DNA from: Thermoleophilaceae bacterium
GTDB taxonomy: Bacteria > Actinomycetota > Thermoleophilia > Solirubrobacterales > Thermoleophilaceae
Direction: 5' to 3'
DNA: 64,000 nt
Assembly: GCA_030447905.1 (NCBI GenBank)
Contig: JAUJNZ010000002.1
Location: 168,569 to 232,568 of the forward strand
Each line of letters starts with the position of its first letter. The stretch's first letter is position 1. Positions 1 to 64,000 of this stretch are shown in pieces. The position numbers were made by a program, and so were the translations under genes. The notes beneath the pieces are model-generated. The model made no database searches. It was not told the DNA's origin and saw nothing but the letters and a program-made list of their open reading frames with translations.

Positions 1-6
1 CACCGT

Positions 7-372
7 CTACAGCGTGATGACCTGATCCGGCGGCTGCTCGGCCAGCGCGGCGTAGAGGTCCGGGAAGCACCCGACCGTCACGCCGTCCACCGTCCCGACC
101 GGGGAGGCCGCGCGCGGCGCACCCTTCGCCAGTCCCCGCTCGAGCGCGCACTGGTCGCACAGCATCAACAGCATCCCCTGCGCCCGTGCGACTCGACCGA
201 GCCGCTCGCCGAGCGGATCCCCCGCTCGCAGCACGAAGGTGTTGTCGTCGAAGAAGAACATCCCCACGACCTCGACCCCGTGGTCGCCGTCCTCGAGCTG
301 GGGGAGGATCATCTTGCCGAGCTTGTAGCTCGCCGTGTGACCTGAGGTCGAAAAGACGTAGGCGACCCTCAC
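7..372 (-). CDS. DsrE/DsrF-like small protein
   Basis: A 121-residue protein that opens with a beta strand and the stretch YVFSTSGHTASYKLGKM, followed by an acidic segment and a second hydrophobic strand (VVGMFFFDDNTF). This layout fits the DsrE/DsrF/TusD-like fold, whose members carry sulfur on a cysteine or act as small redox or adaptor proteins. It has two cysteines close together (LMLCDQCALERG, about residues 72-75), a possible redox or persulfide site. The ATG at 372 is the only good start. It lies about 100 bp from the end of the thioredoxin gene on the same strand, which fits a thiol role, but no partner is proven. The family call is from pattern, not alignment. Confidence 0.6.
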   Translation of the reverse strand: MRVAYVFSTSGHTASYKLGKMILPQLEDGDHGVEVVGMFFFDDNTFVLRAGDPLGERLGRVARAQGMLLMLCDQCALERGLAKGAPRAASPVGTVDGVTVGCFPDLYAALAEQPPDQVITL

Positions 373-470
373 GGCGGGGAGAGCCTAGCCGCCCCCCGCC
401 GATCCGGTCAACCGCGACGCTCTCCCGGCGACCCCACCGCGAGCCGTCGCAGAACGGGGATCGCGGCTCG

Positions 471-803
471 CTAGGCCGCGGCGAGGGCGGGCTCGAGCTG
501 CTGTACGAGCCGCGGCTTCGGGAGCGCCCCGACGATGGTCTCGGCCGGCTGGCCGTGCTTGAAGAGGATCATGGTGGGGATCGACATGACCTCATAGCGC
601 GCGGCCGTCTGCTGGTTGTCGTCGACGTTGAGCTTGACGATGCGCACGTCGTTGCGCTCGGTGGCGATCTCCTCGAGCACAGGGGCGACCACGCGGCAAG
701 GACCGCACCACGGCGCCCAGAAGTCGACGAGCACCGGCTCGGGCGACTCGATTACCTCGGCTTGGAAGTTGTTGTCGGTGACGTCGACGATCTGTCCGGC
801 CAC
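471..803 (-). CDS. trxA: thioredoxin
   Basis: Cytosolic thiol-disulfide oxidoreductase of 110 residues, the usual thioredoxin length. The active site WCGPC has its cysteines at about residues 33 and 36, and the cis-proline motif SIPT follows at about residue 76. I chose the GTG at 803 because AAAAGGAGCC lies just upstream and the protein then starts with the normal VxDVTDxNF beta strand. Starts further upstream add a low-complexity tail with no family resemblance. It would be reduced by thioredoxin reductase, which is not in the window. The polX gene is divergent, with about 100 bp between the starts. Confidence 0.95.
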
Positions 804-903
804 GGTGGCTCCTTTTGGGGGTTGACCTCTATGCTTCATTAAGTATAGCGAGGGACGGGCGGACCCCTCGGCACTCGGATCGAGCACTACCCTCTGAGCG
901 CAG

Positions 904-2646
904 ATGCGCAACGCCGACATCGCCGCCCACTTCAGCGAGCTTGCTGACCTCTACGAGCTCGACGGGGCGATCGTGCATCGGGTAGTCGCCTACCGCAACG
1001 CCGCGGCGGCCATCCGCGAGGCTCCTCGGTCGGTCGAGGAGCTCGCGCGCGCGGGGCGGGCCACGGAGCTCGCCGGGGTCGGCAAGACCATCGCCGAGAA
1101 GATCGAGACCCTTCTCGAGCGAGGTCGCCTCCCCCAGGCCGAGCGGCTGCTCGAGAAGTTCCCCGCCGGGCTGGTCGAGATCACCCGCATCCCCGGCTTC
1201 GGTCCCAAGCGGGCCCGCAAGGTGTTCGACGAGCTCGGGATCGGCACTCGGGAGGAGCTGCGCCGCGCCGCCGAGGAGCAGCGCCTGCGCGAGGTCCCCG
1301 GCTTCGGAGCGAGGGCCGAGGAGAGCGTCCTCGCCGCGCTCGCCGCCGACCCCGACGGCAGCGCCCGCGGACGAGTCCTCCTGTCGCGCGTCCGGGCCAT
1401 CGGCGAGGAGATCGTGGCGGCGCTGCGCGAGCACCCGGCCTGCCAGCGGGTCGAGCTCGCCGGCAGCGCGCGACGGATGGCCGAGACCTGCAAGGACGTC
1501 GACGTCGTCGCCGCGGCCACCGACCGCGCCGCGCTCGTCGAGGCCTTCCGCGCCCTGGCGCTGCTCGAGGTCACCTCGGCGAGCGAGTCGGGCGCCCGCG
1601 CCGTGACCCACAACGGGCTTCCGATCGACCTACGCGTCGTCGCGCCCGAGACCTTCGGCAACCTGCTCCAGCACTTGACGGGCTCAGGTCCCCACAACGA
1701 GGCGCTGCGCACCCAGGCCGTTCGCCGCGGGCTGCACGTGAGCGAGTACGGCGTGCTCGACGACGAGCGGGGAACCACGCACGCCTGCGCGACCGAAGAC
1801 GAGGTCTACCGCGTGCTCGGCCTCGTCTACGTCCCGCCCGAGCTGCGCGAGAACCGCGGCGAGCTCGAGGCGGCGCGCGCCCGCGAGCTCCCCGATCTCC
1901 TACGCGTCGACTCGCTGCGGGGCGACCTCCACTGCCACACGATCGCCTCCGACGGGCGCGCGAGCGTGGAGGGTATGGCCGCGGCGGCGCGCGAGCGCGG
2001 CCTCGACTACCTAGCCATCACCGACCACTCGGCCTCGCACGGGTTCGGCAAAGACGTCTCGCCCGACGCCCTGCGACGCCACATCGAGCACATCCGTGCG
2101 GTCGACGAGAGCCTCGGCGACGACTTTCGCCTGCTCGCGGGCTCGGAGGTCAACGTCCTCCCCGACGGGTCACTCGACTACGACGACGAGCTGCTCACCG
2201 AGCTCGACTGGGTGATCGCGAGCCTGCACTCCTCCTTTCGGCTGAGCGAGCAGGAGATGACCGACCGTATGGTGCGCGCGATCGAGCACCCGCTAGTCGA
2301 TGCGATCGGCCATCCCACCGGACGGCTGATCGAACGCCGCGACCCCTATGCGCTCGACCTCGACCACGTGTTCGAGGCCGCGGCCCGCAGCGGCACCTTT
2401 CTCGAGGTCAACGGCAACCCGAATCGCCGCGACCTGTCGGAGCGCAACGCGCGCCGGGCGATCGCCGCGGGGGTGACGCTCGTGGTCGACTCGGACGCAC
2501 ACGGCCCCGAGACGCTCGCCAACGTCGGGTACGGCGTCGCCACCGCCCGGCGAGCTTGGGTCGAGGGTCGCCATGTGGCCAACACCAGGCGCTGGGACGA
2601 GCTCGATCCCCTGCGCAGGCCCAGCTCGACGGCGGCCGACGCCTGA
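904..2646 (+). CDS. polX: DNA polymerase X family protein with PHP domain
   Basis: Repair polymerase/3'-5' exonuclease of 580 residues, full length for bacterial PolX. The N-terminal part has helix-hairpin-helix motifs ([27 protein letters not shown]) and the nucleotidyltransferase carboxylates in [10 protein letters not shown] (about residues 196-205). The C-terminal PHP domain starts near residue 340 with [12 protein letters not shown] and has the metal ligands ITDHSASHG and SDAHGPETL. The family fills short gaps in base-excision repair, and the PHP domain supplies Mn-dependent nuclease activity. It is transcribed away from trxA. Its last 300 bp are overlapped on the other strand by a membrane-protein reading frame. 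Confidence 0.95.
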
Positions 2647-3170
2647 ACCTCGGTCGGCTCGCCCGTGGGCTCGAACCGGCGGAAGCCGGGGGTGCGAAGC
2701 AGGCGCGTCGGCTTGAAGGCCGAGGTGCGCTCGACGTAGAAACGCACGCCGTCGCGACCCTCGACGGCAGCGACCGCCGTCGACTGCTTGCGCCACAGGA
2801 GCGCGAAGAGCAGCGCGTAGCCCGCGGCGACGGCCGTGATCTGTGGCAGCAGGTACCCGATGCCACCGGCGAGCACGGTGTAGGCGGCGAGCCCCCAGAG
2901 GCGGTTGAAGAGGATCGTCCCGGGCTCGAGCTCGGGGAGGGTGGGGCTGTGGCGGGCGGTGGCCATGAGGCGCGAGATGCCGTTCGAGGCCTGGAGGCGC
3001 CGGCCCAGCCAGGCGCCGATCGCCGCAGCGACTATCCACCAGCCGGCGGCGAAAAGCGCAAGGCCGGAGTCCCCGCGGCCGCCCGCCCCGACCACGGCCA
3101 CCAGCCCCAGGGCGCTCGCCGAGCCGGCGAAGAGCAGCGTCGCCGCGCGGAGGAACTCGGGAAAGCGCAC
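2346..3170 (-). CDS. membrane protein of unknown function
   Basis: The first 185 residues look like a real protein: two hydrophobic helices (about residues 8-30 and 37-55), a basic linker, two more helices (about 85-125), then a soluble segment RDGVRFYVERTSAFKPTRLLRTPGFRR. I do not recognise the family. After about residue 175 the frame runs on antisense to the 3' end of polX for 301 bp and becomes arginine/serine-rich, so the natural stop has probably been lost to an indel or mutation and the authentic protein likely ends near 2645. It sits 18 bp downstream of otsB on the same strand and may be co-transcribed with it. Confidence 0.55.
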   Translation of the reverse strand: MRFPEFLRAATLLFAGSASALGLVAVVGAGGRGDSGLALFAAGWWIVAAAIGAWLGRRLQASNGISRLMATARHSPTLPELEPGTILFNRLWGLAAYTVLAGGIGYLLPQITAVAAGYALLFALLWRKQSTAVAAVEGRDGVRFYVERTSAFKPTRLLRTPGFRRFEPTGEPTEVQASAAVELGLRRGSSSSQRLVLATWRPSTQARRAVATPYPTLASVSGPCASESTTSVTPAAIARRALRSDRSRRFGLPLTSRKVPLRAAASNTWSRSSA

Positions 3171-3188
3171 GGGCGCAGGCGCCTTGCC

Positions 3189-4004
3189 TCAGGGCTCGCC
3201 GGCGAGGACGGCGAGCACGTCCACGAACCCGCTCACCCCGTCGAGCGCTAGGTCGGCCTGCGACACGATCTCCGGCGGACCGTCCTCCGAGGCGACGCCG
3301 ACCCGCACCGCGGCCTCGAGCGTACCTTCGGTCACGAGCCCGTCAAGCGCCTCGAAGCCATCCAGATCGGTGCGGTCGTCGCCGGCGAACAGGGCGGCGC
3401 GCACGTCGCTCCCCTCGACCATGGAGCGGACGGCGCGGCCCTTGTCGATAGCCACGGGGGGTCGCACCTCGAGCACCTTGCGCCCCCAGTGGGTCAACAG
3501 TCCCTCACTCTCGGCGGCGCCAGCCACCTCCTGCTCGAGGCGCTCCTGAGCCGCGGACTCGTCCGGGGCCCCGCGCCAGTGGAAGGCGAAGATCGGCCCC
3601 TTGTCCTCGAGTCGCACGCCCAGCCTGCGCAGGTCCGAGCCCTCTAGCTCGCCGGCGAAGCGACGCACCTGGTCGGCGCCCTGCTCGAACTCAGGCATCT
3701 GCTCCGGCTCGCGCGCGCCGGCGCCGAGCAGCTCGGCTCCGTGGTAGCCCGCGTAGGCGAGGCTGCCGACCCCGACGAGCCTCCGGGCGTCCCCGGCCCC
3801 ACGCCCCGATACGCAGCCCACGACCGCATAGCGGCGCCCGAGCGCCCCGAGCAGCCGCGCCGTGCGCTCCGAGACGCGGGCGAGGTCGGCCTGCTCGACG
3901 ATCGGGGCGAGGGTGCCGTCGATGTCGCAGATGATCGCGGCGCGCTCCGGCGCCTCGAGGAGCGGCTGAAGCGCCTCGGCCAGCTCGCCTCGGGTGGGGG
4001 GCAT
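3189..4004 (-). CDS. otsB: trehalose-6-phosphate phosphatase
   Basis: HAD-family phosphatase of 271 residues that would dephosphorylate trehalose 6-phosphate to trehalose, a compatible solute. Motif I is CDIDGTLAP (about residues 30-38); the later RPPVAIDKGRAV and FAGDDRTDLDGFEAL match the lysine and motif III/IV aspartates of OtsB proteins. The start at 4004 gives a normal N-terminus MPPTRGELAEAL; earlier starts only add a low-complexity extension. No trehalose-phosphate synthase (otsA) is visible in the window, so the partner must lie elsewhere. The gene ends 18 bp before the downstream membrane-protein gene. Confidence 0.92.
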   Translation of the reverse strand: MPPTRGELAEALQPLLEAPERAAIICDIDGTLAPIVEQADLARVSERTARLLGALGRRYAVVGCVSGRGAGDARRLVGVGSLAYAGYHGAELLGAGAREPEQMPEFEQGADQVRRFAGELEGSDLRRLGVRLEDKGPIFAFHWRGAPDESAAQERLEQEVAGAAESEGLLTHWGRKVLEVRPPVAIDKGRAVRSMVEGSDVRAALFAGDDRTDLDGFEALDGLVTEGTLEAAVRVGVASEDGPPEIVSQADLALDGVSGFVDVLAVLAGEP

Positions 4005-4148
4005 AGGCCCAGTATGCCGTGGCCCCTCTGACAGCGAAGTTGCGACGCGAGGCGAAGCCGCGACAGAATGGCGCGCGGCCACGCTCGGAAGCTCGTGCGC
4101 GCGTGCGGAAGTACTCGAAAGCCCTCGGGCGGGCGGGGACCGCGGAGC

Positions 4149-4340
4149 CTATCGCCCGACCCGCCCCAGGTTCTCCTCGCCCTTCTCGACGGCCTGGTCG
4201 TCGGTCTCGGGGTTGCCCGGCGGCGCGGTCTGCTGAGAGACGTCCTCGTCCGCCCCCGACTCCGAGCGAGCCTCGGGGCGCTCGTCCTGCGCGATGTCCT
4301 CTTCGTGCTGGGGGGTCATGCCCTCGTCGCTTTTCGCCAT
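4149..4340 (-). CDS. small acidic hydrophilic protein
   Basis: A 63-residue protein rich in Glu, Asp, Gln and Pro, with no cysteine and no hydrophobic segment, so probably intrinsically disordered and cytosolic. The methionine at 4340 or the one at 4319, which has GAGG upstream, could be the start. Two similar small charged proteins occur at 13773 and 59871. Nothing in the sequence gives a function. Confidence 0.5.
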   Translation of the reverse strand: MAKSDEGMTPQHEEDIAQDERPEARSESGADEDVSQQTAPPGNPETDDQAVEKGEENLGRVGR

Positions 4341-4395
4341 GGGTCTGCGTACCCAGGGCGTGATCTCGGCCAAACGCGGAGGGGGCGTCGCTCTA

Positions 4396-4540
4396 CCCGA
4401 TGAGCTGGCTCGGGGCGACACCTGGCTGCGCTTCCTGAGCTGGATGGCGGTGGGCTGGTGGTCTACTTCGCCTACCAGCCGGTCGCGGAGCGTAGTGGCG
4501 CGGCGCCAAGCCGGCGCGGCCATCGGCGGCGCGCAGTAAG
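4396..4540 (+). pseudogene. C-terminal scrap of an amino-acid permease
   Basis: A stretch reading GDTWLRFLSWMAVG, followed after one frameshift by VVYFAY, matches the last transmembrane helix typical of cationic amino-acid transporters of the APC superfamily (TWLRF..WM..GL.VYF.Y). It has no start and no upstream helices. It is not related to the end of the intact permease at 7876. I read it as the tail of a deleted transporter gene. Confidence 0.5.
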
Positions 4541-4627
4541 GTTCGCTCCGACAGGCGCTGTTTGCCGCGCCGGACAGGAGGGGTAGACGGCGCCTACACT
4601 TTCCGACCCAAGAAGGAGCGCAAAGCA

Positions 4628-5107
4628 ATGGAGGCAGCTCAAGGTTCCGGGGCCGACGCAAGGCGAGAGGGCGCCAAGGAGGGGGCGGGGCGCACGCTCG
4701 CGCAGGCCTTCTGCCTGGTGACGGGGCTCGTGCTGGTCGCGGTCGGGGTGCTCGGCTTCCTCTTTGGCGGAAACGACTTCACCACGGGGCCCGGCGTGAG
4801 CGGCGAGCCGTTCATCGTCTTCGAGGTAAACGGTTGGCACAACATCGTCCACCTCGCCACCGGCGCGTTCCTCTTGCTGATGGCCGCCAAGCCCGCCACG
4901 GCGATCACCGGTGCGCTCATCTTCGGCGTGGTCTACCTCGCGGTCACCGTCCTGGGCTTCATCGACGGCGACGACCTGCTCACCCTCGCTCCGGTCAACA
5001 CGCCCGACAACTTCCTGCACCTCGCGCTGGCGGTCGTCGCCATCCTCATCGGCGTATCCGCCGGAGGGCTCGTGGGCTCCGCGCGCCGCGGCTCCCAGGC
5101 GACCTGA
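4628..5107 (+). CDS. DUF4383 membrane protein, copy 1
   Basis: A 159-residue protein with a short charged N-terminus (about 28 residues) and four predicted membrane helices (about 30-50, 75-95, 100-120, 130-150). The conserved segment VNGWHNIVHLATGAFLLL is the hallmark of DUF4383, a family of actinobacterial inner-membrane proteins of unknown function. The ATG at 4628 has AAGGAG ten bases upstream. A near-identical copy lies at 39535: the first 137 nt and last 110 nt are virtually the same, including the ribosome-binding site, while the middle 250 nt has diverged. Confidence 0.9.
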   Translation: MEAAQGSGADARREGAKEGAGRTLAQAFCLVTGLVLVAVGVLGFLFGGNDFTTGPGVSGEPFIVFEVNGWHNIVHLATGAFLLLMAAKPATAITGALIFGVVYLAVTVLGFIDGDDLLTLAPVNTPDNFLHLALAVVAILIGVSAGGLVGSARRGSQAT

Positions 5108-5159
5108 CGCACCCGGCGGGCCGCCGGGCCCTGGGATAATCTCCGGCTAGAGGCTCGCC

Positions 5160-6122
5160 GTGTACCACCCACAGGGCACCCACGTCGTACCGGGCATGAC
5201 CCCCGAGCAGCGCCGCCGGGCGCAGCGCTGGGAAATGCCGGCGGTGGCCGTCGCGCTGCTGGTCATCCCCTACCTGCTGCTCAACTACTTCCGGCTGGGA
5301 AGCGGCTTCGGGACCGCGGTCGATGTTCTCTACATAGGCATATGGACGTTCTTCGTGGTCGAGGCGCTCGCCATGGTTCGGCTCGCTCCCGACAACTGGG
5401 ACTGGGCCAAGCGCAACGTGCTCGACATCACGATCATCGTCGTGACCGCCCCGTTCGAATTCCTCCCCCCCGGTTTTGAGGTGCTCCAGTGCCTGTGGGT
5501 GCTGCGGATCCTCGACTTGGCGCCGGTCATCCACCGGTACGTCTTCCGAATCACCGTGGTGCGCTTCGCCTTCCTGTTGTGGGGGCTCACGGTCTTCGCC
5601 GGCGGGCTCGCCTACGCCCAGCTCGAGCGCCGGTCGGAGGAGCCCCCGACGCTGTTCGAGGGCTTCTACTGGGTCAACACGACGATCTCGACCGTCGGCT
5701 ACGGCGACTTTCTGCCGACCACCTGGCAGACGAGCGTGCTCGCCATGGGACTCCAGGCGATGGGCGTGGTCCTCGGCGCCATCCTCGTGGCGGGGATCCT
5801 CCCCCTCTTCGACCGCGAGTTCGCCGAGGGCTTCAGCCGGCGCATCACCGAGAAGGTCGAGAACCTGACCGGCGAGGTCGACGAGCTCGAGGCCGACGTC
5901 GCCGACATCGAGGCGGACATCGACAGGATCGCTCGCGGAGAGAGCTCTCAGGACCGAGTCCTGGGACAGATCGCGCGTGATCTCGCGGACGTCCGCGAGA
6001 AGATCGGAGCAGAGGGCCCCCACGCCGCGATGCCGCGCAACGGGGGCGACTCGCACCGAACCGCCACCGCGGCGGGTGGCGACGGGGCCGACGAGGGTAC
6101 GTCGGCGCCCGCGGGCACTTAG
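5160..6122 (+). CDS. potassium channel family protein
   Basis: A 320-residue integral membrane protein with a voltage-gated-channel-like core. Helices run from about residue 27 to 200; the S4-like segment RILDLAPVIHRYVFRITVVRF carries spaced basic residues. The selectivity filter TVGYGD lies in TTISTVGYGDFLPTT. After the last pore helix comes an acidic coiled coil (about residues 215-280), which may drive tetramer assembly, and a low-complexity tail. The GTG at 5160 and the ATG at 5196 are both possible starts. The family conducts K+ and sets membrane potential; no ligand-binding RCK domain is visible. Confidence 0.88.
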   Translation: MYHPQGTHVVPGMTPEQRRRAQRWEMPAVAVALLVIPYLLLNYFRLGSGFGTAVDVLYIGIWTFFVVEALAMVRLAPDNWDWAKRNVLDITIIVVTAPFEFLPPGFEVLQCLWVLRILDLAPVIHRYVFRITVVRFAFLLWGLTVFAGGLAYAQLERRSEEPPTLFEGFYWVNTTISTVGYGDFLPTTWQTSVLAMGLQAMGVVLGAILVAGILPLFDREFAEGFSRRITEKVENLTGEVDELEADVADIEADIDRIARGESSQDRVLGQIARDLADVREKIGAEGPHAAMPRNGGDSHRTATAAGGDGADEGTSAPAGT

Positions 6123-6140
6123 GCTCGCGGCGGGTCCGGG

Positions 6141-7328
6141 TCACTCCGAGGAGTGTCCATCCTCGATCAGGTGGGGCACGAAGCGGCTCAGGTTGTCGGT
6201 GATGAGGCCGTCGCTCTCACGGATGCCCATCCCCGCGGGCTCACCGTCGACCACCCAGGCGCCGACGACCGGGTGGTTGGGCCCGTCGCAGGCGGGGACG
6301 GGCGCGAACTCCTGGTAGACGAAGCCCTCTGCTCCGTAGTCGCCGCCCGTCTCGAGCCGAACGCCGTGGTCAGGGGCGAATATCTCGATGTTCTCGCCTT
6401 CACGGGAGAGAAGCGGCTTGCGCACGTACTCCGGCATGTGGCGCGGGGAGTCGAAGTAGGTGGCAAGCAGGTTCGGATGACCCGGGAAGAGCTCCCAGAG
6501 CACGGGTAGGAGGCCCTTGTTGGACCACAGCATCTTGTAGATCGGCTCGATCCAGACCGTCTGGTTGACGCCCTCGCCCATCCAGTCGAGGCAATGCCTG
6601 GCGAACGGCTCGGTGACCATCCACTCCCACGGGTAGAGCTTGAAGATGCGCTCGATGTGGCAATCGGCGGTGTCGACGAAGCCGAGCAGCGGGTTCCAGC
6701 CGATCTGCTCCATGGCGAGCGACCGGGTCGGGTGCCCGGCCTGCGCGGCGGTGTCCTGGACGTAGGCGACGTTCATGAGGTCCTCGCCGCTGCGCTCGGC
6801 CGTGGTGTGCGCGAAGTGGATCAGGCTTCCTTCGGGTAGCTGGCGCTGCCAGGCGAGGATCAGGCGCTCGTGGATCTCGTTCCACTGGTCACGGTCGGGA
6901 AAGCGGTCCTCTAGCCAGTTCCACTGGACGACGGCGGACTCGACGAGCGCGGTCGGGGTGTCGGCGTTGAACTCGAGCAGCTTGGCGGGCCCGCGGCCGT
7001 CGTAGCGCAGGTCGAAGCGTCCGAGCACGCTCGGGGGCTCCGAGTGCCAGGTCTCGGCGATCCGCTCGACCGCGCCGTCGGGGATGCCGAGTCGGCGGTA
7101 CAGCCCTCCCTCGACGATGCGGTCGCCCGCGGCGACGCACATCTCGAACAGCTCGGCGGTCACCCGCTCGAGCTCGCGGATCTCCTCCTCGACGAAGGCG
7201 TAGTAGGCCGCGTCTTCCCAGTAGGGCCGAAGTGACCCGTCGGGGTGGCGGGTCTCGCAGTAGACGAGGCCCTGAGCGGAGACGATCTCGCGCCAGTCGG
7301 GGCGTGCCTCGATCCTGACCCGGCGCAT
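6141..7328 (-). CDS. glutathionylspermidine synthase-like ATP-grasp enzyme (YgiC/YjfC type)
   Basis: A 395-residue protein that is full length for the stand-alone synthetase domain of glutathionylspermidine synthase. Family segments include LRYDGRGPAKLLEFNADTP (near residue 110), WEWMVTEPFARHCLD, IEPIYKMLWSNKGLLPVLWELFPGHPNLL and the end VVGAWVVDGEPAGMGIRESDG. These form the ATP-grasp fold that joins a carboxylate to an amine. Actinobacteria of this type usually lack glutathione, so the substrate is probably a different peptide. The next gene on the strand side upstream (7350-7799) is a YgiB-like lipoprotein, the same pairing as ygiB-ygiC in E. coli. Confidence 0.88.
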   Translation of the reverse strand: MRRVRIEARPDWREIVSAQGLVYCETRHPDGSLRPYWEDAAYYAFVEEEIRELERVTAELFEMCVAAGDRIVEGGLYRRLGIPDGAVERIAETWHSEPPSVLGRFDLRYDGRGPAKLLEFNADTPTALVESAVVQWNWLEDRFPDRDQWNEIHERLILAWQRQLPEGSLIHFAHTTAERSGEDLMNVAYVQDTAAQAGHPTRSLAMEQIGWNPLLGFVDTADCHIERIFKLYPWEWMVTEPFARHCLDWMGEGVNQTVWIEPIYKMLWSNKGLLPVLWELFPGHPNLLATYFDSPRHMPEYVRKPLLSREGENIEIFAPDHGVRLETGGDYGAEGFVYQEFAPVPACDGPNHPVVGAWVVDGEPAGMGIRESDGLITDNLSRFVPHLIEDGHSSE

Positions 7329-7349
7329 GCCCCGGCCCGGCTGGAAGAG

Positions 7350-7799
7350 CTAGCTGCCGGAGCTCTTCGACCGCTTGCGGTCGCCGTCTTCCTCTTCGCC
7401 GCCAGAGTCCGCGAGCTCTCGGACGCCGGTGCCGCTCTCCTGCGCGTTGGCGCCGAAGCCGCCCCGCGCGGAGATCGAGCCCGAGTCGGCGGGATCGATG
7501 TTCTCGCCCCCCTCGACGCGGCTGCCGATCGAAGTGTCGCCCGAGCCCCCGAAGTTCCACTGGTACCGACCGCCGATCCCGTCCTCGGCCTCGTCGTCGC
7601 AGAACCTCACATCGACGATCCGGGTCGTGTTGCGGTCGATGCAGCGGGCGAGGTCGTCGCCACCGCAACCGGCGAGGAAGGTCACCGCAACGCCGCCGAG
7701 CAGCGCGGTGCGAACCGCGTGCGAGCGGCGGCTCGCCTCGACGACCTCGGTCCGAGAGGCGTCGGATACATAGAACGAGCGGTGGCCGGGTCGGGTCAT
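7350..7799 (-). CDS. YgiB-like (DUF1190-like) lipoprotein
   Basis: A 149-residue exported protein. A basic N-terminus leads into a hydrophobic helix ending in the lipobox FLAGC (Cys about 45), so it should be lipid-anchored outside the membrane. It has a second conserved cysteine shortly after, then a low-complexity tail containing SARGGFGANAQESG, which resembles the RGGFGES motif at the end of E. coli YgiB. It ends 21 bp before the ATP-grasp gene start and is surely in the same operon. It is shorter than YgiB (about 220 residues). The assignment rests on gene order plus these two features. Confidence 0.6.
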   Translation of the reverse strand: MTRPGHRSFYVSDASRTEVVEASRRSHAVRTALLGGVAVTFLAGCGGDDLARCIDRNTTRIVDVRFCDDEAEDGIGGRYQWNFGGSGDTSIGSRVEGGENIDPADSGSISARGGFGANAQESGTGVRELADSGGEEEDGDRKRSKSSGS

Positions 7800-7875
7800 G
7801 GGGATCGCGTGGTCGAAGGAGCGTCTGGTGAAGGCGGGGACAAGATAGCGAAGAGGGTGGGGAGGTGCTTAGGTT

Positions 7876-9381
7876 GTGTCGGTGAGCTCTCCCCCGGCCG
7901 ATCCCGGAGACGGCACACCGGTTCGAGACCGTGCCCGGTCCGGGCTTCAGCCCGACGCGCTCGGGTTCGGCGGCGGTCTCGTGATCGCCTTTGCCTCGGC
8001 CGCCCCGGCCTATTCGCTGGCCGCCGCCCTCGGACCGCTCGTGGTCGCCGTGGGCGTCCAGGCTCCGGCGGCCCTGCTCGTCTCCTTCGTCCCCATGCTG
8101 CTCGTGGCGAGCGCCTTTGCCGCGCTCAACCGCGCCGACCCCGACTGCGGGGCGACCTTCACGTGGGTCACCCGCGCGATGGGACCCGTCGTCGGCTGGC
8201 TCGCCGGCTGGGCGGTCTGCGCGACCGGAGTGCTCGTGATCGGATCGCTGGCCGAGGTCGCGAGCCGCTACGCGCTGCTCCTCGTGGGGCTCGAGGGGGC
8301 CGCCGGCTCCCGCGGCGCCGTCACCGGGCTCGCGGTCGCCCTCATCGCCCTCATGACCGCGCTGTGCGTCTACGGCACCGAGGCCTCCGCACGAGTCCAG
8401 CAGGCGATGCTGGTCGTCCAGGCGGGCGGGCTCGGCCTGCTCGCGGTCGTGGCCCTGACGCGCACGCTCGGCGGGGACGCACCGGCGGGCTCGGAGGCGC
8501 CGAGCGCCGCGTGGTTCTCCCCGTTCGCCGTGGAAGGCTCGGGAGCGCTCGTGGCCGGCCTCCTGATCGGCGTGTTCATCTACTGGGGCTGGGAGAGCGC
8601 GCTCAACCTCAACGAGGAGACGAGCGACGGCGCGCGCGCCCCCGGCCGTGCGGGCACCGCGGCGACGGCGATCCTGCTCGCCACCTACCTGGTCGTGACG
8701 GTGGCGGTCATCGCCTACGTGGGTCCGCAGCGCCTCGCCGTGACCGCCGCGGACGAGTCCTTCCTCGGCCCGCTGGCGCGGGAGGTGCTCGGTTCGCCGC
8801 TCGACCTGCTCGTGCTGCTGGCGCTCGTCACCTCGGCTCTGGCCTCGACCCAGACGACCGTTCTCCCGGGCTCGCGGACGGCGCTGTCGATGGCACGGGT
8901 CGGCGCTCTCCCCGCCGCGCTCGGGCGGGTCCACCCCCGCTTTCGCACCCCGCACGTGGCCACGGTGGCGATCGGCGTTCTGGCCGTGGCCTGGTACGTC
9001 CCCACGAGCTTCCTCTCGGAACGCCTCCTCACCGACTCGGTCGCCGCCCTCGCGCTGCTGATCGCCTTCTACTACGCGCTCACGGGCTTCGCTTGCCCGA
9101 TCCTGTACAGACGGCGCCTGCGACGATCGGTGCGCGAGCTGTTGTTGTACGGGATCGTTCCCACGTTCGGAGCGCTTGCGCTCTCCTACGTCCTCGTCCG
9201 CGCCCTCCTGCTGCTGGCCGACCCCGCAGAGTCCGAGCTCGGGGAGACGTGGGTCGGCCTCGGCGCCCCCGCGGTCCTCGGCCTCGGGTTCCTGCTCTCC
9301 GGGGCCGTGCTCATGATCGTCTGGTGGGCGGCGCGGCCCGCGGGGTTCTTCAGGCGCCGGCCGGAGGCCCTACCGGGTTGA
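7876..9381 (+). CDS. APC-superfamily amino-acid permease
   Basis: A 501-residue transporter with about twelve hydrophobic helices from residue 30 to 490. The first helix region FGGGLVIAFASAAPAYSLAAALGP has the unwound glycine/serine pattern of APC transporters, and GATFTWVTRAMGPVVGWLAGW is the usual TM2-TM3 segment. A central WGWESALNLNEET and the PGSRTALSMAR signature complete the match. It probably imports amino acids or related amines with protons. GTG at 7876 is preceded by GGGGAGG. Its 3' end overlaps the convergent phosphatase gene by 32 bp. Confidence 0.9.
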   Translation: MSVSSPPADPGDGTPVRDRARSGLQPDALGFGGGLVIAFASAAPAYSLAAALGPLVVAVGVQAPAALLVSFVPMLLVASAFAALNRADPDCGATFTWVTRAMGPVVGWLAGWAVCATGVLVIGSLAEVASRYALLLVGLEGAAGSRGAVTGLAVALIALMTALCVYGTEASARVQQAMLVVQAGGLGLLAVVALTRTLGGDAPAGSEAPSAAWFSPFAVEGSGALVAGLLIGVFIYWGWESALNLNEETSDGARAPGRAGTAATAILLATYLVVTVAVIAYVGPQRLAVTAADESFLGPLAREVLGSPLDLLVLLALVTSALASTQTTVLPGSRTALSMARVGALPAALGRVHPRFRTPHVATVAIGVLAVAWYVPTSFLSERLLTDSVAALALLIAFYYALTGFACPILYRRRLRRSVRELLLYGIVPTFGALALSYVLVRALLLLADPAESELGETWVGLGAPAVLGLGFLLSGAVLMIVWWAARPAGFFRRRPEALPG

Positions 9382-11620
9382 GCGTGACGGCCGCGAGCTG
9401 GCCTTCCCGTCCCGGGCCCGCCGCCTCGTCGCTCGACCCTCGCCCCACCTGCAGGGCGACCATGGCGATGTCGTCCCGGGGAGTTCCCGCCTGGAGGTCG
9501 ACCACGGTCCGGTCGACGCGGTCGACGAGCGCGTCCGCGTCGAGATCGGTGCAGCCCTCGAGCAGGGCGGCGAGCCCGCCCTCGCCGAGCAGGCCGGCGC
9601 CGGTCGGCGCCTCGGTGACGCCGTCGGTGTAGAGCAGGAGCGAGTCGCCGGGACGCAGCTCGATCTCGACGTCCTCGGGGTCGATGTCGCGGGTGAACCC
9701 GAGCAGGAGCCCCGGGGTGCCGACCGCCTCGACCTGGCCGCCGGGGTCGAGTCGCAGCGGCAGAGGATGTCCGCCGCTCGCCAGCGCGAGACGCGCACCG
9801 CCACGGCCCGGCCGCAGGCGGCCCACCAGGGCGGTGCAGAGGCGATCGCCGCCCTCGGCCTGATGGCTCAGGATGGCCTCGTTGAGGCGGGCGATGACTC
9901 CGCTCGGGAGCGCCTCGTGGACGGCGGCCTCGCGGACCGTGTAGCGGGCCAGTGCCGTGATCGCCGCGGCCTCGGGACCCTTGCCCGAGACATCGCCCAT
10001 GACGATCAGCCAGTCACGGGGGCCGATGGCGAACAGGTCGAAGAAGTCGCCGCCGACGTCGTAGGCCTCGCCGGCGGCGCGGAAGCGTGAGGCGACGGTG
10101 AGCCCGGGGATCATCGGCAGTCGCGGGGGGAGCAGGCTCGCCTGGAGGATCTCCGCGACCTGGCTTCGCTCGGCGTGGATGCGGGCGTTGGCGATGGCGA
10201 GCGCCGCGCGGCGGGCGAGCTCCTCGGCAAAGGCGAGGTCGTCCTGATCAAAGCGGCGCCCCGACTCGGCCGCGACGAAGGAGATCGCGCCGAGGGTCTC
10301 GCCGCGGGCCCGCAGCGGCACGATCATCGCCGAGCACAATCCGAGCGAGCGCAGCAGGGCGAGGTGATGCTCGTCGTGGGCGACGGTCGTGAGCAGATCG
10401 TCGGAGATCTCCGGCATGAGCTCCGGCCTCCCGGTGCGCATGGCCTTCGGGACTCCCTCGGGAGCGTCGAGGTCGGTGCGAAAGCGCCGATCGAGCTCCC
10501 AGGCGAGCGCCTCCTTGCTCGGGTCGGCGTGGGCGACCGCGGCGCGCTCGATCCGGCGACCGCCCCCCACCAGGTCGACGACGCACCAGTCGGCGACCCT
10601 CGGCACGCACAGCCCGGCGACCGCGCTGAGCGTGGTCTCGAGGTCGAGCGACGCGGTGAGGTCCTCCCCGGTCTCGGCCAGGATCTGGGCGCGCAGCTCG
10701 GCGCGCTTGCGGTCGGTGATGTCGCGAACGTAGCCGGTGAAGGCCGGCGCGCCGTCGAGCTCGACGCGCGCGAGCGTCAGCTCGACCGGAAACTCCTCCC
10801 CGCCGGCGCGCATGCCCGTCAGCTCGAGCCGCTGCCCGAGCAGGCGTGCCTCGCCGGTGGCCACGATGCGCTCGAGGGCTCGTCGATGGGCCTCGCGCAG
10901 CGAGGGCGGCACGATCAACTCGCCGAGCTCCCGACCGAGGGCCTCAGCCTGCGGGCGACCGAACATGCGCTCTGCGGCGGAGTTGAAGGCGATGACGTGG
11001 CCCTGCGCGTCGATCGAGATGATGGCGTCGAGGGCCGACTCGAGGATCGCCGCCAGGCGCGTCTCGCTGGCGCGCGTCGCGTCCTCGGCCTGGCGTCGGC
11101 GCAGGTACTGGCCGATCTGATCGCCGAACATCGCGGTGAGGCCCAGGATCTCCTCGTCCGGAGAGCGCACCTCGCGGGCGAAGAACTCGATCACCCCAAG
11201 GACCCGCTCTCGGTCGCGGATGGGGAACCCGAACCAGCTCCGCAGCCCCTCGCGCGCGGCGGCCTCCCAGCGTGGGAAGTTACCCTCGCTCAAGACGTCG
11301 GTGATCCATTGCGGCCGGCCGGAGACCCACACTCGGCCCGGGAGGCCCTCGGCGTCGACGAAGGCCTGCTGGAGGCTGAGCCGCTCGAACACGTCGTCGC
11401 CCGGGGTCGCCCGCCAGGTCGCCTGGCAGCGGAGCAGGCCGTCACGCGCATCCACCGCCCACAGCGCCCCGAGCTCCCAGCCGAGGCTCGGACCGATGGC
11501 CGCGAGCAGCCGCGGGGTGGCCTCGGCCAGCGTGGGGGCGTCCACGAGCACGCGGGCGACCGCGGACTGCGCCGCCAAACCCGCCCGGACGCGGGCCACT
11601 TCCTCCTCGTGCTCGTCCAT
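9350..11620 (-). CDS. GAF-PAS-GAF-PP2C serine phosphatase
   Basis: A 756-residue signalling protein without membrane helices. Order: GAF domain (about residues 15-165), PAS domain (about 180-300, ending YVRDITDRKRAELRAQ), second GAF (about 320-460), and a SpoIIE/RsbU-type PP2C phosphatase (about 480-730) with the metal-binding motifs YDVGGDFFD, VMGDVSGKG, ASGGHPLPL and LLLYTDGVTEA. Such proteins dephosphorylate anti-sigma-factor antagonists and so switch on stress sigma factors in response to signals bound by GAF/PAS. I chose ATG 11620 (MDEHEEEVARVRAG) because the upstream extension is arginine-rich without domain match. No anti-sigma partner is adjacent. Confidence 0.88.
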   Translation of the reverse strand: MDEHEEEVARVRAGLAAQSAVARVLVDAPTLAEATPRLLAAIGPSLGWELGALWAVDARDGLLRCQATWRATPGDDVFERLSLQQAFVDAEGLPGRVWVSGRPQWITDVLSEGNFPRWEAAAREGLRSWFGFPIRDRERVLGVIEFFAREVRSPDEEILGLTAMFGDQIGQYLRRRQAEDATRASETRLAAILESALDAIISIDAQGHVIAFNSAAERMFGRPQAEALGRELGELIVPPSLREAHRRALERIVATGEARLLGQRLELTGMRAGGEEFPVELTLARVELDGAPAFTGYVRDITDRKRAELRAQILAETGEDLTASLDLETTLSAVAGLCVPRVADWCVVDLVGGGRRIERAAVAHADPSKEALAWELDRRFRTDLDAPEGVPKAMRTGRPELMPEISDDLLTTVAHDEHHLALLRSLGLCSAMIVPLRARGETLGAISFVAAESGRRFDQDDLAFAEELARRAALAIANARIHAERSQVAEILQASLLPPRLPMIPGLTVASRFRAAGEAYDVGGDFFDLFAIGPRDWLIVMGDVSGKGPEAAAITALARYTVREAAVHEALPSGVIARLNEAILSHQAEGGDRLCTALVGRLRPGRGGARLALASGGHPLPLRLDPGGQVEAVGTPGLLLGFTRDIDPEDVEIELRPGDSLLLYTDGVTEAPTGAGLLGEGGLAALLEGCTDLDADALVDRVDRTVVDLQAGTPRDDIAMVALQVGRGSSDEAAGPGREGQLAAVTLNPVGPPAGA

Positions 11621-11786
11621 CCCCGCCGCTGAGGCTACCGGCCCCCGGTCTCGGAGCGCAAGCGTGCGCCGGAGCCGGTCCGTCAGCCCCGGTCGCGCCC
11701 CTCGCCGGGGGTCGCCTGTCCACCGCGCCGCCGATACCCTCTCGGGTGCCACCACCGCCCGCCTCGGATCCGGTCGACGAACGGCC

Positions 11787-12404
11787 ATGACCGGAACCTT
11801 CACCCTCCCGATGACCGCCCAGTCCGACGATCGACCCTCGAGCGCCGCCCAGCGGCCGGCTACTGGGCAGGGCCCTCGCCGTACTCGGCGGCCGCCACGC
11901 CGTGACGTCAGCGGCCCGCAGACCATCGAGTCCTATCTCCGGGCTAGCTCCCCGCCGCGCTACATGCAGCGGCTGCGCGAGATCGAGACCGCCTTCCGGG
12001 CCGAACGCCGGCGTCTCGACGCCACCTACCGGGAGCTCTTGGAGACTCAGGGTCACCACCCCGAGCGCTTCTCGCGACGCTGGCGCAGCCACGCTCGCGG
12101 GTGGCGGTTCGAGCACCTCAACGACCTGATCCGCGAGCACAACCTCTGGTACCCGGTGGAGGCCAGCCTCCCGATGGATCCGCGCACGCGCGACTACCGC
12201 CCCGTCCGGGGTGCATCTTACCGTCGACTCGAGCTCGACGCCCAGTGGGTGCTCGAGCACTTTCCTGCGGATCCTCGAGCGGCCGAAGAGAGGGCTCGAC
12301 CTCCGGCGCGGGCACCGCGTGAGCCGCTGAGGCGGCCGGCTCAGTCGCGGCACCCGAGCTCTCCCGCGTCGAGGGTCTCGCCCGCGACCGAGACGAACGC
12401 GTAG
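11787..12404 (+). CDS. conserved hypothetical protein
   Basis: A 205-residue soluble protein with a coherent core (residues about 45-165): ESYLRASSPPRYMQRLREIE, a long charged helix, LNDLIREHNLWYPVEASLPMDPRTRDY and a basic C-terminal segment. The core reads as a genuine conserved protein, but I cannot name the family. A second methionine at 11811 is an alternative start. The last 60 bp overlap the 3' end of the convergent metallophosphoesterase gene. Confidence 0.6.
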   Translation: MTGTFTLPMTAQSDDRPSSAAQRPATGQGPRRTRRPPRRDVSGPQTIESYLRASSPPRYMQRLREIETAFRAERRRLDATYRELLETQGHHPERFSRRWRSHARGWRFEHLNDLIREHNLWYPVEASLPMDPRTRDYRPVRGASYRRLELDAQWVLEHFPADPRAAEERARPPARAPREPLRRPAQSRHPSSPASRVSPATETNA

Positions 12405-13143
12405 CGGGCCACACCGGGACTGAGCTCGAGACGGAGCGCGCCGTAGTCGCGGTCGTTCGCAAAGGCAAGGCGTTCGTCGCTGGGGTCGAACTCGTAGTGG
12501 CTCCTGCCGCCGGCACCAGAGACAAACTGCGTGATCCCGTCGATCGGGTGCAGGCGCTGCATGTTGTGGTCGTGGCCGACCACGACGATCGTCGCCTTGT
12601 CGCGCAGCGCCGCCCAGAGCGGGTCGGTGTCCGCTTGGTCGCCGTGCCTTCTTCCCGCGCTAAAGCGCGCGCGATGCCAGAAGGCGATGCGGCACCTGCC
12701 CGGGCGCGCGAGCGCACCCCGCAGCCACCGCAGCTGGGGCGAGCCGTGGTCGTGGGGGCCTCCGAGTTGAGGCTCAGCAGCTCCCAGCCGCCGGCCGTAA
12801 AGGAGTAGTAGCTCGGCATCGGCCGCTCCCGCACCCGATGCCAGTAGGGCCGATAGCCCTCCGCGGCGTTGGGCCAGTCGTGGTTTCCCGGCGTGGGGGC
12901 GGTGATCGGGTCGAGGCGGCCGTAGGTCCCTTTGTAGTTTCGCGCGTACTCCTGCGCCGTTCCGTCGTCGTAGACGTCGCCGAGGTAGAGGAAGTGGTCT
13001 ACGCGCTGCGAGGCGATCTGCGAGGCGACCGCCCTCGCCTCCGGGCTGCCGTCCGCGCCATCCCCGACCGCCCAGACGACGGCACGCCCTCGTCCGAGGC
13101 GCGACCTCGCCCGGCGCACGCGCCGCTCAAGGCCGGAGAGCAC
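12341..13143 (-). CDS. metallophosphoesterase, frameshifted
   Basis: A calcineurin-like phosphoesterase of about 265 residues. Metal-binding motifs appear in order: WAVGDGADG (degenerate first motif), YLGDVYDDG, PTPGNHDWPN, then, in another frame, VVGHDHNMQRL. The reading frame changes at about 12755, inside a run of five G (12754-12758); one added base joins LLSLNSEAP to the HDHGSPQLRWLRGALA segment. The rest is intact, so this is probably a sequencing deletion. The start is uncertain: GTG 13143 is my best guess, and an N-terminal signal may be missing. The substrate is unknown. A P-loop kinase is divergent upstream. Confidence 0.72.
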
Positions 13144-13209
13144 GGCACGGGCGCCGATAGCCCTTATCTTGCTCTCCGTGGCTGGGCGCGGGTCGCTAGC
13201 GGTGGTGTG

Positions 13210-13658
13210 ATGGAGGCCGTGATTTTCTGTGGCATACAGGGCAGCGGTAAGACGACCTTCTACCTCGATCGCTTCTTCCAAACCCACGTCCGCCTCAACT
13301 CGACATGCTCAAGACCCGTCACCGAGAGAGACTCCTCTTGCACGCCTGCATCGAGACCGGCCAGAGGTTCGTCGTCGACAACACCAACCCGACGGTCTCC
13401 GAACGGCGCCGGTACGTCGAGCCGGCCCGGGCGGCGGGCTTTCGGGCGGTGGCCTACTTCTTCAGCACGGCCCCGCGGGAGGCGATACTGCGCAACGAGA
13501 CCCGGCTCGAAAAGGCCAAGATCCCGATCGCCGGCGTGCTGGGTACCTACAAGCGTCAAGAGGTCCCGACCCGAAGCGAGGGATTCGTGCAGCTCTTCCG
13601 CGTTCGGGCCCAGGCGGGGCGATTCCTCGTCGAGGACCTCCAAGAGGTGGGTCGGTGA
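13210..13658 (+). CDS. P-loop polynucleotide-kinase-like protein, frameshifted
   Basis: A short AAA-type ATPase of about 149 residues. Walker A is FCGIQGSGKTTFY (about residues 5-17). After one missing base near 13299 the frame continues with DMLKTRHRERLLLHACI and VVDNTNPTVSERRRYVEPA, the second motif typical of bacterial polynucleotide-kinase-like proteins, then a lid region and a KRQEVPTRSEGF tail. Length is normal for the single-domain form. It may phosphorylate nucleic-acid ends or a small substrate. It is divergent from the phosphoesterase gene, an arrangement reminiscent of kinase/phosphatase pairs. I think the frameshift is more likely an error than decay. Confidence 0.75.
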
Positions 13659-13772
13659 GGCCGAGGCTTCTCCGCCCTGGCCACCGCGCCGACCGCTCAG
13701 GCTCTCCATAAGGACTGACGTTGGCAAACATGGGTACAGGGCAGGGGACCCATTCGACGGAAAGGAGCAGCC

Positions 13773-13967
13773 ATGGAGAAGCACCAGTACGAGGACGCCG
13801 ACCCGGCTCGCGGGGAGCGCGACGCACCGAGCGACGTGGCTCGGGAAGATTCGGAGGAGTCGGTACCCGCTGAGGACCTCTCCCCGGAGGAGGCGGCGGC
13901 AGCCGACTCAGACCGCGCCCCGGTCCCCGACACGAAGTCGTCGGCGCGCGTTCCCAAGGACATCTGA
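13773..13967 (+). CDS. small acidic protein
   Basis: A 64-residue protein, very rich in Glu, Asp, Ala and Ser with no hydrophobic segment. It has a strong ribosome-binding site (GGAAAGGAGCAGCC before ATG), which supports it as a real gene. No known family; similar in style to the small proteins at 4149 and 59871. Confidence 0.6.
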   Translation: MEKHQYEDADPARGERDAPSDVAREDSEESVPAEDLSPEEAAAADSDRAPVPDTKSSARVPKDI

Positions 13968-14061
13968 ACCGAGCCGGGTAGGTGCGGAGCCCGGCTTCGC
14001 GCCCGCTCGCCGGTGACCGACGGTCTCCGGTCTCAACGACGGCGTCCACGAGGGAGCAGGC

Positions 14062-14718
14062 GTGCCCGCCGCGGTGATCTTTGACCTGGACGGCGTCCTA
14101 GTCGACTCCGAGGCGCTCTGGAACGACGCCAGGCGCCAGCTCGTCGAGGAGAGCGGCGGGGCCTGGAAGGAAGAGGCTCAGCAGGCCATGATGGGCATGA
14201 GCTCCGTCGAGTGGTCTCGCTACATGCACGAGGAGCTCGGCGTCCCGATGTCCGAGGAGGAGATCTCCGAGGACGTCGTCGAGCGCCTCGAGCACCTCTA
14301 CCGCGAGCGGCTCCCGCTGATCCCGGGCGCTCGCGCCGCGGTCACCGCCGTGGCTCCACACTGGCCGCTCGCGCTCGCCTCGTCGGCGAACCGTTCGCTC
14401 ATCGAGCTCGTGCTCGAGCTCGCCGGACTCGCCGGCTGCTTCGAGGCGACGGTCTCCTCGGAGGAGGTGGCCCACGGGAAGCCGGCGCCCGACGTCTACC
14501 TCGAGGCGGCACGGAGGCTTTCGCGCGGGCCCGCGACGTGCGTCGCCGTGGAGGACTCGACCAGCGGACTGCGGTCGGCCGCGGCGGCCGAGATGGGCAT
14601 CGTCGCGATCCCCAACCAGGCCTTCCCTCCGGAGCCCGACTCGCTCGCGCTCGCCGACGTGGTGCTCGAGTCGATACAGGAACTCGAGCCGGAGCTCGTG
14701 GCAAGCCTGAGCTCATAG
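14062..14718 (+). CDS. HAD-superfamily hydrolase, beta-phosphoglucomutase-like
   Basis: A 218-residue HAD subfamily IA protein. Motif I is FDLDGVLVDSEALW (about residues 6-19), motif II is LASSANRSLIELVL (Ser about 111), the lysine motif lies in GKPAPDVYLEAARRL (about 148) and motif III in VAVEDSTSGLRSA. Members include phosphoglycolate phosphatase and beta-phosphoglucomutase; the cap domain is helical and of normal size. The substrate is not clear. GTG at 14062 has GAGGGAG upstream. Its TAG stop overlaps the GTG start of the next gene, so the two are translationally coupled. Confidence 0.88.
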   Translation: MPAAVIFDLDGVLVDSEALWNDARRQLVEESGGAWKEEAQQAMMGMSSVEWSRYMHEELGVPMSEEEISEDVVERLEHLYRERLPLIPGARAAVTAVAPHWPLALASSANRSLIELVLELAGLAGCFEATVSSEEVAHGKPAPDVYLEAARRLSRGPATCVAVEDSTSGLRSAAAAEMGIVAIPNQAFPPEPDSLALADVVLESIQELEPELVASLSS

Positions 14719-15383
14719 TGGACGTACCGGGGATCTCCGAGACGGGTTTAGGCGCCGATCTGACCGGGCTTCCGCAGGCCGCTCCCGCGGCTCCATGGGA
14801 TCTCGCGCTGCAGGCGCTCGTCTGGTTCGGGCGCCCCGTCCGGGGTGTGACCCGACCGCTCCCGGCGCCGCTGCATGCGGGCGCACGCGTCCTCGCCCGC
14901 GGCGGCGGGCTCGTCCGCTACCTCGACACACCGGTCGGCGCCTACGCCGAGGTGCTCGGCGCCGAGCTCCTCTGGCGCGGCCGCAGGGCGAGCGTTCACG
15001 TTCCCTTCATGGCCGTCGACTCGCCGGCCAGCGTGGTCGGTGGTCGCACGAACTGGTCCCTGCCGAAGACGCTCGCGCGCTTCGAGGGCAACCCGGTGGG
15101 CGGCCGGGCGATGACCGCCCGCGGCGACGCGTGGGAAGTCCGCGCCCGGGCGCGGGCGCTTGGGCCGCCGTTGCCCTACCGCAGCGGCTTCGCCCTGCTT
15201 CAGGTCTCGCCCGACGGCAGCGTGTGCCGGGCGACCGGGCGGATGCGCGGCCGGGCCCGGCCCGCCCGCGTGACCGTCGAGGTCTCGGGCGGCGCGGACC
15301 TGCGCCGCTGCGTCGGGGAGGGGAGCTTCCTCGGCGCGATCGTCGAGAGCGGCCGGGGCACGCTCGACGCGCCGGACTCTTAG
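14718..15383 (+). CDS. acetoacetate decarboxylase-like protein
   Basis: A 221-residue protein with the acetoacetate-decarboxylase fold. The segment GAYAEVLGAELLWRGRRASVHVPFMAVDSPASVVGG is followed by NWSLPKTLARFEG, which aligns with the GxxxWxxPK motif around the Schiff-base lysine. Family members decarboxylate beta-keto acids or act as related aldolase-dehydratases on pigments or polyketides. The start GTG overlaps the upstream HAD stop (TAGTG), so the hydrolase and this protein are made together and may act in one pathway. Confidence 0.75.
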   Translation: MDVPGISETGLGADLTGLPQAAPAAPWDLALQALVWFGRPVRGVTRPLPAPLHAGARVLARGGGLVRYLDTPVGAYAEVLGAELLWRGRRASVHVPFMAVDSPASVVGGRTNWSLPKTLARFEGNPVGGRAMTARGDAWEVRARARALGPPLPYRSGFALLQVSPDGSVCRATGRMRGRARPARVTVEVSGGADLRRCVGEGSFLGAIVESGRGTLDAPDS

Positions 15384-15391
15384 CCTGCCGA

Positions 15392-16057
15392 CTACGCCGC
15401 CGCGTACGCGACCGCGGGCGCGAGCAACTCCGGGCGGTAGACCCGCTCGCCCGCGAACGGGGAGAGCCCGTGGGTCGCGGCCGTGTGCTCGATCGTCGTC
15501 TCCCAGCGATCGGCGTCCATCGCCCCCGGCGCGTCACCGTCGAAGGCGTAGGGCTCGAACAGCGCCCAGCTGTCGCGGATATGGCGCTCGGAGATGTCGG
15601 GAAAGCGGCGCTGGAACCCGGTGATCCCGAGCTGCGGCTCCTCGAGCTGAAGCTCGAAGCCGGCGACGAACGCGTCGCGCATACGCGTCACGAGCTCGAG
15701 CGGGAGACGGTCGGCCGCCAGCAGGCCCGTGGAATAGGTCTCGATGTCGAGCCCGATCGGGCGCACCCCGTAGCCCTTGTCGACGTGGTTTACGGTCATG
15801 TCCACCCACGTCGGGATCACGTCGATCTCCCCGCGCTCGAGCTCGGCATCGGGGCGGGGGCTGTCCACGATCACCGGCGGATCGAGGCCCAGGTACGACA
15901 TCGCGCCCGCGAACTCCTGCGCATACCACGCAAAGCTCCATCGCCCCGCCCGCGTGCCCTGGAGGTCGGCGGGGGACTCGAGCCCGGAGTCGTCGCGCAC
16001 GATCGCGGCGATCGGGTTGCGCTGGTGCGGGACCGCCGCAAAGCGGGAGAGGTCCAT
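15392..16057 (-). CDS. truncated ABC-transporter substrate-binding protein (NMT1/SsuA-like)
   Basis: A 221-residue protein that reads as the C-terminal two thirds of an NMT1/THI5/SsuA-type solute-binding protein: AAIVRDDSGLESPADLQGTRAG, a LERGEIDVIPTWVDMTVNHV segment and the lobe-2 helices LVTRMRDAFVAGFELQ. It lacks the signal peptide and first lobe (about 90 residues). The first codon at 16057 lies 1 base from the stop of an unrelated FG-GAP fragment, so the 5' part has probably been replaced by recombination or a misjoin. No permease or ATPase genes follow. Confidence 0.6.
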   Translation of the reverse strand: MDLSRFAAVPHQRNPIAAIVRDDSGLESPADLQGTRAGRWSFAWYAQEFAGAMSYLGLDPPVIVDSPRPDAELERGEIDVIPTWVDMTVNHVDKGYGVRPIGLDIETYSTGLLAADRLPLELVTRMRDAFVAGFELQLEEPQLGITGFQRRFPDISERHIRDSWALFEPYAFDGDAPGAMDADRWETTIEHTAATHGLSPFAGERVYRPELLAPAVAYAAA

Positions 16058-16058
16058 G

Positions 16059-16160
16059 TCAGTAGGGCGCCCCGCAGACGTAGTCGTCCTCCCCGTCGCC
16101 GTTCAAGTCGCCGGGCGCGGCCAGGCCCCAGCCGAGGTTGGGCCCGAAGGGGGCGCCGCC
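16059..16160 (-). pseudogene. C-terminal scrap of an FG-GAP repeat protein
   Basis: Reads GAPFGPNLGWGLAAPGDL then NGDGEDDYVCGAPY and stop on the minus strand: one FG-GAP blade with its Ca-binding DxNxDG loop. FG-GAP repeats form beta-propellers in secreted proteins. There is no upstream part. A larger broken FG-GAP gene lies at 41349 and contains the similar phrase AGAPFG near its end. Confidence 0.6.
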
Positions 16161-16161
16161 G

Positions 16162-16312
16162 TTTCGACAAGAGCCCGACCGGGACGCTCGCCGATTACGT
16201 GAGTGGGACGAGTGGCGACGGGGAGGTCCGAGCACGAGTGCGCTGCACCCGGACGGACTCCTCCTTCTACAACCGCGGCGACCTCATGCGGATCACCTAC
16301 GAGCGGCCCTAG
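16162..16312 (+). pseudogene. C-terminal scrap of a secreted protein
   Basis: The plus strand encodes FDKSPTGTLADYVSGTSG, then EVRARVRCTRTDSSFYNRGDLMRITYERP and a stop. The composition (Ser/Thr/Gly, paired with a closing beta-strand) looks like the end of an extracellular beta-sandwich domain, not random sequence. It abuts the FG-GAP scrap head to tail on the other strand. No start or upstream domain exists. Confidence 0.4.
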
Positions 16313-16343
16313 TAGTCGCCGACGACTCCCCTGCCTACGCGAC

Positions 16344-16874
16344 TCACCGGCCGCCCGCGGGTTCGGGTGCTAGTGGATCGGCCACCTCTTCGCCGGGGTC
16401 CTCCCGCGCGATGTAGTCCTCGAGCGACATGGGGAAATCTCGCGTGCGCTCGGCGACGTCGAGGAGCGTCGACATGGTGGCCTCCTCCTCGACCTGCTCC
16501 TTGAGGAACCACTGGACGAATTGCTCGGAGAGGTAGTCGCCCTCCTCGCGGGCGAGCGCGAAGATATCGCCGATCCGGCGTGAGACAGCGCCTTCCTGCT
16601 CGAGCGCCAGCTCGATCGGGGCGACGTGGTCTGCGAAGTCGCTGCGGGGCGCCTCGACCTCCCTCAGCCTGACCGGCGACTGCGTATCGAGCAGGTACTT
16701 GATCATCATCATCGCGTGCTCGCGCTCCTCAATGGCCTGGCGATAGAAGAAGTTGGCGAGCCGCGGGTAGGTCTGATCCTCATAGTGGACGGCAATAGCC
16801 ACGTACTGGTGTGAGGCCGCGAACTCGGCGGCGATCTGCTCGTTCAGGGCCTCGATGAAGCGCTCGGCCGGCAT
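16344..16874 (-). CDS. ferritin
   Basis: A 176-residue four-helix ferritin that oxidises Fe(II) and stores iron in a 24-mer shell. Ferroxidase residues are visible: the Glu in NEQIAAEFAASHQYVAIAVHYED (helix A), EEREHAMMMIKYL (helix B, Glu-Glu-His) and EQFVQWFLKEQVEEE (helix C/D). Length is typical. ATG 16874 has GAGGAG six bases upstream. It is alone, with 300 bp of non-coding sequence upstream. Confidence 0.93.
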   Translation of the reverse strand: MPAERFIEALNEQIAAEFAASHQYVAIAVHYEDQTYPRLANFFYRQAIEEREHAMMMIKYLLDTQSPVRLREVEAPRSDFADHVAPIELALEQEGAVSRRIGDIFALAREEGDYLSEQFVQWFLKEQVEEEATMSTLLDVAERTRDFPMSLEDYIAREDPGEEVADPLAPEPAGGR

Positions 16875-17172
16875 AGGTCTCCTCTTCGGTGTGATGATCA
16901 ACTCCGCCAGGTCGACTGCAAAGCCGCAACCGACCCGACGGCCCGACATGACGATACGACTCCAGCCGGGAAAGGGGGCGTACAAGCTGCCCCGGCGCTC
17001 CGAGCGCCATCGCCACCTCCTGCCGGGTCACCGTAGGCCGCCGGGCACGGCAAGACGAGTGAACCGGCGAACCGCTGCCCAATCCGGCGGCGGCAGCCCC
17101 TCTCGTTCAAGCGCCGCCTTGCCAGGCCTCCGCCCCCGCTGACGATCTCCTACCCCGCGGGAGAGGCCGCCC
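16875..17172. other. non-coding stretch upstream of ferritin
   Basis: About 300 bp between the ferritin start and the end of the regulator gene. I see no convincing gene in any frame; it must hold the ferritin promoter, but I could not pick a defined operator. Confidence 0.4.
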
Positions 17173-17810
17173 TCAGCCCTCGCCACGCGCCCCCGTGCGG
17201 TCGCCCCCCGCCCGCGTCTCCCCCCCGTCGGGCTCGAGCCGAGCCGCCACCTCGTGGTAGTCGCCGATGAACCTCGCAAGCGCGGCGACGACCTGGCCGA
17301 TGGCGTCTGCGTCCTCGCGCAGCTGGCGGAGACCCTTGCTCGTCAGCCGATAGACGCGACGCTCGGGGCCGTCGCCGCCTCCCTCCCAGCTCGAGCGGAC
17401 CACGCCCTCGCGCTCGAGGGAGCGCAGGAAGCGGTAGTCGAGCTCTCGAAGCCGCGGGCGCGCAGGCGCTGTCTGAGCTCATAGCCGTGGGCGGGGCCGC
17501 TCTGGAGGGAAAACAGCGTCCCGGGGCGCACGAAGCTCTTGAGAAAGGCGGGGTGCTCGGCGGGCCCGGGGGCCGGCGGGCGGCGCGCGCCCTGGGCTGA
17601 GAGCTTTTGGAGCGCCTTGGTCTCGAGCTGGCGGGCGCGCTCGCGCGAGACGCCGAGCAGGCGGCCCACCTCGGCGAGGACGTGCTGGCGCTCGCCCCCC
17701 AAGCCGTAGCGCAGCTCGAGCACCCGGCGCTCGCGCTCGTCGAGGCGCCTGAGCGCGGCCGCGAGCTTGCGCGGCTCGGTGATCGGTAGCGGCCTCGTCG
17801 GGCCCGGCAT
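17173..17810 (-). CDS. fusion of sigma-70 region 4 HTH and PadR winged helix, frameshifted
   Basis: A DNA-binding protein of about 212 residues. Residues about 12-70 (LDERERRVLELRYGLGGE, VSRERARQLETKALQKL) are a sigma-70 region-4 helix-turn-helix. After a Pro-rich linker comes a PadR-type winged helix: FVRPGTLFSLQSGPAHGYELRQ, then, after one missing base near 17440, LDYRFLRSLEREGVVRSSWE and ERRVYRLTSKGLRQL. A C-terminal helical dimerisation segment follows. PadR proteins repress nearby genes and themselves. Starts at 17810 or 17837 are possible. The latter would place the start inside an operator-like inverted repeat, so 17810 is preferred. Target genes are unknown. Confidence 0.7.
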
Positions 17811-17819
17811 GGGAGGAAG

Positions 17820-17842
17820 ACTATGTGTTTTTGGCATATAGT
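17820..17842. promoter_or_regulatory. operator-like inverted repeat
   Basis: ACTATGTG, seven bases, CATATAGT: eight-base arms matching at seven of eight positions, in an AT-rich patch of a very GC-rich region. It lies 9-32 bp upstream of the preferred start of the PadR-fusion gene, where a self-repressing PadR protein would bind. It could also be the -10 region of that gene. Confidence 0.5.
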
Positions 17843-18100
17843 GCGCCGCTAGGTCCTCCGAGACGGTGGGCGCGGGGCGCCCACCAAGACCGCGCTGAGC
17901 GAGCCGGGGGCTGTGCTACCGCGCTCGCCCGGCGTAGGGTCACCGAGTACGGCCCAGCAAGGCCGTAGGCTGTCCCGTCACCTCACCGAACGGTGCGGTC
18001 GACGGCGGGCCGTGGTCCGGCGAGACCGCCCGGCTCGGAGAGGTGCGCTCGCTCCTCACCGCCCGACTGCTAGAGGGCTCGCGTGCGACCGTCGCCTCGC
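17843..18100. other. non-coding region
   Basis: About 260 bp between the regulator and the DUF3556 gene. I see no gene in it; it contains the upstream promoter region of the regulator. Confidence 0.35.
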
Positions 18101-19852
18101 TCACTCGACCGCGGCGGGCGCGGCCCGGCGCTCGCTCGGTCGCGTCACCTCGACCGGGAACCTCCAGGACTCCTCGAGCCACGGGTTGCGCTTGACCATC
18201 TCAGCCACGCTGACCCAGCCCTCCTCGACGAGCCCGGCCGCGGCGTCGTAGATGCCGTAGCGCTGGCGCCGGAGGTGAGCGGGCTGGGACTCGAGCATGA
18301 CGACCCGGAGCTCCCCCTCCTCGAACTCACATTGCTCCTGGACCGCCTCGAGCAGCTGGGAGTGGTGGAAGTGGCCTTCGCCGAAGTTCCAGCCGGTGAC
18401 GACCCCTGAGATGAACTCGCCGTCGATCACCTTGTAGTCCTCGACATCCTCCACGGCCCGGGCCAGCAGCCCGTTTAGGGCGCGTCCGTGGCTCTGCATC
18501 GCCCGAAACGCGAGGACCTTCTCCACGAGGTACTCGGCCATCTCCCGGCCGTAGAGCCTCGTCAGCTGCGCTTCGGGAAGCGCAGCCACCTTCGAGACCC
18601 TCCGGTCGAGCTTCTCCTCCGCCCTGGTCTCCTTGCGGAACAGCCACAGGCTGGTCGCCCAGTTGCCGGCGTAGTACCGCATGGCGAGCAGAAAGGACAC
18701 CTTGTCCGGGCGGAGGTTGCCGACGATCGGGACGAGCACCCCGATGACGGCGATCACGACCAGGAGCGGCGGGTCGACGGCCGACAGCGGCACGTCGCCG
18801 TGCTGCCCGAACAGGAAGACTAGGCCGAAGAGCATGAAGACGTTCCACTCGAGCGGGACCCCGGCCGGGAACGAAACCGTGATGTAGACGTGGAAGATGA
18901 GCATCCCGATTAGCGCGAGCGTGCCGAGCGTCCGGCCGCTCGAGAGCAGCAGCACGAGCGGCAGCAGGAACTCGACGGCGGTCCCGAAGTAAGCCGCCAG
19001 CTCCGCGGAGCGCGAGGGGCGCAGGTCGTCGGGGTAGCGCTTCCAGAGCCCCGCCTTGACTCGCGACGGGTACCAGGGGGCGTTGCTGATCATGACCGAT
19101 GTGCTGTAGGTGAAGTGACGGTTGAGCTTGGAGGCCGCGGCCCCCCACCAGATGCAGGCGAAGACCAGCTGCGAGCCGGCGAGGTGGTTCTCGCCCGGGA
19201 ACAGCGACACGATCAGCAGGAACCCGTAGACCTCGGGGCGAGCAGCCAGGAAGGACACCTTGTCGCGAGGACCCAGGAGCGCCAGGATGGCGAGGAGCAC
19301 CCCGATCGCGATGGGGTCCAGGCGGCCGGGATCGGTTGCGGCGGTCGCCGCGCCGCCCGAGAGCAGCAGGAACGCGCCGGCGCCGAGGACGCCGGCGTAG
19401 AGCGCGACATCCACGAGCGTTCGCCGCGACCCGCGGCTGAGCGGGACCCTGTCGGGCCAAGGCGGCAGGCGGACGGTGCCAGGCCGCAGCCAGTAGAGGA
19501 ATCCCCCGATCGGCGGCAAGAAGCGGAGGGTGAGGGGCAACGACCCCGAGCCGAGGCCGAGGATCTCCCAGACGAGGGTCCAAACGGCCAGCTTCTGGAA
19601 GACGATCGGCTCGGTCCACCAGTCCCCGATGTCGAACAGGCCGCCGAGCCCGGGCGTGCTCGCCGAGATCAGCAGGAACCCGCCGACGGCGAAGACGACG
19701 ACCTTGACGGCGTAGAGCAGAAGGACCGCGTCGGCGGTCCCGAAGCCGCTGACCGCCCAGTCCTGCGCGTTGGCCTTGAGACGGGAGAGGTAGGGCTTTG
19801 CCCGCCACTCCTCCATGTCGAAGGGCGGCGGTGAGGGCCGGACGAAGCCCAT
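18101..19852 (-). CDS. DUF3556 transmembrane protein
   Basis: A 583-residue integral membrane protein of the DUF3556 family known from actinobacteria. The start MGFVRPSPPPFDMEEWRAKPY, the loop LRFLPPIGGFLYWLRPGTVRLPPWP and KLNRHFTYSTSVMISNAPWYPSRVKAGLWKRYPDDLRPS are family signatures. It has roughly ten helices (about residues 45-395) and a soluble C-terminal domain of 180 residues with EGHFHHSQLLEAVQ. Function unknown; the HTTM-like helices resemble vitamin-K-carboxylase-type membrane domains, which is a loose analogy only. It is divergent from the GH13 gene. Confidence 0.82.
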   Translation of the reverse strand: MGFVRPSPPPFDMEEWRAKPYLSRLKANAQDWAVSGFGTADAVLLLYAVKVVVFAVGGFLLISASTPGLGGLFDIGDWWTEPIVFQKLAVWTLVWEILGLGSGSLPLTLRFLPPIGGFLYWLRPGTVRLPPWPDRVPLSRGSRRTLVDVALYAGVLGAGAFLLLSGGAATAATDPGRLDPIAIGVLLAILALLGPRDKVSFLAARPEVYGFLLIVSLFPGENHLAGSQLVFACIWWGAAASKLNRHFTYSTSVMISNAPWYPSRVKAGLWKRYPDDLRPSRSAELAAYFGTAVEFLLPLVLLLSSGRTLGTLALIGMLIFHVYITVSFPAGVPLEWNVFMLFGLVFLFGQHGDVPLSAVDPPLLVVIAVIGVLVPIVGNLRPDKVSFLLAMRYYAGNWATSLWLFRKETRAEEKLDRRVSKVAALPEAQLTRLYGREMAEYLVEKVLAFRAMQSHGRALNGLLARAVEDVEDYKVIDGEFISGVVTGWNFGEGHFHHSQLLEAVQEQCEFEEGELRVVMLESQPAHLRRQRYGIYDAAAGLVEEGWVSVAEMVKRNPWLEESWRFPVEVTRPSERRAAPAAVE

Positions 19853-19896
19853 GCGCCTCGCGAGTCTATTCGGCGCCGTTGGTGTAAGAAGGCGAC

Positions 19897-21534
19897 ATGG
19901 CCGCACGCCTCCCAGCCGGGTCAGGGGTGGGCCGCGCCGCCCAGGCGGCGGATCCTCGGCCGTGGTGGCGAGGCGGCGTCCTCTATCAGATCTACCCGCG
20001 TTCCTTCTCCGACTCGAACGCCGACGGAATCGGGGACCTGCCGGGGATCATCGACCGCCTCGACTACCTCGAGTGGCTCGGCATCGACGGAGTCTGGCTG
20101 AATCCGGTCATGCCCTCACCCAACGACGACTGGGGCTACGACGTGGCCGACTACTGCGCCGTCCACCCCGAGCTCGGAGACCTCGACGACGTCGACCGCC
20201 TGGTGGCCGAGGCCGAGCGGCGGGGCATCCGCGTCCTCTTCGACCTCGTCCCCAACCACACGAGCGATCGCCACCCGTGGTTCTTGGACTCTCGGTCGGG
20301 CCGCCACTCGCCCCGGCGCGACTTCTACGTCTGGGCTGATCCCAAGCCCGACGGCTCGCCTCCGAACAACTGGTTGAGCGCCTTTGGGGGACCGGCCTGG
20401 ACGCTTGAGGAGGCCAGCGGCCAGTACTACCTGCACAACTTCCTGCCGTCTCAGCCCGACCTCAACTGGTGGAGCGAAGAGGTGCGGAGGGCCTTCGACG
20501 AGATCCTGCGCTACTGGTACCGGCGGGGGATCGCGGGCTTTCGCATCGACGTCGCCCACGCCCTGGTCAAGGACCGCGAGCTGCGCGACAACCCGCCGGC
20601 CGACGAGCACGACCATCCGCAGGTGCGCCGGCTCGGCCAGCGTCAGTGCTTCAACATGAACCGCCCCGAGGCGCACGACGTACTGCGGCGCTGGCGCCGC
20701 CTGAGCGAGGCGCAAGAGCCCGCCCGGATGCTGGTCGGCGAGACCCACGTCTTCGACCTCGACCGGTGGGCGGCCTTCTACGGCAACGGCGAGGACGAGC
20801 TCCACCTGGCCTTCAACTTCCTCTTCCTGCACGCCCCGTTCTCGGCTTCGACCCTGCGCGGGGTCGTCGAGGGCTCGGAGTCGCGGCTCCCGCCGGCGGC
20901 CTGGCCGGTGTGGACGGGCTCAAACCACGACGCCGGCCGCCTGGCCACCCGGTGGGCCCAAGGCAACGAGGCCAAGGTGCGCCTCGCCCTGATGATGCTC
21001 CTCACCCTGCGCGGCACGCCCGTCCTCTACTACGGAGACGAGATCGGTCTGCCCGAGGTCGAGGTCGCCCCCGACAGAGCGCGCGACGTGCGACCCGGGG
21101 CGGCGGCCAAAGAGGAAGGGCGCGACCGCGCCCGCACCCCCATGCCCTGGACCTCCGATCCGGGCGCCGGCTTCACCACCCCCACGGCCAGCCCCTGGCT
21201 GCCCCTCGGTGACGACGGCTCACCCAACGTCGCGGCCCAGAGAGACGACCCCGCGTCCGTGCTCAACCTCTGCCGCGATCTCATCGCCCTGCGGCGCGGC
21301 GTCGGCGAGCTGCGCGCTGGCGCCTACGAGACCGTTCCCTCCCCGCCGCATGCCTGGGTCTGGCGAAGGGGCGGACGAACGACCGTCGCCCTCAACCTCT
21401 CCGGGAGTCGATCGAGGGTCGGGGGCCTCGAGGGGGTCGTGCGGCTGAGCACCCATCGCGATCGAGACGGCCAGCGGCTTAGAGAGACAGTCGAGCTCGA
21501 GCCCTGGGAGGGGGTGGTCGTCGAAGGGAGTTGA
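19897..21534 (+). CDS. GH13 alpha-glucosidase
   Basis: A 545-residue cytosolic GH13 enzyme, close to oligo-1,6-glucosidase/alpha-glucosidase. Conserved regions: YQIYPRSFSDSNADGIGDL (about 29), DLVPNHTS (region I), GFRIDVAHAL (nucleophile Asp about 214), LVGETHVFD (acid/base Glu about 281) and WTGSNHDAGR (Asp about 344). It would release glucose from alpha-linked oligosaccharides or trehalose-related sugars. Bases 20690-21318 are duplicated in inverted orientation at 31011-31650, where the copy is broken. Confidence 0.92.
   Translation: MAARLPAGSGVGRAAQAADPRPWWRGGVLYQIYPRSFSDSNADGIGDLPGIIDRLDYLEWLGIDGVWLNPVMPSPNDDWGYDVADYCAVHPELGDLDDVDRLVAEAERRGIRVLFDLVPNHTSDRHPWFLDSRSGRHSPRRDFYVWADPKPDGSPPNNWLSAFGGPAWTLEEASGQYYLHNFLPSQPDLNWWSEEVRRAFDEILRYWYRRGIAGFRIDVAHALVKDRELRDNPPADEHDHPQVRRLGQRQCFNMNRPEAHDVLRRWRRLSEAQEPARMLVGETHVFDLDRWAAFYGNGEDELHLAFNFLFLHAPFSASTLRGVVEGSESRLPPAAWPVWTGSNHDAGRLATRWAQGNEAKVRLALMMLLTLRGTPVLYYGDEIGLPEVEVAPDRARDVRPGAAAKEEGRDRARTPMPWTSDPGAGFTTPTASPWLPLGDDGSPNVAAQRDDPASVLNLCRDLIALRRGVGELRAGAYETVPSPPHAWVWRRGGRTTVALNLSGSRSRVGGLEGVVRLSTHRDRDGQRLRETVELEPWEGVVVEGS
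20690..21318 (+). repeat. arm A of an inverted duplication within the GH13 gene
   Basis: This segment recurs, reverse-complemented, at 31011-31650 with long stretches of perfect identity (for example the region around 21130-21250) and scattered one- or two-base differences. Confidence 0.9.
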
Positions 21535-21764
21535 GGGCCGATGTAAATCGAAGAGGTCAAGGATCGAGTTGGCGGTGATGCGAGTGCCGGCCGCCCAGCT
21601 TCAGCGTCTCGTCTTGCCGCGCAGGCCCCCCGCGGCCGGCCGACACGCGCGAGTCCGCCTGCGGGACGGAGGCCCGCAACTTAGGCATCGTCGGCGGGTC
21701 CTGGCAAGCACAGGCTCGACCCCGGACGTGGCCGGCTGGGAGCACGCGCTGTGAGGAGGAGCAG
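21535..21764. other. non-coding gap
   Basis: About 230 bp between the glucosidase and the sulfatase. No gene; ends with GAGGAGGAGC, the sulfatase ribosome-binding site. Confidence 0.4.
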
Positions 21765-23279
21765 ATGCTTCGAGGATTGTCAAACCCATCCATCCGGCGG
21801 CGGCCGGCGCTGACGATCGGCGCTCTGGCGGCGATCCTCGCCCTGCTCGTTCTCGCGGCGGGAGCATTCGATGGCGCCGCTCCCGCTCAGACCGCTCAGG
21901 CGAAACCGAACGTCGTGGTCGTCATGACCGACGACCAGACCGTCGAGCAAATGCGCGCGCTCAGGCGCGTGAGGGACCTGATCGGCCGAGCCGGCACTAC
22001 TTTCACGCGCAACTTCTCGACGTTCCCGCTCTGCTGCCCATCGCGGGCCACCTATCTGACCGGCCAGTACTCGCGCAACCACCGCGTGCGCGGCGCCACC
22101 CCGCCCGCGGGCGGCTTCTACCAGCTCGACTCGAGCAACACCCTGCCCGTGTGGCTCCGCGACGCCGGCTATGCGACCGCGCACATCGGCAAGTACCTGA
22201 ACGGCTACGGCACTCGAGCCCCGCGCGAGGTTCCCGCCGGCTGGGAAGAGTGGCACGGCTCGGTCGACCCGACGACCTACAACTACTTCAACTACTGCCT
22301 CAACGAGAACGGCACGCTGGTGGCCTACGGCGCCGACTCCAAACTCGCTACCGCCTGCCCCAACGCCGAGCAGCGCCCGCGCACCTATCAGGGCGACCTC
22401 TACAGCCACAAGGCGGTCGCCTACATCAACCAGCGCGCGCCCGCCGCACAGCCCTTCTTCCTCTCGGTCGCATATCTCGCACCGCACGGCGGGGGGCCCC
22501 ACCACGCGCAGCAGCGGTGTGTGACAAAGCCGGCGCCGCGACACTACGGGGCCTACGCGGGCGCTCGGCTGCCGCGGCCTCCCGGCTTCGACGAGCCCGA
22601 CGTGAGCGACAAGCCGGCGTTCATCCGCAAGCTTCCTCGCTTCAACAGCCCGCAGATAGCGGACATCAGGGAGGATTACCAGTGCCGGCGGGAGTCGCTG
22701 CTGGCGGTGGACGAGGGCGTGGGCGCCATGGTCGCGGCCTTGGCAGCCAACGGCGAGCTCGACAACACGCTGTTCGTCTTCACCTCCGACAACGGCTGGT
22801 TCCAGGGCGAGCATCGCGTGACGTCCAGCAAGTACAAGGCCTACGAGCCGTCGGTGCGCGTCCCGGCGCTCATGCGGGGGCCCGGCGTGCCTCGCGACAA
22901 GCGCGTGCCCACGCTGACCGCGAACATCGACCTGGCATCGACGATCGTCGATGCCGCCGCCGCGCAGCCGCGCCGGACCCTCGACGGGGTGTCGCTGCTC
23001 GAGCTGGCGCGCCGACCTCCCTCGCTCTTCGCGGGGCGCGACATCCTGCTCGAGAATGTCGACAGCGACCCGCGAACCCCGCGTTACAGCGCTATACGCA
23101 CCAGCCGCTACAAGTACGTTAGGTACGTGACCGGCGAGCGGGAGCTCTACGATCTGCTCTTCGACCCGTACGAGGAGCGGAGCCTCCACCACAGCCCGCG
23201 CTACGCGGACGTGCGGGCGCGTCTCGCCCGAAAGCTCGCGCGCCTGCGCGGCTGCTCAGGCGCGACTTGCAAGCGCTGA
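21765..23279 (+). CDS. exported sulfatase
   Basis: A 504-residue type I sulfatase. An N-terminal basic stretch and hydrophobic helix (about residues 16-35) form a signal peptide or anchor. Metal ligands appear in VVVMTDDQTVEQM, and FPLCCPSRATYLTGQ (about 86-100) holds the CxPSR motif in which the cysteine becomes formylglycine. The C-terminal part has FTSDNGWFQGEHR, SSKYKAYEPSVRVP and the closing YKYVRYVTGERELYDL. Family members cleave sulfate esters from sugars or aromatics outside the cell. A formylglycine-generating enzyme is not in the window. The start has a strong GAGGAGGAGC. Confidence 0.92.
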   Translation: MLRGLSNPSIRRRPALTIGALAAILALLVLAAGAFDGAAPAQTAQAKPNVVVVMTDDQTVEQMRALRRVRDLIGRAGTTFTRNFSTFPLCCPSRATYLTGQYSRNHRVRGATPPAGGFYQLDSSNTLPVWLRDAGYATAHIGKYLNGYGTRAPREVPAGWEEWHGSVDPTTYNYFNYCLNENGTLVAYGADSKLATACPNAEQRPRTYQGDLYSHKAVAYINQRAPAAQPFFLSVAYLAPHGGGPHHAQQRCVTKPAPRHYGAYAGARLPRPPGFDEPDVSDKPAFIRKLPRFNSPQIADIREDYQCRRESLLAVDEGVGAMVAALAANGELDNTLFVFTSDNGWFQGEHRVTSSKYKAYEPSVRVPALMRGPGVPRDKRVPTLTANIDLASTIVDAAAAQPRRTLDGVSLLELARRPPSLFAGRDILLENVDSDPRTPRYSAIRTSRYKYVRYVTGERELYDLLFDPYEERSLHHSPRYADVRARLARKLARLRGCSGATCKR

Positions 23280-23372
23280 GAGCCGGCTGAGCGATCTCGG
23301 CGCTCGCGGGTGCGGTTGGCGGCGAATACCTAGAAACCGCCTCCCTCGGCCGACGCGTAGCCTTCACGAGGC

Positions 23373-24190
23373 GTGCCCTGGATACCGGAACTCTTTTCGG
23401 CTCCGGCGCTCGAACGGATTCGAGGCCGACACGATGACCGACTCGCGGCGGTTCCCTACTTCGAGGGCCTGATGGCTGGATATGCGGATGCGCTCAACTC
23501 GTTCGCGTACGAGGCAGAGCTACATCATCCGACCCGTGGTCGCGTGAAGGGATCGCGCGCGTTCAAGGACTTCGTGACCACGACGAACGCCTGGCTTGGG
23601 GAGCGAAACGTCGCCGTGGACGACGTTCACCTGATCGCCACCGGCCAGCGGAGGCCGAGGAAGTCGTCCTTCGTCTTGACGGCGACCACGGTTGGATTGC
23701 TTTACCCGTAGCCATCGTCGCGGAACGCGAAGTGGAGGGGCGGTTGGAGGAGCTGCGCATCTACTTCAGCACCTGGCCTCTAACCGGCGGGCACGTCATC
23801 CGTCCGCCCGTGCTACAGCCCGACCCCGACCTCCGACTGAAGGACTCCATCGCGGAGTACCAGAGCGCCCTGCGGCTGGCGAGGTCGAGGCCGTCCTGGC
23901 GACCTACGAGGACGACGCGCTCGTGCGGGAGCCTGCGGGGGGCCAGTTCGCCAACGGTGGAGGGATCCCACTCGAACACTGCGCCGCGACCGACGACGGG
24001 CGGGCATGCGCCCTGGAGTAGACGTCGTCCGCTGGGGCGTTTCGGAGCTGGCGCCACAGGCGGGCATCGCCGTCTACGTGCGCGGCAGGACCGGCAAGCT
24101 CGCTGCCGCCCGTATCTACGACGACGCCGCGCCGCTAGAGGTAAGCGACAGCTCTCAGCCCACCGAGCGGGCGTCCTCGACGACGGAGTA
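23373..24190 (+). CDS. tandem SnoaL/NTF2-like protein, frameshifted
   Basis: Coding sequence passes through all three frames but reads coherently: PELFSAPALERI, AVPYFEGLMAGYADALNSF, AELHHPTRGRVKGSRAFKDF, then after a shift near 23645 LRLDGDHGWIALPVAIVAER, LEELRIYFSTWPLTGGH, and further on AAGEVEAVLATYEDDALVRE, then VVRWGVSELAPQAGIAVYVRG. That is two consecutive SnoaL/NTF2-like alpha-beta cone domains of about 130 residues each. At least three single-base changes are needed to restore it. Function unknown; such domains bind small hydrophobic ligands. Its 3' end overlaps the convergent monooxygenase-like gene. Confidence 0.6.
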
Positions 24191-24466
24191 ACGCTTCATC
24201 GAGTAGGTGTCGCTGTCGATGGCTCCCAGGAACGCCTGGGTGGCTGGGGCGTCCATGAACCCCTCCATCGATGCGTCGGCGGCCTCGGTGCTCTCCCAGT
24301 GCACGATGACCAGCCACTCGTCGTCCTCCCCCTGGGCAGTCTGCCGGCTGAGGAAGCCGGGCTGGTGGACCACGTGATCCGACTCGACCTTGCCGTTCTC
24401 GACGAGGAACTGGTCCTCGGTGACGCCCTGGGCCAGCCTGAAGCTGACTACCTCTATGACTTCCAC
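24155..24466 (-). CDS. antibiotic-biosynthesis-monooxygenase-like (ABM) protein
   Basis: A 103-residue protein with the ferredoxin-like ABM/dimeric alpha-beta barrel layout: VIEVVSFRLAQGVTEDQFL, PGFLSRQTAQGEDDEWLVIVHWESTEAADASM, ending IDSDTYSMKRYSV. Such proteins are small oxygenases or ligand-binding dimers. The GTG start at 24466 is preceded by a consensus AAGGAGGTG. It is monocistronic. Confidence 0.82.
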   Translation of the reverse strand: MEVIEVVSFRLAQGVTEDQFLVENGKVESDHVVHQPGFLSRQTAQGEDDEWLVIVHWESTEAADASMEGFMDAPATQAFLGAIDSDTYSMKRYSVVEDARSVG

Positions 24467-24675
24467 TCACACCTCCTTAGCGGGCCACCCGACCGGCCCC
24501 GCGCCGGTGAGCGGGGCGGGACTGAGACAATAGGGCCCCCGCCGACTCCGCGCGACCGTTGCGCGACAATCCCCGTCCCTGCTAGGACCCCTCAGCGGTC
24601 TCTAGCGGTTTATCGCCACGGGCGCGACTGTCGCGCCGTTACAACGCAACTCGCTGGTCAACCGCCAGCCCCCCA
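24467..24675. other. non-coding sequence next to the tRNA-Sec fragment
   Basis: About 210 bp upstream of the ABM gene; no gene recognised. Confidence 0.35.
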
Positions 24676-24741
24676 CGGAGCGGCGATGGAAGCGAACCCT
24701 GCAAGCGGAGGGCTGCTCCGCCCTGCGGTTTTGAAGACCGG
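24676..24741 (-). tRNA. 3' fragment of a selenocysteine tRNA (partial, copy 1)
   Basis: Read on the minus strand this has CCGGT CTTCAAA ACCG, an anticodon stem and loop with the TCA anticodon, then a long variable arm with GCGGAG/CTCCGC stem and CAGCC loop, a degenerate T arm containing GGTTCGCTTCC, and the acceptor 3' strand GCCGCTCCG. The 5' half (which should begin GGAGCGGC) and D arm are absent, so it cannot be functional. Same part, same orientation at 30729. The variable and acceptor parts of the two are identical. Confidence 0.72.
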
Positions 24742-24824
24742 AGGTTTGACTGACTCGCCAGCCTTGAGTCGGTTGCACTCCGCTGAAGAATGGCAAAAGC
24801 GAGTTGGCCCGACATACTCGTGCT

Positions 24825-25216
24825 ATGAGCGATCGCAACGTCCTCGGTGGAGAGCTTGAGCTCTGCGGTCACGACCCCCTCACCGGCTTCTATCGGGACG
24901 GGTGCTGCCGCACGGGTCGCGAAGACCGGGGCAGTCACACGATCTGCGCAGTGGTGACCGCGGAGTTTCTCGAGCACCAGCGTCGCATCGGCAACGACCT
25001 CAGCACGCCGAGGCCCCTATTTCACTTTCCGGGGCTCGTGCCGGGCGCCCGGTGGTGCGTTACCGCGGCAAACTGGCTGCGCGCTCACGCCGATGGAGCG
25101 GCCGCCTACGTCGTCCTCGCGTCCACCCACGAACGGGCCCTTGAGATCGTTCCGCTCGCCGCGCTACAAGAGCATGCCGTCGACGTCCCTGGGGATCCCG
25201 GCGTGCTCGGCGATAC

Positions 25217-25220
<4 letters not shown>
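24825..25220 (+). CDS. DUF2237 family protein
   Basis: A 131-residue protein matching DUF2237 end to end: NVLGGELELCGHDPLTGFYR, DGCCRTGREDRGSHTICAVV, GNDLSTPRPLFHFPGLVPG, RWCVTAANWLRAH and ATHERALE-like STHERALEIVPL. The conserved cysteines (about 14, 27, 28, 41, 75) suggest metal or redox chemistry, but the function of the family is unknown. Start ATG 24825. Its stop overlaps the end of the convergent ABC-F gene by 4 bp. Confidence 0.9.
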
Positions 25221-27115
<1,895 letters not shown>

Positions 27116-27466
27116 CTGGGCCGGAGATGCTAGGCGCCGGCCGGGGCTTCCCCTCGCCGCTGAGGCTCGCTGCCTCGATCAGGCTCTTCGGCGCCACCGT
27201 GAGATGCGTCTCGAGGGCCTCAAGACATTGGGGCACGTTCGGACTCTCGACGCCGACCGGCATGAGCAAGACCTCTTCGGTTCGATTCAAGTCACGCTCG
27301 AGGGCCGCCAGGGCCTGAAAGGAGAGGACCCCGGCAGGTCTCCCGCGCACGGCGGCAGCGGGCCGATACTCCGTAGAAGCGGTGGGCCAACGGGCGTGGG
27401 CGCTAGGCATGCCTCCGTGGAACCATCGCCGAGCCGCGAACCCTATTCCGCCCCCGACTCGGCTCA
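27116..27466 (-). other. gap with a coding-like fragment
   Basis: About 350 bp between the ABC-F and desaturase genes. On the minus strand about 27140-27310 reads LAALERDLNRTEEVLLMPVG, VESPNVPQCLEALETHLTVA and PKSLIEAA, which has protein-like composition but no start and no family I know. It may be a truncated gene; otherwise nothing. Confidence 0.3.
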
Positions 27467-28552
27467 CTACCCGGTCAAAGGCTCCGCCGCCGCCGCCGAT
27501 CCTCCCCGGCTCTCCGCAGATCTTCGCTCCCTGGCCTCCGCGAACGTGACTAGGCGCCCACCCTCCTCGTCCCAAAGCTTGAGCCGCACGGCACGCAGGC
27601 CTTCCCACAGCGACAGGGTCGGCACGCCGTGGAAGATCGGGTTTTCGTCGTGTGCGCGTTGGAGGTTGTAGTTGGGGATGCGAGCGTTCAGGTGGTGGAC
27701 GTGGTGCAGCCCGATGTTGCCGGTGAAGAACCGCAGCACCCGGGGCAGCCTCAGATGGGAGCTTCCTCGCAGGGCCGCGTCGGCGTAGCGCCAGTCGCCT
27801 CGGTTCTGCCAGTAGGTGTCCTCGAACTGGTGCTGCACGTAGAAGAGCCACACTCCCGCCGTCCCGGCGAGCAGAACAGCCGGCCCCTGCACGAGCAGAT
27901 ACTCCCTCCAGCCGATCAGCCAGCAGGCGAGGCCGACCAACACGACCAGAGCGATATTCGTACCGATCACGCTGCGGCGAATACGCGGGCGCGCCGAGCG
28001 CGAGACCAGCCGCGGTTGGACGACGAGCGAATAAACGGGTCCCAGGCCGAACATCACGAGCGGGTGGCGGAAGAGCCAGTACCCGAGCCTCCGCCTGCGA
28101 GGCGAGGAGAGGTACTCCGCGACCGTCAGCGTCGGCACGTCGCCGATCCCGCGGCGGTCCAGGTCTCCGGCCGTCGCGTGGTGGACGGCGTGGCTGCGCC
28201 GCCAGGACGCGAAGGGCGCGTAGACGAGCAGCCCGAGAGCAACACCCAGCCACGCGTTCGCTCGCTTCGACCACAGAAACGAGCCGTGGGAGCAGTCGTG
28301 GAAGACGATGTAGGTGCGCAACAGGAATCCCGCCGCCGGGACGCCAAGCGCGAGGGCGAGCAGAAGGGAGACGTCGAGGGCGAAGTAAATGGCGAGGAGC
28401 AAGCCGAGGTACGGGACCACAGAAGTCGCCAGATCGAGCAGGCTGCGTCCCAGGTGAGGACGCGCGTACGGAGCGAGTGCCTCGCGCCAAGGGAGCCGTG
28501 CCGTGGGCGTCTCGTTCCGCCCTGCGCCATCAGCAGTCGTTGCTTCCCCCAT
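27467..28552 (-). CDS. fatty acid desaturase (delta-12/omega-6 type)
   Basis: A 361-residue membrane enzyme with the three histidine boxes of acyl-lipid desaturases: HDCSHGS (about 95), HHATAGD (about 130) and HHVHHLN (about 285), plus four hydrophobic helices and YVQHQFEDTYW. It would insert double bonds in membrane-lipid acyl chains using a di-iron centre and oxygen. The start ATG 28552 is only 11 bp from the start of the divergent methyltransferase gene, so the two probably share control. A 32-bp piece of its 3' part recurs at 29723. Confidence 0.92.
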   Translation of the reverse strand: MGEATTADGAGRNETPTARLPWREALAPYARPHLGRSLLDLATSVVPYLGLLLAIYFALDVSLLLALALGVPAAGFLLRTYIVFHDCSHGSFLWSKRANAWLGVALGLLVYAPFASWRRSHAVHHATAGDLDRRGIGDVPTLTVAEYLSSPRRRRLGYWLFRHPLVMFGLGPVYSLVVQPRLVSRSARPRIRRSVIGTNIALVVLVGLACWLIGWREYLLVQGPAVLLAGTAGVWLFYVQHQFEDTYWQNRGDWRYADAALRGSSHLRLPRVLRFFTGNIGLHHVHHLNARIPNYNLQRAHDENPIFHGVPTLSLWEGLRAVRLKLWDEEGGRLVTFAEARERRSAESRGGSAAAAEPLTG

Positions 28553-28563
28553 CCCACCCCTCC

Positions 28564-29697
28564 ATGTTGGTGTCCACCGACGGTGCGGCGCCGGCAATCG
28601 CCCCGCATATTAACGCGGCATGGGCATCGCGTAACCTGACGCGCGTCGTTCTCCTTCCCGCCGCCGCTCCGGTCGGCCTCCTGTCGCTCCTCGACCCCTC
28701 CGACGCCATCGCCGATCGCAAGGACCTCGAGTTCACCTATTCGCTGATCGATCGGATCTTCCGGCTCAGCCTCGGTGAGCTCGCCGACTTCAGCGGGGCG
28801 AAGTACGACGGCGACTTCTCGCTCACCCTAGAGCAGGCTCAGGGGCGCAAGCACGACTACGTCGCCGAGCAGATCGGCATCCAACCCGGCCGGCGCGTGC
28901 TCGATCTCGGCAGCGGCTGGGGCGCGCTGCTCAACTACATCCGAGCGCGCGGCGGCAGTGGGCTCGGCGTCACGTTGTCGTCGGCCCAGGCGACCGCCTG
29001 CGAGCGCCACGGCCTCGACGCCCGCCTGCACGACGCGCGCGAGGTCACCCGAGAAACCTTCGGCGAGTTCGACGCCGTGGCTAGCCTCGGCGCGTTCGAG
29101 CACTTCTGCTCGCAGGAGGAGTATCGGGAGGGTCGGCAGGAGGAGATCTATCGCGAGCTCTTCGCCCGGATAGCGACGGTTCTGCCCGACGGCGGCCGGT
29201 TCTATCTCCAGACCATGGTCTTCGGACCCAACATGATCCCGGTGGACGAGGTCGATATCCGCGCGCCGCGCGACTCCGACGCCTGGCACCTCGCCCTGAT
29301 GCAGCGCCAGTTTCCGGGGTCGTTCCTTCCCTTCGGCCAAGAGCAGGTCGTTCAGACGGCGAGGCCACACTTCCGGCTTGTGTCGAGCTCGAGCGGACGG
29401 CTCGACTACATCGAGACGATCCTTCAGTGGCGCAAGCGCTTCGCCGAACCCAGCTTCAGAAAGACGCTCGTCAAGCTGGAACTCATTCCGCGCTGGCTGA
29501 CGAGCGCCGACTTCCGTCTCGCCTTCACCCCAGGCGTCAGTCCAAACCGTGTCTGCTTCGAGCGAGAGCTCCTAGACCATCACCGGCTCGTGTTCGAGAA
29601 GAACGCGGACCCGGCCTCGGCTACGCCATCCTCCGCACTCGAGGCGACGCTAGGGCGCATGGGAGAGTCGCGGAGTGCCGCACCTTCATCGAGCTGA
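28564..29697 (+). CDS. cyclopropane-fatty-acid-synthase-like methyltransferase
   Basis: A 377-residue S-adenosylmethionine-dependent enzyme. The SAM-binding motif VLDLGSGWGALLNYIRARG lies near residue 115, preceded by EQAQGRKHDYVAEQIGIQPG, the CFA-synthase family lead-in. Later come ASLGAFEHFCSQEEY, GGRFYLQTMVFGPNMIP and a tail CFERELLDHHRLVFEK. CFA synthases add a methylene or methyl group to unsaturated fatty acids, so this would act on the products of the divergent desaturase. The exact start is uncertain. Confidence 0.88.
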   Translation: MLVSTDGAAPAIAPHINAAWASRNLTRVVLLPAAAPVGLLSLLDPSDAIADRKDLEFTYSLIDRIFRLSLGELADFSGAKYDGDFSLTLEQAQGRKHDYVAEQIGIQPGRRVLDLGSGWGALLNYIRARGGSGLGVTLSSAQATACERHGLDARLHDAREVTRETFGEFDAVASLGAFEHFCSQEEYREGRQEEIYRELFARIATVLPDGGRFYLQTMVFGPNMIPVDEVDIRAPRDSDAWHLALMQRQFPGSFLPFGQEQVVQTARPHFRLVSSSSGRLDYIETILQWRKRFAEPSFRKTLVKLELIPRWLTSADFRLAFTPGVSPNRVCFERELLDHHRLVFEKNADPASATPSSALEATLGRMGESRSAAPSSS

Positions 29698-29722
29698 ACG
29701 AGCGGACGGAAAGGGGGCCCGC

Positions 29723-29754
29723 TCGGCACGCCGTGGAAGATCGGGTTCTCGTCG
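29723..29754 (+). repeat. 32-bp duplicate of the desaturase 3' region
   Basis: Matches 27619-27650 at 31 of 32 bases in the same orientation. On the minus strand both encode ENPIFHGVP. The surrounding 29600-29950 has no intact gene and may be the remnant of a second desaturase. Confidence 0.6.
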
Positions 29755-29951
29755 ACATCAACGTCAATTTGAACGTCGCCAACTTCTTCGAGGCCTTTGG
29801 AAGCATAAGAGCGAAGAGGTCGATGCCTCGCCCGAGTAGACCGCGGGGGTGTGTCTTCCGCTTCGGGCAAGGCGGGCCTGAGCCAAGGCGGACCTCGACG
29901 TGATCGCGGATGTAGCCAGCGTAGGACACTGACGACCGAGCTGCGACCGAG

Positions 29952-30380
29952 CTAGGTCTGCGGGCGGTGCCGCATCTCCGAGAGGACCACTCCATAAAGC
30001 AGATGGTCGCTCGCTAGCGCAATTCGGTCGACGAGCCGCCGCTCCTTAGCGTGGGTCAGCCCGAGCAGCGGGGCGACGCCGAGCTCGAAGCCGAGCCAAA
30101 TGAGGACCCCGTACACCGGACCGGCCCACAGTCGGCGCCGAACCGACTCGGGGAGCAGGCCGAAGAGCGTCCCGCCCACCGCGCCAAAGCCCCAGTGAGT
30201 TAGCTCGATCATAGCCACACGACGCTTCCTCGGGACGCGCCTCAGCAGCTTGTGCGGCTTCCTTTGGTTTGCGATCACCTGGGGTGGCGATTGCTCGACG
30301 AGGCCGGATTGGACGGTGAAGGTGCGGAGACCGGTCATGGCCGTCGCCCCGATCGCTCCCCGGAGGGTCGCGTGCGCCAT
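29952..30380 (-). CDS. small membrane protein, conserved hypothetical
   Basis: A 142-residue protein: MAHATLRGAIGATAMTGLRT then VEQSPPQVIANQRKPHKLLR, a hydrophobic segment LTHWGFGAVGGTLFGLLPE and VYGVLIWLGFELGVAPLLGL, and a hydrophilic end. The pattern (helical hairpin with TGLR and HWGFGAVGG) resembles DUF1440/YagU-type membrane proteins. No operon partner. Confidence 0.55.
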   Translation of the reverse strand: MAHATLRGAIGATAMTGLRTFTVQSGLVEQSPPQVIANQRKPHKLLRRVPRKRRVAMIELTHWGFGAVGGTLFGLLPESVRRRLWAGPVYGVLIWLGFELGVAPLLGLTHAKERRLVDRIALASDHLLYGVVLSEMRHRPQT

Positions 30381-30728
30381 CTCGCCGAGGAGCGTGCCTT
30401 CGCTCGATCCCGGCCGTGGTTCCGCGCTTGCCTCCACATACGGCAGCCTACCTGGCACGTGGCGCCCGGGGTCGAACGGTCGATAATGCTCGCCGCTGGC
30501 ATGGCCCCCTCTGCTCGCGGGTCTCGACGCGCTCGCTCGATCGCCCGCGTCGCCCGAGCGCGACGCGGCGGGTGAAGCGCAGGCCCAGAGACACCGCGAC
30601 CGAGCCTGCGTGCGATCGGCAGGAGTGCCGGCACACCTGCGATTTCGGCCAATGAGCCGAGAGTCGCCGCCCAAGGCCGGCTCGGCCTGCCCATCCGAGA
30701 AAGCGCTACTGTGCAGGCCTTCTCACCA
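30381..30728. other. non-coding gap with a dispersed repeat
   Basis: About 350 bp with no gene. Contains the repeat at 30608-30635 also found inverted at 44532-44559. Confidence 0.35.
30608..30635 (+). repeat. dispersed repeat, copy 1
   Basis: The core GCGATCGGCAGGAGTGCC and its flanks match the reverse complement of 44532-44559 at 27 of 28 positions. A third, shorter match lies at 54858-54879. Confidence 0.55.
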
Positions 30729-30791
30729 CGGAGCGGCGATGGATCGAACCATCCAAGCGGAGGGCTGCTCCGCCCTGCCGGTTTTGAAGAT
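30729..30791 (-). tRNA. 3' fragment of a selenocysteine tRNA (partial, copy 2)
   Basis: Same part of a tRNA-Sec as at 24676: CTTCAAA loop with ACCGG stem side, GCGGAG/CTCCGC variable stem with CAGCC loop, a T arm with GATGG/CCATC and TTCGAT, and acceptor strand GCCGCTCCG. The matching 5' stem half is missing, so sequence identity ends within the anticodon arm in both copies. Confidence 0.7.
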
Positions 30792-31010
30792 GAGACCGTG
30801 ATCGCCCTCTGAGCAGGTCTTTCGCAAGCTCCTGCGATCGACTACGCGATCGGGGGGTTTTGCGAGTTTCGCGAGTCCCCAACGCGCGCGCGTGCGCGGG
30901 TAAACGATTGGATCGCAGGACTTGCTTTGCGGCCGACCGAGAGGTAGATGTGACGCAATGGCCGGGTCGAGTCCTCGCGGCGGGAAGGGCGGCGAGGGGA
31001 TAGTCGTCCG

Positions 31011-31650
31011 AGCGCGCAGCTCGCCGACGCCGCGCCGCAGGGCGATGAGATCGCGGCAGAGGTTGAGCACGGACGCGGGGTCGTCTCTCTGGGCCGCGAC
31101 GTTGGGTGAGCCGTCGTCACCGAGGGGCAGCCAGGGGCTGGCCGTGGGGGTGGTGAAGCCGGCGCCCGGATCGGAGGTCCAGGGCATGGGGTGCGGGCGC
31201 GGTCGCGCCCTTCCTCTTGGCCGCCGCCCAAGGTCGCACGTCGCGCGCTCTGTCGGGGGCGACCTCGACCTCGGGCAGACCGATCTCGTCTCCGTAGTAG
31301 AGGACGGGCGTGCCGCGCAGGGTGAGGAGCATCATCAGGGCGAGGCGCATCCTTGGCCTCGTTGCCTTGGGCCCACCGGGTGGCCAGGCGGCCGGCGTCG
31401 TGGTTTGAGCCCGTCCACACCGGCCGGCCGCCGGAGGGAGGCGCGACTCCGAGCCCTCGACGACCCCGTGCAAAGCCGAAGCCGAGAACGGGGCGTGCAG
31501 GAAGAGGAAGTTGAAGGCCAGGTGAAGCTCGTCCTCGCCGTTGCCGTAGAAGGCCGCCCACCGGTCGAGGTCGAAGACGTGGGTCTCGCCGACCAGCATC
31601 CGGGCGGGCTCTTGCGCCTCCGCAGGCGGCGCCAGCGCCCGCGCGCAAGA
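31011..31650 (-). pseudogene. broken inverted copy of part of the GH13 glucosidase gene
   Basis: Reads as VGETHVFDLDRWAAFYGNGE, ELHLAFNFLFLHAPFSASAL and further, matching about residues 265-474 of the glucosidase at 19897, then loses frame several times. Both ends of the catalytic barrel are missing. Nucleotide identity to 20690-21318 is very high with a handful of indels, which indicates a recent duplication. Confidence 0.88.
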
Positions 31651-31665
31651 GAGGTAGCGGATCGC

Positions 31666-33287
31666 TCAGGCGAGGATGCTCGCTCTCGACCGATCGGGCC
31701 GGCGCCAGTTCGACCCGGCTGTTGTCTCGATGAGCAGCTCAGCACGCCCCGGCGCAAGGTCGAGCGTCGCGACGTGGTTTTCGTAGGGTCGCCTACGATC
31801 CGCCAGCAGATCCTCTGGCCCGCAGAGCCAACCAGCCGGGCGAGCAGGCGCTCCCCCGCGCGAGTTCGCAAACCGCATCGTGAGCTTCTCTCTCGGGGCG
31901 AGCTCCTTGCGATAGGGAGAGCAGACGACTTGCCAGACCGCGCTGCGGGCTCCGGTGCCCACCCGGAAGCCGACCTCGGCGAGGTAGGAGTGGTGCACGT
32001 CGCCTGAGAGCAGGAGGAGAGACCTCGGAGGTGCTCCCAGGCCGCCCGTCGCAGCCGTCTCGAGGAGAGCTGTGACCCGTCGAAAGGAAGCCTGAAAGGA
32101 GGCCCAGTGGTCGAGCACCGCGACGCGGCGCAAGCGCTCGCCGAGTCGGGCTACCCACCTGCCCCACGCGCCATCGCAGATCGCCTCGTTCCACGCCTCG
32201 AGGTGGTGGAGGCCATGACCCAGTAGGAAGGGGACCGAGCTAGCGAGCAGGAGGTGATCGAAGTCACCGCTCGCATGCTCTTCGATCCAAGCCCATTCCT
32301 CGTCGTCGACCATGCGCCTCTGTCCTGGGGCGAGCTCCCGCCCGGCACGGGAGTCGATCACGATCAGGCGGCTGTGTCCGAGATCGCGGCAGAAGCTCCA
32401 CCGGCTAGCCCCCGCCTGTCGGTCGGCGTCGCGTGCAAAGGCGCGGAGGACCTCGGCCGCATCGTCTGCGGCGCACACACGGTCGAGCACGTCGCTCTGG
32501 GCGAGCTCTCCCGGGGTCAGGTTGCCGAGGTGCTGATAGATCCAGTAGGCCACGAGCCCGTCGGTCACCCGCCGCTCGTACCACGGCTCGCGGCGCTTCT
32601 CATCGAGCCACTGCTGGGAGATCTTCCACTCGGCGTGGATCTCGTGGTCGTCGAAGACCATGAGCGTCGGCACCGTCGAGAGCAGCCACCGGATGGCCGG
32701 CTCGCTCCACGCCTCGCGGTAGGCGAGCGCAAACTCCGAGAATCCGTATACCTCGTCCTTCGGCGAGGGGTCGGTGTCTTCGCGGGAGGCAGTCACCGCC
32801 TTCATAGCCGGGGACAGATCGTCGGCGTAGATCTGGTCGCCGAGCATGAGCAGCGCATCGGGCCAGGTTTCGGGAGGGGACTTGGCCATTCGCAGTGCGA
32901 GCGCTCTGAGCGCGTCGATGCCGTGCCCGCGCGGGTCTTGCGAGGCCGGGAGCGTGAAGGGGGCTCATGCGGTAAGGACATTCGGCAAGAACCGAAAGTG
33001 AGCCTGAAGGCACCGCTCGCTCCTGGCGTTCGTATCGAACTAGGGGGAAAGTCGGAGCCTGGCTCAGGCCATCGACGCTCTCCGTCGAGTTCGACGCCGT
33101 AGAGGTGCTCTGATCCCGGCTCGAGTCCGACCACGTGGACGACCGCGTAGTGGTGGCCCTCGACCTCGAAGGTGCGGGCGGTCGCTCCCGCGACCGCGAC
33201 CTCACACGGGGCGCTCGTCTCCACCCATACCGTCGCCTCGGACTCACTGACGTAGCGGAGGATCGGCCCGAGCAGAAGAGACGGCAC
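31666..33287 (-). CDS. PhoD-like alkaline phosphatase, frameshifted
   Basis: A phosphodiesterase/phosphatase of about 540 residues. The N-terminal beta domain (ILRYVSESEATVWVETSAPC, EVEGHHYAVVHVVGLEPGS) leads into LTFGSCRMSLP, then after one frame change near 32960 the catalytic domain LLMLGDQIYADDLSP, TLMVFDDHEIHAEWKIS, DHLLLASSVPFLLGHGLHHL and LLLLSGDVHHSYLAEVG. All metal-binding motifs of the PhoD family are present. No signal peptide is visible, unlike exported PhoD. It lies next to the broken glucosidase copy, 15 bp away. One base restores the gene. Confidence 0.82.
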
Positions 33288-33449
33288 GCGGGTAACCTAC
33301 AGCGCCGAGGTGGACCGGCCGCCGCGCCGAGCGACCCTGGGCAGAGTCGCGCGAGGCTGAGATCGCGGTACTCGATGATCCGCCTGAGTTGGGCGACCCA
33401 GCCGCAGTCGACAGCGCACTCGACGACGATTACGTGGGCGTACTGCCGA

Positions 33450-33623
33450 CGAGGGTCGCGGCACGAGGGTTCACGCGCATGCGCCTGTGGACGCCGCGCG
33501 ATGCGGCTCGAGCCAGGCGCTTCTACGAGCGCCAAGGCTGGACAACTACCGGCGACACCCGAGGTAGGCTCGGTGGGGCTCACTCTGGTGCAGTACGCGC
33601 GAGCGCTGACCCGACGCAGCTAA
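33450..33623 (+). pseudogene. C-terminal scrap of a GNAT acetyltransferase
   Basis: Reads ARGFTRMRLWTPRDAARARR then FYERQGWTTTGDTR, and after a frame change VGSVGLTLVQYARAL and stop: the last alpha helix and beta strands of a GNAT acetyltransferase (NxxARRFYERxGW motif). The acetyl-CoA-binding loop and everything before it are absent. Confidence 0.6.
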
Positions 33624-33825
33624 AGCTCCAGAGGATGCCGTCACGCTCGCCGGTCAGTCGAAAGGGACGAGCCCGGGGCTCCTCGGGCATTGTTCGCGCA
33701 TTGCGGCGCGGCGGGGTTCCGGCCTTCGATCCTCGACTGAGGCCCCTCTCCTGCCGGTCGCGGCAACTTCGAAGGCGAAGACTCGCGCCTCGAGGGTCGC
33801 CGCGGTTTCCACGACGTATGGTAGT

Positions 33826-34040
33826 CGGCGTGCCCAGGACGAGTGAGTCCTTTACCCACACGAGGGTCTGGCGCAGCGACCAGCCCTGCGCCAAGAAGGC
33901 CCAGAGAAAGGTCGCCGACTGGGGGCCCGCGGGGTGGGCGAGATAGAGGGCCGCGCTGGGTGAGAGCACTGCGTCGATCGCCGCAAAGGCCCGCCGCAGG
34001 AGCTCCGCGAGCGCGTCGGGGCGGTCGTTTCTGAGCCGCA
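33826..34040 (-). pseudogene. internal scrap of a DNA methylase
   Basis: Minus strand reads LRNDRPDALAELLRRAFAAI, SAALYLAHPAGPQSATFLWA and FLAQGWSLRQTLVWVKDSLV, ending near a frame change at LGHADYH. This matches the middle of N4/N6 adenine/cytosine DNA methyltransferases, without the DPPY and SAM-binding FxGxG ends. It is a scrap of a restriction-modification or phage methylase. Confidence 0.55.
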
Positions 34041-34057
34041 GGCGGGCGGCGGTTGAA

Positions 34058-34199
34058 ACGACGATCACCGACGTCGTCGGTCACGTCCACACGCACGAGC
34101 GCCTGCCCGGCAAGCCCAACATCGCGCCGGTGGACACCCGGATCGTGCTGCTCAAGGAGCGTGTGGGCGACCGCGTCCTGGCGATCTGCGTCCCATGAG
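34058..34199 (+). other. coding-like fragment of unknown family
   Basis: The plus strand reads TTITDVVGHVHTHERLPGKP then NIAPVDTRIVLLKERVGDRV and LAICVP and stop. The composition is clearly protein-like and ends properly, but there is no start and I do not recognise the family. It joins the methylase scrap on the other strand. Confidence 0.35.
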
Positions 34200-34314
34200 A
34201 ACCTCAAAGTCCGAAACCTGCGGCGACGGCCGTGTGCACGCTCCCCGCAGCTGCACGGACAGCATCCACGGCGTCCGTCAGACATCACGCCGCGATCCCT
34301 TTGCTGAGAGGGCC

Positions 34315-34983
34315 CTACAGCTCGCGCGGCGAGATCGCTCCCGTGCTGAACGCCTCGGCGACCAAACGCAGCCGCTTGCGGTTGTGGGGAAGGTCGGGGA
34401 TCGAGAACTTCGAAAACAGGGCCCGCAGGTGCGCCTTGACCGCCTCGACGCTGAGGTAAACCTCGGCCGCGATCTCTCGGTTCGAGGCCGGCGCCGAGGG
34501 CCCGACTGCTCCCTTGCAGGGACGACACAGCGCGACGAGCACGTGCCGCTGGGTCGCAGACAGCGAGGGAGCGGTCCCGGCCGCATCGAGGACGGCGGTC
34601 GGGTACGGATCCTGGCCTGGGGCGCGATAGACGAGCACCGTCGCTCCGAGCCGGAGCAGATCGCCGTCGCGCAGGCGGCGGTGGCCGAAAATGCGCTCGC
34701 CGTTTAGGTAGGACCCGTTGCGCGAGAGGCCGTCGTCGACGATCGTCCACTCCCCGCCGGCGCGCTCGAACGCCCCATGAACGCCGGAGACGTTGGCGTC
34801 GAAGGACAGCGCGAGGTCGTTCTCGGGGCGGCGGCCGACGGTCAGCCGTGCGCCCCCTTCGAGCGCGAAGATGCACTGGGTGCCGTCGCCGTCGCGGTAG
34901 ACGAAGAACGGCTCGCCCCTGCGCTCGACCTCGAGCCGCTGCTTGAGCTCGGAGGGTGAGGCCGTGTGCAGATCGGAGGCCAT
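34315..34983 (-). CDS. FHA-domain protein with C-terminal HTH
   Basis: A 222-residue soluble protein. An FHA phosphothreonine-binding domain spans about residues 38-115 with TVGRRPENDLALSFDANVSG, and GLSRNGSYLNGERI. A linker leads to a helix-turn-helix (about 145-205): LSATQRHVLVALC, SNREIAAEVYLSVEAVKAHL. So it likely regulates genes in response to a Ser/Thr-kinase substrate. Intact and with a normal ATG. It stands among broken genes in the accessory region. Confidence 0.82.
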   Translation of the reverse strand: MASDLHTASPSELKQRLEVERRGEPFFVYRDGDGTQCIFALEGGARLTVGRRPENDLALSFDANVSGVHGAFERAGGEWTIVDDGLSRNGSYLNGERIFGHRRLRDGDLLRLGATVLVYRAPGQDPYPTAVLDAAGTAPSLSATQRHVLVALCRPCKGAVGPSAPASNREIAAEVYLSVEAVKAHLRALFSKFSIPDLPHNRKRLRLVAEAFSTGAISPREL

Positions 34984-35167
34984 CGTGCGCTCCCACCGCG
35001 ATTGTACTCCCCGGTAGAGCCGCCCTAAAGAGCTGCCTGTCGCCGCGGCGGAGGGGCACGAGGTGCCCTCGAAGGGTGGCCAGAGACTAACCCCAAGGGG
35101 GCTTTCCGAGCGTGCCCCGCGGGCCTACGGTCGCCACACAGGCTCACCCAACCAAAAGGAGCTCAAC

Positions 35168-35530
35168 ATGAAGCCGATGACCGCCCTTCCCCTGACCCGC
35201 GCATCCGCCCTGGCTGCGGCGATCGCGACGACCGCGCTGGTCGTACTGTCTCTAGTGGGGCCGGTGGCCCCTGCGTCGGCACACCACATCTGGAAGAAGT
35301 GCGCGAACGTCGCTTTTACCCCCAACAGCGACGACGTCGCCGCGTCCATTCGCGTCAGGCGGATTTACTGCTCCTACGCGCGCGACTTCATCCGCGACTT
35401 CGACGCGGCCCCCGGCGAGCGTTACGCCGGCTATAGGTGCACCTGGAGGAGCGTGGACTCGGACGTCCTTCCGTACACCCGGTTCCGGTGCGATCGCGGC
35501 ACGCAGACCATGATCTGGCACCGGTACTGA
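35168..35530 (+). CDS. small secreted protein
   Basis: A 120-residue protein with a clear signal peptide: basic start, hydrophobic helix [20 protein letters not shown] and a PASA-H cleavage site near residue 38. The mature part of about 80 residues has four cysteines (CANV, IYCSYA, YRCTWR, RCDRG), likely two disulfides. AAAGGAG lies before the ATG. No family recognised. A strong hairpin follows about 50 bp downstream. Confidence 0.75.
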
Positions 35531-35580
35531 GCGAGGCCTGGCGGACGGCACGGCGACGGCCGGGCCTTTCTCGAGACAGA

Positions 35581-35606
35581 AGGGGCGGTCCCCCGGGACC
35601 GCCCCT
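35581..35606. terminator. hairpin terminator
   Basis: A perfect 12-base inverted repeat, AGGGGCGGTCCC and GGGACCGCCCCT, with a two-base loop, 50 bp after the small secreted protein and before the convergent HicB scrap. A T-rich tract follows only on the minus strand. It could serve both directions. Confidence 0.65.
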
Positions 35607-35607
35607 C

Positions 35608-35886
35608 GTCGATCAGGACGCAGCCAGGCGCGCGCAGGTGGCGCTCGGAGTCGCGGCCTTCACTCAGGACGCTGAGCTCGAGCGGCTCGCTGCCCGCCGG
35701 ATCCGTCGCGCTCTCGGGCTCGGGACTGAGCATCAGGCGCAGGGCGTCGAGGACGTTCTCCCGCGCCTCGGCGCGGAGCGGCCGTGGCTGTGCACGCCCG
35801 GCACGGCCGCCGAGGACCTGGTGCGAAAGGTGCCATCTCACCGCCCCGAGGTACGTGACCGTATCCCCGGTCCGGACGCAGTTCAT
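35608..35886 (-). pseudogene. HicB-like antitoxin remnant
   Basis: In two frames the minus strand reads [12 protein letters not shown], then [20 protein letters not shown]. That is the HicB core: the PGxxSxGxT loop followed by the EARENxxDALRL helix. One or more base changes break it. No hicA partner is evident nearby. Low certainty because only about 40 residues match. Confidence 0.4.
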
Positions 35887-36007
35887 CGTGTAGGCGCCTG
35901 GCCAGCGCGGGATCCCCGGGCCTCATTCTTGATCGACTCGGCGATCTCCATTGCCGCGTTGCCGGGGTGGCAGGCCTCTGGTGGGGTCGCTCTCTGGCGC
36001 CGAACGT

Positions 36008-36285
36008 GCCCGAGTCGGTCATCGACCTCGAGGTCCTGGCGCCACCGGACCTCGAGGAACTCTTCGGCCTCGTCGGCGGATCGATCTTTCACGGTGAGCC
36101 CGCGCTCGACCAGTTTCCTGCGCCCGGCGCCGCTCCTGTCCCGGTACGCCAAGCCGATCGAGGGCCTCTACCTCTGCGGCTCGGGGACCCATCCGGGCGG
36201 CGGCGTAACCGGTGCTCCGGGACACAACGCCGCTCAGGGGGTCCTTCGTGACCGGCTCCGTGGAGCCTGGGGGCGCGACCGCTGA
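36008..36285 (+). pseudogene. C-terminal scrap of an FAD-dependent oxidoreductase (CrtI/PYROXD2-like)
   Basis: Reads [34 protein letters not shown] and, after one frame change near 36117, [20 protein letters not shown] then [12 protein letters not shown] and stop. This is the C-terminal end of phytoene-desaturase-like flavoproteins, which close with [18 protein letters not shown]. The FAD-binding N-terminus is missing. Confidence 0.72.
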
Positions 36286-36621
36286 CAGGCGCAGCATTGA
36301 GGTAGCGTCCCCCGAAGCCCGCATAGGGGCTCCAGGCGAAGGCTCGCACTTTCAACCTCCTGCAGTCGACGATGCTGGCTCTCGCTCACTCGGGACAGCT
36401 ACCAGGTCCGAGTGCCTTGCCCGCCGTGGGGAAACTCACGTTCAAAGGGATCCGTCTCCCGGACCGCTTGCAGAAAGGCGCTGAGACCGTCGAGGAGATT
36501 TGGATGACTCGGAGCGACGGGCAGGGTCGTTGCGGCCCGCCCCACGAGGGCTCGCGCCAAGCGACGCCCGCCGAACGCCGCGCGATCGTCGGGAGGCCGT
36601 CCACTCGCGATTTCCAGCCAT

Positions 36622-36972
36622 GTGGGCGACCGGGCCGCGGCCGCCGGCTATCGCGAGCGCGGGTCCTGGCCTGCGACCTTCGACTCGCTCTGGCGCGCGC
36701 TCGAGGCTCGCCACGGCCCCTCGGAGGCCGCCCGCCAGATGGTCGATGTGCTCGTGTTCTGCCGGGATCTCGGCGCCGCGCGCGTGGAGCTCGCCGCGCG
36801 AGGTGCCCTCTCGGCCGGAGCGCTCGAGGGCGGCGCGGTGGCCGTGCTCGCGCGCCAGAACGACCGCATCGCGGCGGAGCCGCTCTCGGATCTGCCCGAT
36901 CGTCTCGCTGCGAGCGTGCGTCCGGAGCCCGACCTCTCGGGCTACGACGCGCTGATCGGAGGTGCGCGATGA
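36622..36972 (+). mobile_element. IS21-family IstA C-terminal fragment
   Basis: Reads WRALEARHGPSEAARQMVDV, CRDLGAARVELAARGALSAG and VAVLARQN, the C-terminal region of IS21 transposase (IstA). The stop is followed at once by MSANHRG and stop, the truncated start of the usual istB helper gene. The catalytic core is missing. Confidence 0.65.
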
Positions 36973-37087
36973 GCGCCAACCACCGGGGTTAGGTCGTCTG
37001 CCCTGCCGAGCAGCATTGCCGGTCGAAAGACCTTGACTGATCGACGCTGCCGTATAAAGTGCCGCCTTTCCAGACGACCGAGGACCC

Positions 37088-38770
37088 TTGGCCGGCACCA
37101 CGCTCACCCGGCACGACATCCACGACCTGAACGAGGGGAAGGTCGAGGCCTTCTCGGTCGAGAACCCGCCGGGCTGGGATGCGGTCGCCTCTACTACGCC
37201 AAGGCACTCCAGAAGATGGGCTGGCTCGAGCCCGGCACCGGTAGCGGCGACCCCAAGCCCACCACGCCGTCGCAGGGGATGCCGGCCATGACGCAGAGGT
37301 GGAAGTACAGCACTAACCCGAGCGACTACTTCTTCTGGGCCGGGATGCACTGGTCGCCCGGCGATGACTGGCAGTGGTGGCGCGGCGTGATCCCGGAGCC
37401 GTTCAACGAGTACTGGGGCCACTAGCACCACGGCGCCGCGCAGGTCGAGCAGTACTTCCTCCCCTGGCACCGCATCTACATCTACTTCTACGAGGTCATC
37501 GTCCGCGGGCACGTGCAGGAGCTCGGCGGCCCGGACGACTGGGCACTGCCGTACTGGAACTACAGCTACCAGGACCCCGACGACCCGTCGGTTCCGTGGC
37601 CGCGCGCCCGGCTCCCGTGGGTGTTCTGCCAGGCGAAGCTCCCCGACGGGTCTGGCAACCGCTCTACGTCGACGACATCAGGATCCGCGGCCTCCAGCCG
37701 ACCTGGCCGAGCGGGCCACAGCAGGGTGAGACCATGTACCTCGTGAACACCACGCCGCCGTACGCCGCCGCCTACGGCAACGCCACCTACCAGACCCGGA
37801 CAACCAGTCAAACGGGTTCAACCCCACGCTCGATGGTACCCCGCACGGCATGGTCACGTAGACACCGGCACGGGCTCGCAGGCGCTGTCGGACACGGGCT
37901 GGATGTACAGAACCCAGACCGCCGGCTTCGACCCGATCTTCTGGCTCCACCACTCGCAGGTGGATCGGCTCTGGGTCGGCTGGAACGCGCTCGGGGGGCC
38001 GAACCCCGACGGGCGCTGGCTCACGGCCGAGGACGACGACCCGAAGCTGCGCCCGGTCCGCTGGAATTTCTGGGCGGACGACGACATCGACAACAAGTTG
38101 GTGGTCTACCCAGGCGAGATGGTCGATCCGGAGAACCTCACCGGCGAGCACTTCCGGTACTCGTACCGATACCAGGACCTGCCGCCCGAGCCGGACCGGC
38201 AGATCCCGGCGCTGCTCAGGCTGGCGGAGGTCGTGCCGAGGGAGCTGCTCCGCGCGGTCCGGCCGAGCGACTCAACCGCGCTGCCGCAGGCGGCCGGCGA
38301 GCGCGAACTCGCGACCGACGGGAGCGGCCTCGAGATCCACCACCAGCCGGTGACGACCCGCATCTCGTTGCCGGACGAAGCGCCGGAAGTCTTCCGCGCC
38401 TTCGCGCCGGATGTTGATGAGGAGCCACCGCGCGTGATGCTTTACCTCGAGAACATCACGGGCGCGCACGCGGGCAACTACCTCGTCTACCTCAATAACA
38501 CGGAGGTCGACCGCGACACCGCGGACCAGGTCGCGCACTTCGTCGGGGGGTTCACGGCGTTCGGCGCCGACCACCACGAGGGCCACGAAGGCCATGGCGG
38601 CATGAGCGCGAGCTACGACATCACCGACCTGATCGCCTACCTGCGTGCCCGGGGCGAGTGGGACGAGGCGGGCGTGAACGTGACGATTTGCCGGCGGCGC
38701 CGGAGGGGTTCGACCTCGTCACCGGGCCCGTGAAGGTCGGGCGAATCAGCATTCGCACGAGCTGGGGAAG
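37088..38770 (+). pseudogene. tyrosinase-family copper oxidase, broken
   Basis: A type-3 copper oxidase of about 550 residues in several frames. Copper-A motifs: MHWSPGDDW, then HHGAAQVEQYFLPWHRIYIY; copper-B: HGMV and FDPIFWLHHSQVDRLWVGW. The C-terminal half, over 250 residues to about 38690, is one clean frame. It carries a TAG at 37423 where a Trp is expected, and about five frame changes (near 37190, 37640, 37800, 37850, 38690). It would oxidise phenols. In its present form it cannot be active unless some of these are errors. Confidence 0.72.
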
Positions 38771-38947
38771 ACCTTGGCGGCGAGGATCAGCACGGCGGGC
38801 CGAGTCTGGCAGTGAGGCGCGCCGAGGGCGCCTGCCCCGCGAGGTGCGCGCCGACCTCCAGACGCCGCCTTCTAGGAGCGACGTGCGGCGATCTCGACAC
38901 CGTGCCACGCTCTAGCCGCCTCCAGGACCGAAAATGAGGGGTGGCCG

Positions 38948-39515
38948 GTGAGGACGGTCGTCACGCCACTCAGACGAGCCATCGACGCGAACCCCGAACT
39001 GCTACTCAACCTCGCGATCGGTTGGGATGCCCTAGAGCGCTTCAAGGCCACGCCCGACTACCGGGAGCCAGTCGCGAGGGTCCGGCACCGCTGGGGCGGG
39101 CACCCGCTGGGCTACCCCACGGCGGCATTCGAGGCCGGGCGGCGCTCGAGCTCTTCCTGAGGTCACAGAGCGAGACGAGGAAGCCGTGCTCGACGCGCTC
39201 GAGCCGGTGCCTGCGGCCTTAATCGTGCTCGACGGCGATCATGAACGTGGCGTAGATGTGGCATTGAGTAGGGGGCTCGGGGTGGTTTTCTGCACGACCT
39301 GCCCCGGGGCACTGATCCGCGCCGTGCCCCGCCTCGAATGGTCGTTCATGGATTGGCGATGCCCGGCGACGGGTCGCGTCTCGCATGCAAGCGGCTCGGT
39401 CTGCCTGCTGATGCGAGGAGGCGTCGGGGAGCGGCTCAACCCGCTCCGCACGTTCGTCGGCTCGCTGGAGATCGAGGACTCAGACCTCAACCAGACGGTG
39501 CGACATCTCGACTGA
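38948..39515 (+). CDS. hypothetical protein, frameshifted
   Basis: Reads MRTVVTPLRRAIDANPELLL, NLAIGWDALERFKATPDYRE, PVARVRHRWGGHPLGYPTAA, then in later frames ALELFLRSQSETR and VLDALEPVPAALIVLDGDHE to the stop at 39515. About 185 residues with one or two frame changes near 39140 and 39185. I recognise no family. It lies 20 bp before the DUF4383 copy and may form an operon with it. Confidence 0.45.
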
Positions 39516-39534
39516 AGAACAGGAGCGCAAAGCA

Positions 39535-40035
39535 ATGGAGGCAGCTCAAGGTTTCGGGGCCGACGCAAGGCGAGAGGGCGCCAAGGAGGGGGCGGGGCGC
39601 ACGCTCGCGCAGGCCTTCTGCCTGGTGACGGGGCTCGTGCTGGTCGCGGTCGGGGTGCTCGGCTTCTTCTTCGGCGGAGGCGCCTTCACCACCGGGCCCG
39701 GCGTGAGCGGCGAGCCTTTCATCGTCTTCGAGGTCAACGGCTGGCACAACATCGTCCACCTCGCATCGGGCGCCTTCCTGCTGCTGATGGCTGCGAAGCC
39801 CGCCACGGCGATCACCGGCGCGCTCGCGTTCGGCGTCATCTACGTGGTCGTAACCGTGTGGGGGTTCGTCGACGGCAACGACATCGCGACGATCGTCCCG
39901 GTCAACGCTCCCGACAACTTCCTGCACCTCGCGCTGGCGGTCGTCGCCATCCTCATCGGCGTATCCGCCGGAGGGCTCGTGGGCTCCGCGCGCCGCGGCT
40001 CCGGGGCGGCCTCGGAGGCCCCAGGGCGGGCGTAA
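39535..40035 (+). CDS. DUF4383 membrane protein, copy 2
   Basis: A 166-residue paralogue of the protein at 4628, with the same four helices and VNGWHNIVHLASGAFLLL. The ribosome-binding site and first 137 nt differ at only one or two bases, the last shared 110 nt are identical, and the central 250 nt is clearly diverged. Intact reading frame. The C-terminus differs (GAASEAPGRA). Ends 10 bp before the SRPBCC gene, so probably co-transcribed with it. Confidence 0.9.
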   Translation: MEAAQGFGADARREGAKEGAGRTLAQAFCLVTGLVLVAVGVLGFFFGGGAFTTGPGVSGEPFIVFEVNGWHNIVHLASGAFLLLMAAKPATAITGALAFGVIYVVVTVWGFVDGNDIATIVPVNAPDNFLHLALAVVAILIGVSAGGLVGSARRGSGAASEAPGRA

Positions 40036-40045
40036 GCGCACTTCC

Positions 40046-40513
40046 GTGAGCGAGATCGAGGCAGCCGGGTTCATACCAGCTCCCCCGCCCCGCGTGTTCG
40101 CGTTCCTCGCCGACCTCGATAATCACTGGCATCTCGCCGACCCGTTCATCGAGATCCTGAGCCTGGAGCGACGGTCACCCGATGCGGGCGCCCACGGCGG
40201 ACGGATCCGCATGCACGGACCCTTTGGTCTCGCGCTAACCGCGGTCACTCGCGTCCTCGAGGCAACGCCCACGGAGAGCATGAGCGGGAGCGCGCAGGTG
40301 GGCCGGAGTACCCGTGCCCGGGTGAGGTGGGGGCTTACGCCTCACCACGGAGGCACCTGGGTGCACCTCTCCGCCGAGCTCGAGCAGGCCGACGTCGTCG
40401 ACAGGCTCCTGCTGACCCTCGGGGCGCGGACGTGGTTTCGCCGCCGCTTCGCCGCGGTGATCCGCCGACTCGGCGACCGCTTCTCCACGACCATGGCGGC
40501 CGAGGCCTCGTAA
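40046..40513 (+). CDS. SRPBCC-family protein
   Basis: A 155-residue protein with the helix-grip (START-like) fold: AAGFIPAPPPRVFAFLADLD at the start, a hydrophobic cavity lined by beta strands, and the long C-terminal helix DRLLLTLGARTWFRRRFAAV. Such proteins bind lipids or small hydrophobic molecules. GTG start 10 bp after the DUF4383 gene. Intact. Confidence 0.82.
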   Translation: MSEIEAAGFIPAPPPRVFAFLADLDNHWHLADPFIEILSLERRSPDAGAHGGRIRMHGPFGLALTAVTRVLEATPTESMSGSAQVGRSTRARVRWGLTPHHGGTWVHLSAELEQADVVDRLLLTLGARTWFRRRFAAVIRRLGDRFSTTMAAEAS

Positions 40514-40620
40514 CCCGCGTCCACGACGGAGTCCGTACGTGCCGACGGGCCCGCGCGGCGAGGCTCCGCCGATCGGGCACAGATAAGGCGATCTGGGTCC
40601 CATTCCCACAGAGCGCTCAG

Positions 40621-40690
40621 TGCTCTCCGTCGATGTAGTCGAGGTTGTCCTCGGGTCGGGCGATGAGGAAGGCCTCTTGGGTCCCCCGAG
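40621..40690 (-). other. C-terminal coding-like scrap
   Basis: Minus strand reads QEAFLIARPEDNLDYIDGEH and stop. It looks like a real C-terminus but has no upstream gene; it ends where the NrdJ scrap begins on the other strand. Confidence 0.3.
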
Positions 40691-41165
40691 GGGATCACCA
40701 ACAAGCCGGAGATTCCCTTCGCCAAGTCGATGCCCGACTACATCATGCACTGGCTGGCGTGGCGCTTCCTCGACGCCGATACGCAGGAGGAGCTCGGGAT
40801 CCTCACGCCGGAGGTCCGGGCGCGCAAGTCCGCGCAGGAGGCGCTCATGCGCGGCGATACGGCGGGGCCTACGAACGGCGGTGGCAACGGGCCGGGGGAC
40901 GGCTCACCCGATGCTGGAGGTGCCGCTCCTGAAGGCATCCGGGGGGAGTCCTCGACGGCCGAGCCGACCTCTCAGGCGGCCCCGAAGGCGCCGGGCACGA
41001 CCCGGGCCGCCGCCGAGGCCCTCACCGACGAGCCCCCGGTGCTTCCCGCCCGCCTTCAAGGGCCTCGATCTCGGACCCGCGTGCGGGCAGTGCGGAGGGA
41101 TGATGCAGCGCACGGGCTCGTGCTACACGTGCTCGAGCTGCGGGAACAACACGGGCTGCGGGTAG
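40690..41165 (+). pseudogene. C-terminal scrap of B12-dependent ribonucleotide reductase
   Basis: Reads ITNKPEIPFAKSMPDYIMHW, RFLDADTQEELGILTPEVRA and, after one frame change near 41030, ACGQCGGMMQRTGSCYTCSS then CGNNTGCG and stop. This is the C-terminal end of class II NrdJ, with the cysteine-rich tail that re-reduces the active site. The remaining 85-90% of the enzyme is absent, so it is a displaced fragment, not the cell's functional gene. Confidence 0.75.
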
Positions 41166-41348
41166 GCGGCGGCGCCCGCGGTAAGCAGCGGCGCCGGCTG
41201 CTCAGCCCGGCGCGGCGGTAGGCGAGCAGAGGTGCAGCGACAAGCGGCGTAGGCGCTATATGCGTCGGCCACTTACCCGGTGGTCCTCGCCGCCCTAGCG
41301 TCGCGGGCGACGCGCCGTCGGAGCCCAACACAACGCCCGGAGCGGTCC

Positions 41349-42215
41349 ATGTCAGGTAGAGTGCGTCCACTGCAACGTATGCTCGCGCCGAGCAAGTGGC
41401 GGCGGCGCGCGATTCCAGGGCTGGCCGCCACCCTCGCCGCCGCAGGCGCCCTCGCCGCCGCCGGTGCCCGGGCCGACGACCCGCCGGCGCCGGGCTACCA
41501 GCCGGTCACGGTCCACTCCCCCAACAACGAGGCCTTCGGTGACTGGGCTGAGCGGACGAGGGTGGCCGTGACCTGAACCGTGACGGGGTCAAGGACATCT
41601 GGGTCGGCGTTCCGAGCTATCAACGCGACGACCGGCCATACGGGCGCGTCTACGCGGTCGACGGCGCCTCGCTGGCGAGCCCTCAGGGCCAGCGGCTCTA
41701 CCCCGAGATCCTTTACAAGATCCATCCTCCCGAGCCGCAGCAGGGAGCCCTGTTCGGGTTCTTCATCGAGAACCCGGCGACCTGAACGGCGACGGCATCC
41801 CGGAGCTCGTGGTCGGCGCCGACCGCCAGGACGTCCCGATCGACCCGACCGACAACTCGCAGGTCTGCGAGCCCCATCTCGAGCGCTGCCACCAGAACCA
41901 GGGAAGGCCTGGGTCTACGACGGCAAGACCAATCACGTGCTTTATGAGCTCAACAACCCGCGTCCCCAGGGCTCGCCCCGGCACTTCGCCCGCTTCGGCT
42001 CGCGGATCGGCCGGGCCGGCGACGTCTCCGTCGCCGTCCAGGCGGTCGTCTCGGCTGCGACCGGCGCGCGGCCCGCGGCCTGGAAGGAGACCGTGCCCGC
42101 CTCGTCGCCGAAGCCGTCGCCCCGAATCGCGACCGTCGCTCCGGCGCCCGCCGCGGACGGGGTGATCTCGGTGATCGCGGGCGCGCCGTTCGGGCTAGAG
42201 GGCGCCGGGCTCTAA
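41349..42215 (+). pseudogene. secreted FG-GAP repeat protein, broken
   Basis: Starts with a signal peptide (MLAPSKWRRRAIPGLAATLA...AAGARA), then SPNNEAFGDWAERTRVAV. After frame changes near 41575, 41780 and 41905 it continues DLNRDGVKDIWVGVPSYQRD, GALFGFFIENPGDLNGDGIP, ELVVGADRQDVPIDPTDNSQ and YDGKTNHVLYELNNPRPQGS. These are FG-GAP blades with Ca-binding DxNxDG loops. Too few blades for a full propeller, so the 3' part was probably also lost. Confidence 0.68.
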
Positions 42216-42244
42216 GCCGGGTCGAGCATCGGCCGATCAGCCGG

Positions 42245-42525
42245 GATGAGCTAGTTCTCCTCCGCGTGGCGAACGGCCTTCGAGCGGCGGTCGGTGTGCG
42301 CGGCGTCCACTCGACCGAGCGTTGGCCGAACTCGTGGTCGTGGGGATCGCGGTAGGCGCAGCCGCAGTACTCGAGGTCGCGGGCGATCGCGTAGTCGTAG
42401 TTGCCGTAGACCGTGGGGATCGCACGGTCCTCGATCAGGGCGCAGACCTCGTTCTGGTGCGGGTCGTGGCCAACGAGGTCGCCGCCGCACCAGACGCTCT
42501 CAACCTTAAGGTCATCGATTGCACC
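42245..42525 (-). pseudogene. metallophosphoesterase scrap
   Basis: Minus strand reads VESVWCGGDLVGHDPHQNEV, CALIEDRAIPTVYGNYDYAI, ARDLEYCGCAYRDPHDHEFG. This is the N-terminal half of a YfcE-like metallophosphoesterase from the GGDLVG motif through GNYD. The beginning and catalytic remainder are missing. Confidence 0.65.
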
Positions 42526-42872
42526 TGATCCCCCTCGACGAAGGAGAACTCCTCAAGGTCAATCTCGACAAGAGCCGCGCGGTCATCGAGAGCCGCGCGC
42601 CGACGCGCTACGAGGATCGCGCGTCGATCCGAACGCGGCTGCCTGCAAGTCAGCCGCCATATCAGGCCCATACCGAGCTAACGGTGCCGATGGCGAAGAC
42701 CTTTCGTCCAGGCGCTGCGGGAGTCCGAGCGCGTGGTTAGCTGGAAGTCCATCCGGTCCTCCTTCTGAGGGTGAGTCGTCGCGGACCCACAGCCTCCGAG
42801 GAGGGCCGGATGTCTCAGGCGTTCACAACGTGCGTGGGCGGCTCATCTAGAACGGGCATAAGGTGCTCCGTG
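42526..42872. other. mostly non-coding gap
   Basis: About 350 bp. It contains the short reading frame at 42678-42752 with a strong ribosome-binding site and otherwise no gene I can name. Confidence 0.35.
42678..42752 (-). other. orphan gene start
   Basis: A 24-residue reading frame MDFQLTTRSDSRSAWTKGLR ending after four more residues. Its ATG is preceded by AAGGAGGACCGG, an excellent ribosome-binding site, so it is probably the first exon-like remnant of a truncated gene rather than a peptide. Confidence 0.3.
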
Positions 42873-44006
42873 CTACTCGCAGGCCTTGCCGTCGTTGTCT
42901 ACGTCGAGATCCACCGGATCGCCCGGCGGTGTAGGGATCGGCCCGTCGACTATGGAGCAGAGCCCGCGCCGCAAGCCGCCTCGGGACCGGCGCCTCTCCG
43001 CGCGCCTCTCGGTCGCCCGCCTCCGCCTTTCCCTGGCACCGATTAGCCGCGCGAACTGATCCGCGCGCCTAAGCTCTGCGCGCTCGCGGGCGCGGGCGCG
43101 CTTTCGAGCAAGCGCCTCGCGCTTCTGAGCGCAGGTTGCCTGTGGCCCCTCCTCGTGCTGCTTTGCCTCGTTTTCGGCCGCCTCGAAGCGGTCGGAGTAC
43201 TTGTCGTTGGGCGGGATGTTGAGCGCCGTGGCGTAGCCCTTCTCGATCAGGGCGAGGTTGTGCATCTTGCTGCCCCGCGACAGGTAGGCGAGCGTGCGGT
43301 CGTAGAGGTCCTTTCGCTTTGCGCCGAGCTCGTAGCGCACGCGCTTTCCCTCAAGGCGCCGACGAGTGAAGCGGGTCGCCGCGGTCTCGCCGCACCCCTC
43401 CCTGGGCGCGTCGACGCCGATGAGGCGGGTCTTGCCAAAACGGGTGAGGACGACGGTGTTGCCATCGATCACCCGCTCGACGCGAACAGTCGGGCTCCCG
43501 ACTGTCTGCCTAGGAAGGAGTCTCGAGAGATTGCCCGTGGCGCTGAGGATCACCGCGGGAGCGATAAGTGCGAGAACGCCACAAATGGCCAAGATGACCG
43601 GTTTCTGCCACCGAGCTAAACCCTGCTCGCGAGCCGGCGGGTGAAGCGTTTGAGAAGGCGCTCGCTCGCTCGCACCCCATGCGCGCTCAGCAGACCCCAC
43701 TTGCCGGGAAAGCGGATAGACCCAGACATCGGACCTCTTTCGAGCCCCTGCGAGCGGCGGGTCTACGCCTAACCCCTCGCGGCGCAGCGCCTCCTCGACT
43801 TGCGCACGGGCCTCAAGGGTGACTTCGCTGAAGCCGTAGGCGTCAAGGAGCGCTTCTAGTCGCCAAGTGGTTGCCTGCGGCGGCGGCTCCCCTCCCCGCT
43901 CGTCTGACTCGTCTGAGGGCGGTTCAGGCGGTGGGATGACCAGTGTCTCGCCCTCGTGCTGGGAGAAATCGACGATGGTGGTCGCGCCCGTGTGCCTCGC
44001 TCTCAT
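42873..44006 (-). CDS. membrane-anchored thermonuclease-like protein
   Basis: A 377-residue protein. Residues 1-130 are a hydrophilic N-terminal region, then one hydrophobic helix KPVILAICGVLALIAPAVIL. Next comes a staphylococcal-nuclease-like (TNase) domain: VRVERVIDGNTVVLTRFGKT, RLIGVDAPREGCGETAATRF and RKDLYDRTLAYLSRGS. Then an arginine-rich coiled coil and a C-terminal DLDVDNDGKACE, the Ca-binding 'excalibur' motif. Intact. The nuclease would face outside the cell. It is one of the few intact genes in the 30-48 kb region, just 200 bp from the Cas4 scrap. Confidence 0.78.
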   Translation of the reverse strand: MRARHTGATTIVDFSQHEGETLVIPPPEPPSDESDERGGEPPPQATTWRLEALLDAYGFSEVTLEARAQVEEALRREGLGVDPPLAGARKRSDVWVYPLSRQVGSAERAWGASERAPSQTLHPPAREQGLARWQKPVILAICGVLALIAPAVILSATGNLSRLLPRQTVGSPTVRVERVIDGNTVVLTRFGKTRLIGVDAPREGCGETAATRFTRRRLEGKRVRYELGAKRKDLYDRTLAYLSRGSKMHNLALIEKGYATALNIPPNDKYSDRFEAAENEAKQHEEGPQATCAQKREALARKRARARERAELRRADQFARLIGARERRRRATERRAERRRSRGGLRRGLCSIVDGPIPTPPGDPVDLDVDNDGKACE

Positions 44007-44204
44007 CCGAAGGCATAGAGGCTGACCACGTCACGGGGCTCGTTCGAGATGCATCATCGCAGCCTTCTGCAGCGCGCCTCCTCCTGCACCCAGAGGGCTT
44101 TGCCGTGCGGACCGCCGGCGGCGCGACCACGGCGCGGCCATGAGGGAGCGCTGGAGCAGGTCGTGCGCGGGGCCTACGAGCTGGGCGGGCTGAGGAGGGA
44201 GCAA
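44007..44204. other. non-coding gap
   Basis: About 200 bp before the Cas4 scrap; no gene recognised. Confidence 0.3.
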
Positions 44205-44480
44205 CGCTCGGCTTACCTGCACGCATCCTCGACGAGCACGTCTACTGCCCCCGCCTGGCGTACCTCGAGTGGGTCGATCAACGCTTGGAGGAGAGCGCGG
44301 ACACCGCGGAGGGCACCTTCGCGCACCGCCGCGCCCACCAGGAGCGGAGCGCACCGCCGCAGCCGGACCAAATAGGCGGCGACGCCCTCGCGACCTCGGT
44401 CACCTTGTCATCGGAGGAACTCGGGCTGATCGCGAAAATCGACGTCCTCGAGCCGCGTGGCGACGCCGTCGTGGACCTGA
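44205..44480 (+). pseudogene. Cas4 (probably Cas4-Cas1 fusion) N-terminal scrap
   Basis: Reads LPARILDEHVYCPRLAYLEW, VDQRLEESADTAEGTFAHRR, TSVTLSSEELGLIAKIDVLE. This is the start of Cas4 as found in type I-G Cas4-Cas1 fusions: the first iron-sulfur cysteine in YCPRLxYLEW, the DTxEGxxxHRR segment and the RecB-like ID motif. Sequence diverges after GDAVVDLTAP, before the QhxxY and three-cysteine parts. There is no start codon and no cas1 domain. Not functional as it stands. Confidence 0.68.
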
Positions 44481-44754
44481 CCGCACCTGGCCGTCTGCCG
44501 CCCTCTCGCCGTCCTGATGGCGAACCGCCCCTGTGCGGGCACTCCTGCCGATCGCACGCCGATCGCACGGGCAAGCCCGGTCGTCCCCGACTCGACCTCC
44601 TGCAGAGCCGCGCGGCAACGCCGCTCCGCGTCAGGGCGGGTCAAACTCTGCGGACCACCCATAAGCCGCCTCCGCCAAACGACCCTTACTCCTGCGGAGG
44701 CCTCCGTAATGCCGGGCCACAGCGGCTCACGCCTCGACGTCAAGCTGTGGGCGC
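44481..44754. other. non-coding gap with a dispersed repeat
   Basis: About 270 bp between the Cas4 scrap and the mannosyltransferase. It holds the repeat at 44532-44559 and a tandem 11-bp duplication of CCGATCGCACG at about 44548-44569. Confidence 0.35.
44532..44559 (-). repeat. dispersed repeat, copy 2
   Basis: Reverse complement of 30608-30635 at 27 of 28 positions. Confidence 0.55.
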
Positions 44755-45635
44755 ATGGCAACCGCCCCGCGCGCGCTCGAGCGGCGACATCCGGCCGTCG
44801 GCCGTCTGCTGGCGAGGTTGCGACCTGGCTTCGGCGCGACCGGACTGGTCGGTGCCCTTGCCGTCGGCTGGGCCCTCGCTTTGGGCGCGGCGGCGGAACG
44901 CGCCCCTTCTCCCCGCCGACTTCGAGCGGCCCCCGCCCCGATCATTCCGTGGGCCGCTGGCCGGGGCGGCCGACGAGCTCGGCCTTGCCCTGAGCCTCGA
45001 GGCCGTCGCGGTGCTCGTTCTGGCGGCGAGCGGCTGCTACCTCCTCGCCCTCTGGGGCGCCCGGGAGTTTCGGGTACTCGTCGTGATCGCGGCGCTCATC
45101 GCTCTCCACGTCGGGTTCGCCCTCTGCCCGCCAGTCATCTCGGCAGACGTCTTCGGCTACCTCGCCTACGGACGCCTCGAGGTGCTCCACGGGCTCAGCC
45201 CGTACACACACGCACCAGCCGCCGTGCCCGGCGATCCGCTCCTTGCCTACGTCGGCCTCCAAGGTCATCCCAGTCCCTACGGCCCGCTGTTCACGCTCGG
45301 CAGCTACGCGGCCGCGCCGCTCGGGTCGGTCGCCGGCCTGTGGACGATGAAGGCAGTGCACGCCGCCTCCGCGCTCGCGTGTCTCGCGTTCGTCTGGGTG
45401 TGCGCTCGCCGACTCGGCCGTGAGCCGCTGCCGGTCCTCGTGTTCGTGGGCCTCAACCCTCTCTGGCTCGTGTGGGCAGTCGGCGGTGCGCACAACGACC
45501 TGCTGATGATGGCCGTGGCGATGGGCGCAGCCGCCCTGCTCACTCGCGGTCGCTCGACCTCAGGGGCCGCGCTCGGCGCGGTGGCCGTCGGGGTAAAGCC
45601 CACCGCTGCCCTGTTCCTCCCCTTTATGGTTCGGC
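44755..45635 (+). pseudogene. polyprenol-phosphate mannosyltransferase, interrupted by an IS element
   Basis: The 5' half of a GT87-like multispanning mannosyltransferase. After a frame change near 44900 it reads LALSLEAVAVLVLAASGCYL, PPVISADVFGYLAYGRLEVL, HGLSPYTHAPAAVPGDPLLA, HPSPYGPLFTLGSYAAAPLG and GLNPLWLVWAVGGAHNDLL. DVFxYxxYGR and PxYGP are family motifs. It ends at about 45635 in the residues VKPTAALFLPF, where the IS110 element begins. The 3' half is not found on the other side. Confidence 0.72.
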
Positions 45636-46626
45636 CCGAAGGCGTAGTCCTCGCCCTTGACCACCAAGTGCCAGCAGAGCACGGCCAGCTTGCGCGCGGT
45701 CGCTACGACCGCGATCTGCATCCCGCGCCGGGCGCGCGCGCGCGAAGAACGCGCGCAGGGGACCCGGGGTCTTCGCCGCCGCCCACGCCGCCTCGACGAG
45801 CATGCCGCGCGCGCGCGCGCGCCTGCTGGTGATCCGCCCGTGCTGGGCGGGCTGACCGCCCGACTGGCGCACCCTGGGGTTGAGTCCGAGGTAGCTGACG
45901 AGCCGGTCTGGGGTTGCGAAGCGGTGAAAGTCACCGACCGCCGCCACGATCGAGCGCGACGGTGGCATCAACGCCGGGGATCGTCATGAGCCGCGCGACC
46001 TCGGGTCGGTGCAGCCCGACCTTCGAGCTCCGCGTCGATCAGGCGCAGCTCCTCGCCGGCGAAGTCGAGCTGGCGCAGAGCGCCTCGACCGCCTGGCGCT
46101 CGTCGGCAGGAAGCTCCTGCTCGGACAGCCACGCGCGTCCCTTGTGGCCGAAGAGGTCCGCGGCCGGGCAGCGCGGCACGAGGTTGCGATGCAGGATCGC
46201 GTGGACCCCATTCTTCAGCCGCGTGCCTGGCGCACGACGTGCGCCCGGCGGGCGACCTGGCGCCGCAGCGCGTGGGTCTCGTCGTCGGGTAGCCAGGACG
46301 AGGGCAGAAAGCCGGCGGCCAATAGCTGGGCGAGCACCTCGGCGTCGACCTTGTCGGTCTTGACCTTCGCCTGGGCGATCGCCCTGGTCTTCGCCGGTTC
46401 GATACGACCACGCGCGCGCCACGCGCGGCTCGAGCAGCTTCGCGATCGCGTGCGTGTTGCAGGTCGCCTCGATCGCCACCTCGTCGGTCGCCGCCAGGCT
46501 GTCGGCGAACAGCCTGAGCGCCTCCGGAGTCGCGCTGATCTGCCCGATCTGACGGACGGACCCGTCCTCCCAGATCGCGACTTGGGCGAACTCGCGGTGG
46601 ACGTCGAGCCCGATGCACCTTCTCAT
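45636..46626 (-). pseudogene. IS110-family transposase, frameshifted
   Basis: Starts with RRCIGLDVHREFAQVAIWED, the DEDD RuvC-like fold, from an ATG with GGAGGGAGAGGGC upstream. It continues over several frames with AATDEVAIEATCNTHAIAKL, then LKNGVHAILHRNLVPRCPAA and, near the end, VALSIVAAVGDFHRFATPDR, LVSYLGLNPRVRQSG, the transposase_20 domain of IS110/IS1111, then KGEDYAFG. At least three frame changes, so it is inactive unless these are errors. Confidence 0.78.
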
Positions 46627-46740
46627 GCCCTCTCCCTCCTTCGCGGTGGTCGACGTGGGAGAGCAGGCGGGCAAACGACACCTACGGATTCGCGCTCGCG
46701 GCGCACCCGGGCGAGTCGCAGGGGCGGCCAAGTACTAACG
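45636..46740 (-). mobile_element. IS110-family insertion sequence
   Basis: Covers the transposase gene below plus its short flanks. IS110 elements usually lack long terminal inverted repeats, so exact ends cannot be set; the left end is placed where mannosyltransferase homology stops. Inserted in the mannosyltransferase gene at about 45635. Confidence 0.72.
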
Positions 46741-46885
46741 CGGGCTCGAAGCCCATCGAACGATGAACGGCCTGCCCGACCTGCGTTTGCTCCCGGATGC
46801 CCCCGTCCCGGACGGTCGCACCGTACTCACCGGCCTGGACGCCTCGGGCGTCGGGGCGGTCATAGGTCACGGGCGGCATCTGCGC

Positions 46886-47178
46886 CCTTTCATACGGGAT
46901 ACCAACCCGCTCGAGCGCCTCAACCGCGAGATCGGCCGCCGAACCGACGTGGTCGGCACCTTCCCCAACGACCAAGCGCTCGTGCGCCTCGCTACCTGCG
47001 TGGCCATCGAGCAGAACGACGAGTGGCTGGTGGGCCGACGCTACTTCAGCGTCCAGTCGATGGAGTCGCTCCTCAAGGAGCGACTCCATCGCCCAGAGGA
47101 GGAGGTGAGAGCAGCTCCAGGCGGCTTGAGGCGCCGACCCACCTACCGACGATCTCTTACACCAGTGCTGGGACTTGA
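46886..47178 (+). mobile_element. IS256-family transposase C-terminal fragment with a likely right end
   Basis: Reads RDTNPLERLNREIGRRTDVV, GTFPNDQALVRLATCVAIEQ and NDEWLVGRRYFSV: the C-terminus of IS256/Mutator-type transposases. About 75 bp past it, TCTTACACCAGTG and GGGACTTGACTC look like an IS256 right terminal repeat. The catalytic DDE residues are missing. Confidence 0.68.
47059..47090. repeat. perfect 15-base foldback hairpin
   Basis: GATGGAGTCGCTCCT and AGGAGCGACTCCATC are exact reverse complements separated by two bases. It lies in the C-terminal coding end of the IS256 fragment. Confidence 0.7.
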
Positions 47179-47602
47179 CTCCGGGCGCCCTCCAACAAGT
47201 AAGCAGGCCGGAGGGGCCGCGACCGCGAGACGCCAGCGGAGGAGGAGCCGCCGGCTTCGGGGCATCTCGGAGGCGGTGCGGATTCGCCCAACATCGAGTT
47301 CGACCCGTTCTCCGCGCGAGGGCGGCCAGGCGTCGCTCCCTCGGAGGTCAGCGACTCAATCTCGCTAAAGCCGCCGGGCGGAGATCCGCCGCAGGCATTC
47401 GTTGGTCCCGAGCCGTCGCAGCCGCGTCGCCAAGGGACGAGTAGACAGGCGCTTCGCGCGCGGAGTCGGTCGAGGTAGAAGCCGTCGTGCCCACAACACT
47501 CGCGCTCACCGTTGAGAACAGAGAAACGAACCCGCTGTGCGTGAAGTTGGGACTCGAGCGCGGACTTTCCGGGCCAGCACAAGTAGCGGCGGCCCGGAAA
47601 CA
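47179..47602. other. non-coding gap
   Basis: About 420 bp between the IS256 end and the glycoside hydrolase gene. I see no gene. Confidence 0.35.
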
Positions 47603-48754
47603 TCAAGGTCGACCGACGGCGTGGACGCTCTGGCGAGCCCCGGTGACCCGCAGGAGGCTCCACCACGAGGGCTTCGCGCGGTCGGTGTCGAGCAGCCCGG
47701 TCGTCTTCGACCACGTGAGGTCCGGATGGTTGATGTCTTGCAGGCAGAACCAGATGGCGCCCATGACGTTGTAGCGGTTCATGGCGGCGGAGTAGCCGCC
47801 CCTCCCTAGGAGGCGGTAGTAGAGCTCCTTGAGGTAGCTCGCCTGCTTGGTGCGACCGACTTGGAGTCTCCCGTTGGGGGAGGCGCTCGACCACCCGATC
47901 TCGGTGACGTAGATCGGTCTGTAGGTGCGAATGGAGTTCATGGTCGAGCGCATCGCCCCGATGCCCTCCACCACTCGAGACGGGGTTAGTGCGTAAGGGT
48001 GCAGTCCAACGGCAGAGAACTTACGGCCGATGCCTGGGTCGGCACGGAACATTCCGCGCAGGAAGGTCCGGGCATCCCACCCCTGCCCCGGGGCTGGGTA
48101 AGTCAGGCCGGCCGTCAGGATTCGGACCTCTGAGTCACCGCGGTTCGCGGCATCGCTCGCGACCCGCAGGAGCTTCGCGTACTCACCCGGATTGGGGCGG
48201 CCGTCCCAGAAGACGTTTGTGTTCGGCTCGTTCCAATGCTGCCAGTAGAGGGGCCGGGACGCCTTGGCGATGTTCGCGTTGCTGCCGCGCCAGAGGGTTC
48301 CGTTCGGCCCGTACCGGGCCGCCGCCATCTGCGCGAAGCGGGCGAAGTAGCTCCTAGCGGTGCTTGTCCGCGGGGCCGCCGTCTGCCGGGACGAGACCCA
48401 CCTCGGGGTCCCGAGGAGCATCGGCATGATCCTCACCCCGCGGCTGGCGGCGCTCACGATGACTCGGTCATAGCGGCTCCAGCTGAATTCGCCTTTCCGC
48501 GGCTCAACGTAGGCCCAGTTGAGCTGGATGCGCATCGTCTTGACCCTCGCGCTGCGGGCCCTGTTGAGCTGCGTAGCCGTGGGCGAGCCGAAGACTCCGA
48601 GCCCGGTGAAGTAGCTCGTATCCGTATGGGAGGCCGAGGCGCTTGCCGGGGCGAGGGCCAGGGCGAGGGCGGCGGCCGCCAGCACGGCCGCCGCGGCGGC
48701 CGGGAGGCGAAGCCCGATGGCGGGCCGAGGAGAGGGGGCGATTTTCGGTGTCAT
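47603..48754 (-). CDS. secreted glycoside hydrolase, GH5/GH39-like
   Basis: A 383-residue exported protein. Signal peptide: LRLPAAAAAVLAAAALALAL with a SASASH cleavage site near 43. The catalytic TIM barrel has MRIQLNWAYVEPRKGEFSWS, RVIVSAASRGVRIMPMLLG, WQHWNEPNTNVFWDGRPN (acid/base Glu in NEPN) and PIYVTEIGWSSASPNG (nucleophile Glu). That is the GH-A clan layout. The substrate is not clear. Such genes are common in this class. Intact; AAGGG before the ATG. Confidence 0.85.
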   Translation of the reverse strand: MTPKIAPSPRPAIGLRLPAAAAAVLAAAALALALAPASASASHTDTSYFTGLGVFGSPTATQLNRARSARVKTMRIQLNWAYVEPRKGEFSWSRYDRVIVSAASRGVRIMPMLLGTPRWVSSRQTAAPRTSTARSYFARFAQMAAARYGPNGTLWRGSNANIAKASRPLYWQHWNEPNTNVFWDGRPNPGEYAKLLRVASDAANRGDSEVRILTAGLTYPAPGQGWDARTFLRGMFRADPGIGRKFSAVGLHPYALTPSRVVEGIGAMRSTMNSIRTYRPIYVTEIGWSSASPNGRLQVGRTKQASYLKELYYRLLGRGGYSAAMNRYNVMGAIWFCLQDINHPDLTWSKTTGLLDTDRAKPSWWSLLRVTGARQSVHAVGRP

Positions 48755-49234
48755 ATCCCTTTGGTGAGCATCAGTGGGGTTTCAGGCGGCTACACGGCAA
48801 ACCGCCGGCGGCGGCAAAAGTTGCGTCGGCCGACGTGACCTCTAACCGCAAACCCCTCCCCCGTCGGTCCACCGCCCTCTCGCTCATCGCCGCGGGCGGG
48901 TAGGACGTTCGTTCGGGGGCGGACCTACCTTAGAGACCGCGCGACCGGCTCTGCGCTCGTAGGCGCCGCGCCTGCAGCATCGTCGCTGCGCTCGGGAAGC
49001 ACACGCCGCGCCCGAGCAGAGGTTATCGACGTGCTCGCGCTCGACGGCCAGGCGCACGGAGCCGGTCAGCCGGCCTGACGACACGCCCAGACCGCTCCTC
49101 GAGCGCGTGCAGCGCGCGATGTCGAGCTCTTCGGCGGCGCGGCCCACCAGGCTCTGTCCGCCCGCAGCCGTCTGCTGAGGTGGGCAGCTCCTCGAGCGAG
49201 GACGGCGTTGCCGGCCGACTCGCGCCCCGGCGCA
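48755..49234. other. non-coding gap
   Basis: About 480 bp upstream of the hydrolase. Several overlapping frames are open here but they have random composition and no family match. Confidence 0.35.
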
Positions 49235-49747
49235 TCAAGTCACATCCGTCGCGTCGTAGACATCGATGGCCGGCGCCGACATCACGCGGTCAGCCATCTC
49301 CCGCTTCAGGACAGCGAGGCGATCGTCTTCCTCGGTGGTGCGCGGTTCCCTGCGCGCGAGCTCGATGAACTCGTCGGGCACCCATCCCTCGCGGACGAGG
49401 AGCGTGACCGCGCGGTCTCGGTAGCCGACTCGGAAGACGAACCGTTCGAGCGTCCGGCCGCGCTCAGGGCGTTCGAGCCTCGGGTCGACGACGTAGCGCT
49501 CATCTGTAACGGCGCGCGTGACCAGCTCGAAGGCATCGCGCGCACCCGGGCCGCCGAACGCGGTCTCGATCGTGAGCTCGCGTCGCTCCGGCGAACCATC
49601 GGGTTCGAGCAGCGCCAGGGCGCGCTCCAGGACCTTGAACGCATGCGCGACCCCGCCCGGGGCGGCCGGCCCGTGGTAGCGCATCATGTCGTCGAACGAG
49701 AAGGCGATGGGTTGCCCCTGGTCGACCACCGCGATCGTGCTGCTCAT
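49235..49747 (-). CDS. conserved hypothetical protein
   Basis: A 170-residue soluble protein: SFDDMMRYHGPAAPGGVAHA, FKVLERALALLEPDGSPERR, TAFGGPGARDAFELVTRAVT and a C-terminal EFIELARREPRTTEEDDRLA. Helical, with one conserved-looking GGPGARDAFE stretch. I do not recognise the family. AAGGGGAGC precedes the ATG. Confidence 0.55.
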   Translation of the reverse strand: MSSTIAVVDQGQPIAFSFDDMMRYHGPAAPGGVAHAFKVLERALALLEPDGSPERRELTIETAFGGPGARDAFELVTRAVTDERYVVDPRLERPERGRTLERFVFRVGYRDRAVTLLVREGWVPDEFIELARREPRTTEEDDRLAVLKREMADRVMSAPAIDVYDATDVT

Positions 49748-49946
49748 GTGGCGCTCCCCTTTTCGCGTCTTACCTTCGCTGGACAGGGCGGCCGCCCGAC
49801 CGGCGGGGACGGGTCGTCCGGCGCCCTCGGCACAGGATGGCGGGCGCGTTCGGCGAGTGTCGCGCGTTTGGGGCGCCGCGCCCCCACCCCTACCGAGCGC
49901 GATCCGGTATAACGATCACTCACGACGATCCACGGGGGATGACTCC
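49748..49946. other. non-coding gap
   Basis: About 200 bp between divergent genes; no feature recognised beyond the likely promoters. Confidence 0.3.
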
Positions 49947-50273
49947 ATGAAGGTCTACTACCCGCCGGCCAGGACCAGCGTTGAGACGATCAAGCGGTAC
50001 GGGGAGCTGGCTGATCGCGGTGGCGATGCCGAGGCCGCTGCCAAGGCATGGTCGGACGCCGGATTCGACGACGCGATGACCGCCAGGTGGCTCGATGCGC
50101 GCTGCTTCGACCCCGAGGCGGCGCGCGCGCTGGCCGACCTCGGCGTCCGGCCGGAGCAGGCGGCCGTGCGCACCCGCGATGGCGGTGATTATCTCGAGAC
50201 AGTCGCCTACAAGGTCGCCAACGGCGACCTGACCGCTCGCGGGGGTTGGGCCCGCTGCCTGTCAAGCAGATGA
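49947..50273 (+). CDS. hypothetical protein
   Basis: A 108-residue protein: MKVYYPPARTSVETIKRYGE, helical repeats rich in Ala and Asp (DRGGDAEAAAKAWSDAGFDD) and the end VAYKVANGDLTARGG. It has the feel of a helical protein with two similar hairpins, DAGFDDAMTARWLDARCFDP and EAARALADLGVRPEQAAVRT. No family known. A GGGGGATG before the start gives a plausible binding site. Confidence 0.5.
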   Translation: MKVYYPPARTSVETIKRYGELADRGGDAEAAAKAWSDAGFDDAMTARWLDARCFDPEAARALADLGVRPEQAAVRTRDGGDYLETVAYKVANGDLTARGGWARCLSSR

Positions 50274-50318
50274 GGTGAGCGCCGGGGTCGCCTCGGGGCG
50301 AGGCAGTGCACCGGTGGC

Positions 50319-51803
50319 TCAGGCGCCCGCCCTCGCGCGCGCGTGCGCGACCACGCTCGCGTCGAGCCAGCCCCGCTCCTCGAGCTCTGTGAGGAGCCGG
50401 GCGTAGGGCTCGCGGAAGCGCTCCACCCGGTCCGGGCGGGGCTCGATGACCTCCCCCACCCGGACCATCTCCGCCGCCGCGTCGGCCGTCGACCGGCCCA
50501 CAGAGGCGGCGAGCACCGCCATGCCGAGCGCGGGCTCTGCGTTCTCGGGGAGCCGGACGGGCCGCTCCAGCGAGTCGGCGCGTAGCTGGCACAGGTAGCG
50601 GTTGCGCGCTGCCCCGCCGGTCAGGCTGAGCTCGCCGTCGATCGGCGCCCCGAGGAGGTGCAGGTAGTCGAAGCACAGCCGCTCGAAGCAGGCGAGGCCC
50701 TGCAGCAGGGCGGCGAAGTGCTCCGCCTCGTCCGCGGGGTCGCCCACCAGGAAGCCCTCGGCGTCGTCGGCGGCGAACGGAAAGCGCTCGCCGCGCCCGA
50801 GGAGCGGGTAGGCGAGCACACCGGTTTGCTCGTGGTCCGCCGCCCGCCGGCCGAGCTCGTCGAGGTCGCGCTCGCCGAAGGTGGCCGACAGGACCCCCGC
50901 GCCTGTGCTGGAGGCGCCCCCCGGCAGCCACCCCCCGTCGGGCGCCAGGTGGGAGTAGACGACGCCGTTTGGGTCCCGGATGAGCTCGGACGAGACGCCC
51001 TTGAGCGCGAGCGTAGTGCCGAGCACCGAGTTCCATTGCCCCTCGCCGAGGGCCCCCGCCGCGAGCTGGGCGGCACACGAATCGGTCATGCCGGCGATCA
51101 CCGGTGTCCCCGCCGCTATCCCGGTCTGGCGAGCGGCCTCCGGACAGACCTCGCCGAGGGTCGAGCCGGAGCGGACCACCCGGGGCAGAAGGTCCTCGGG
51201 CACGCCGAGCCTCTCGAGCACCTCGCCCGGCCACCCCCCATGGATCAGGTCATAGCCCGTCTTGAGCGCGTGGCTTGTGTCGGCGGGGACCTCGTCCCCG
51301 CAGAGCCTCCGGGTGACGTAGTCGGGCTGGTGGGCAAGCCGCGCGCCGCGCGCGAGCTCGGGCCATTCCTCGAGCATCCACAGGACCTTGGGGAGCGCCC
51401 ACCCCGCCTGCATCCGGTAGCCGAGCGAGCTCCAGACCGCCGCACCCTCGTCGTTGACCCGCCGCGCCTGGTCGGTCGCGCGTGAGTCGTCGTACATCAG
51501 GGCGGGGGTCAGGGGGGCACCCGCAGGGTCGACGAGCAGGACCGTCCCCGACGTTCCGTCGATCGCCACGCCCCGCACGCGCTCCGGCGCGATATCGCGA
51601 AGCGCCGTCCGGGAGGCGGCACAGAGCGCCTCCCACCACTGAGCGGGGTCCTGCTCGTGGCGATCACCGTCCCGTTCGCCCGCGAGCGGGCGCGAGCCGC
51701 TTCCGACCACCTCACCGCCGGCTGACACCGCAAGCGCCCTGATGCTCTGGGTCCCCAGGTCGAGGCCGACCCAGACGGCCTCCTCCTCGCTCGCGGCGGT
51801 CAT
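50319..51803 (-). CDS. FGGY-family carbohydrate kinase, D-ribulokinase-like
   Basis: A 494-residue sugar kinase with two actin-fold lobes. Motifs: VGLDLGTQSIRALAVSA (phosphate-1), VAIDGTSGTVLLVDPAG, GMTDSCAAQLAAGALGEGQW (catalytic Asp in TDS) and GGAARNRYLCQLRADSLERP (phosphate-2/adenosine). Segments LGTTLALKGVSSELIRDPNG and VYSHLAPDGGWLPGGASSTG match the D-ribulokinase type known from cyanobacteria and plants more closely than xylulokinase. No isomerase neighbours give the pathway. Confidence 0.85.
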   Translation of the reverse strand: MTAASEEEAVWVGLDLGTQSIRALAVSAGGEVVGSGSRPLAGERDGDRHEQDPAQWWEALCAASRTALRDIAPERVRGVAIDGTSGTVLLVDPAGAPLTPALMYDDSRATDQARRVNDEGAAVWSSLGYRMQAGWALPKVLWMLEEWPELARGARLAHQPDYVTRRLCGDEVPADTSHALKTGYDLIHGGWPGEVLERLGVPEDLLPRVVRSGSTLGEVCPEAARQTGIAAGTPVIAGMTDSCAAQLAAGALGEGQWNSVLGTTLALKGVSSELIRDPNGVVYSHLAPDGGWLPGGASSTGAGVLSATFGERDLDELGRRAADHEQTGVLAYPLLGRGERFPFAADDAEGFLVGDPADEAEHFAALLQGLACFERLCFDYLHLLGAPIDGELSLTGGAARNRYLCQLRADSLERPVRLPENAEPALGMAVLAASVGRSTADAAAEMVRVGEVIEPRPDRVERFREPYARLLTELEERGWLDASVVAHARARAGA

Positions 51804-52018
51804 CGGCTCACCTTAGGTCTCCGCCGGGCAGGCGACGGTTCGCGTGCACCCAAGACGCACGACGGGGCCGGCGACCAGCGCAGAGGGCCCGGTGCTGCGC
51901 CAATACGGCCAGCATCGGAGGGCCGCGCACAACCGCCGGGCCACCGATGCCGAAACAGAGATCAACCGAGACGAGCGGCTGACAATCGCTCCACCACCTC
52001 GACCCACGGAGGGGCCAG
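51804..52018. other. non-coding gap
   Basis: About 215 bp between divergent genes; contains the binding site GGAGGGGCC just before the zinc-ribbon protein. Confidence 0.35.
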
Positions 52019-52213
52019 ATGGCGCGATGCCCGCTTTGCTTCGGCCTGGGCAAGTGTCACCGGTGCAGGGGAGCCGGCAAGACCGAGAGAGGCGAGACTT
52101 GCCGCGTGTGTGGTGGGACCGGGCTCTGCACGCGTTGCTCGGGAAGCGGCAAGATCTCACCAGAAGGTCACACTCAGGGCACCGGCGGTGACGGACCGAG
52201 CCGCTCGAGCTGA
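52019..52213 (+). CDS. small zinc-ribbon protein with four DnaJ-type CxxCxGxG repeats
   Basis: A 64-residue protein with four CxxCxGxG motifs in a row: CPLCFGLG, CHRCRGAG, CRVCGGTG, CTRCSGSG. These bind two zinc ions as in the DnaJ cysteine-rich domain, but there is no J domain or chaperone tail. It may be a small redox or zinc-binding adaptor. GGAGGGGCCAG precedes the ATG. Confidence 0.75.
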   Translation: MARCPLCFGLGKCHRCRGAGKTERGETCRVCGGTGLCTRCSGSGKISPEGHTQGTGGDGPSRSS

Positions 52214-52256
52214 CAGAGCGCCTACGCGCCCTGCTTCACATCGGCTCTCTTGTCCT

Positions 52257-52835
52257 CTAGCCCTGGTCCTCTCCCACCGTTGGCGGGGGGTTCTCCACGG
52301 GAGGAGGCGCCGGCTCGACGGCGGTATCCGCTGCGGACGGCGTCGCGTCGCTCGCCCCGCTGACCCCTCCCTCGGGCTGGGAGCCGTTCGTCGAGCTCGA
52401 TACGAGCCCGACCAGCTTCTCGCGCAGGCTCTCGCTGACCAGGAGCGCCCCCGCGCCGCCGACCGCGACCACGGGCACCACGGCACGGGCACCGATCCTG
52501 CGCCGCCTCCTGGCCTTCGCCCCCCGGACGGCATCGGCGGCCTCCTTGAACGCGACGATCGCCCGTCCGAGCTGGTGCCGCGCCTTGCGGTCGGCAAGGA
52601 GATCGTCTGCTCCCTTGCCGCGGCGCGAGACGCGTCGGTAGGCGGCTCGGGCCGACCCCACGCCGGTCCGGACGCGCTCGTGCACCCGCTCGTTGTGGAT
52701 CAGCGCCTGCAGGTAGGCGTTGCGCTTCGCCGCCCGGGCGCCGAGCTTGGCTCCCCGCCGTCCGGCCGAGCGCTTCCCGGGTACCGCCCTCGCCGCCTTC
52801 GAGCTGCCCTTCGCGACCTTTCGCCTTGCGGCCAT
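52257..52835 (-). CDS. basic protein with one membrane helix
   Basis: A 192-residue protein. The first 125 residues are basic (RRKVAKGSSKAARAVPGKRS, AYLQALIHNERVHERVRTGV), then one hydrophobic helix (VVPVVAVGGAGALLV, about 128-145) and a Pro/Ser/Glu-rich tail. Orientation would put the basic part inside. I do not recognise it. GAGGAGAGG before ATG 52835. Confidence 0.6.
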   Translation of the reverse strand: MAARRKVAKGSSKAARAVPGKRSAGRRGAKLGARAAKRNAYLQALIHNERVHERVRTGVGSARAAYRRVSRRGKGADDLLADRKARHQLGRAIVAFKEAADAVRGAKARRRRRIGARAVVPVVAVGGAGALLVSESLREKLVGLVSSSTNGSQPEGGVSGASDATPSAADTAVEPAPPPVENPPPTVGEDQG

Positions 52836-52997
52836 GACCTCTCCTCTCGTCGCAATGACCTTGGTCCGGCATACCCGCTCTGGTGGGAGCGACGCATGAG
52901 GCACACGCGGGCATCGGGGAACGCCTCCCGCGCCGTCTGTTCGTCCTGGCCCTGTGCCCAGGATTAGGTTGCCCGCGCCCGGGTACGAGGTTCCCCG

Positions 52998-53270
52998 ATG
53001 CAGAGCCTTCCTTCCGCGGTGGCCTTCCCCACCATCCTGATCGCCGGCATCCTCGGCCAGAAGCTGGCGGCCACTCTCTGGATGCGGGCTTTCGGTGAGG
53101 ATCCGCCCGACACCGCTCAAGAGGATGTTCGGCTGCTCCCGCTCCTGGGGGCCGCGGTCATCGAGGGGACGATGTACAAGCTGCTGCGCATGCTCGCCGA
53201 CCGAGCCCTTCGGCGCGTGGTCGTGGGCGTCTCCTGGACGTGGCCGGGCCAGATCGGCGAAGGCGAGTAG
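52998..53270 (+). CDS. DUF4235 family protein
   Basis: A 90-residue protein of the DUF4235 type: hydrophobic N-terminus IAGILGQKLAATLWMRAFGE, conserved DPPD, and LGAAVIEGTMYKLLRMLADR. Usually a small membrane-associated protein of actinobacteria of unknown role. Confidence 0.72.
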   Translation: MQSLPSAVAFPTILIAGILGQKLAATLWMRAFGEDPPDTAQEDVRLLPLLGAAVIEGTMYKLLRMLADRALRRVVVGVSWTWPGQIGEGE

Positions 53271-53397
53271 CCGCCTGATCAACGGGCGGCAGGGAAGGCG
53301 GGAGTTACGGACGAGTAGGATTGGTCCGAACCGCTCGCTGGGACCTCCTTCTCTCTTCCGTGCGATCCAGTCTCAGAGGGCAGGAAGGTGGAAGGAC

Positions 53398-53592
53398 ATG
53401 GCCAGAAGGAAAGATTCCCCGCTGGGAGGCATTAGGCGCGAGGCCGAACGCCAGCAGGCAACCCGTCTACGCAAGCTCGACCGGGTCGCCGAGGCGTTCG
53501 AGCGGCGAGCCCGATCACGCGACAGCTCACGTCGACCGTGGCTTGGTGCGCTGACTTCAGGGAGGACTCCCTTTCCGCGACGTCGCGACTGA
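53398..53592 (+). CDS. small basic protein
   Basis: A 64-residue Arg/Lys-rich protein (MARRKDSPLGGIRREAERQQ) with an excellent upstream site GGAAGGTGGAAGGAC. No family. Could be nucleic-acid-binding, but that is only composition. Confidence 0.5.
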   Translation: MARRKDSPLGGIRREAERQQATRLRKLDRVAEAFERRARSRDSSRRPWLGALTSGRTPFPRRRD

Positions 53593-53793
53593 CGGTGCGT
53601 GGCGACCGAGCGCGCACCGCTCGAGCTCGGTCGGCGCTCGCGGTTGGTCGTGCGCCGCTGGATCCACGAACTCCACCTCGTCGGGACGGGAAGTGCCGGC
53701 GGCGAGATGCTTGGCCGTGAAGGGACCGGCTAGTAGCCACCGGCCAGAGCCCTCATGACACCGTCTCAAGCCAGAACGGACAGCCCGACGAGA

Positions 53794-54700
53794 AGTTGGG
53801 ACAGGCCGCGGACAACGGCCTCAGTCCCGACGACGTGACCGTCGTCGAGCCGCGCGCCCTCAAGCGCACGGTCGCAGCGGCGGCGATCGGCAACGCCGTC
53901 GAGTGGTTCGACTACCGCGTCTAAGGCTTCCTCGTGGTCACGCTCGGCCAGGTTTTCTTTCCGGCCGGCGACCCGACGGGCCAGCTGCTCGCGATCGCAA
54001 CCTTTGCCGCGGCGCTCGCCATGCGCCCCCTCGGGGGCGTTTTCTTCGGCGCCCTGGGCGATCGGGTCGGACGCCAGACGACCCTCGCCACGACGATGAT
54101 CCTCATGGCGGGGGAAGGCGATCGGCCTGCTGCCCTCCTACGCGAGCATTGGCGTCGGCGCCTCTGTCCTGTTGTTCGTCTGCGGCCTGGTGAAGGGCTT
54201 CTCGACGGGCGGCGAGTACGGCGGGGGACATGACTTTTCGCCGCCGAGCACTCGCCGGACAAGCGCCGCGGATTCCTGACGAGCTGGCTCGAGTTCGGCA
54301 CGCTCGGTGGCTTCGTGCTCGGGTCGGGGCTCGTCACCGCGCTCAGCTTCGCCCTGGCGCCCGAGAGCTTCCTGAGCTGGGGAAGGCGCATCCCCTCCTC
54401 GTCGGTGGCCCCCTCGGCCTCGTGGGCCTCTATCTGCGCCTCAAGCTGAGCGAGACGCCGGCGTTCGAGCAGAAGGACTCATCCGAGGAGGAGGGCGGTC
54501 AGGGCATCGGCGCGCAGGTCAAGGAGACGTTCGCGCGCCACCCGCGTGCGCTGCTCGTCTGCTCCGGCCTCGTCATCGCCTTCAACGTGGCCGACTACAT
54601 GCTCCTGACGTACATGCCCACCTACCTGAGCGAGAACCTCCGCTTTGACCACACGCTCGGCCTCCTCATCGTGCTGGTCGTGATGGTGGTGATGATGGCC
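53794..54700 (+). pseudogene. MFS (metabolite:H+ symporter) transporter, broken
   Basis: Reads AAIGNAVEWFDYRV, a TAA at 53922-53924 where Tyr is expected, then GFLVVTLGQVFFPAGDP, LAMRPLGGVFFGALGDRVGR, TFAAEHSPDKRRGFLTSWL-like segments across three frames, TPAFEQKDSSEEEGGQGIGA and LLTYMPTYLSENLRFDHTLG. These are the conserved TM1-TM8 region of MHS-family symporters such as ProP. Homology stops near 54700, so TM9-12 are gone. One nonsense change plus at least three frame changes. Confidence 0.7.
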
Positions 54701-54992
54701 TCTCAGAGGCGGTCGCCCCAGCGAGGAGCTCCCTCGATCGCCCGCCGGCCTGACCACTTCGGCGGCGGCAAGGCCTCCCAGGGACAGCGTCCCTGAGTGG
54801 GCCACCAGCCGCTGCGCCTGAGCATTGTCCATCAGGTCTGACCAAGTCCGCGCCGCGCGATCGGCGTGCGATCGTCAGGTAGCCCCGCTCCTACGGTTGG
54901 CGCGTCGCCGCGATCAGTGAGCCCAGCTCAGTCAACCCGCGTGGGCATATCGCGGACCTTCCCGCCTCTCGCCTCGCCGTCGGGTCCTCCGA
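54701..54992. other. non-coding gap
   Basis: About 290 bp between the truncated transporter and the truncated TPP enzyme. Only the weak third copy of the dispersed repeat (54858-54879) is recognised. Confidence 0.35.
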
Positions 54993-55526
54993 TTATCTGC
55001 CCGCGGAGGGCTCACTCTCGACCTCAGCATCCATCACGTCCTCCGGGAGCTCGAGATGGGCGGGACCGGGCTTCTGGGCCTGCGCCACCTTGAACGCCTT
55101 GCGGACGACCTCGGGGATGATCCCAGGCTCGGTTATCCGGGCGTTCCACTTGGTGATCGGGCGCATCACGCGCATTACGTCGATGTACTGATGGGACTCC
55201 TTGTGCATGCGCTCGAGGCCGCCCTGGCCGGTGAGGGCGACGAGCGGCGCGTGGTCGAGCCACGCGTCGGCGACCGGAGTGGTGAGGTTCATCGCCCCCG
55301 GCCCGAGCGTACCCAGGCACACGCCGGCGCGTCCGGTGAGCCGGCCGTAGACGTCGGCCATGTAGCCGCCGCCCTGCTCGTGGCGCACGGGGACGAACTC
55401 GATCGAGGAGTCGGCCAGGGCCTCGTTCAGGTCGACGGTCTCCTCTCCGGGGATGCCGAAGACGTGGCGCACGCCCTCGGCCTCGAGGCACTCCACGAAG
55501 ACCTCGGACGCTTTTCGTGCCGCCAA
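54993..55526 (-). pseudogene. acetolactate-synthase-like TPP enzyme, N-terminal part only
   Basis: A 177-residue frame matching the N-terminal TPP-binding (PYR) domain of large subunits: SEVFVECLEAEGVRHVFGIP, GEETVDLNEALADSSIEFVP, RHEQGGGYMADVYGRLTGRA (catalytic Glu context) and GLERMHKESHQYIDVMRVMR. It stops after VESEPSAGR. Acetolactate synthases have about 550 residues, so two thirds are missing. TTG 55526 with GGGAGGAGC is the start. Confidence 0.75.
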
Positions 55527-55665
55527 CCTGCTCCTCCCGGACGCGCGGGTGTCTAATCTGGGGGGCGAGTGTTGCGGGCCGGGGACCTTTGGTCGGACAC
55601 TGGTTCGCAAACTGCCCTCAAGCAGCCTCTTCCCCTGCCCGATAGCTCGGTACACGCCCTTCGCC

Positions 55666-57087
55666 ATGAGCCGCCCTTCCGTCATCCGCCCCGCCGGTCT
55701 GACCCTCCTCCTCTTCGCGATCCTCGTGACCGTCGCGGCCGCGCTTTGGGCGGGCCCCGCCGGGGCGGCCACCGTCTACACGATCCGCGGCGCGGGCAAC
55801 GGGCATGGCGTCGGCATGAGCCAGTACGGCGCCTACGGCATGGCGCGCAAGGAGTTCACCTATCCGAAGATCCTCGCCCACTATTACCGCGGGGCCCAGC
55901 TTGGCCCCGCCCCGACCGACCGCACGCGCGTCGTGCTCTCCGAGGGCGTTCCGGCAGTCGAGTTCAGCGGCGCTGCTCGCGTGCCCGGGATACGCCCGCT
56001 CGACCCCGATCGCACCTACCGGGCGGGGGCGACGCGGGAGGGCCAGGTCGAGCTGCGCACCTCGGCCGGCAAGCTCGTCCGCCGCTTCCCGGCGCCGCTC
56101 ACCGTCGACGGGCGCGGCAGCCCCATACGGCTCCTCGGCCCGGCGCTCAACGGGGTCTCGGACGGCGAGTACCGGGGGGCGCTGCGGCTCCATCCCGGTT
56201 CGGGCGGGCTGACCGCGATCAACGTCGTCGGGCTCGAGGACTACCTGCGCGGCGTAGTCCCCAGCGAGGTGCCCGCCTCCTGGCCCGAGGAGACACTCAA
56301 GGCCCAGGCGGTCGCCGCGCGCTCCTACGCGCTCGCCACCGCTCGCGCGGGAGGCCTGTTCGACCAGTATCCCGACCAGCGCTCGCAGGTCTACAAGGGG
56401 GTAGGCGGGGAGGCGCCGGAGAGCGACGCCGCCATCGAGGCGACGAGGGGCGCGGTCCTCCTCCATCGGGGCGCGACCGCCATCACCTTCTTCTCCTCGA
56501 GCTCCGGCGGGCGCACCGAGTCGGCGGCCAACGCCTTCAACGGCCGGGCCTACCCCTACCTCCGCAGCGTCGCCGACCGCTACGACCGCATCTCGCCGCA
56601 CTTCCGCTGGTTCCTGTCGCTCAGTCGTGCGGAGATGGAGCGCCGTCTGGGCTCGCTCGTCAAGGGTCGCTACGAAGGCATCAAGGTCCTCGAGCGGGGC
56701 GACTCGCCGCGCATCCTCCGCGCCGAGGTGATCGGGACCGAGGGCCGCAAGTCCGCCTCGGGTGCGACCCTGCGCGCCAAGTTGGAGCTGCGCGACTCCT
56801 GGGCGAGCTTCGGACGCATCGACACGGCGGCGGCCGGAGCGGTGCGCGCGCTTCGCTCTCCGGCGAGCGGACGGGCGCCGGTGGGCGTCCTTACGGGCCG
56901 AGTGTCGCCCGAGCCGCGCGAGGGACTCATCGCCATCGAGCGCAGGGAGCGACGCGGCTGGCGGCGCGCCATGCGAGCCCATGCCGACCGCCGCGGGGCT
57001 TTCCGCGTGTCCGTCGATCGACCCGGCCGCTACCGCGTCCGGGTCGGCGGCTCGGTTGGCGCGGCGGTGCAGGTGGGGAAGCGGTAG
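55666..57087 (+). CDS. SpoIID/LytB-type amidase-enhancer protein
   Basis: A 473-residue exported protein. Signal peptide with hydrophobic helix LTLLLFAILVTVAAALWAGP. The SpoIID domain runs from about 35 to 360: GHGVGMSQYGAYGMA, GVVPSEVPASWPEETLKAQA (about 195), AVAARSYALATARAGG and ITFFSSSSGGRTESAANAF. SpoIID-type proteins are lytic transglycosylases or amidase enhancers that process peptidoglycan; in non-sporing actinobacteria the role is wall remodelling. A C-terminal beta-rich region (about 400-473) completes it. Intact. Confidence 0.88.
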   Translation: MSRPSVIRPAGLTLLLFAILVTVAAALWAGPAGAATVYTIRGAGNGHGVGMSQYGAYGMARKEFTYPKILAHYYRGAQLGPAPTDRTRVVLSEGVPAVEFSGAARVPGIRPLDPDRTYRAGATREGQVELRTSAGKLVRRFPAPLTVDGRGSPIRLLGPALNGVSDGEYRGALRLHPGSGGLTAINVVGLEDYLRGVVPSEVPASWPEETLKAQAVAARSYALATARAGGLFDQYPDQRSQVYKGVGGEAPESDAAIEATRGAVLLHRGATAITFFSSSSGGRTESAANAFNGRAYPYLRSVADRYDRISPHFRWFLSLSRAEMERRLGSLVKGRYEGIKVLERGDSPRILRAEVIGTEGRKSASGATLRAKLELRDSWASFGRIDTAAAGAVRALRSPASGRAPVGVLTGRVSPEPREGLIAIERRERRGWRRAMRAHADRRGAFRVSVDRPGRYRVRVGGSVGAAVQVGKR

Positions 57088-57138
57088 AGCGCGCGGTGGC
57101 GGCGCCGGCCGCGCTGCCGTCGCGCGACCCCGACTGGG

Positions 57139-58080
57139 TCAGCGCGACTGGACCTCGGCTTCGGTGACGCCCGCAACGGGCGCGGACGAAGGAGGCGCCG
57201 GGGCTTCGGCCAGCGGCATCCCGGCCGAGGCCCGCGCCGCATAGGCCGCACGCGCGGTCTTGTCGACCTTCGTGGCGACCTGGTCGGTCTGGAAGAACCG
57301 GTTCATGGCGTCGCGGGCCCCCTGCGGCAGCGCGGCGTTGAAGCGCAGCAGCCCGTTGAGCTTGGACGGTACGTAGATCTCCAAGCGCGGTCGCTCGAGT
57401 GCGTCGACGAGCGCGGTGCCGACCTCGCCAGGCTCGACGAGCTTGACGCCCCGTCCGGCGCTCATGCCCGAGGCGAGCTCGGTGTTGGCGAGACCCGGCA
57501 TCATCACCGACAGCTCCACCCCCGTACCCCGCAGCTCGGCACGGACGGCCTCGCTGAGTCCCACCACGGCATGCTTGGTCGCGACGTAGACGGCCTCCCC
57601 GGCCACGGCGATCTTCCCGGCGACCGACGCCACGTTGACCACGTGACCCGTCCGCCGGCGCTGCATCCCCGGAATCGCGAGTCGCATGCCGGTGATGACC
57701 CCATGGAGGTTTATGTCGATCTCGCGGCGGGTCAGCGCCTCCGGTTCCTCGAGGAACGGCGACACGACCATGATCCCCGCGTTGTTGACGAGGACGTCGA
57801 GCGGCCCGAGGCGATTCTCCGTCGTGTCGAGGAAGCGCTTGAAGGAGTCCGGATCGGTCACGTCGAGCTCGAGTCCGGCCGCGCCGCCGGGGAGCTTCGC
57901 CGCCTCGGCGGCGCCGAGCTCTGAGTCGAGATCGCCGATGGCGACCCTGGCGCCGCGAGCGGCGACCGCCTGCGCCATGGCGAGGCCGAGCCCGCGCGCT
58001 CCGCCCGTGATGGCGACGACGCGGCCGGTCAGCGGGCGGCGGGGCTGCTGGGAGCGGCGGCGGAGGATGGCCATGGTCAT
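57139..58080 (-). CDS. SDR-family oxidoreductase
   Basis: A 313-residue short-chain dehydrogenase. Cofactor motif VVAITGGARGLGLAMAQAVA (TGxxxGxG) near residue 22; NNAG at about 108; catalytic Ser in VVNVASVAGKIAVAG and YxxxK in YVATKHAVVG. The N-terminus (17 residues) and C-terminal tail (about 60 residues) extend the usual 250. Substrate unknown. Confidence 0.9.
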   Translation of the reverse strand: MTMAILRRRSQQPRRPLTGRVVAITGGARGLGLAMAQAVAARGARVAIGDLDSELGAAEAAKLPGGAAGLELDVTDPDSFKRFLDTTENRLGPLDVLVNNAGIMVVSPFLEEPEALTRREIDINLHGVITGMRLAIPGMQRRRTGHVVNVASVAGKIAVAGEAVYVATKHAVVGLSEAVRAELRGTGVELSVMMPGLANTELASGMSAGRGVKLVEPGEVGTALVDALERPRLEIYVPSKLNGLLRFNAALPQGARDAMNRFFQTDQVATKVDKTARAAYAARASAGMPLAEAPAPPSSAPVAGVTEAEVQSR

Positions 58081-58155
58081 CAGCAGGCTAACCGTCCGCC
58101 GTTGCGCTCGCGTGGCGGCCGGCTCTTCGGCCGGTCATCGCCCCGTACGGCGGGC

Positions 58156-59238
58156 TCACGGAGTGAACCGCACCGTGATCACGTCGCCATCGCGCACCTC
58201 GTAGTCTCGGCCCTCGAGCCGCAGCGTGGCCCGCTCGCGCGCCCCCGCGTAGCCGCCCGCGGCCACGAGCTCGTCCCACCCGACGACCTCGGCACGCACG
58301 AACCCGCGCTGCATGTCGGAGTGGACCTTGCCCGCGGCCCCCCACGCGGTGGTGCCGCGCTCGATCGCGTGAGCGCGGGCCTCCCGAGCCTGCCCAGCCG
58401 TGAAGAAGGAGATCAGCTCGAGCAGTTCGAAGGCGGCGCGGACCAGGCGCGCGAGCCCCGACTCGCCCGCGTCGAGCTCGGCGCGCATGGTCGCCGCCTC
58501 CGCCGCGTCGAGCTCGGCGAGCTCGGCCTCGAGGCGCGCGCTCACCGCCAGCGACCCGGCGCCCGCGCCGCTGGCCCGGGCCGCGAGCTCAGGCGGAGGC
58601 TCGGCGGGCCCTTCCTCGCCCACGTTGGCCACGTAGAGCACGGGCTTGGCGGTCAGCGGGGACAGCGCCCGCAGCGCCTCGGGAGCCCGCGCGGGCGGGG
58701 GCACCGCGCGCGCCGGGCACCCCTCGCCGAGCGCGACGACGAGCTCGCGCAGCCACGCTTCCTCGGCCACCGTCGCGGCCTCCCCCGACTTGGCCTGACG
58801 CGCCACGCGCTCGAGTCGGCGCTCGGCCTGCTCGAGGTCGGCGAGCAGGAGCTCGGTCTCGACGGTCTCGACGTCGGCCACCGGGTCGACGCGGCCCTCG
58901 GGGTGGGGCACCTGCTCGTCGCCGTGGGCGCGCACGACGTGGACGATCGCGTCGGTCTCGCGGATGTTGGCCAGGAACCGGTTGCCGAGACCCTCCCCGC
59001 GGGAGGCGCCGCGCACGAGCCCCGCGATGTCGTGGAAGGCGATCGTCTCGGGGACGACCGGCGTCGCTGCGACGGTCTCGGCGACCGCGTCCAGGCGGTC
59101 GTCGGGCACCGGGACCACGGCCACGTTGGGCTCGACGGTGGTGAACGGATAGCTGGCCGCGCCGGCGCCGGCGCGGGTGAGGGCGTTGAAGAGCGACGAC
59201 TTGCCGGCGTTCGGCAGGCCGACGATGCCGATCCTCAC
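58156..59238 (-). CDS. ychF: YchF/OLA1-type ribosome-associated ATPase
   Basis: A 360-residue P-loop protein, full length. G1 GLPNAGKSSLFNALT (about 6-20), G3 DIAGLVRGASRGEGLGNRFL, a coiled region with LLLADLEQAERRLERVA, and the C-terminal TGS-like end WGAAGKVHSDMQRGFVRAEV. The protein regulates translation or stress responses in a universal but non-essential manner. GTG start overlaps the stop of the PAP2 gene by 4 bp, so they form one operon. Confidence 0.95.
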   Translation of the reverse strand: MRIGIVGLPNAGKSSLFNALTRAGAGAASYPFTTVEPNVAVVPVPDDRLDAVAETVAATPVVPETIAFHDIAGLVRGASRGEGLGNRFLANIRETDAIVHVVRAHGDEQVPHPEGRVDPVADVETVETELLLADLEQAERRLERVARQAKSGEAATVAEEAWLRELVVALGEGCPARAVPPPARAPEALRALSPLTAKPVLYVANVGEEGPAEPPPELAARASGAGAGSLAVSARLEAELAELDAAEAATMRAELDAGESGLARLVRAAFELLELISFFTAGQAREARAHAIERGTTAWGAAGKVHSDMQRGFVRAEVVGWDELVAAGGYAGARERATLRLEGRDYEVRDGDVITVRFTP

Positions 59239-59900
59239 CGCCCTTCGAGCTTGACGTGCCCGCGGCGCACCGCTCGGGCGACCAGGAGCCCGAGCGCTAT
59301 CCCCGCCGCGGTGTCGGAGGGGTAGTGGACACCGATGTAGGGGCGTGAGAGAGCCATGCCCGCCGCCGCGAGGTAGACGGGAAGGCGCGGCAGCGCGTCG
59401 CGCAGCGCGCTCGCGGCGGCGGCCGATGTCGACGCGTGCGCAGAGGGCGTCGAGAGGCCGCTGATGGTCGGCGACAGGGGCGGCAGGTCCTCGAGCAGCG
59501 GCCGCGCGCGGCGGATCAGGGTCTTGGCCACGAAATTCGCGGCCTGGGTGAGGGCGATCACGACCGTGGCCCGCAGGTAGGTCTTGCGCCGGCGCGCGTC
59601 GAGCAACGCCCCGAGCGCCGCGACCGCGTGCCACAGGGCGGCGTGCTCGCCCCAATGGCTGTAGCGCAGGACCATTACCTCGAGCGGGCGAGCGTGGCCG
59701 CGCGTGCGGAGGATTCGCAGGAGCGCGAGGTCGAGGCGCGTTAGGCGGTCGAAGGTTACGAGCAGGCGTCGCCCGGCCTCCTCCTCCAGGGTCTCGGGAC
59801 GAGGCTCGTTTTCGGTCTCGGTCCCGGGGTAGGGGATCGTCTCGGATTCGTTCAAGGAGGGGAGGTGGAGATGGAGAGAGAGGAGCGAGAGAAGCGACAC
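59235..59900 (-). CDS. PAP2-family phosphatase
   Basis: A 221-residue membrane phosphatase. Motif 1 KTLIRRARP (about 127), motif 2 STPSAHAST (Ser-Ala-His, about 150), motif 3 SRPYIGVHYPSDTAAGIALG (about 184). Substrates in this family are lipid phosphates such as undecaprenyl pyrophosphate. The first 30 residues overlap a small gene on the other strand and may not be translated; a later start is possible. Coupled to ychF. Confidence 0.85.
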   Translation of the reverse strand: MSLLSLLSLHLHLPSLNESETIPYPGTETENEPRPETLEEEAGRRLLVTFDRLTRLDLALLRILRTRGHARPLEVMVLRYSHWGEHAALWHAVAALGALLDARRRKTYLRATVVIALTQAANFVAKTLIRRARPLLEDLPPLSPTISGLSTPSAHASTSAAAASALRDALPRLPVYLAAAGMALSRPYIGVHYPSDTAAGIALGLLVARAVRRGHVKLEGR

Positions 59901-60032
59901 GAGCGTCCGGCGAAGATCGAGCCCGAGGACGCGAAGCCCGCCGACGAGATGCCCAGCGATCGGGATCTGCAGCCTTCGGCCGACACGGATCGAGTGGTCG
60001 AGGAGAAGGGGCGCGAGCGGGAGGAGGGCTAG
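59871..60032 (+). CDS. small charged protein
   Basis: A 53-residue protein, MEREEREKRHERPAKIEPED then mostly Asp, Glu, Arg and Pro. It has an excellent binding site, AAGGAGGGGAGGTGGAG before the ATG. No family. Its 5' end overlaps the start region of the PAP2 gene, and its stop overlaps that of the small gene below by 3 bp. Confidence 0.5.
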   Translation: MEREEREKRHERPAKIEPEDAKPADEMPSDRDLQPSADTDRVVEEKGREREEG

Positions 60033-60259
60033 AAGCCGACCTTCTGCTGCTCGGTGTCGAGCCGCACGTAAACCACCTGACCGAGGTTGACCGATACGTT
60101 CGAGTCCTCGGTCTCGAGCTCGTGCCAGCCCTGGCTCCCCGACCGCACCTCCTCGCCGAGCGCGCGGTAGGTCTCGTCGGCCATGCGCAACGAGAGGACC
60201 TGACCGCTCGAGAAGCCGATGTCGACGCGCTTGGCGCGCTCTGCGCCGCTCGAGGCCAC
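60029..60259 (-). CDS. small conserved protein downstream of mce
   Basis: A 76-residue protein: VDIGFSSGQVLSLRMADETY, then SQGWHELETEDSNVSVNLGQ and VVYVRLDTEQQKVGF. It looks like a small beta-rich protein. GTG start follows the mce stop directly (TAGGTG), so it is translated with it. Function unknown. Confidence 0.65.
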   Translation of the reverse strand: MASSGAERAKRVDIGFSSGQVLSLRMADETYRALGEEVRSGSQGWHELETEDSNVSVNLGQVVYVRLDTEQQKVGF

Positions 60260-60664
60260 CTAGCGCGCTGCCTCGACGAGCTCGGTCAGGACCCCGGCCG
60301 TGGCCTTCGGGTGCAGGAAGGCCACGCGGCTACCCCGGATGCCGCGCCGCGGCTCCTCGTCGAGCAGCCGAAGCCCGGCCGTGCGGGCCGCCTCGAGCGC
60401 GCCGTCGATGTCGTCGGTCCCGTAGGCGACGTGGTGCAGGCCGGGGCCGTTGCGCTCGATGAACCGCGCGACGCCGGTGTCCTCGGTCAGCGGGCGCAGC
60501 AGCTCGACGTGGCCGTCGCCGACCTCGAGCAGCACGGCCTCGACGCCGAACTCCTCGACGGTCTCGCGGTGCTGCTCGCGCATGTCGAGGCGGTCGCGGT
60601 AGACCTCCATCGCCGCGTCGAGGTCCTCGACGGCGACGCCGATGTGGTCGATCCGGCCGAACAT
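60260..60664 (-). CDS. mce: methylmalonyl-CoA epimerase
   Basis: A 134-residue glyoxalase/vicinal-oxygen-chelate protein. It starts FGRIDHIGVAVEDLDAAMEV; metal ligands His (about 6), GVEAVLLEVGDGHVELLRPL (Glu/His), GPGLHHVAYGTDD, and RGSRVAFLHPKATAGVLTEL. The PKATAGVLTE end is typical. The enzyme interconverts (R) and (S) methylmalonyl-CoA in propionate metabolism. It lies 25 bp after ftsH and is translated before the next small gene, an operon of three. Confidence 0.92.
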   Translation of the reverse strand: MFGRIDHIGVAVEDLDAAMEVYRDRLDMREQHRETVEEFGVEAVLLEVGDGHVELLRPLTEDTGVARFIERNGPGLHHVAYGTDDIDGALEAARTAGLRLLDEEPRRGIRGSRVAFLHPKATAGVLTELVEAAR

Positions 60665-60689
60665 CCGGGGCAGTCTAACCAGGGGGCGG

Positions 60690-62347
60690 CTAGGAACCGC
60701 TCGGCCTCTCCGGCCTGCCTGCCTCCGGCGCGTTCTCGCCGTCGGTGCGGGCGTGGGGCAGCGGGTCGAGCGCACGCGCAGCGTTCACCGGAAGCTCGGC
60801 GCCCGGCGTTTTCGCAGCGGCGGTATCCCCGCCTAGGGGCGCCAGCTCGCTCGGCACCTGCTCGCCCCGGCGCTCGACTTCTCGCGCGGCCTCCTCACCC
60901 ACGATCCGCTCGATGTCCGCCCGCAGCAGCACCTCCTGCTCGAGCAGCGTGGTGGCGAGTGCGTCGAGCAACGGCCGGCGGGCGAGGATGATCTCGAGAG
61001 CACGGCGCCAGGCCATGTCGGTCAGGTGCTGTTGCTCGTCGTCGACTAGGCGGCGGGTCCCGTCCGAGACCGAGTAATCGTCGGCGGGCAGGCGGCGCGA
61101 CATCAGCGCCGTCCCATCCCGTACTCGGCGATTATCGCGCGGCTCAGCTCGTAGACGCGCTTGAGGTCGTCGGAGGCGCCGGTCGTGACCGTTCCGAAGA
61201 CGACGTGCTCGGCCACGCGCCGGCGAGCAGCACGACCATGTGGTCGATCAGCTCGTCCTTGGCCTTGAGGTAGCGGTCCTCCTCCGGAAGGTTGAGCGTG
61301 TACCCGAGCGCGCGCCCGCGCGGGACGATCGAGATCTTGTGGACCCGCTCGACCGAGGGCAGGATCACCGAGCACAGGCGTGGCCGGCCTCGTGGTAGGC
61401 GATCACCCGCTTCTCGTGGTCGTTGATCACGCGGCGCGACTGCATCCCGGCTACGACCCGCTCGAGCGCCGCCTCGAAGTCCTGCATCAGGACCACGTCG
61501 CGAAGCGACCGGCCGGCGAAGATTGCGGCCTCGTTGCAGATGTTCGCCAGGTCGGCCCCGGCGAGGCCGCTCGTCTGGCGGGCGACCATCTCGAGGTCGA
61601 CGCCGCCCAGCGGCTTGTCGCGCGAGTGCACGCGCAGGATGTCCTGGCGACCCGCGAGGTCCGGCGGTGAGACGAAGATCTGGCGGTCGAAGCGCCCGGG
61701 TCGCAGGAGCGCCGGGTCGAGCTTGTCGAGCAGGTTCGAGGCGGCCACCACGACGATGTTGTCGGCGCTTTCGAAGCCGTCCATCTCGACGAGGAGCTGG
61801 TTGAGCGTCTGGTCCTTCTCGCCGGAGATGTCCTTTCCGCGAGTGGCCCCCACGGCGTCGAGCTCGTCGATGAAGATGATCGCGGGTGCCTGCTTGCGCG
61901 CGACGCGGAACAGGCGCCGGATGCGCGCGGCCCCGAGCCCGGCGAACATCTCCACGAACGACGACGCCGACTGCGCGAAGAACCTGGCGTTCGACTCGTG
62001 GGCGACCGCCTTGGCCAGGAGCGTCTTGCCGGTTCCGGGCGGTCCGTGCAGCAGGATGCCCTTGGGGACCTTGGCCCCCAGCCGCTTGAAGCGCTTGGGA
62101 TCGCGCATGAAGTCGACGACCTCGCGCAGCTCGGCCTTGGCCTCGTCGACCCCGGCTACGTCGTCCCAGACGATCGAGCCCGAGCTCTGGGGCTTGATCT
62201 CCTGGGGCTTGGTGCGCGGCATGTACCGCAACGTCATCCCGATCAGGACGACGATCAGCCCCATGAAGAGGATGGGCAGCCAGGTGAGCGCCAGTTCTCG
62301 ATGCTGTCGAAGGACAGGGCGAGCGGCAGGAGGGAAGGGGCGGGCAT
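60690..62347 (-). CDS. ftsH: ATP-dependent zinc metalloprotease FtsH, frameshifted
   Basis: Membrane AAA protease of about 550 residues in four or five frames. One membrane helix (WLPILFMGLIVVLIGMTLRY), Walker A GPPGTGKTLLAKAVAHE, Walker B IIFIDELDAV, second region of homology LDPALLRPGRFDRQIF, protease motif YHEAGHA and RVAEHVVFG with M41 tail PADDYSVSDGTRRLVDDEQQ. Single bases are missing near 62292, 61378, 61218 and 61108; each restores the family sequence. It degrades misfolded membrane and regulatory proteins. The start at 62347 gives only one helix and no periplasmic domain. Confidence 0.82.
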
Positions 62348-62420
62348 CCCAGGGCCGTATCGGCGGCCAGGGACCAAAGCATGAGCCTGGGCGGCGGCTA
62401 AAGCCGTATTCTCTTGAAGC

Positions 62421-63755
62421 GTGACCTCAGTCGAAGACCTCAACTCCTCCTCCGAAGACCGCCAGCAGGAGATCGTCGATTGCCTCGTCGAGGCCTTCTC
62501 CGAGCTGATCGAGATCAACCCGCGCGCCTTCCGGCGCAAGTTCCGCAAGATGGCGGCCGAGCCGTTCGACTTCTATCGCGGCGCCGCCCCGCTCTTCTAC
62601 CACGATGTCGACAAGCTCGACGATCCCTACGCCAACGACCACACGAGCCGCATCTGGATCCAGGGCGACCTGCACGCGGAGAACTACGGGACCTACATGG
62701 ACGCCGAGGGCGTTCTCGTCTTCGACGTCAACGACTTCGACGAGGCCTACCTCGGCCACTTCACGTGGGATCTCCAGCGGATGGTCGCGAGCCTTGCCCT
62801 GCTCGGCTTCAGGAAGGCCTTCCCGGACAAGACGATCCGCGAGATGATCGACACCTACGCGCGGGCATACCTCGACCAGGTGCGCTACTTCGCTCGCGGT
62901 GAGCGCGACGAGGAGTTCCGGCTCACACTGAGCAACACCGACGGCGAGGTGCGCGACATCCTGCTCGGCGCGCGCTCGGGCACCCGGATCGCCCTGCTCG
63001 ACTCGCTCACGCTGATCGAGGAGGGCGAGCGGCGGTTCAAGGAGTCGGCCGGAGAGCGCCGGCTCGACTTCCAGGAGCAGGTTCACGTGATGAACGCCTA
63101 CGAGGCCTACCTCGAGACGATCCCCGAGCGCAACCGCCAGCAGAGCGTCTCCTATCGGGTCAAGGACGTCGTCACCCTGACCGGTGTGGGCATCGGAAGC
63201 GCCGGGCTACCGGTCCAGTCCCTGCTCGTGGAGGGCCAGAGCGAGGCGCTCGAGAACGACGTGATCCTCTCGATGAAGCGGGCGCTCGTGCCGGCGCCGA
63301 GCCGTGTCGTCTCCGACGAGCGGATCGAGAACTACTTCGACCACCAGGGCCATCGGACCGCGCTCTCCCAGCGCGCGCTCCAGGCCCACACCGACCCCTG
63401 GCTCGGCTGGTGCGAGCTCGACGGGCACGGCCAGGTCGTCCAGGAGCTCTCGCCCTATGCCCACGACGTCGACTGGGACGGGGTGACCGAGCCCGACGAG
63501 GTGCTCCCGCTCCTGAACGGCCTCGGCCGGGCGACCGCCAAGGCGCACTGCGTGTCCGACGCGTCGAGCGACGAGAACCTGGTCGACTTCGAGACCGAGA
63601 AGGCGATCATCGAAGCGGTCGGCGACGACGACGAAGCGTTCGTCGAGCAGCTATGCCGGTTCGGGGCCAGCTACGGCGAGCTCACGCGCGAGGACCACCG
63701 GCTGTTCGTCGATGCCTTCCGCAACGGAATGATCCCCGGCGTCGAGGCGACCTGA
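62421..63755 (+). CDS. DUF2252 family protein
   Basis: A 444-residue soluble protein with kinase-like features: FRKMAAEPFDFYRGAAPLFY, RIWIQGDLHAENYGTYMDAE (GDLHxxN), VFDVNDFDEAYLGHFTWDLQ (DFD). These resemble the catalytic loop and DFG of aminoglycoside-kinase-like proteins, and DUF2252 is placed in that clan. GTG start; divergent from ftsH with 73 bp between. Confidence 0.88.
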   Translation: MTSVEDLNSSSEDRQQEIVDCLVEAFSELIEINPRAFRRKFRKMAAEPFDFYRGAAPLFYHDVDKLDDPYANDHTSRIWIQGDLHAENYGTYMDAEGVLVFDVNDFDEAYLGHFTWDLQRMVASLALLGFRKAFPDKTIREMIDTYARAYLDQVRYFARGERDEEFRLTLSNTDGEVRDILLGARSGTRIALLDSLTLIEEGERRFKESAGERRLDFQEQVHVMNAYEAYLETIPERNRQQSVSYRVKDVVTLTGVGIGSAGLPVQSLLVEGQSEALENDVILSMKRALVPAPSRVVSDERIENYFDHQGHRTALSQRALQAHTDPWLGWCELDGHGQVVQELSPYAHDVDWDGVTEPDEVLPLLNGLGRATAKAHCVSDASSDENLVDFETEKAIIEAVGDDDEAFVEQLCRFGASYGELTREDHRLFVDAFRNGMIPGVEAT

Positions 63756-63776
63756 CGGCCGCGCGAGCGGCGCGCG

Positions 63777-64000
63777 CTATTCCACGAGCTCGAGCCGGTC
63801 GCTCGGCGTGTGCCGCCGCCCCGCCTTGGCGCAGTCGCGGCCGTCCACGCGCACGACGTCGGCCGTGAAGTCGTTTGCGCCCCGCAGGAGCGCCGAGCCC
63901 ACTCCGTAGGAGTCCACGGGCGCCTCGAGCGCCTCGAAGCGGCGGATGCGGTCGGCGTCGAAGCCGCCCGAGGCGACGATCTTGATTCGCTCGTGGCCGG
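63777..64000 (-). CDS. pncB: nicotinate phosphoribosyltransferase, C-terminal end
   Basis: The window ends inside this gene. The last 74 residues read ERIKIVASGGFDADRIRRFE, APVDSYGVGSALLRGANDFT, ADVVRVDGRDCAKAGRR and end LELVE. This is the C-terminal end of nicotinate phosphoribosyltransferase, which makes nicotinate mononucleotide for NAD salvage (SGGFDxxxIxRFE and YGVGSxL motifs). Confidence 0.85.
   Translation of the reverse strand, partial: GHERIKIVASGGFDADRIRRFEALEAPVDSYGVGSALLRGANDFTADVVRVDGRDCAKAGRRHTPSDRLELVE

Follow-up and report, generated by a model that had tools for sequence, protein, structure and literature searches.

The window, as we call the whole 64-kb stretch of DNA analysed here, contains, at 44216..44475 on the plus strand, a piece of a fused cas4-cas1 gene of CRISPR type I-G. 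This fragment consists of 87 codons (codons ~12-98), delimited by profile NF049935, PDB 7mi4, tblastn against full-length family members and alignment; the translation of this frame reads PARILDEHVYCPRLAYLEWVDQRLEESADTAEGTFAHRRAHQERSAPPQPDQIGGDALATSVTLSSEELGLIAKIDVLEPRGDAVV. The original prediction had given a span of 44205-44480, and the match is retained with slightly narrower borders. On the upstream side lies an intact-looking ORF for a nuclease with an SNase domain and a hydrophobic stretch (42873..44006, minus strand; PF00565, E 1.4e-12; thermonuclease model, E 4e-21), a neighbor located outside any CRISPR locus. It is followed by a scrap (44093..44192, plus strand) from the gene of a GNAT acetyltransferase; this piece is frameshifted, was recognized by DNA identity and by tblastn in two frames, and directly precedes the cas4 fragment. 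This scrap shares 78-82% DNA identity with better-preserved relatives in the same assembly (G000:C3:83492-83596) and in the sister species Thermoleophilaceae bacterium MGR_bin90 (G009:C78:10209-10298), where the ORF encodes a GNAT protein. On the downstream side, an incomplete copy of the sequence that follows tRNA-Sec begins where cas4 ends (44474..44572, plus strand), with 80-88% identity to the copies on contigs C24 and C13. Farther along are the middle part of a gene for an MptB/GT87-like mannosyltransferase, lacking both ends (44936..45631, plus strand; TIGR03459, positions 78-263/470), whose paralogs align by tblastn over residues ~175-405 of 554 only, and a broken IS110-family transposase gene whose N-terminal and C-terminal portions lie in separate frames (45624..46731, minus strand; NF033542, positions 236-325 and 1-66). 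The truncated mannosyltransferase, the split IS110 and the membrane nuclease had all been named as neighbors in the original prediction. Because the flanks match other genes or repeats of the same genome, unrelated sequence bounds the Cas4 homology on either side.

Between ~36 and 49 kb, the window is made up of short pieces that match many different contigs of sister genomes, and longer collinear matches resume from ~49.2 kb. The stretch 36000-49200 is a mosaic of gene fragments, the matches of which are different sister contigs or paralogs in the same genome. It looks like a rearrangement hot spot, and the cas4 piece is one item within this debris region. The same stretch contains a C-terminal piece of a tyrosinase gene with DUF7868 (37903-38733, plus strand), an ORF from which the N-terminal copper domain is apparently mostly absent.

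The repeat copy that abuts the fragment belongs to a dispersed unit, which combines the 3′ portion of a tRNA-Sec-like gene with ~130 bp of conserved DNA lying downstream of it and occurs in several copies in the genome. These copies are located at 30608-30779 (minus strand), 24673-24722 (minus strand) and 44474-44571 (plus strand) of the window, on contig C24 (L052 and L053) and on contig C13 (L054). One of them (L053) follows a full tRNA-Sec gene above the Rfam threshold (RF01852); others have the tRNA-Sec-like 3′ part only, and in the window itself no Rfam hit exceeded the gathering score. The units may be att-site relics left by elements integrating into selC.

Identity and truncation of the fragment

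Profile search revealed that the NCBIfam model NF049935 (cas4g_cas1g) matches the fragment at positions 3-90 of 546, with an E-value of 1e-23; the score of 83.7 bits falls short of the 560 bits required of full-length members, as the fragment is only part of the protein. The fragment is also matched by the PADLOC Cas1g model (E 4e-18) and by residues 12-96 of the type I-G Cas4/Cas1 fusion in PDB 7mi4 (E 1.3e-15). Generic Cas4 models score lower than the I-G fusion profile, and the Pfam model PF01930 by itself is weak (E 0.047). Its identity to complete type I-G Cas4/1 fusions from the same family and order is mostly 45-65%. It possesses the N-terminus HVYCPRLAYLEWV, typical of I-G fusions, and keeps the first Fe-S cysteine within EHVYCPR. 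Judged from these sequence comparisons, the Cas4 match is far beyond chance and the assignment to subtype I-G is right. The original prediction had taken ~90 residues, including the first iron-sulfur cysteine, for the start of a Cas4 from type I-G Cas4-Cas1 fusions and had named the remnant of an adaptation module as one option; the comparison of Cas4 and Cas4-Cas1 profiles that it proposed bears this out, with cas4g_cas1g beating every other Cas4 model.

No start codon is present between the upstream stop and the Cas4 homology, which breaks off directly before the conserved PV[DE]YKRG motif. The catalytic [DE]xK, the distal cysteines and the Cas1 domain are absent, and the first cysteine is the sole one left; the fragment has neither a complete Cas4 nuclease site with four cysteines nor a fused Cas1 domain. 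In MbCas4/1, the mutation E101A of the catalytic acidic residue abolishes Cas4 cleavage (PMC10504553); by our alignment-based reading, E101 would sit at the PV[DE]YKRG motif, the site of the catalytic acidic residue and the lysine. With no start codon, no catalytic motif, and no distal cysteines or Cas1, the fragment could not therefore yield a working protein. It is very probably the non-functional remains of a type I-G cas4-cas1 gene and does nothing now.

The frame had been predicted to diverge after the Cas4 part. The homology indeed ends at 44475; tblastn for a frameshifted Cas4 continuation beyond this position found none, and a frameshift in cas4 is replaced as the explanation by unrelated multicopy DNA at 44474-44572. 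Against the relic reading, the 87 codons are still open with no stop inside, so that pseudogenization was recent or the piece was short enough to escape. The reading frame around the fragment runs for 562 codons without a stop; at a GC content of 70%, such long frames are to be expected. A Cas4-mannosyltransferase fusion encoded by the 562-codon frame was considered and rejected, as the frame crosses the non-coding repeat copy and a mannosyltransferase piece without both ends.

Type I-G components in the genome and a sister species

As originally predicted, the window contains no cas1 or other cas gene by tblastn with the full I-G protein set, and neither an exact nor a looser scan detected a CRISPR array in it. 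The whole-genome search for an I-G locus and arrays that had been suggested covered the assembly of 2.58 Mb in 25 contigs, the completeness of which is 95.3% by the tool's estimate. The cas4g_cas1g profile has one match in the whole assembly, the fragment at 44216-44475. A Cas1 search of the whole assembly, with E-values up to 10 admitted, gave no match, and profiles of Csx17/Cas8g and Cas7g gave none in the assembly or the genus. The Cas3g model yields partial, weak matches in the assembly (the best with E 1.6e-10 and ~40 bits vs a cut-off of 400 bits), and these look like general helicases; the gene set of cas8g, cas7g and cas3g of a type I-G system was not found. Over the assembly, the array search addressed the I-G repeat of the family, GTSACC-N16-GGCTCCGTTGAAGC, and turned up no copy with up to 3 mismatches. 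Without a complete I-G locus in the assembly, there is no intact parent with which to compare the fragment; such a locus could sit in a gap of the incomplete assembly (95%, 25 contigs).

A second relic occurs in the sister species (G009). Its locus L022 holds a cas4g start of 31 codons that ends in a stop and has a possible GTG start. About 1 kb upstream, in the same orientation, lies the beginning of cas3g (TIGR02621, positions 1-48, E 1.5e-8); an MNT nucleotidyltransferase ORF and a HEPN ORF lie between the two. This decayed type I-G locus spans 3874-5069 of L022 (G009:C100). The relics share one 2.25-kb island between gltD and the next conserved stretch, and the flanks of the island are ~51 bp apart in the window's genome, which represents an empty site. 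The G009 relic was therefore rejected as a positional ortholog of the fragment. It is nevertheless the closest DNA match of the fragment, with 87% identity over 71 bp, and the differences at codon positions 1/2/3 number 1/0/8 over these 71 bases. As eight of the nine differences fall at third codon positions, both relics descend from functional genes, which implies that they diverged mostly under purifying selection as protein and were then lost.

Origin of the fragment

We propose that a type I-G system decayed in this genus and that the piece was left in, or moved to, the debris region, a reading to which we assign a probability of about 0.9. The ancestor of the genus would have possessed a type I-G locus, probably in the order cas3g-cas8g-cas7g-csb2-cas4/1g-cas2-array after that of a family member, perhaps at more than one site or shifted between sites. 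Deletion and rearrangement would then have removed the system along a path that we reconstruct only by inference, with ~260 bp of cas4 surviving in, or being moved to, the debris of gene scraps, a copy of the selC-downstream repeat and a broken IS110. The piece may have decayed in place or been carried in already broken; the data are compatible both with a vertically inherited locus that decayed and with the horizontal arrival of a broken piece. An isolated relocated piece, the second option of the original prediction, is likewise possible, given that the I-G relic of G009 occupies another site, which is otherwise conserved between the two genomes but empty in this one.

The fragment's site differs from that of the G009 relic, it abuts a selC-downstream repeat copy near a broken IS110, and the surrounding 36-49 kb are a mosaic matching many contigs. 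It could thus be a scrap duplicated or horizontally acquired via a mobile element (IS110 or a selC-integrating element) that never belonged to a working CRISPR locus of this lineage. We consider such an origin possible yet rather unlikely, since the closest DNA match is a same-genus relic (87%, 71 bp), which favors a genus-level ancestral locus, and no integrase is found among the window ORFs scanned. A version in which tRNA-Sec-integrating elements carried I-G cas modules in the genus, their decay leaving cas scraps beside selC-derived repeats, is highly doubtful.

Two further readings concern what the fragment encodes. Solo-Cas4 proteins are known, with catalytic motifs and four cysteines retained in their members (PMC5704561), and the open frame of 562 codons might suggest a functional solo-Cas4 or a truncated Cas4 with a non-CRISPR role. 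This is extremely unlikely: the fragment is truncated at both ends with no start codon ahead of the homology, it lacks the distal cysteines and the motif of the catalytic acidic residue (E101 in MbCas4/1, PMC10504553), and the long frame passes through unrelated debris, as expected at 70% GC. Solo-Cas4 genes lie outside cas loci and have a complete ORF that keeps the catalytic motif and all four cysteines; membership in this group is refuted on sequence. The fold common to Cas4 and RecB-family nucleases also brings to mind a RecB/AddB-like nuclease fragment outside CRISPR, and long ORFs of the relatives contain weak cas4g_cas1g matches. Those matches, however, span positions ~37-217 with E-values of 1e-5 to 1e-9, compared to positions 2-90 and E 3e-23 for the fragment, which moreover has the HVYCPRLAYLEWV N-terminus typical of I-G fusions. 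This reading is next to impossible; the I-G fusion profile scores best, and the assignment to a non-CRISPR RecB-like nuclease that the original prediction named as its refutation did not occur.

The fragment is an ordinary relic, with no sign of a new function or mechanism. It records that a genus of uncultivated Thermoleophilaceae has lost its type I-G CRISPR system, with different relics in two species, and a strong Cas4 match in a genome need not imply a CRISPR system.

Comparison with known systems

Compared to the Cas4/Cas1 fusions of NF049935 and PDB 7mi4, the fragment keeps ~87 N-terminal residues with the first Fe-S cysteine and the EGxxxHRR and AKID motifs, whereas the start, the catalytic [DE]xK, the distal cysteines, Cas1, the effector genes and the array were not found. 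Intact I-G loci with 36-nt repeat arrays occur in the same family and order. In one family member (G027, L024), Cas3g, Cas8g, Cas7g, Csb2 and Cas4g/Cas1g are arranged in this order and followed by a 36-nt repeat array; cas2 presumably lies between Cas4g/Cas1g and the array, a placement that follows the usual order and not a profile match. The G009 relic is, like the fragment, an N-terminal piece of cas4g with no working system found, but it has 31 codons and resides at another chromosomal site, beside gltD, where a cas3g relic and an MNT/HEPN pair accompany it. That cas loci can degrade to single pseudogenes is well established: in those of Escherichia, Salmonella and Shigella, partial deletions, truncations and IS insertions leave lone cas pseudogenes (PMC2886076). 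Those loci belong to the Escherichia subtype, whereas the relic described here is of type I-G and displaced from any array.
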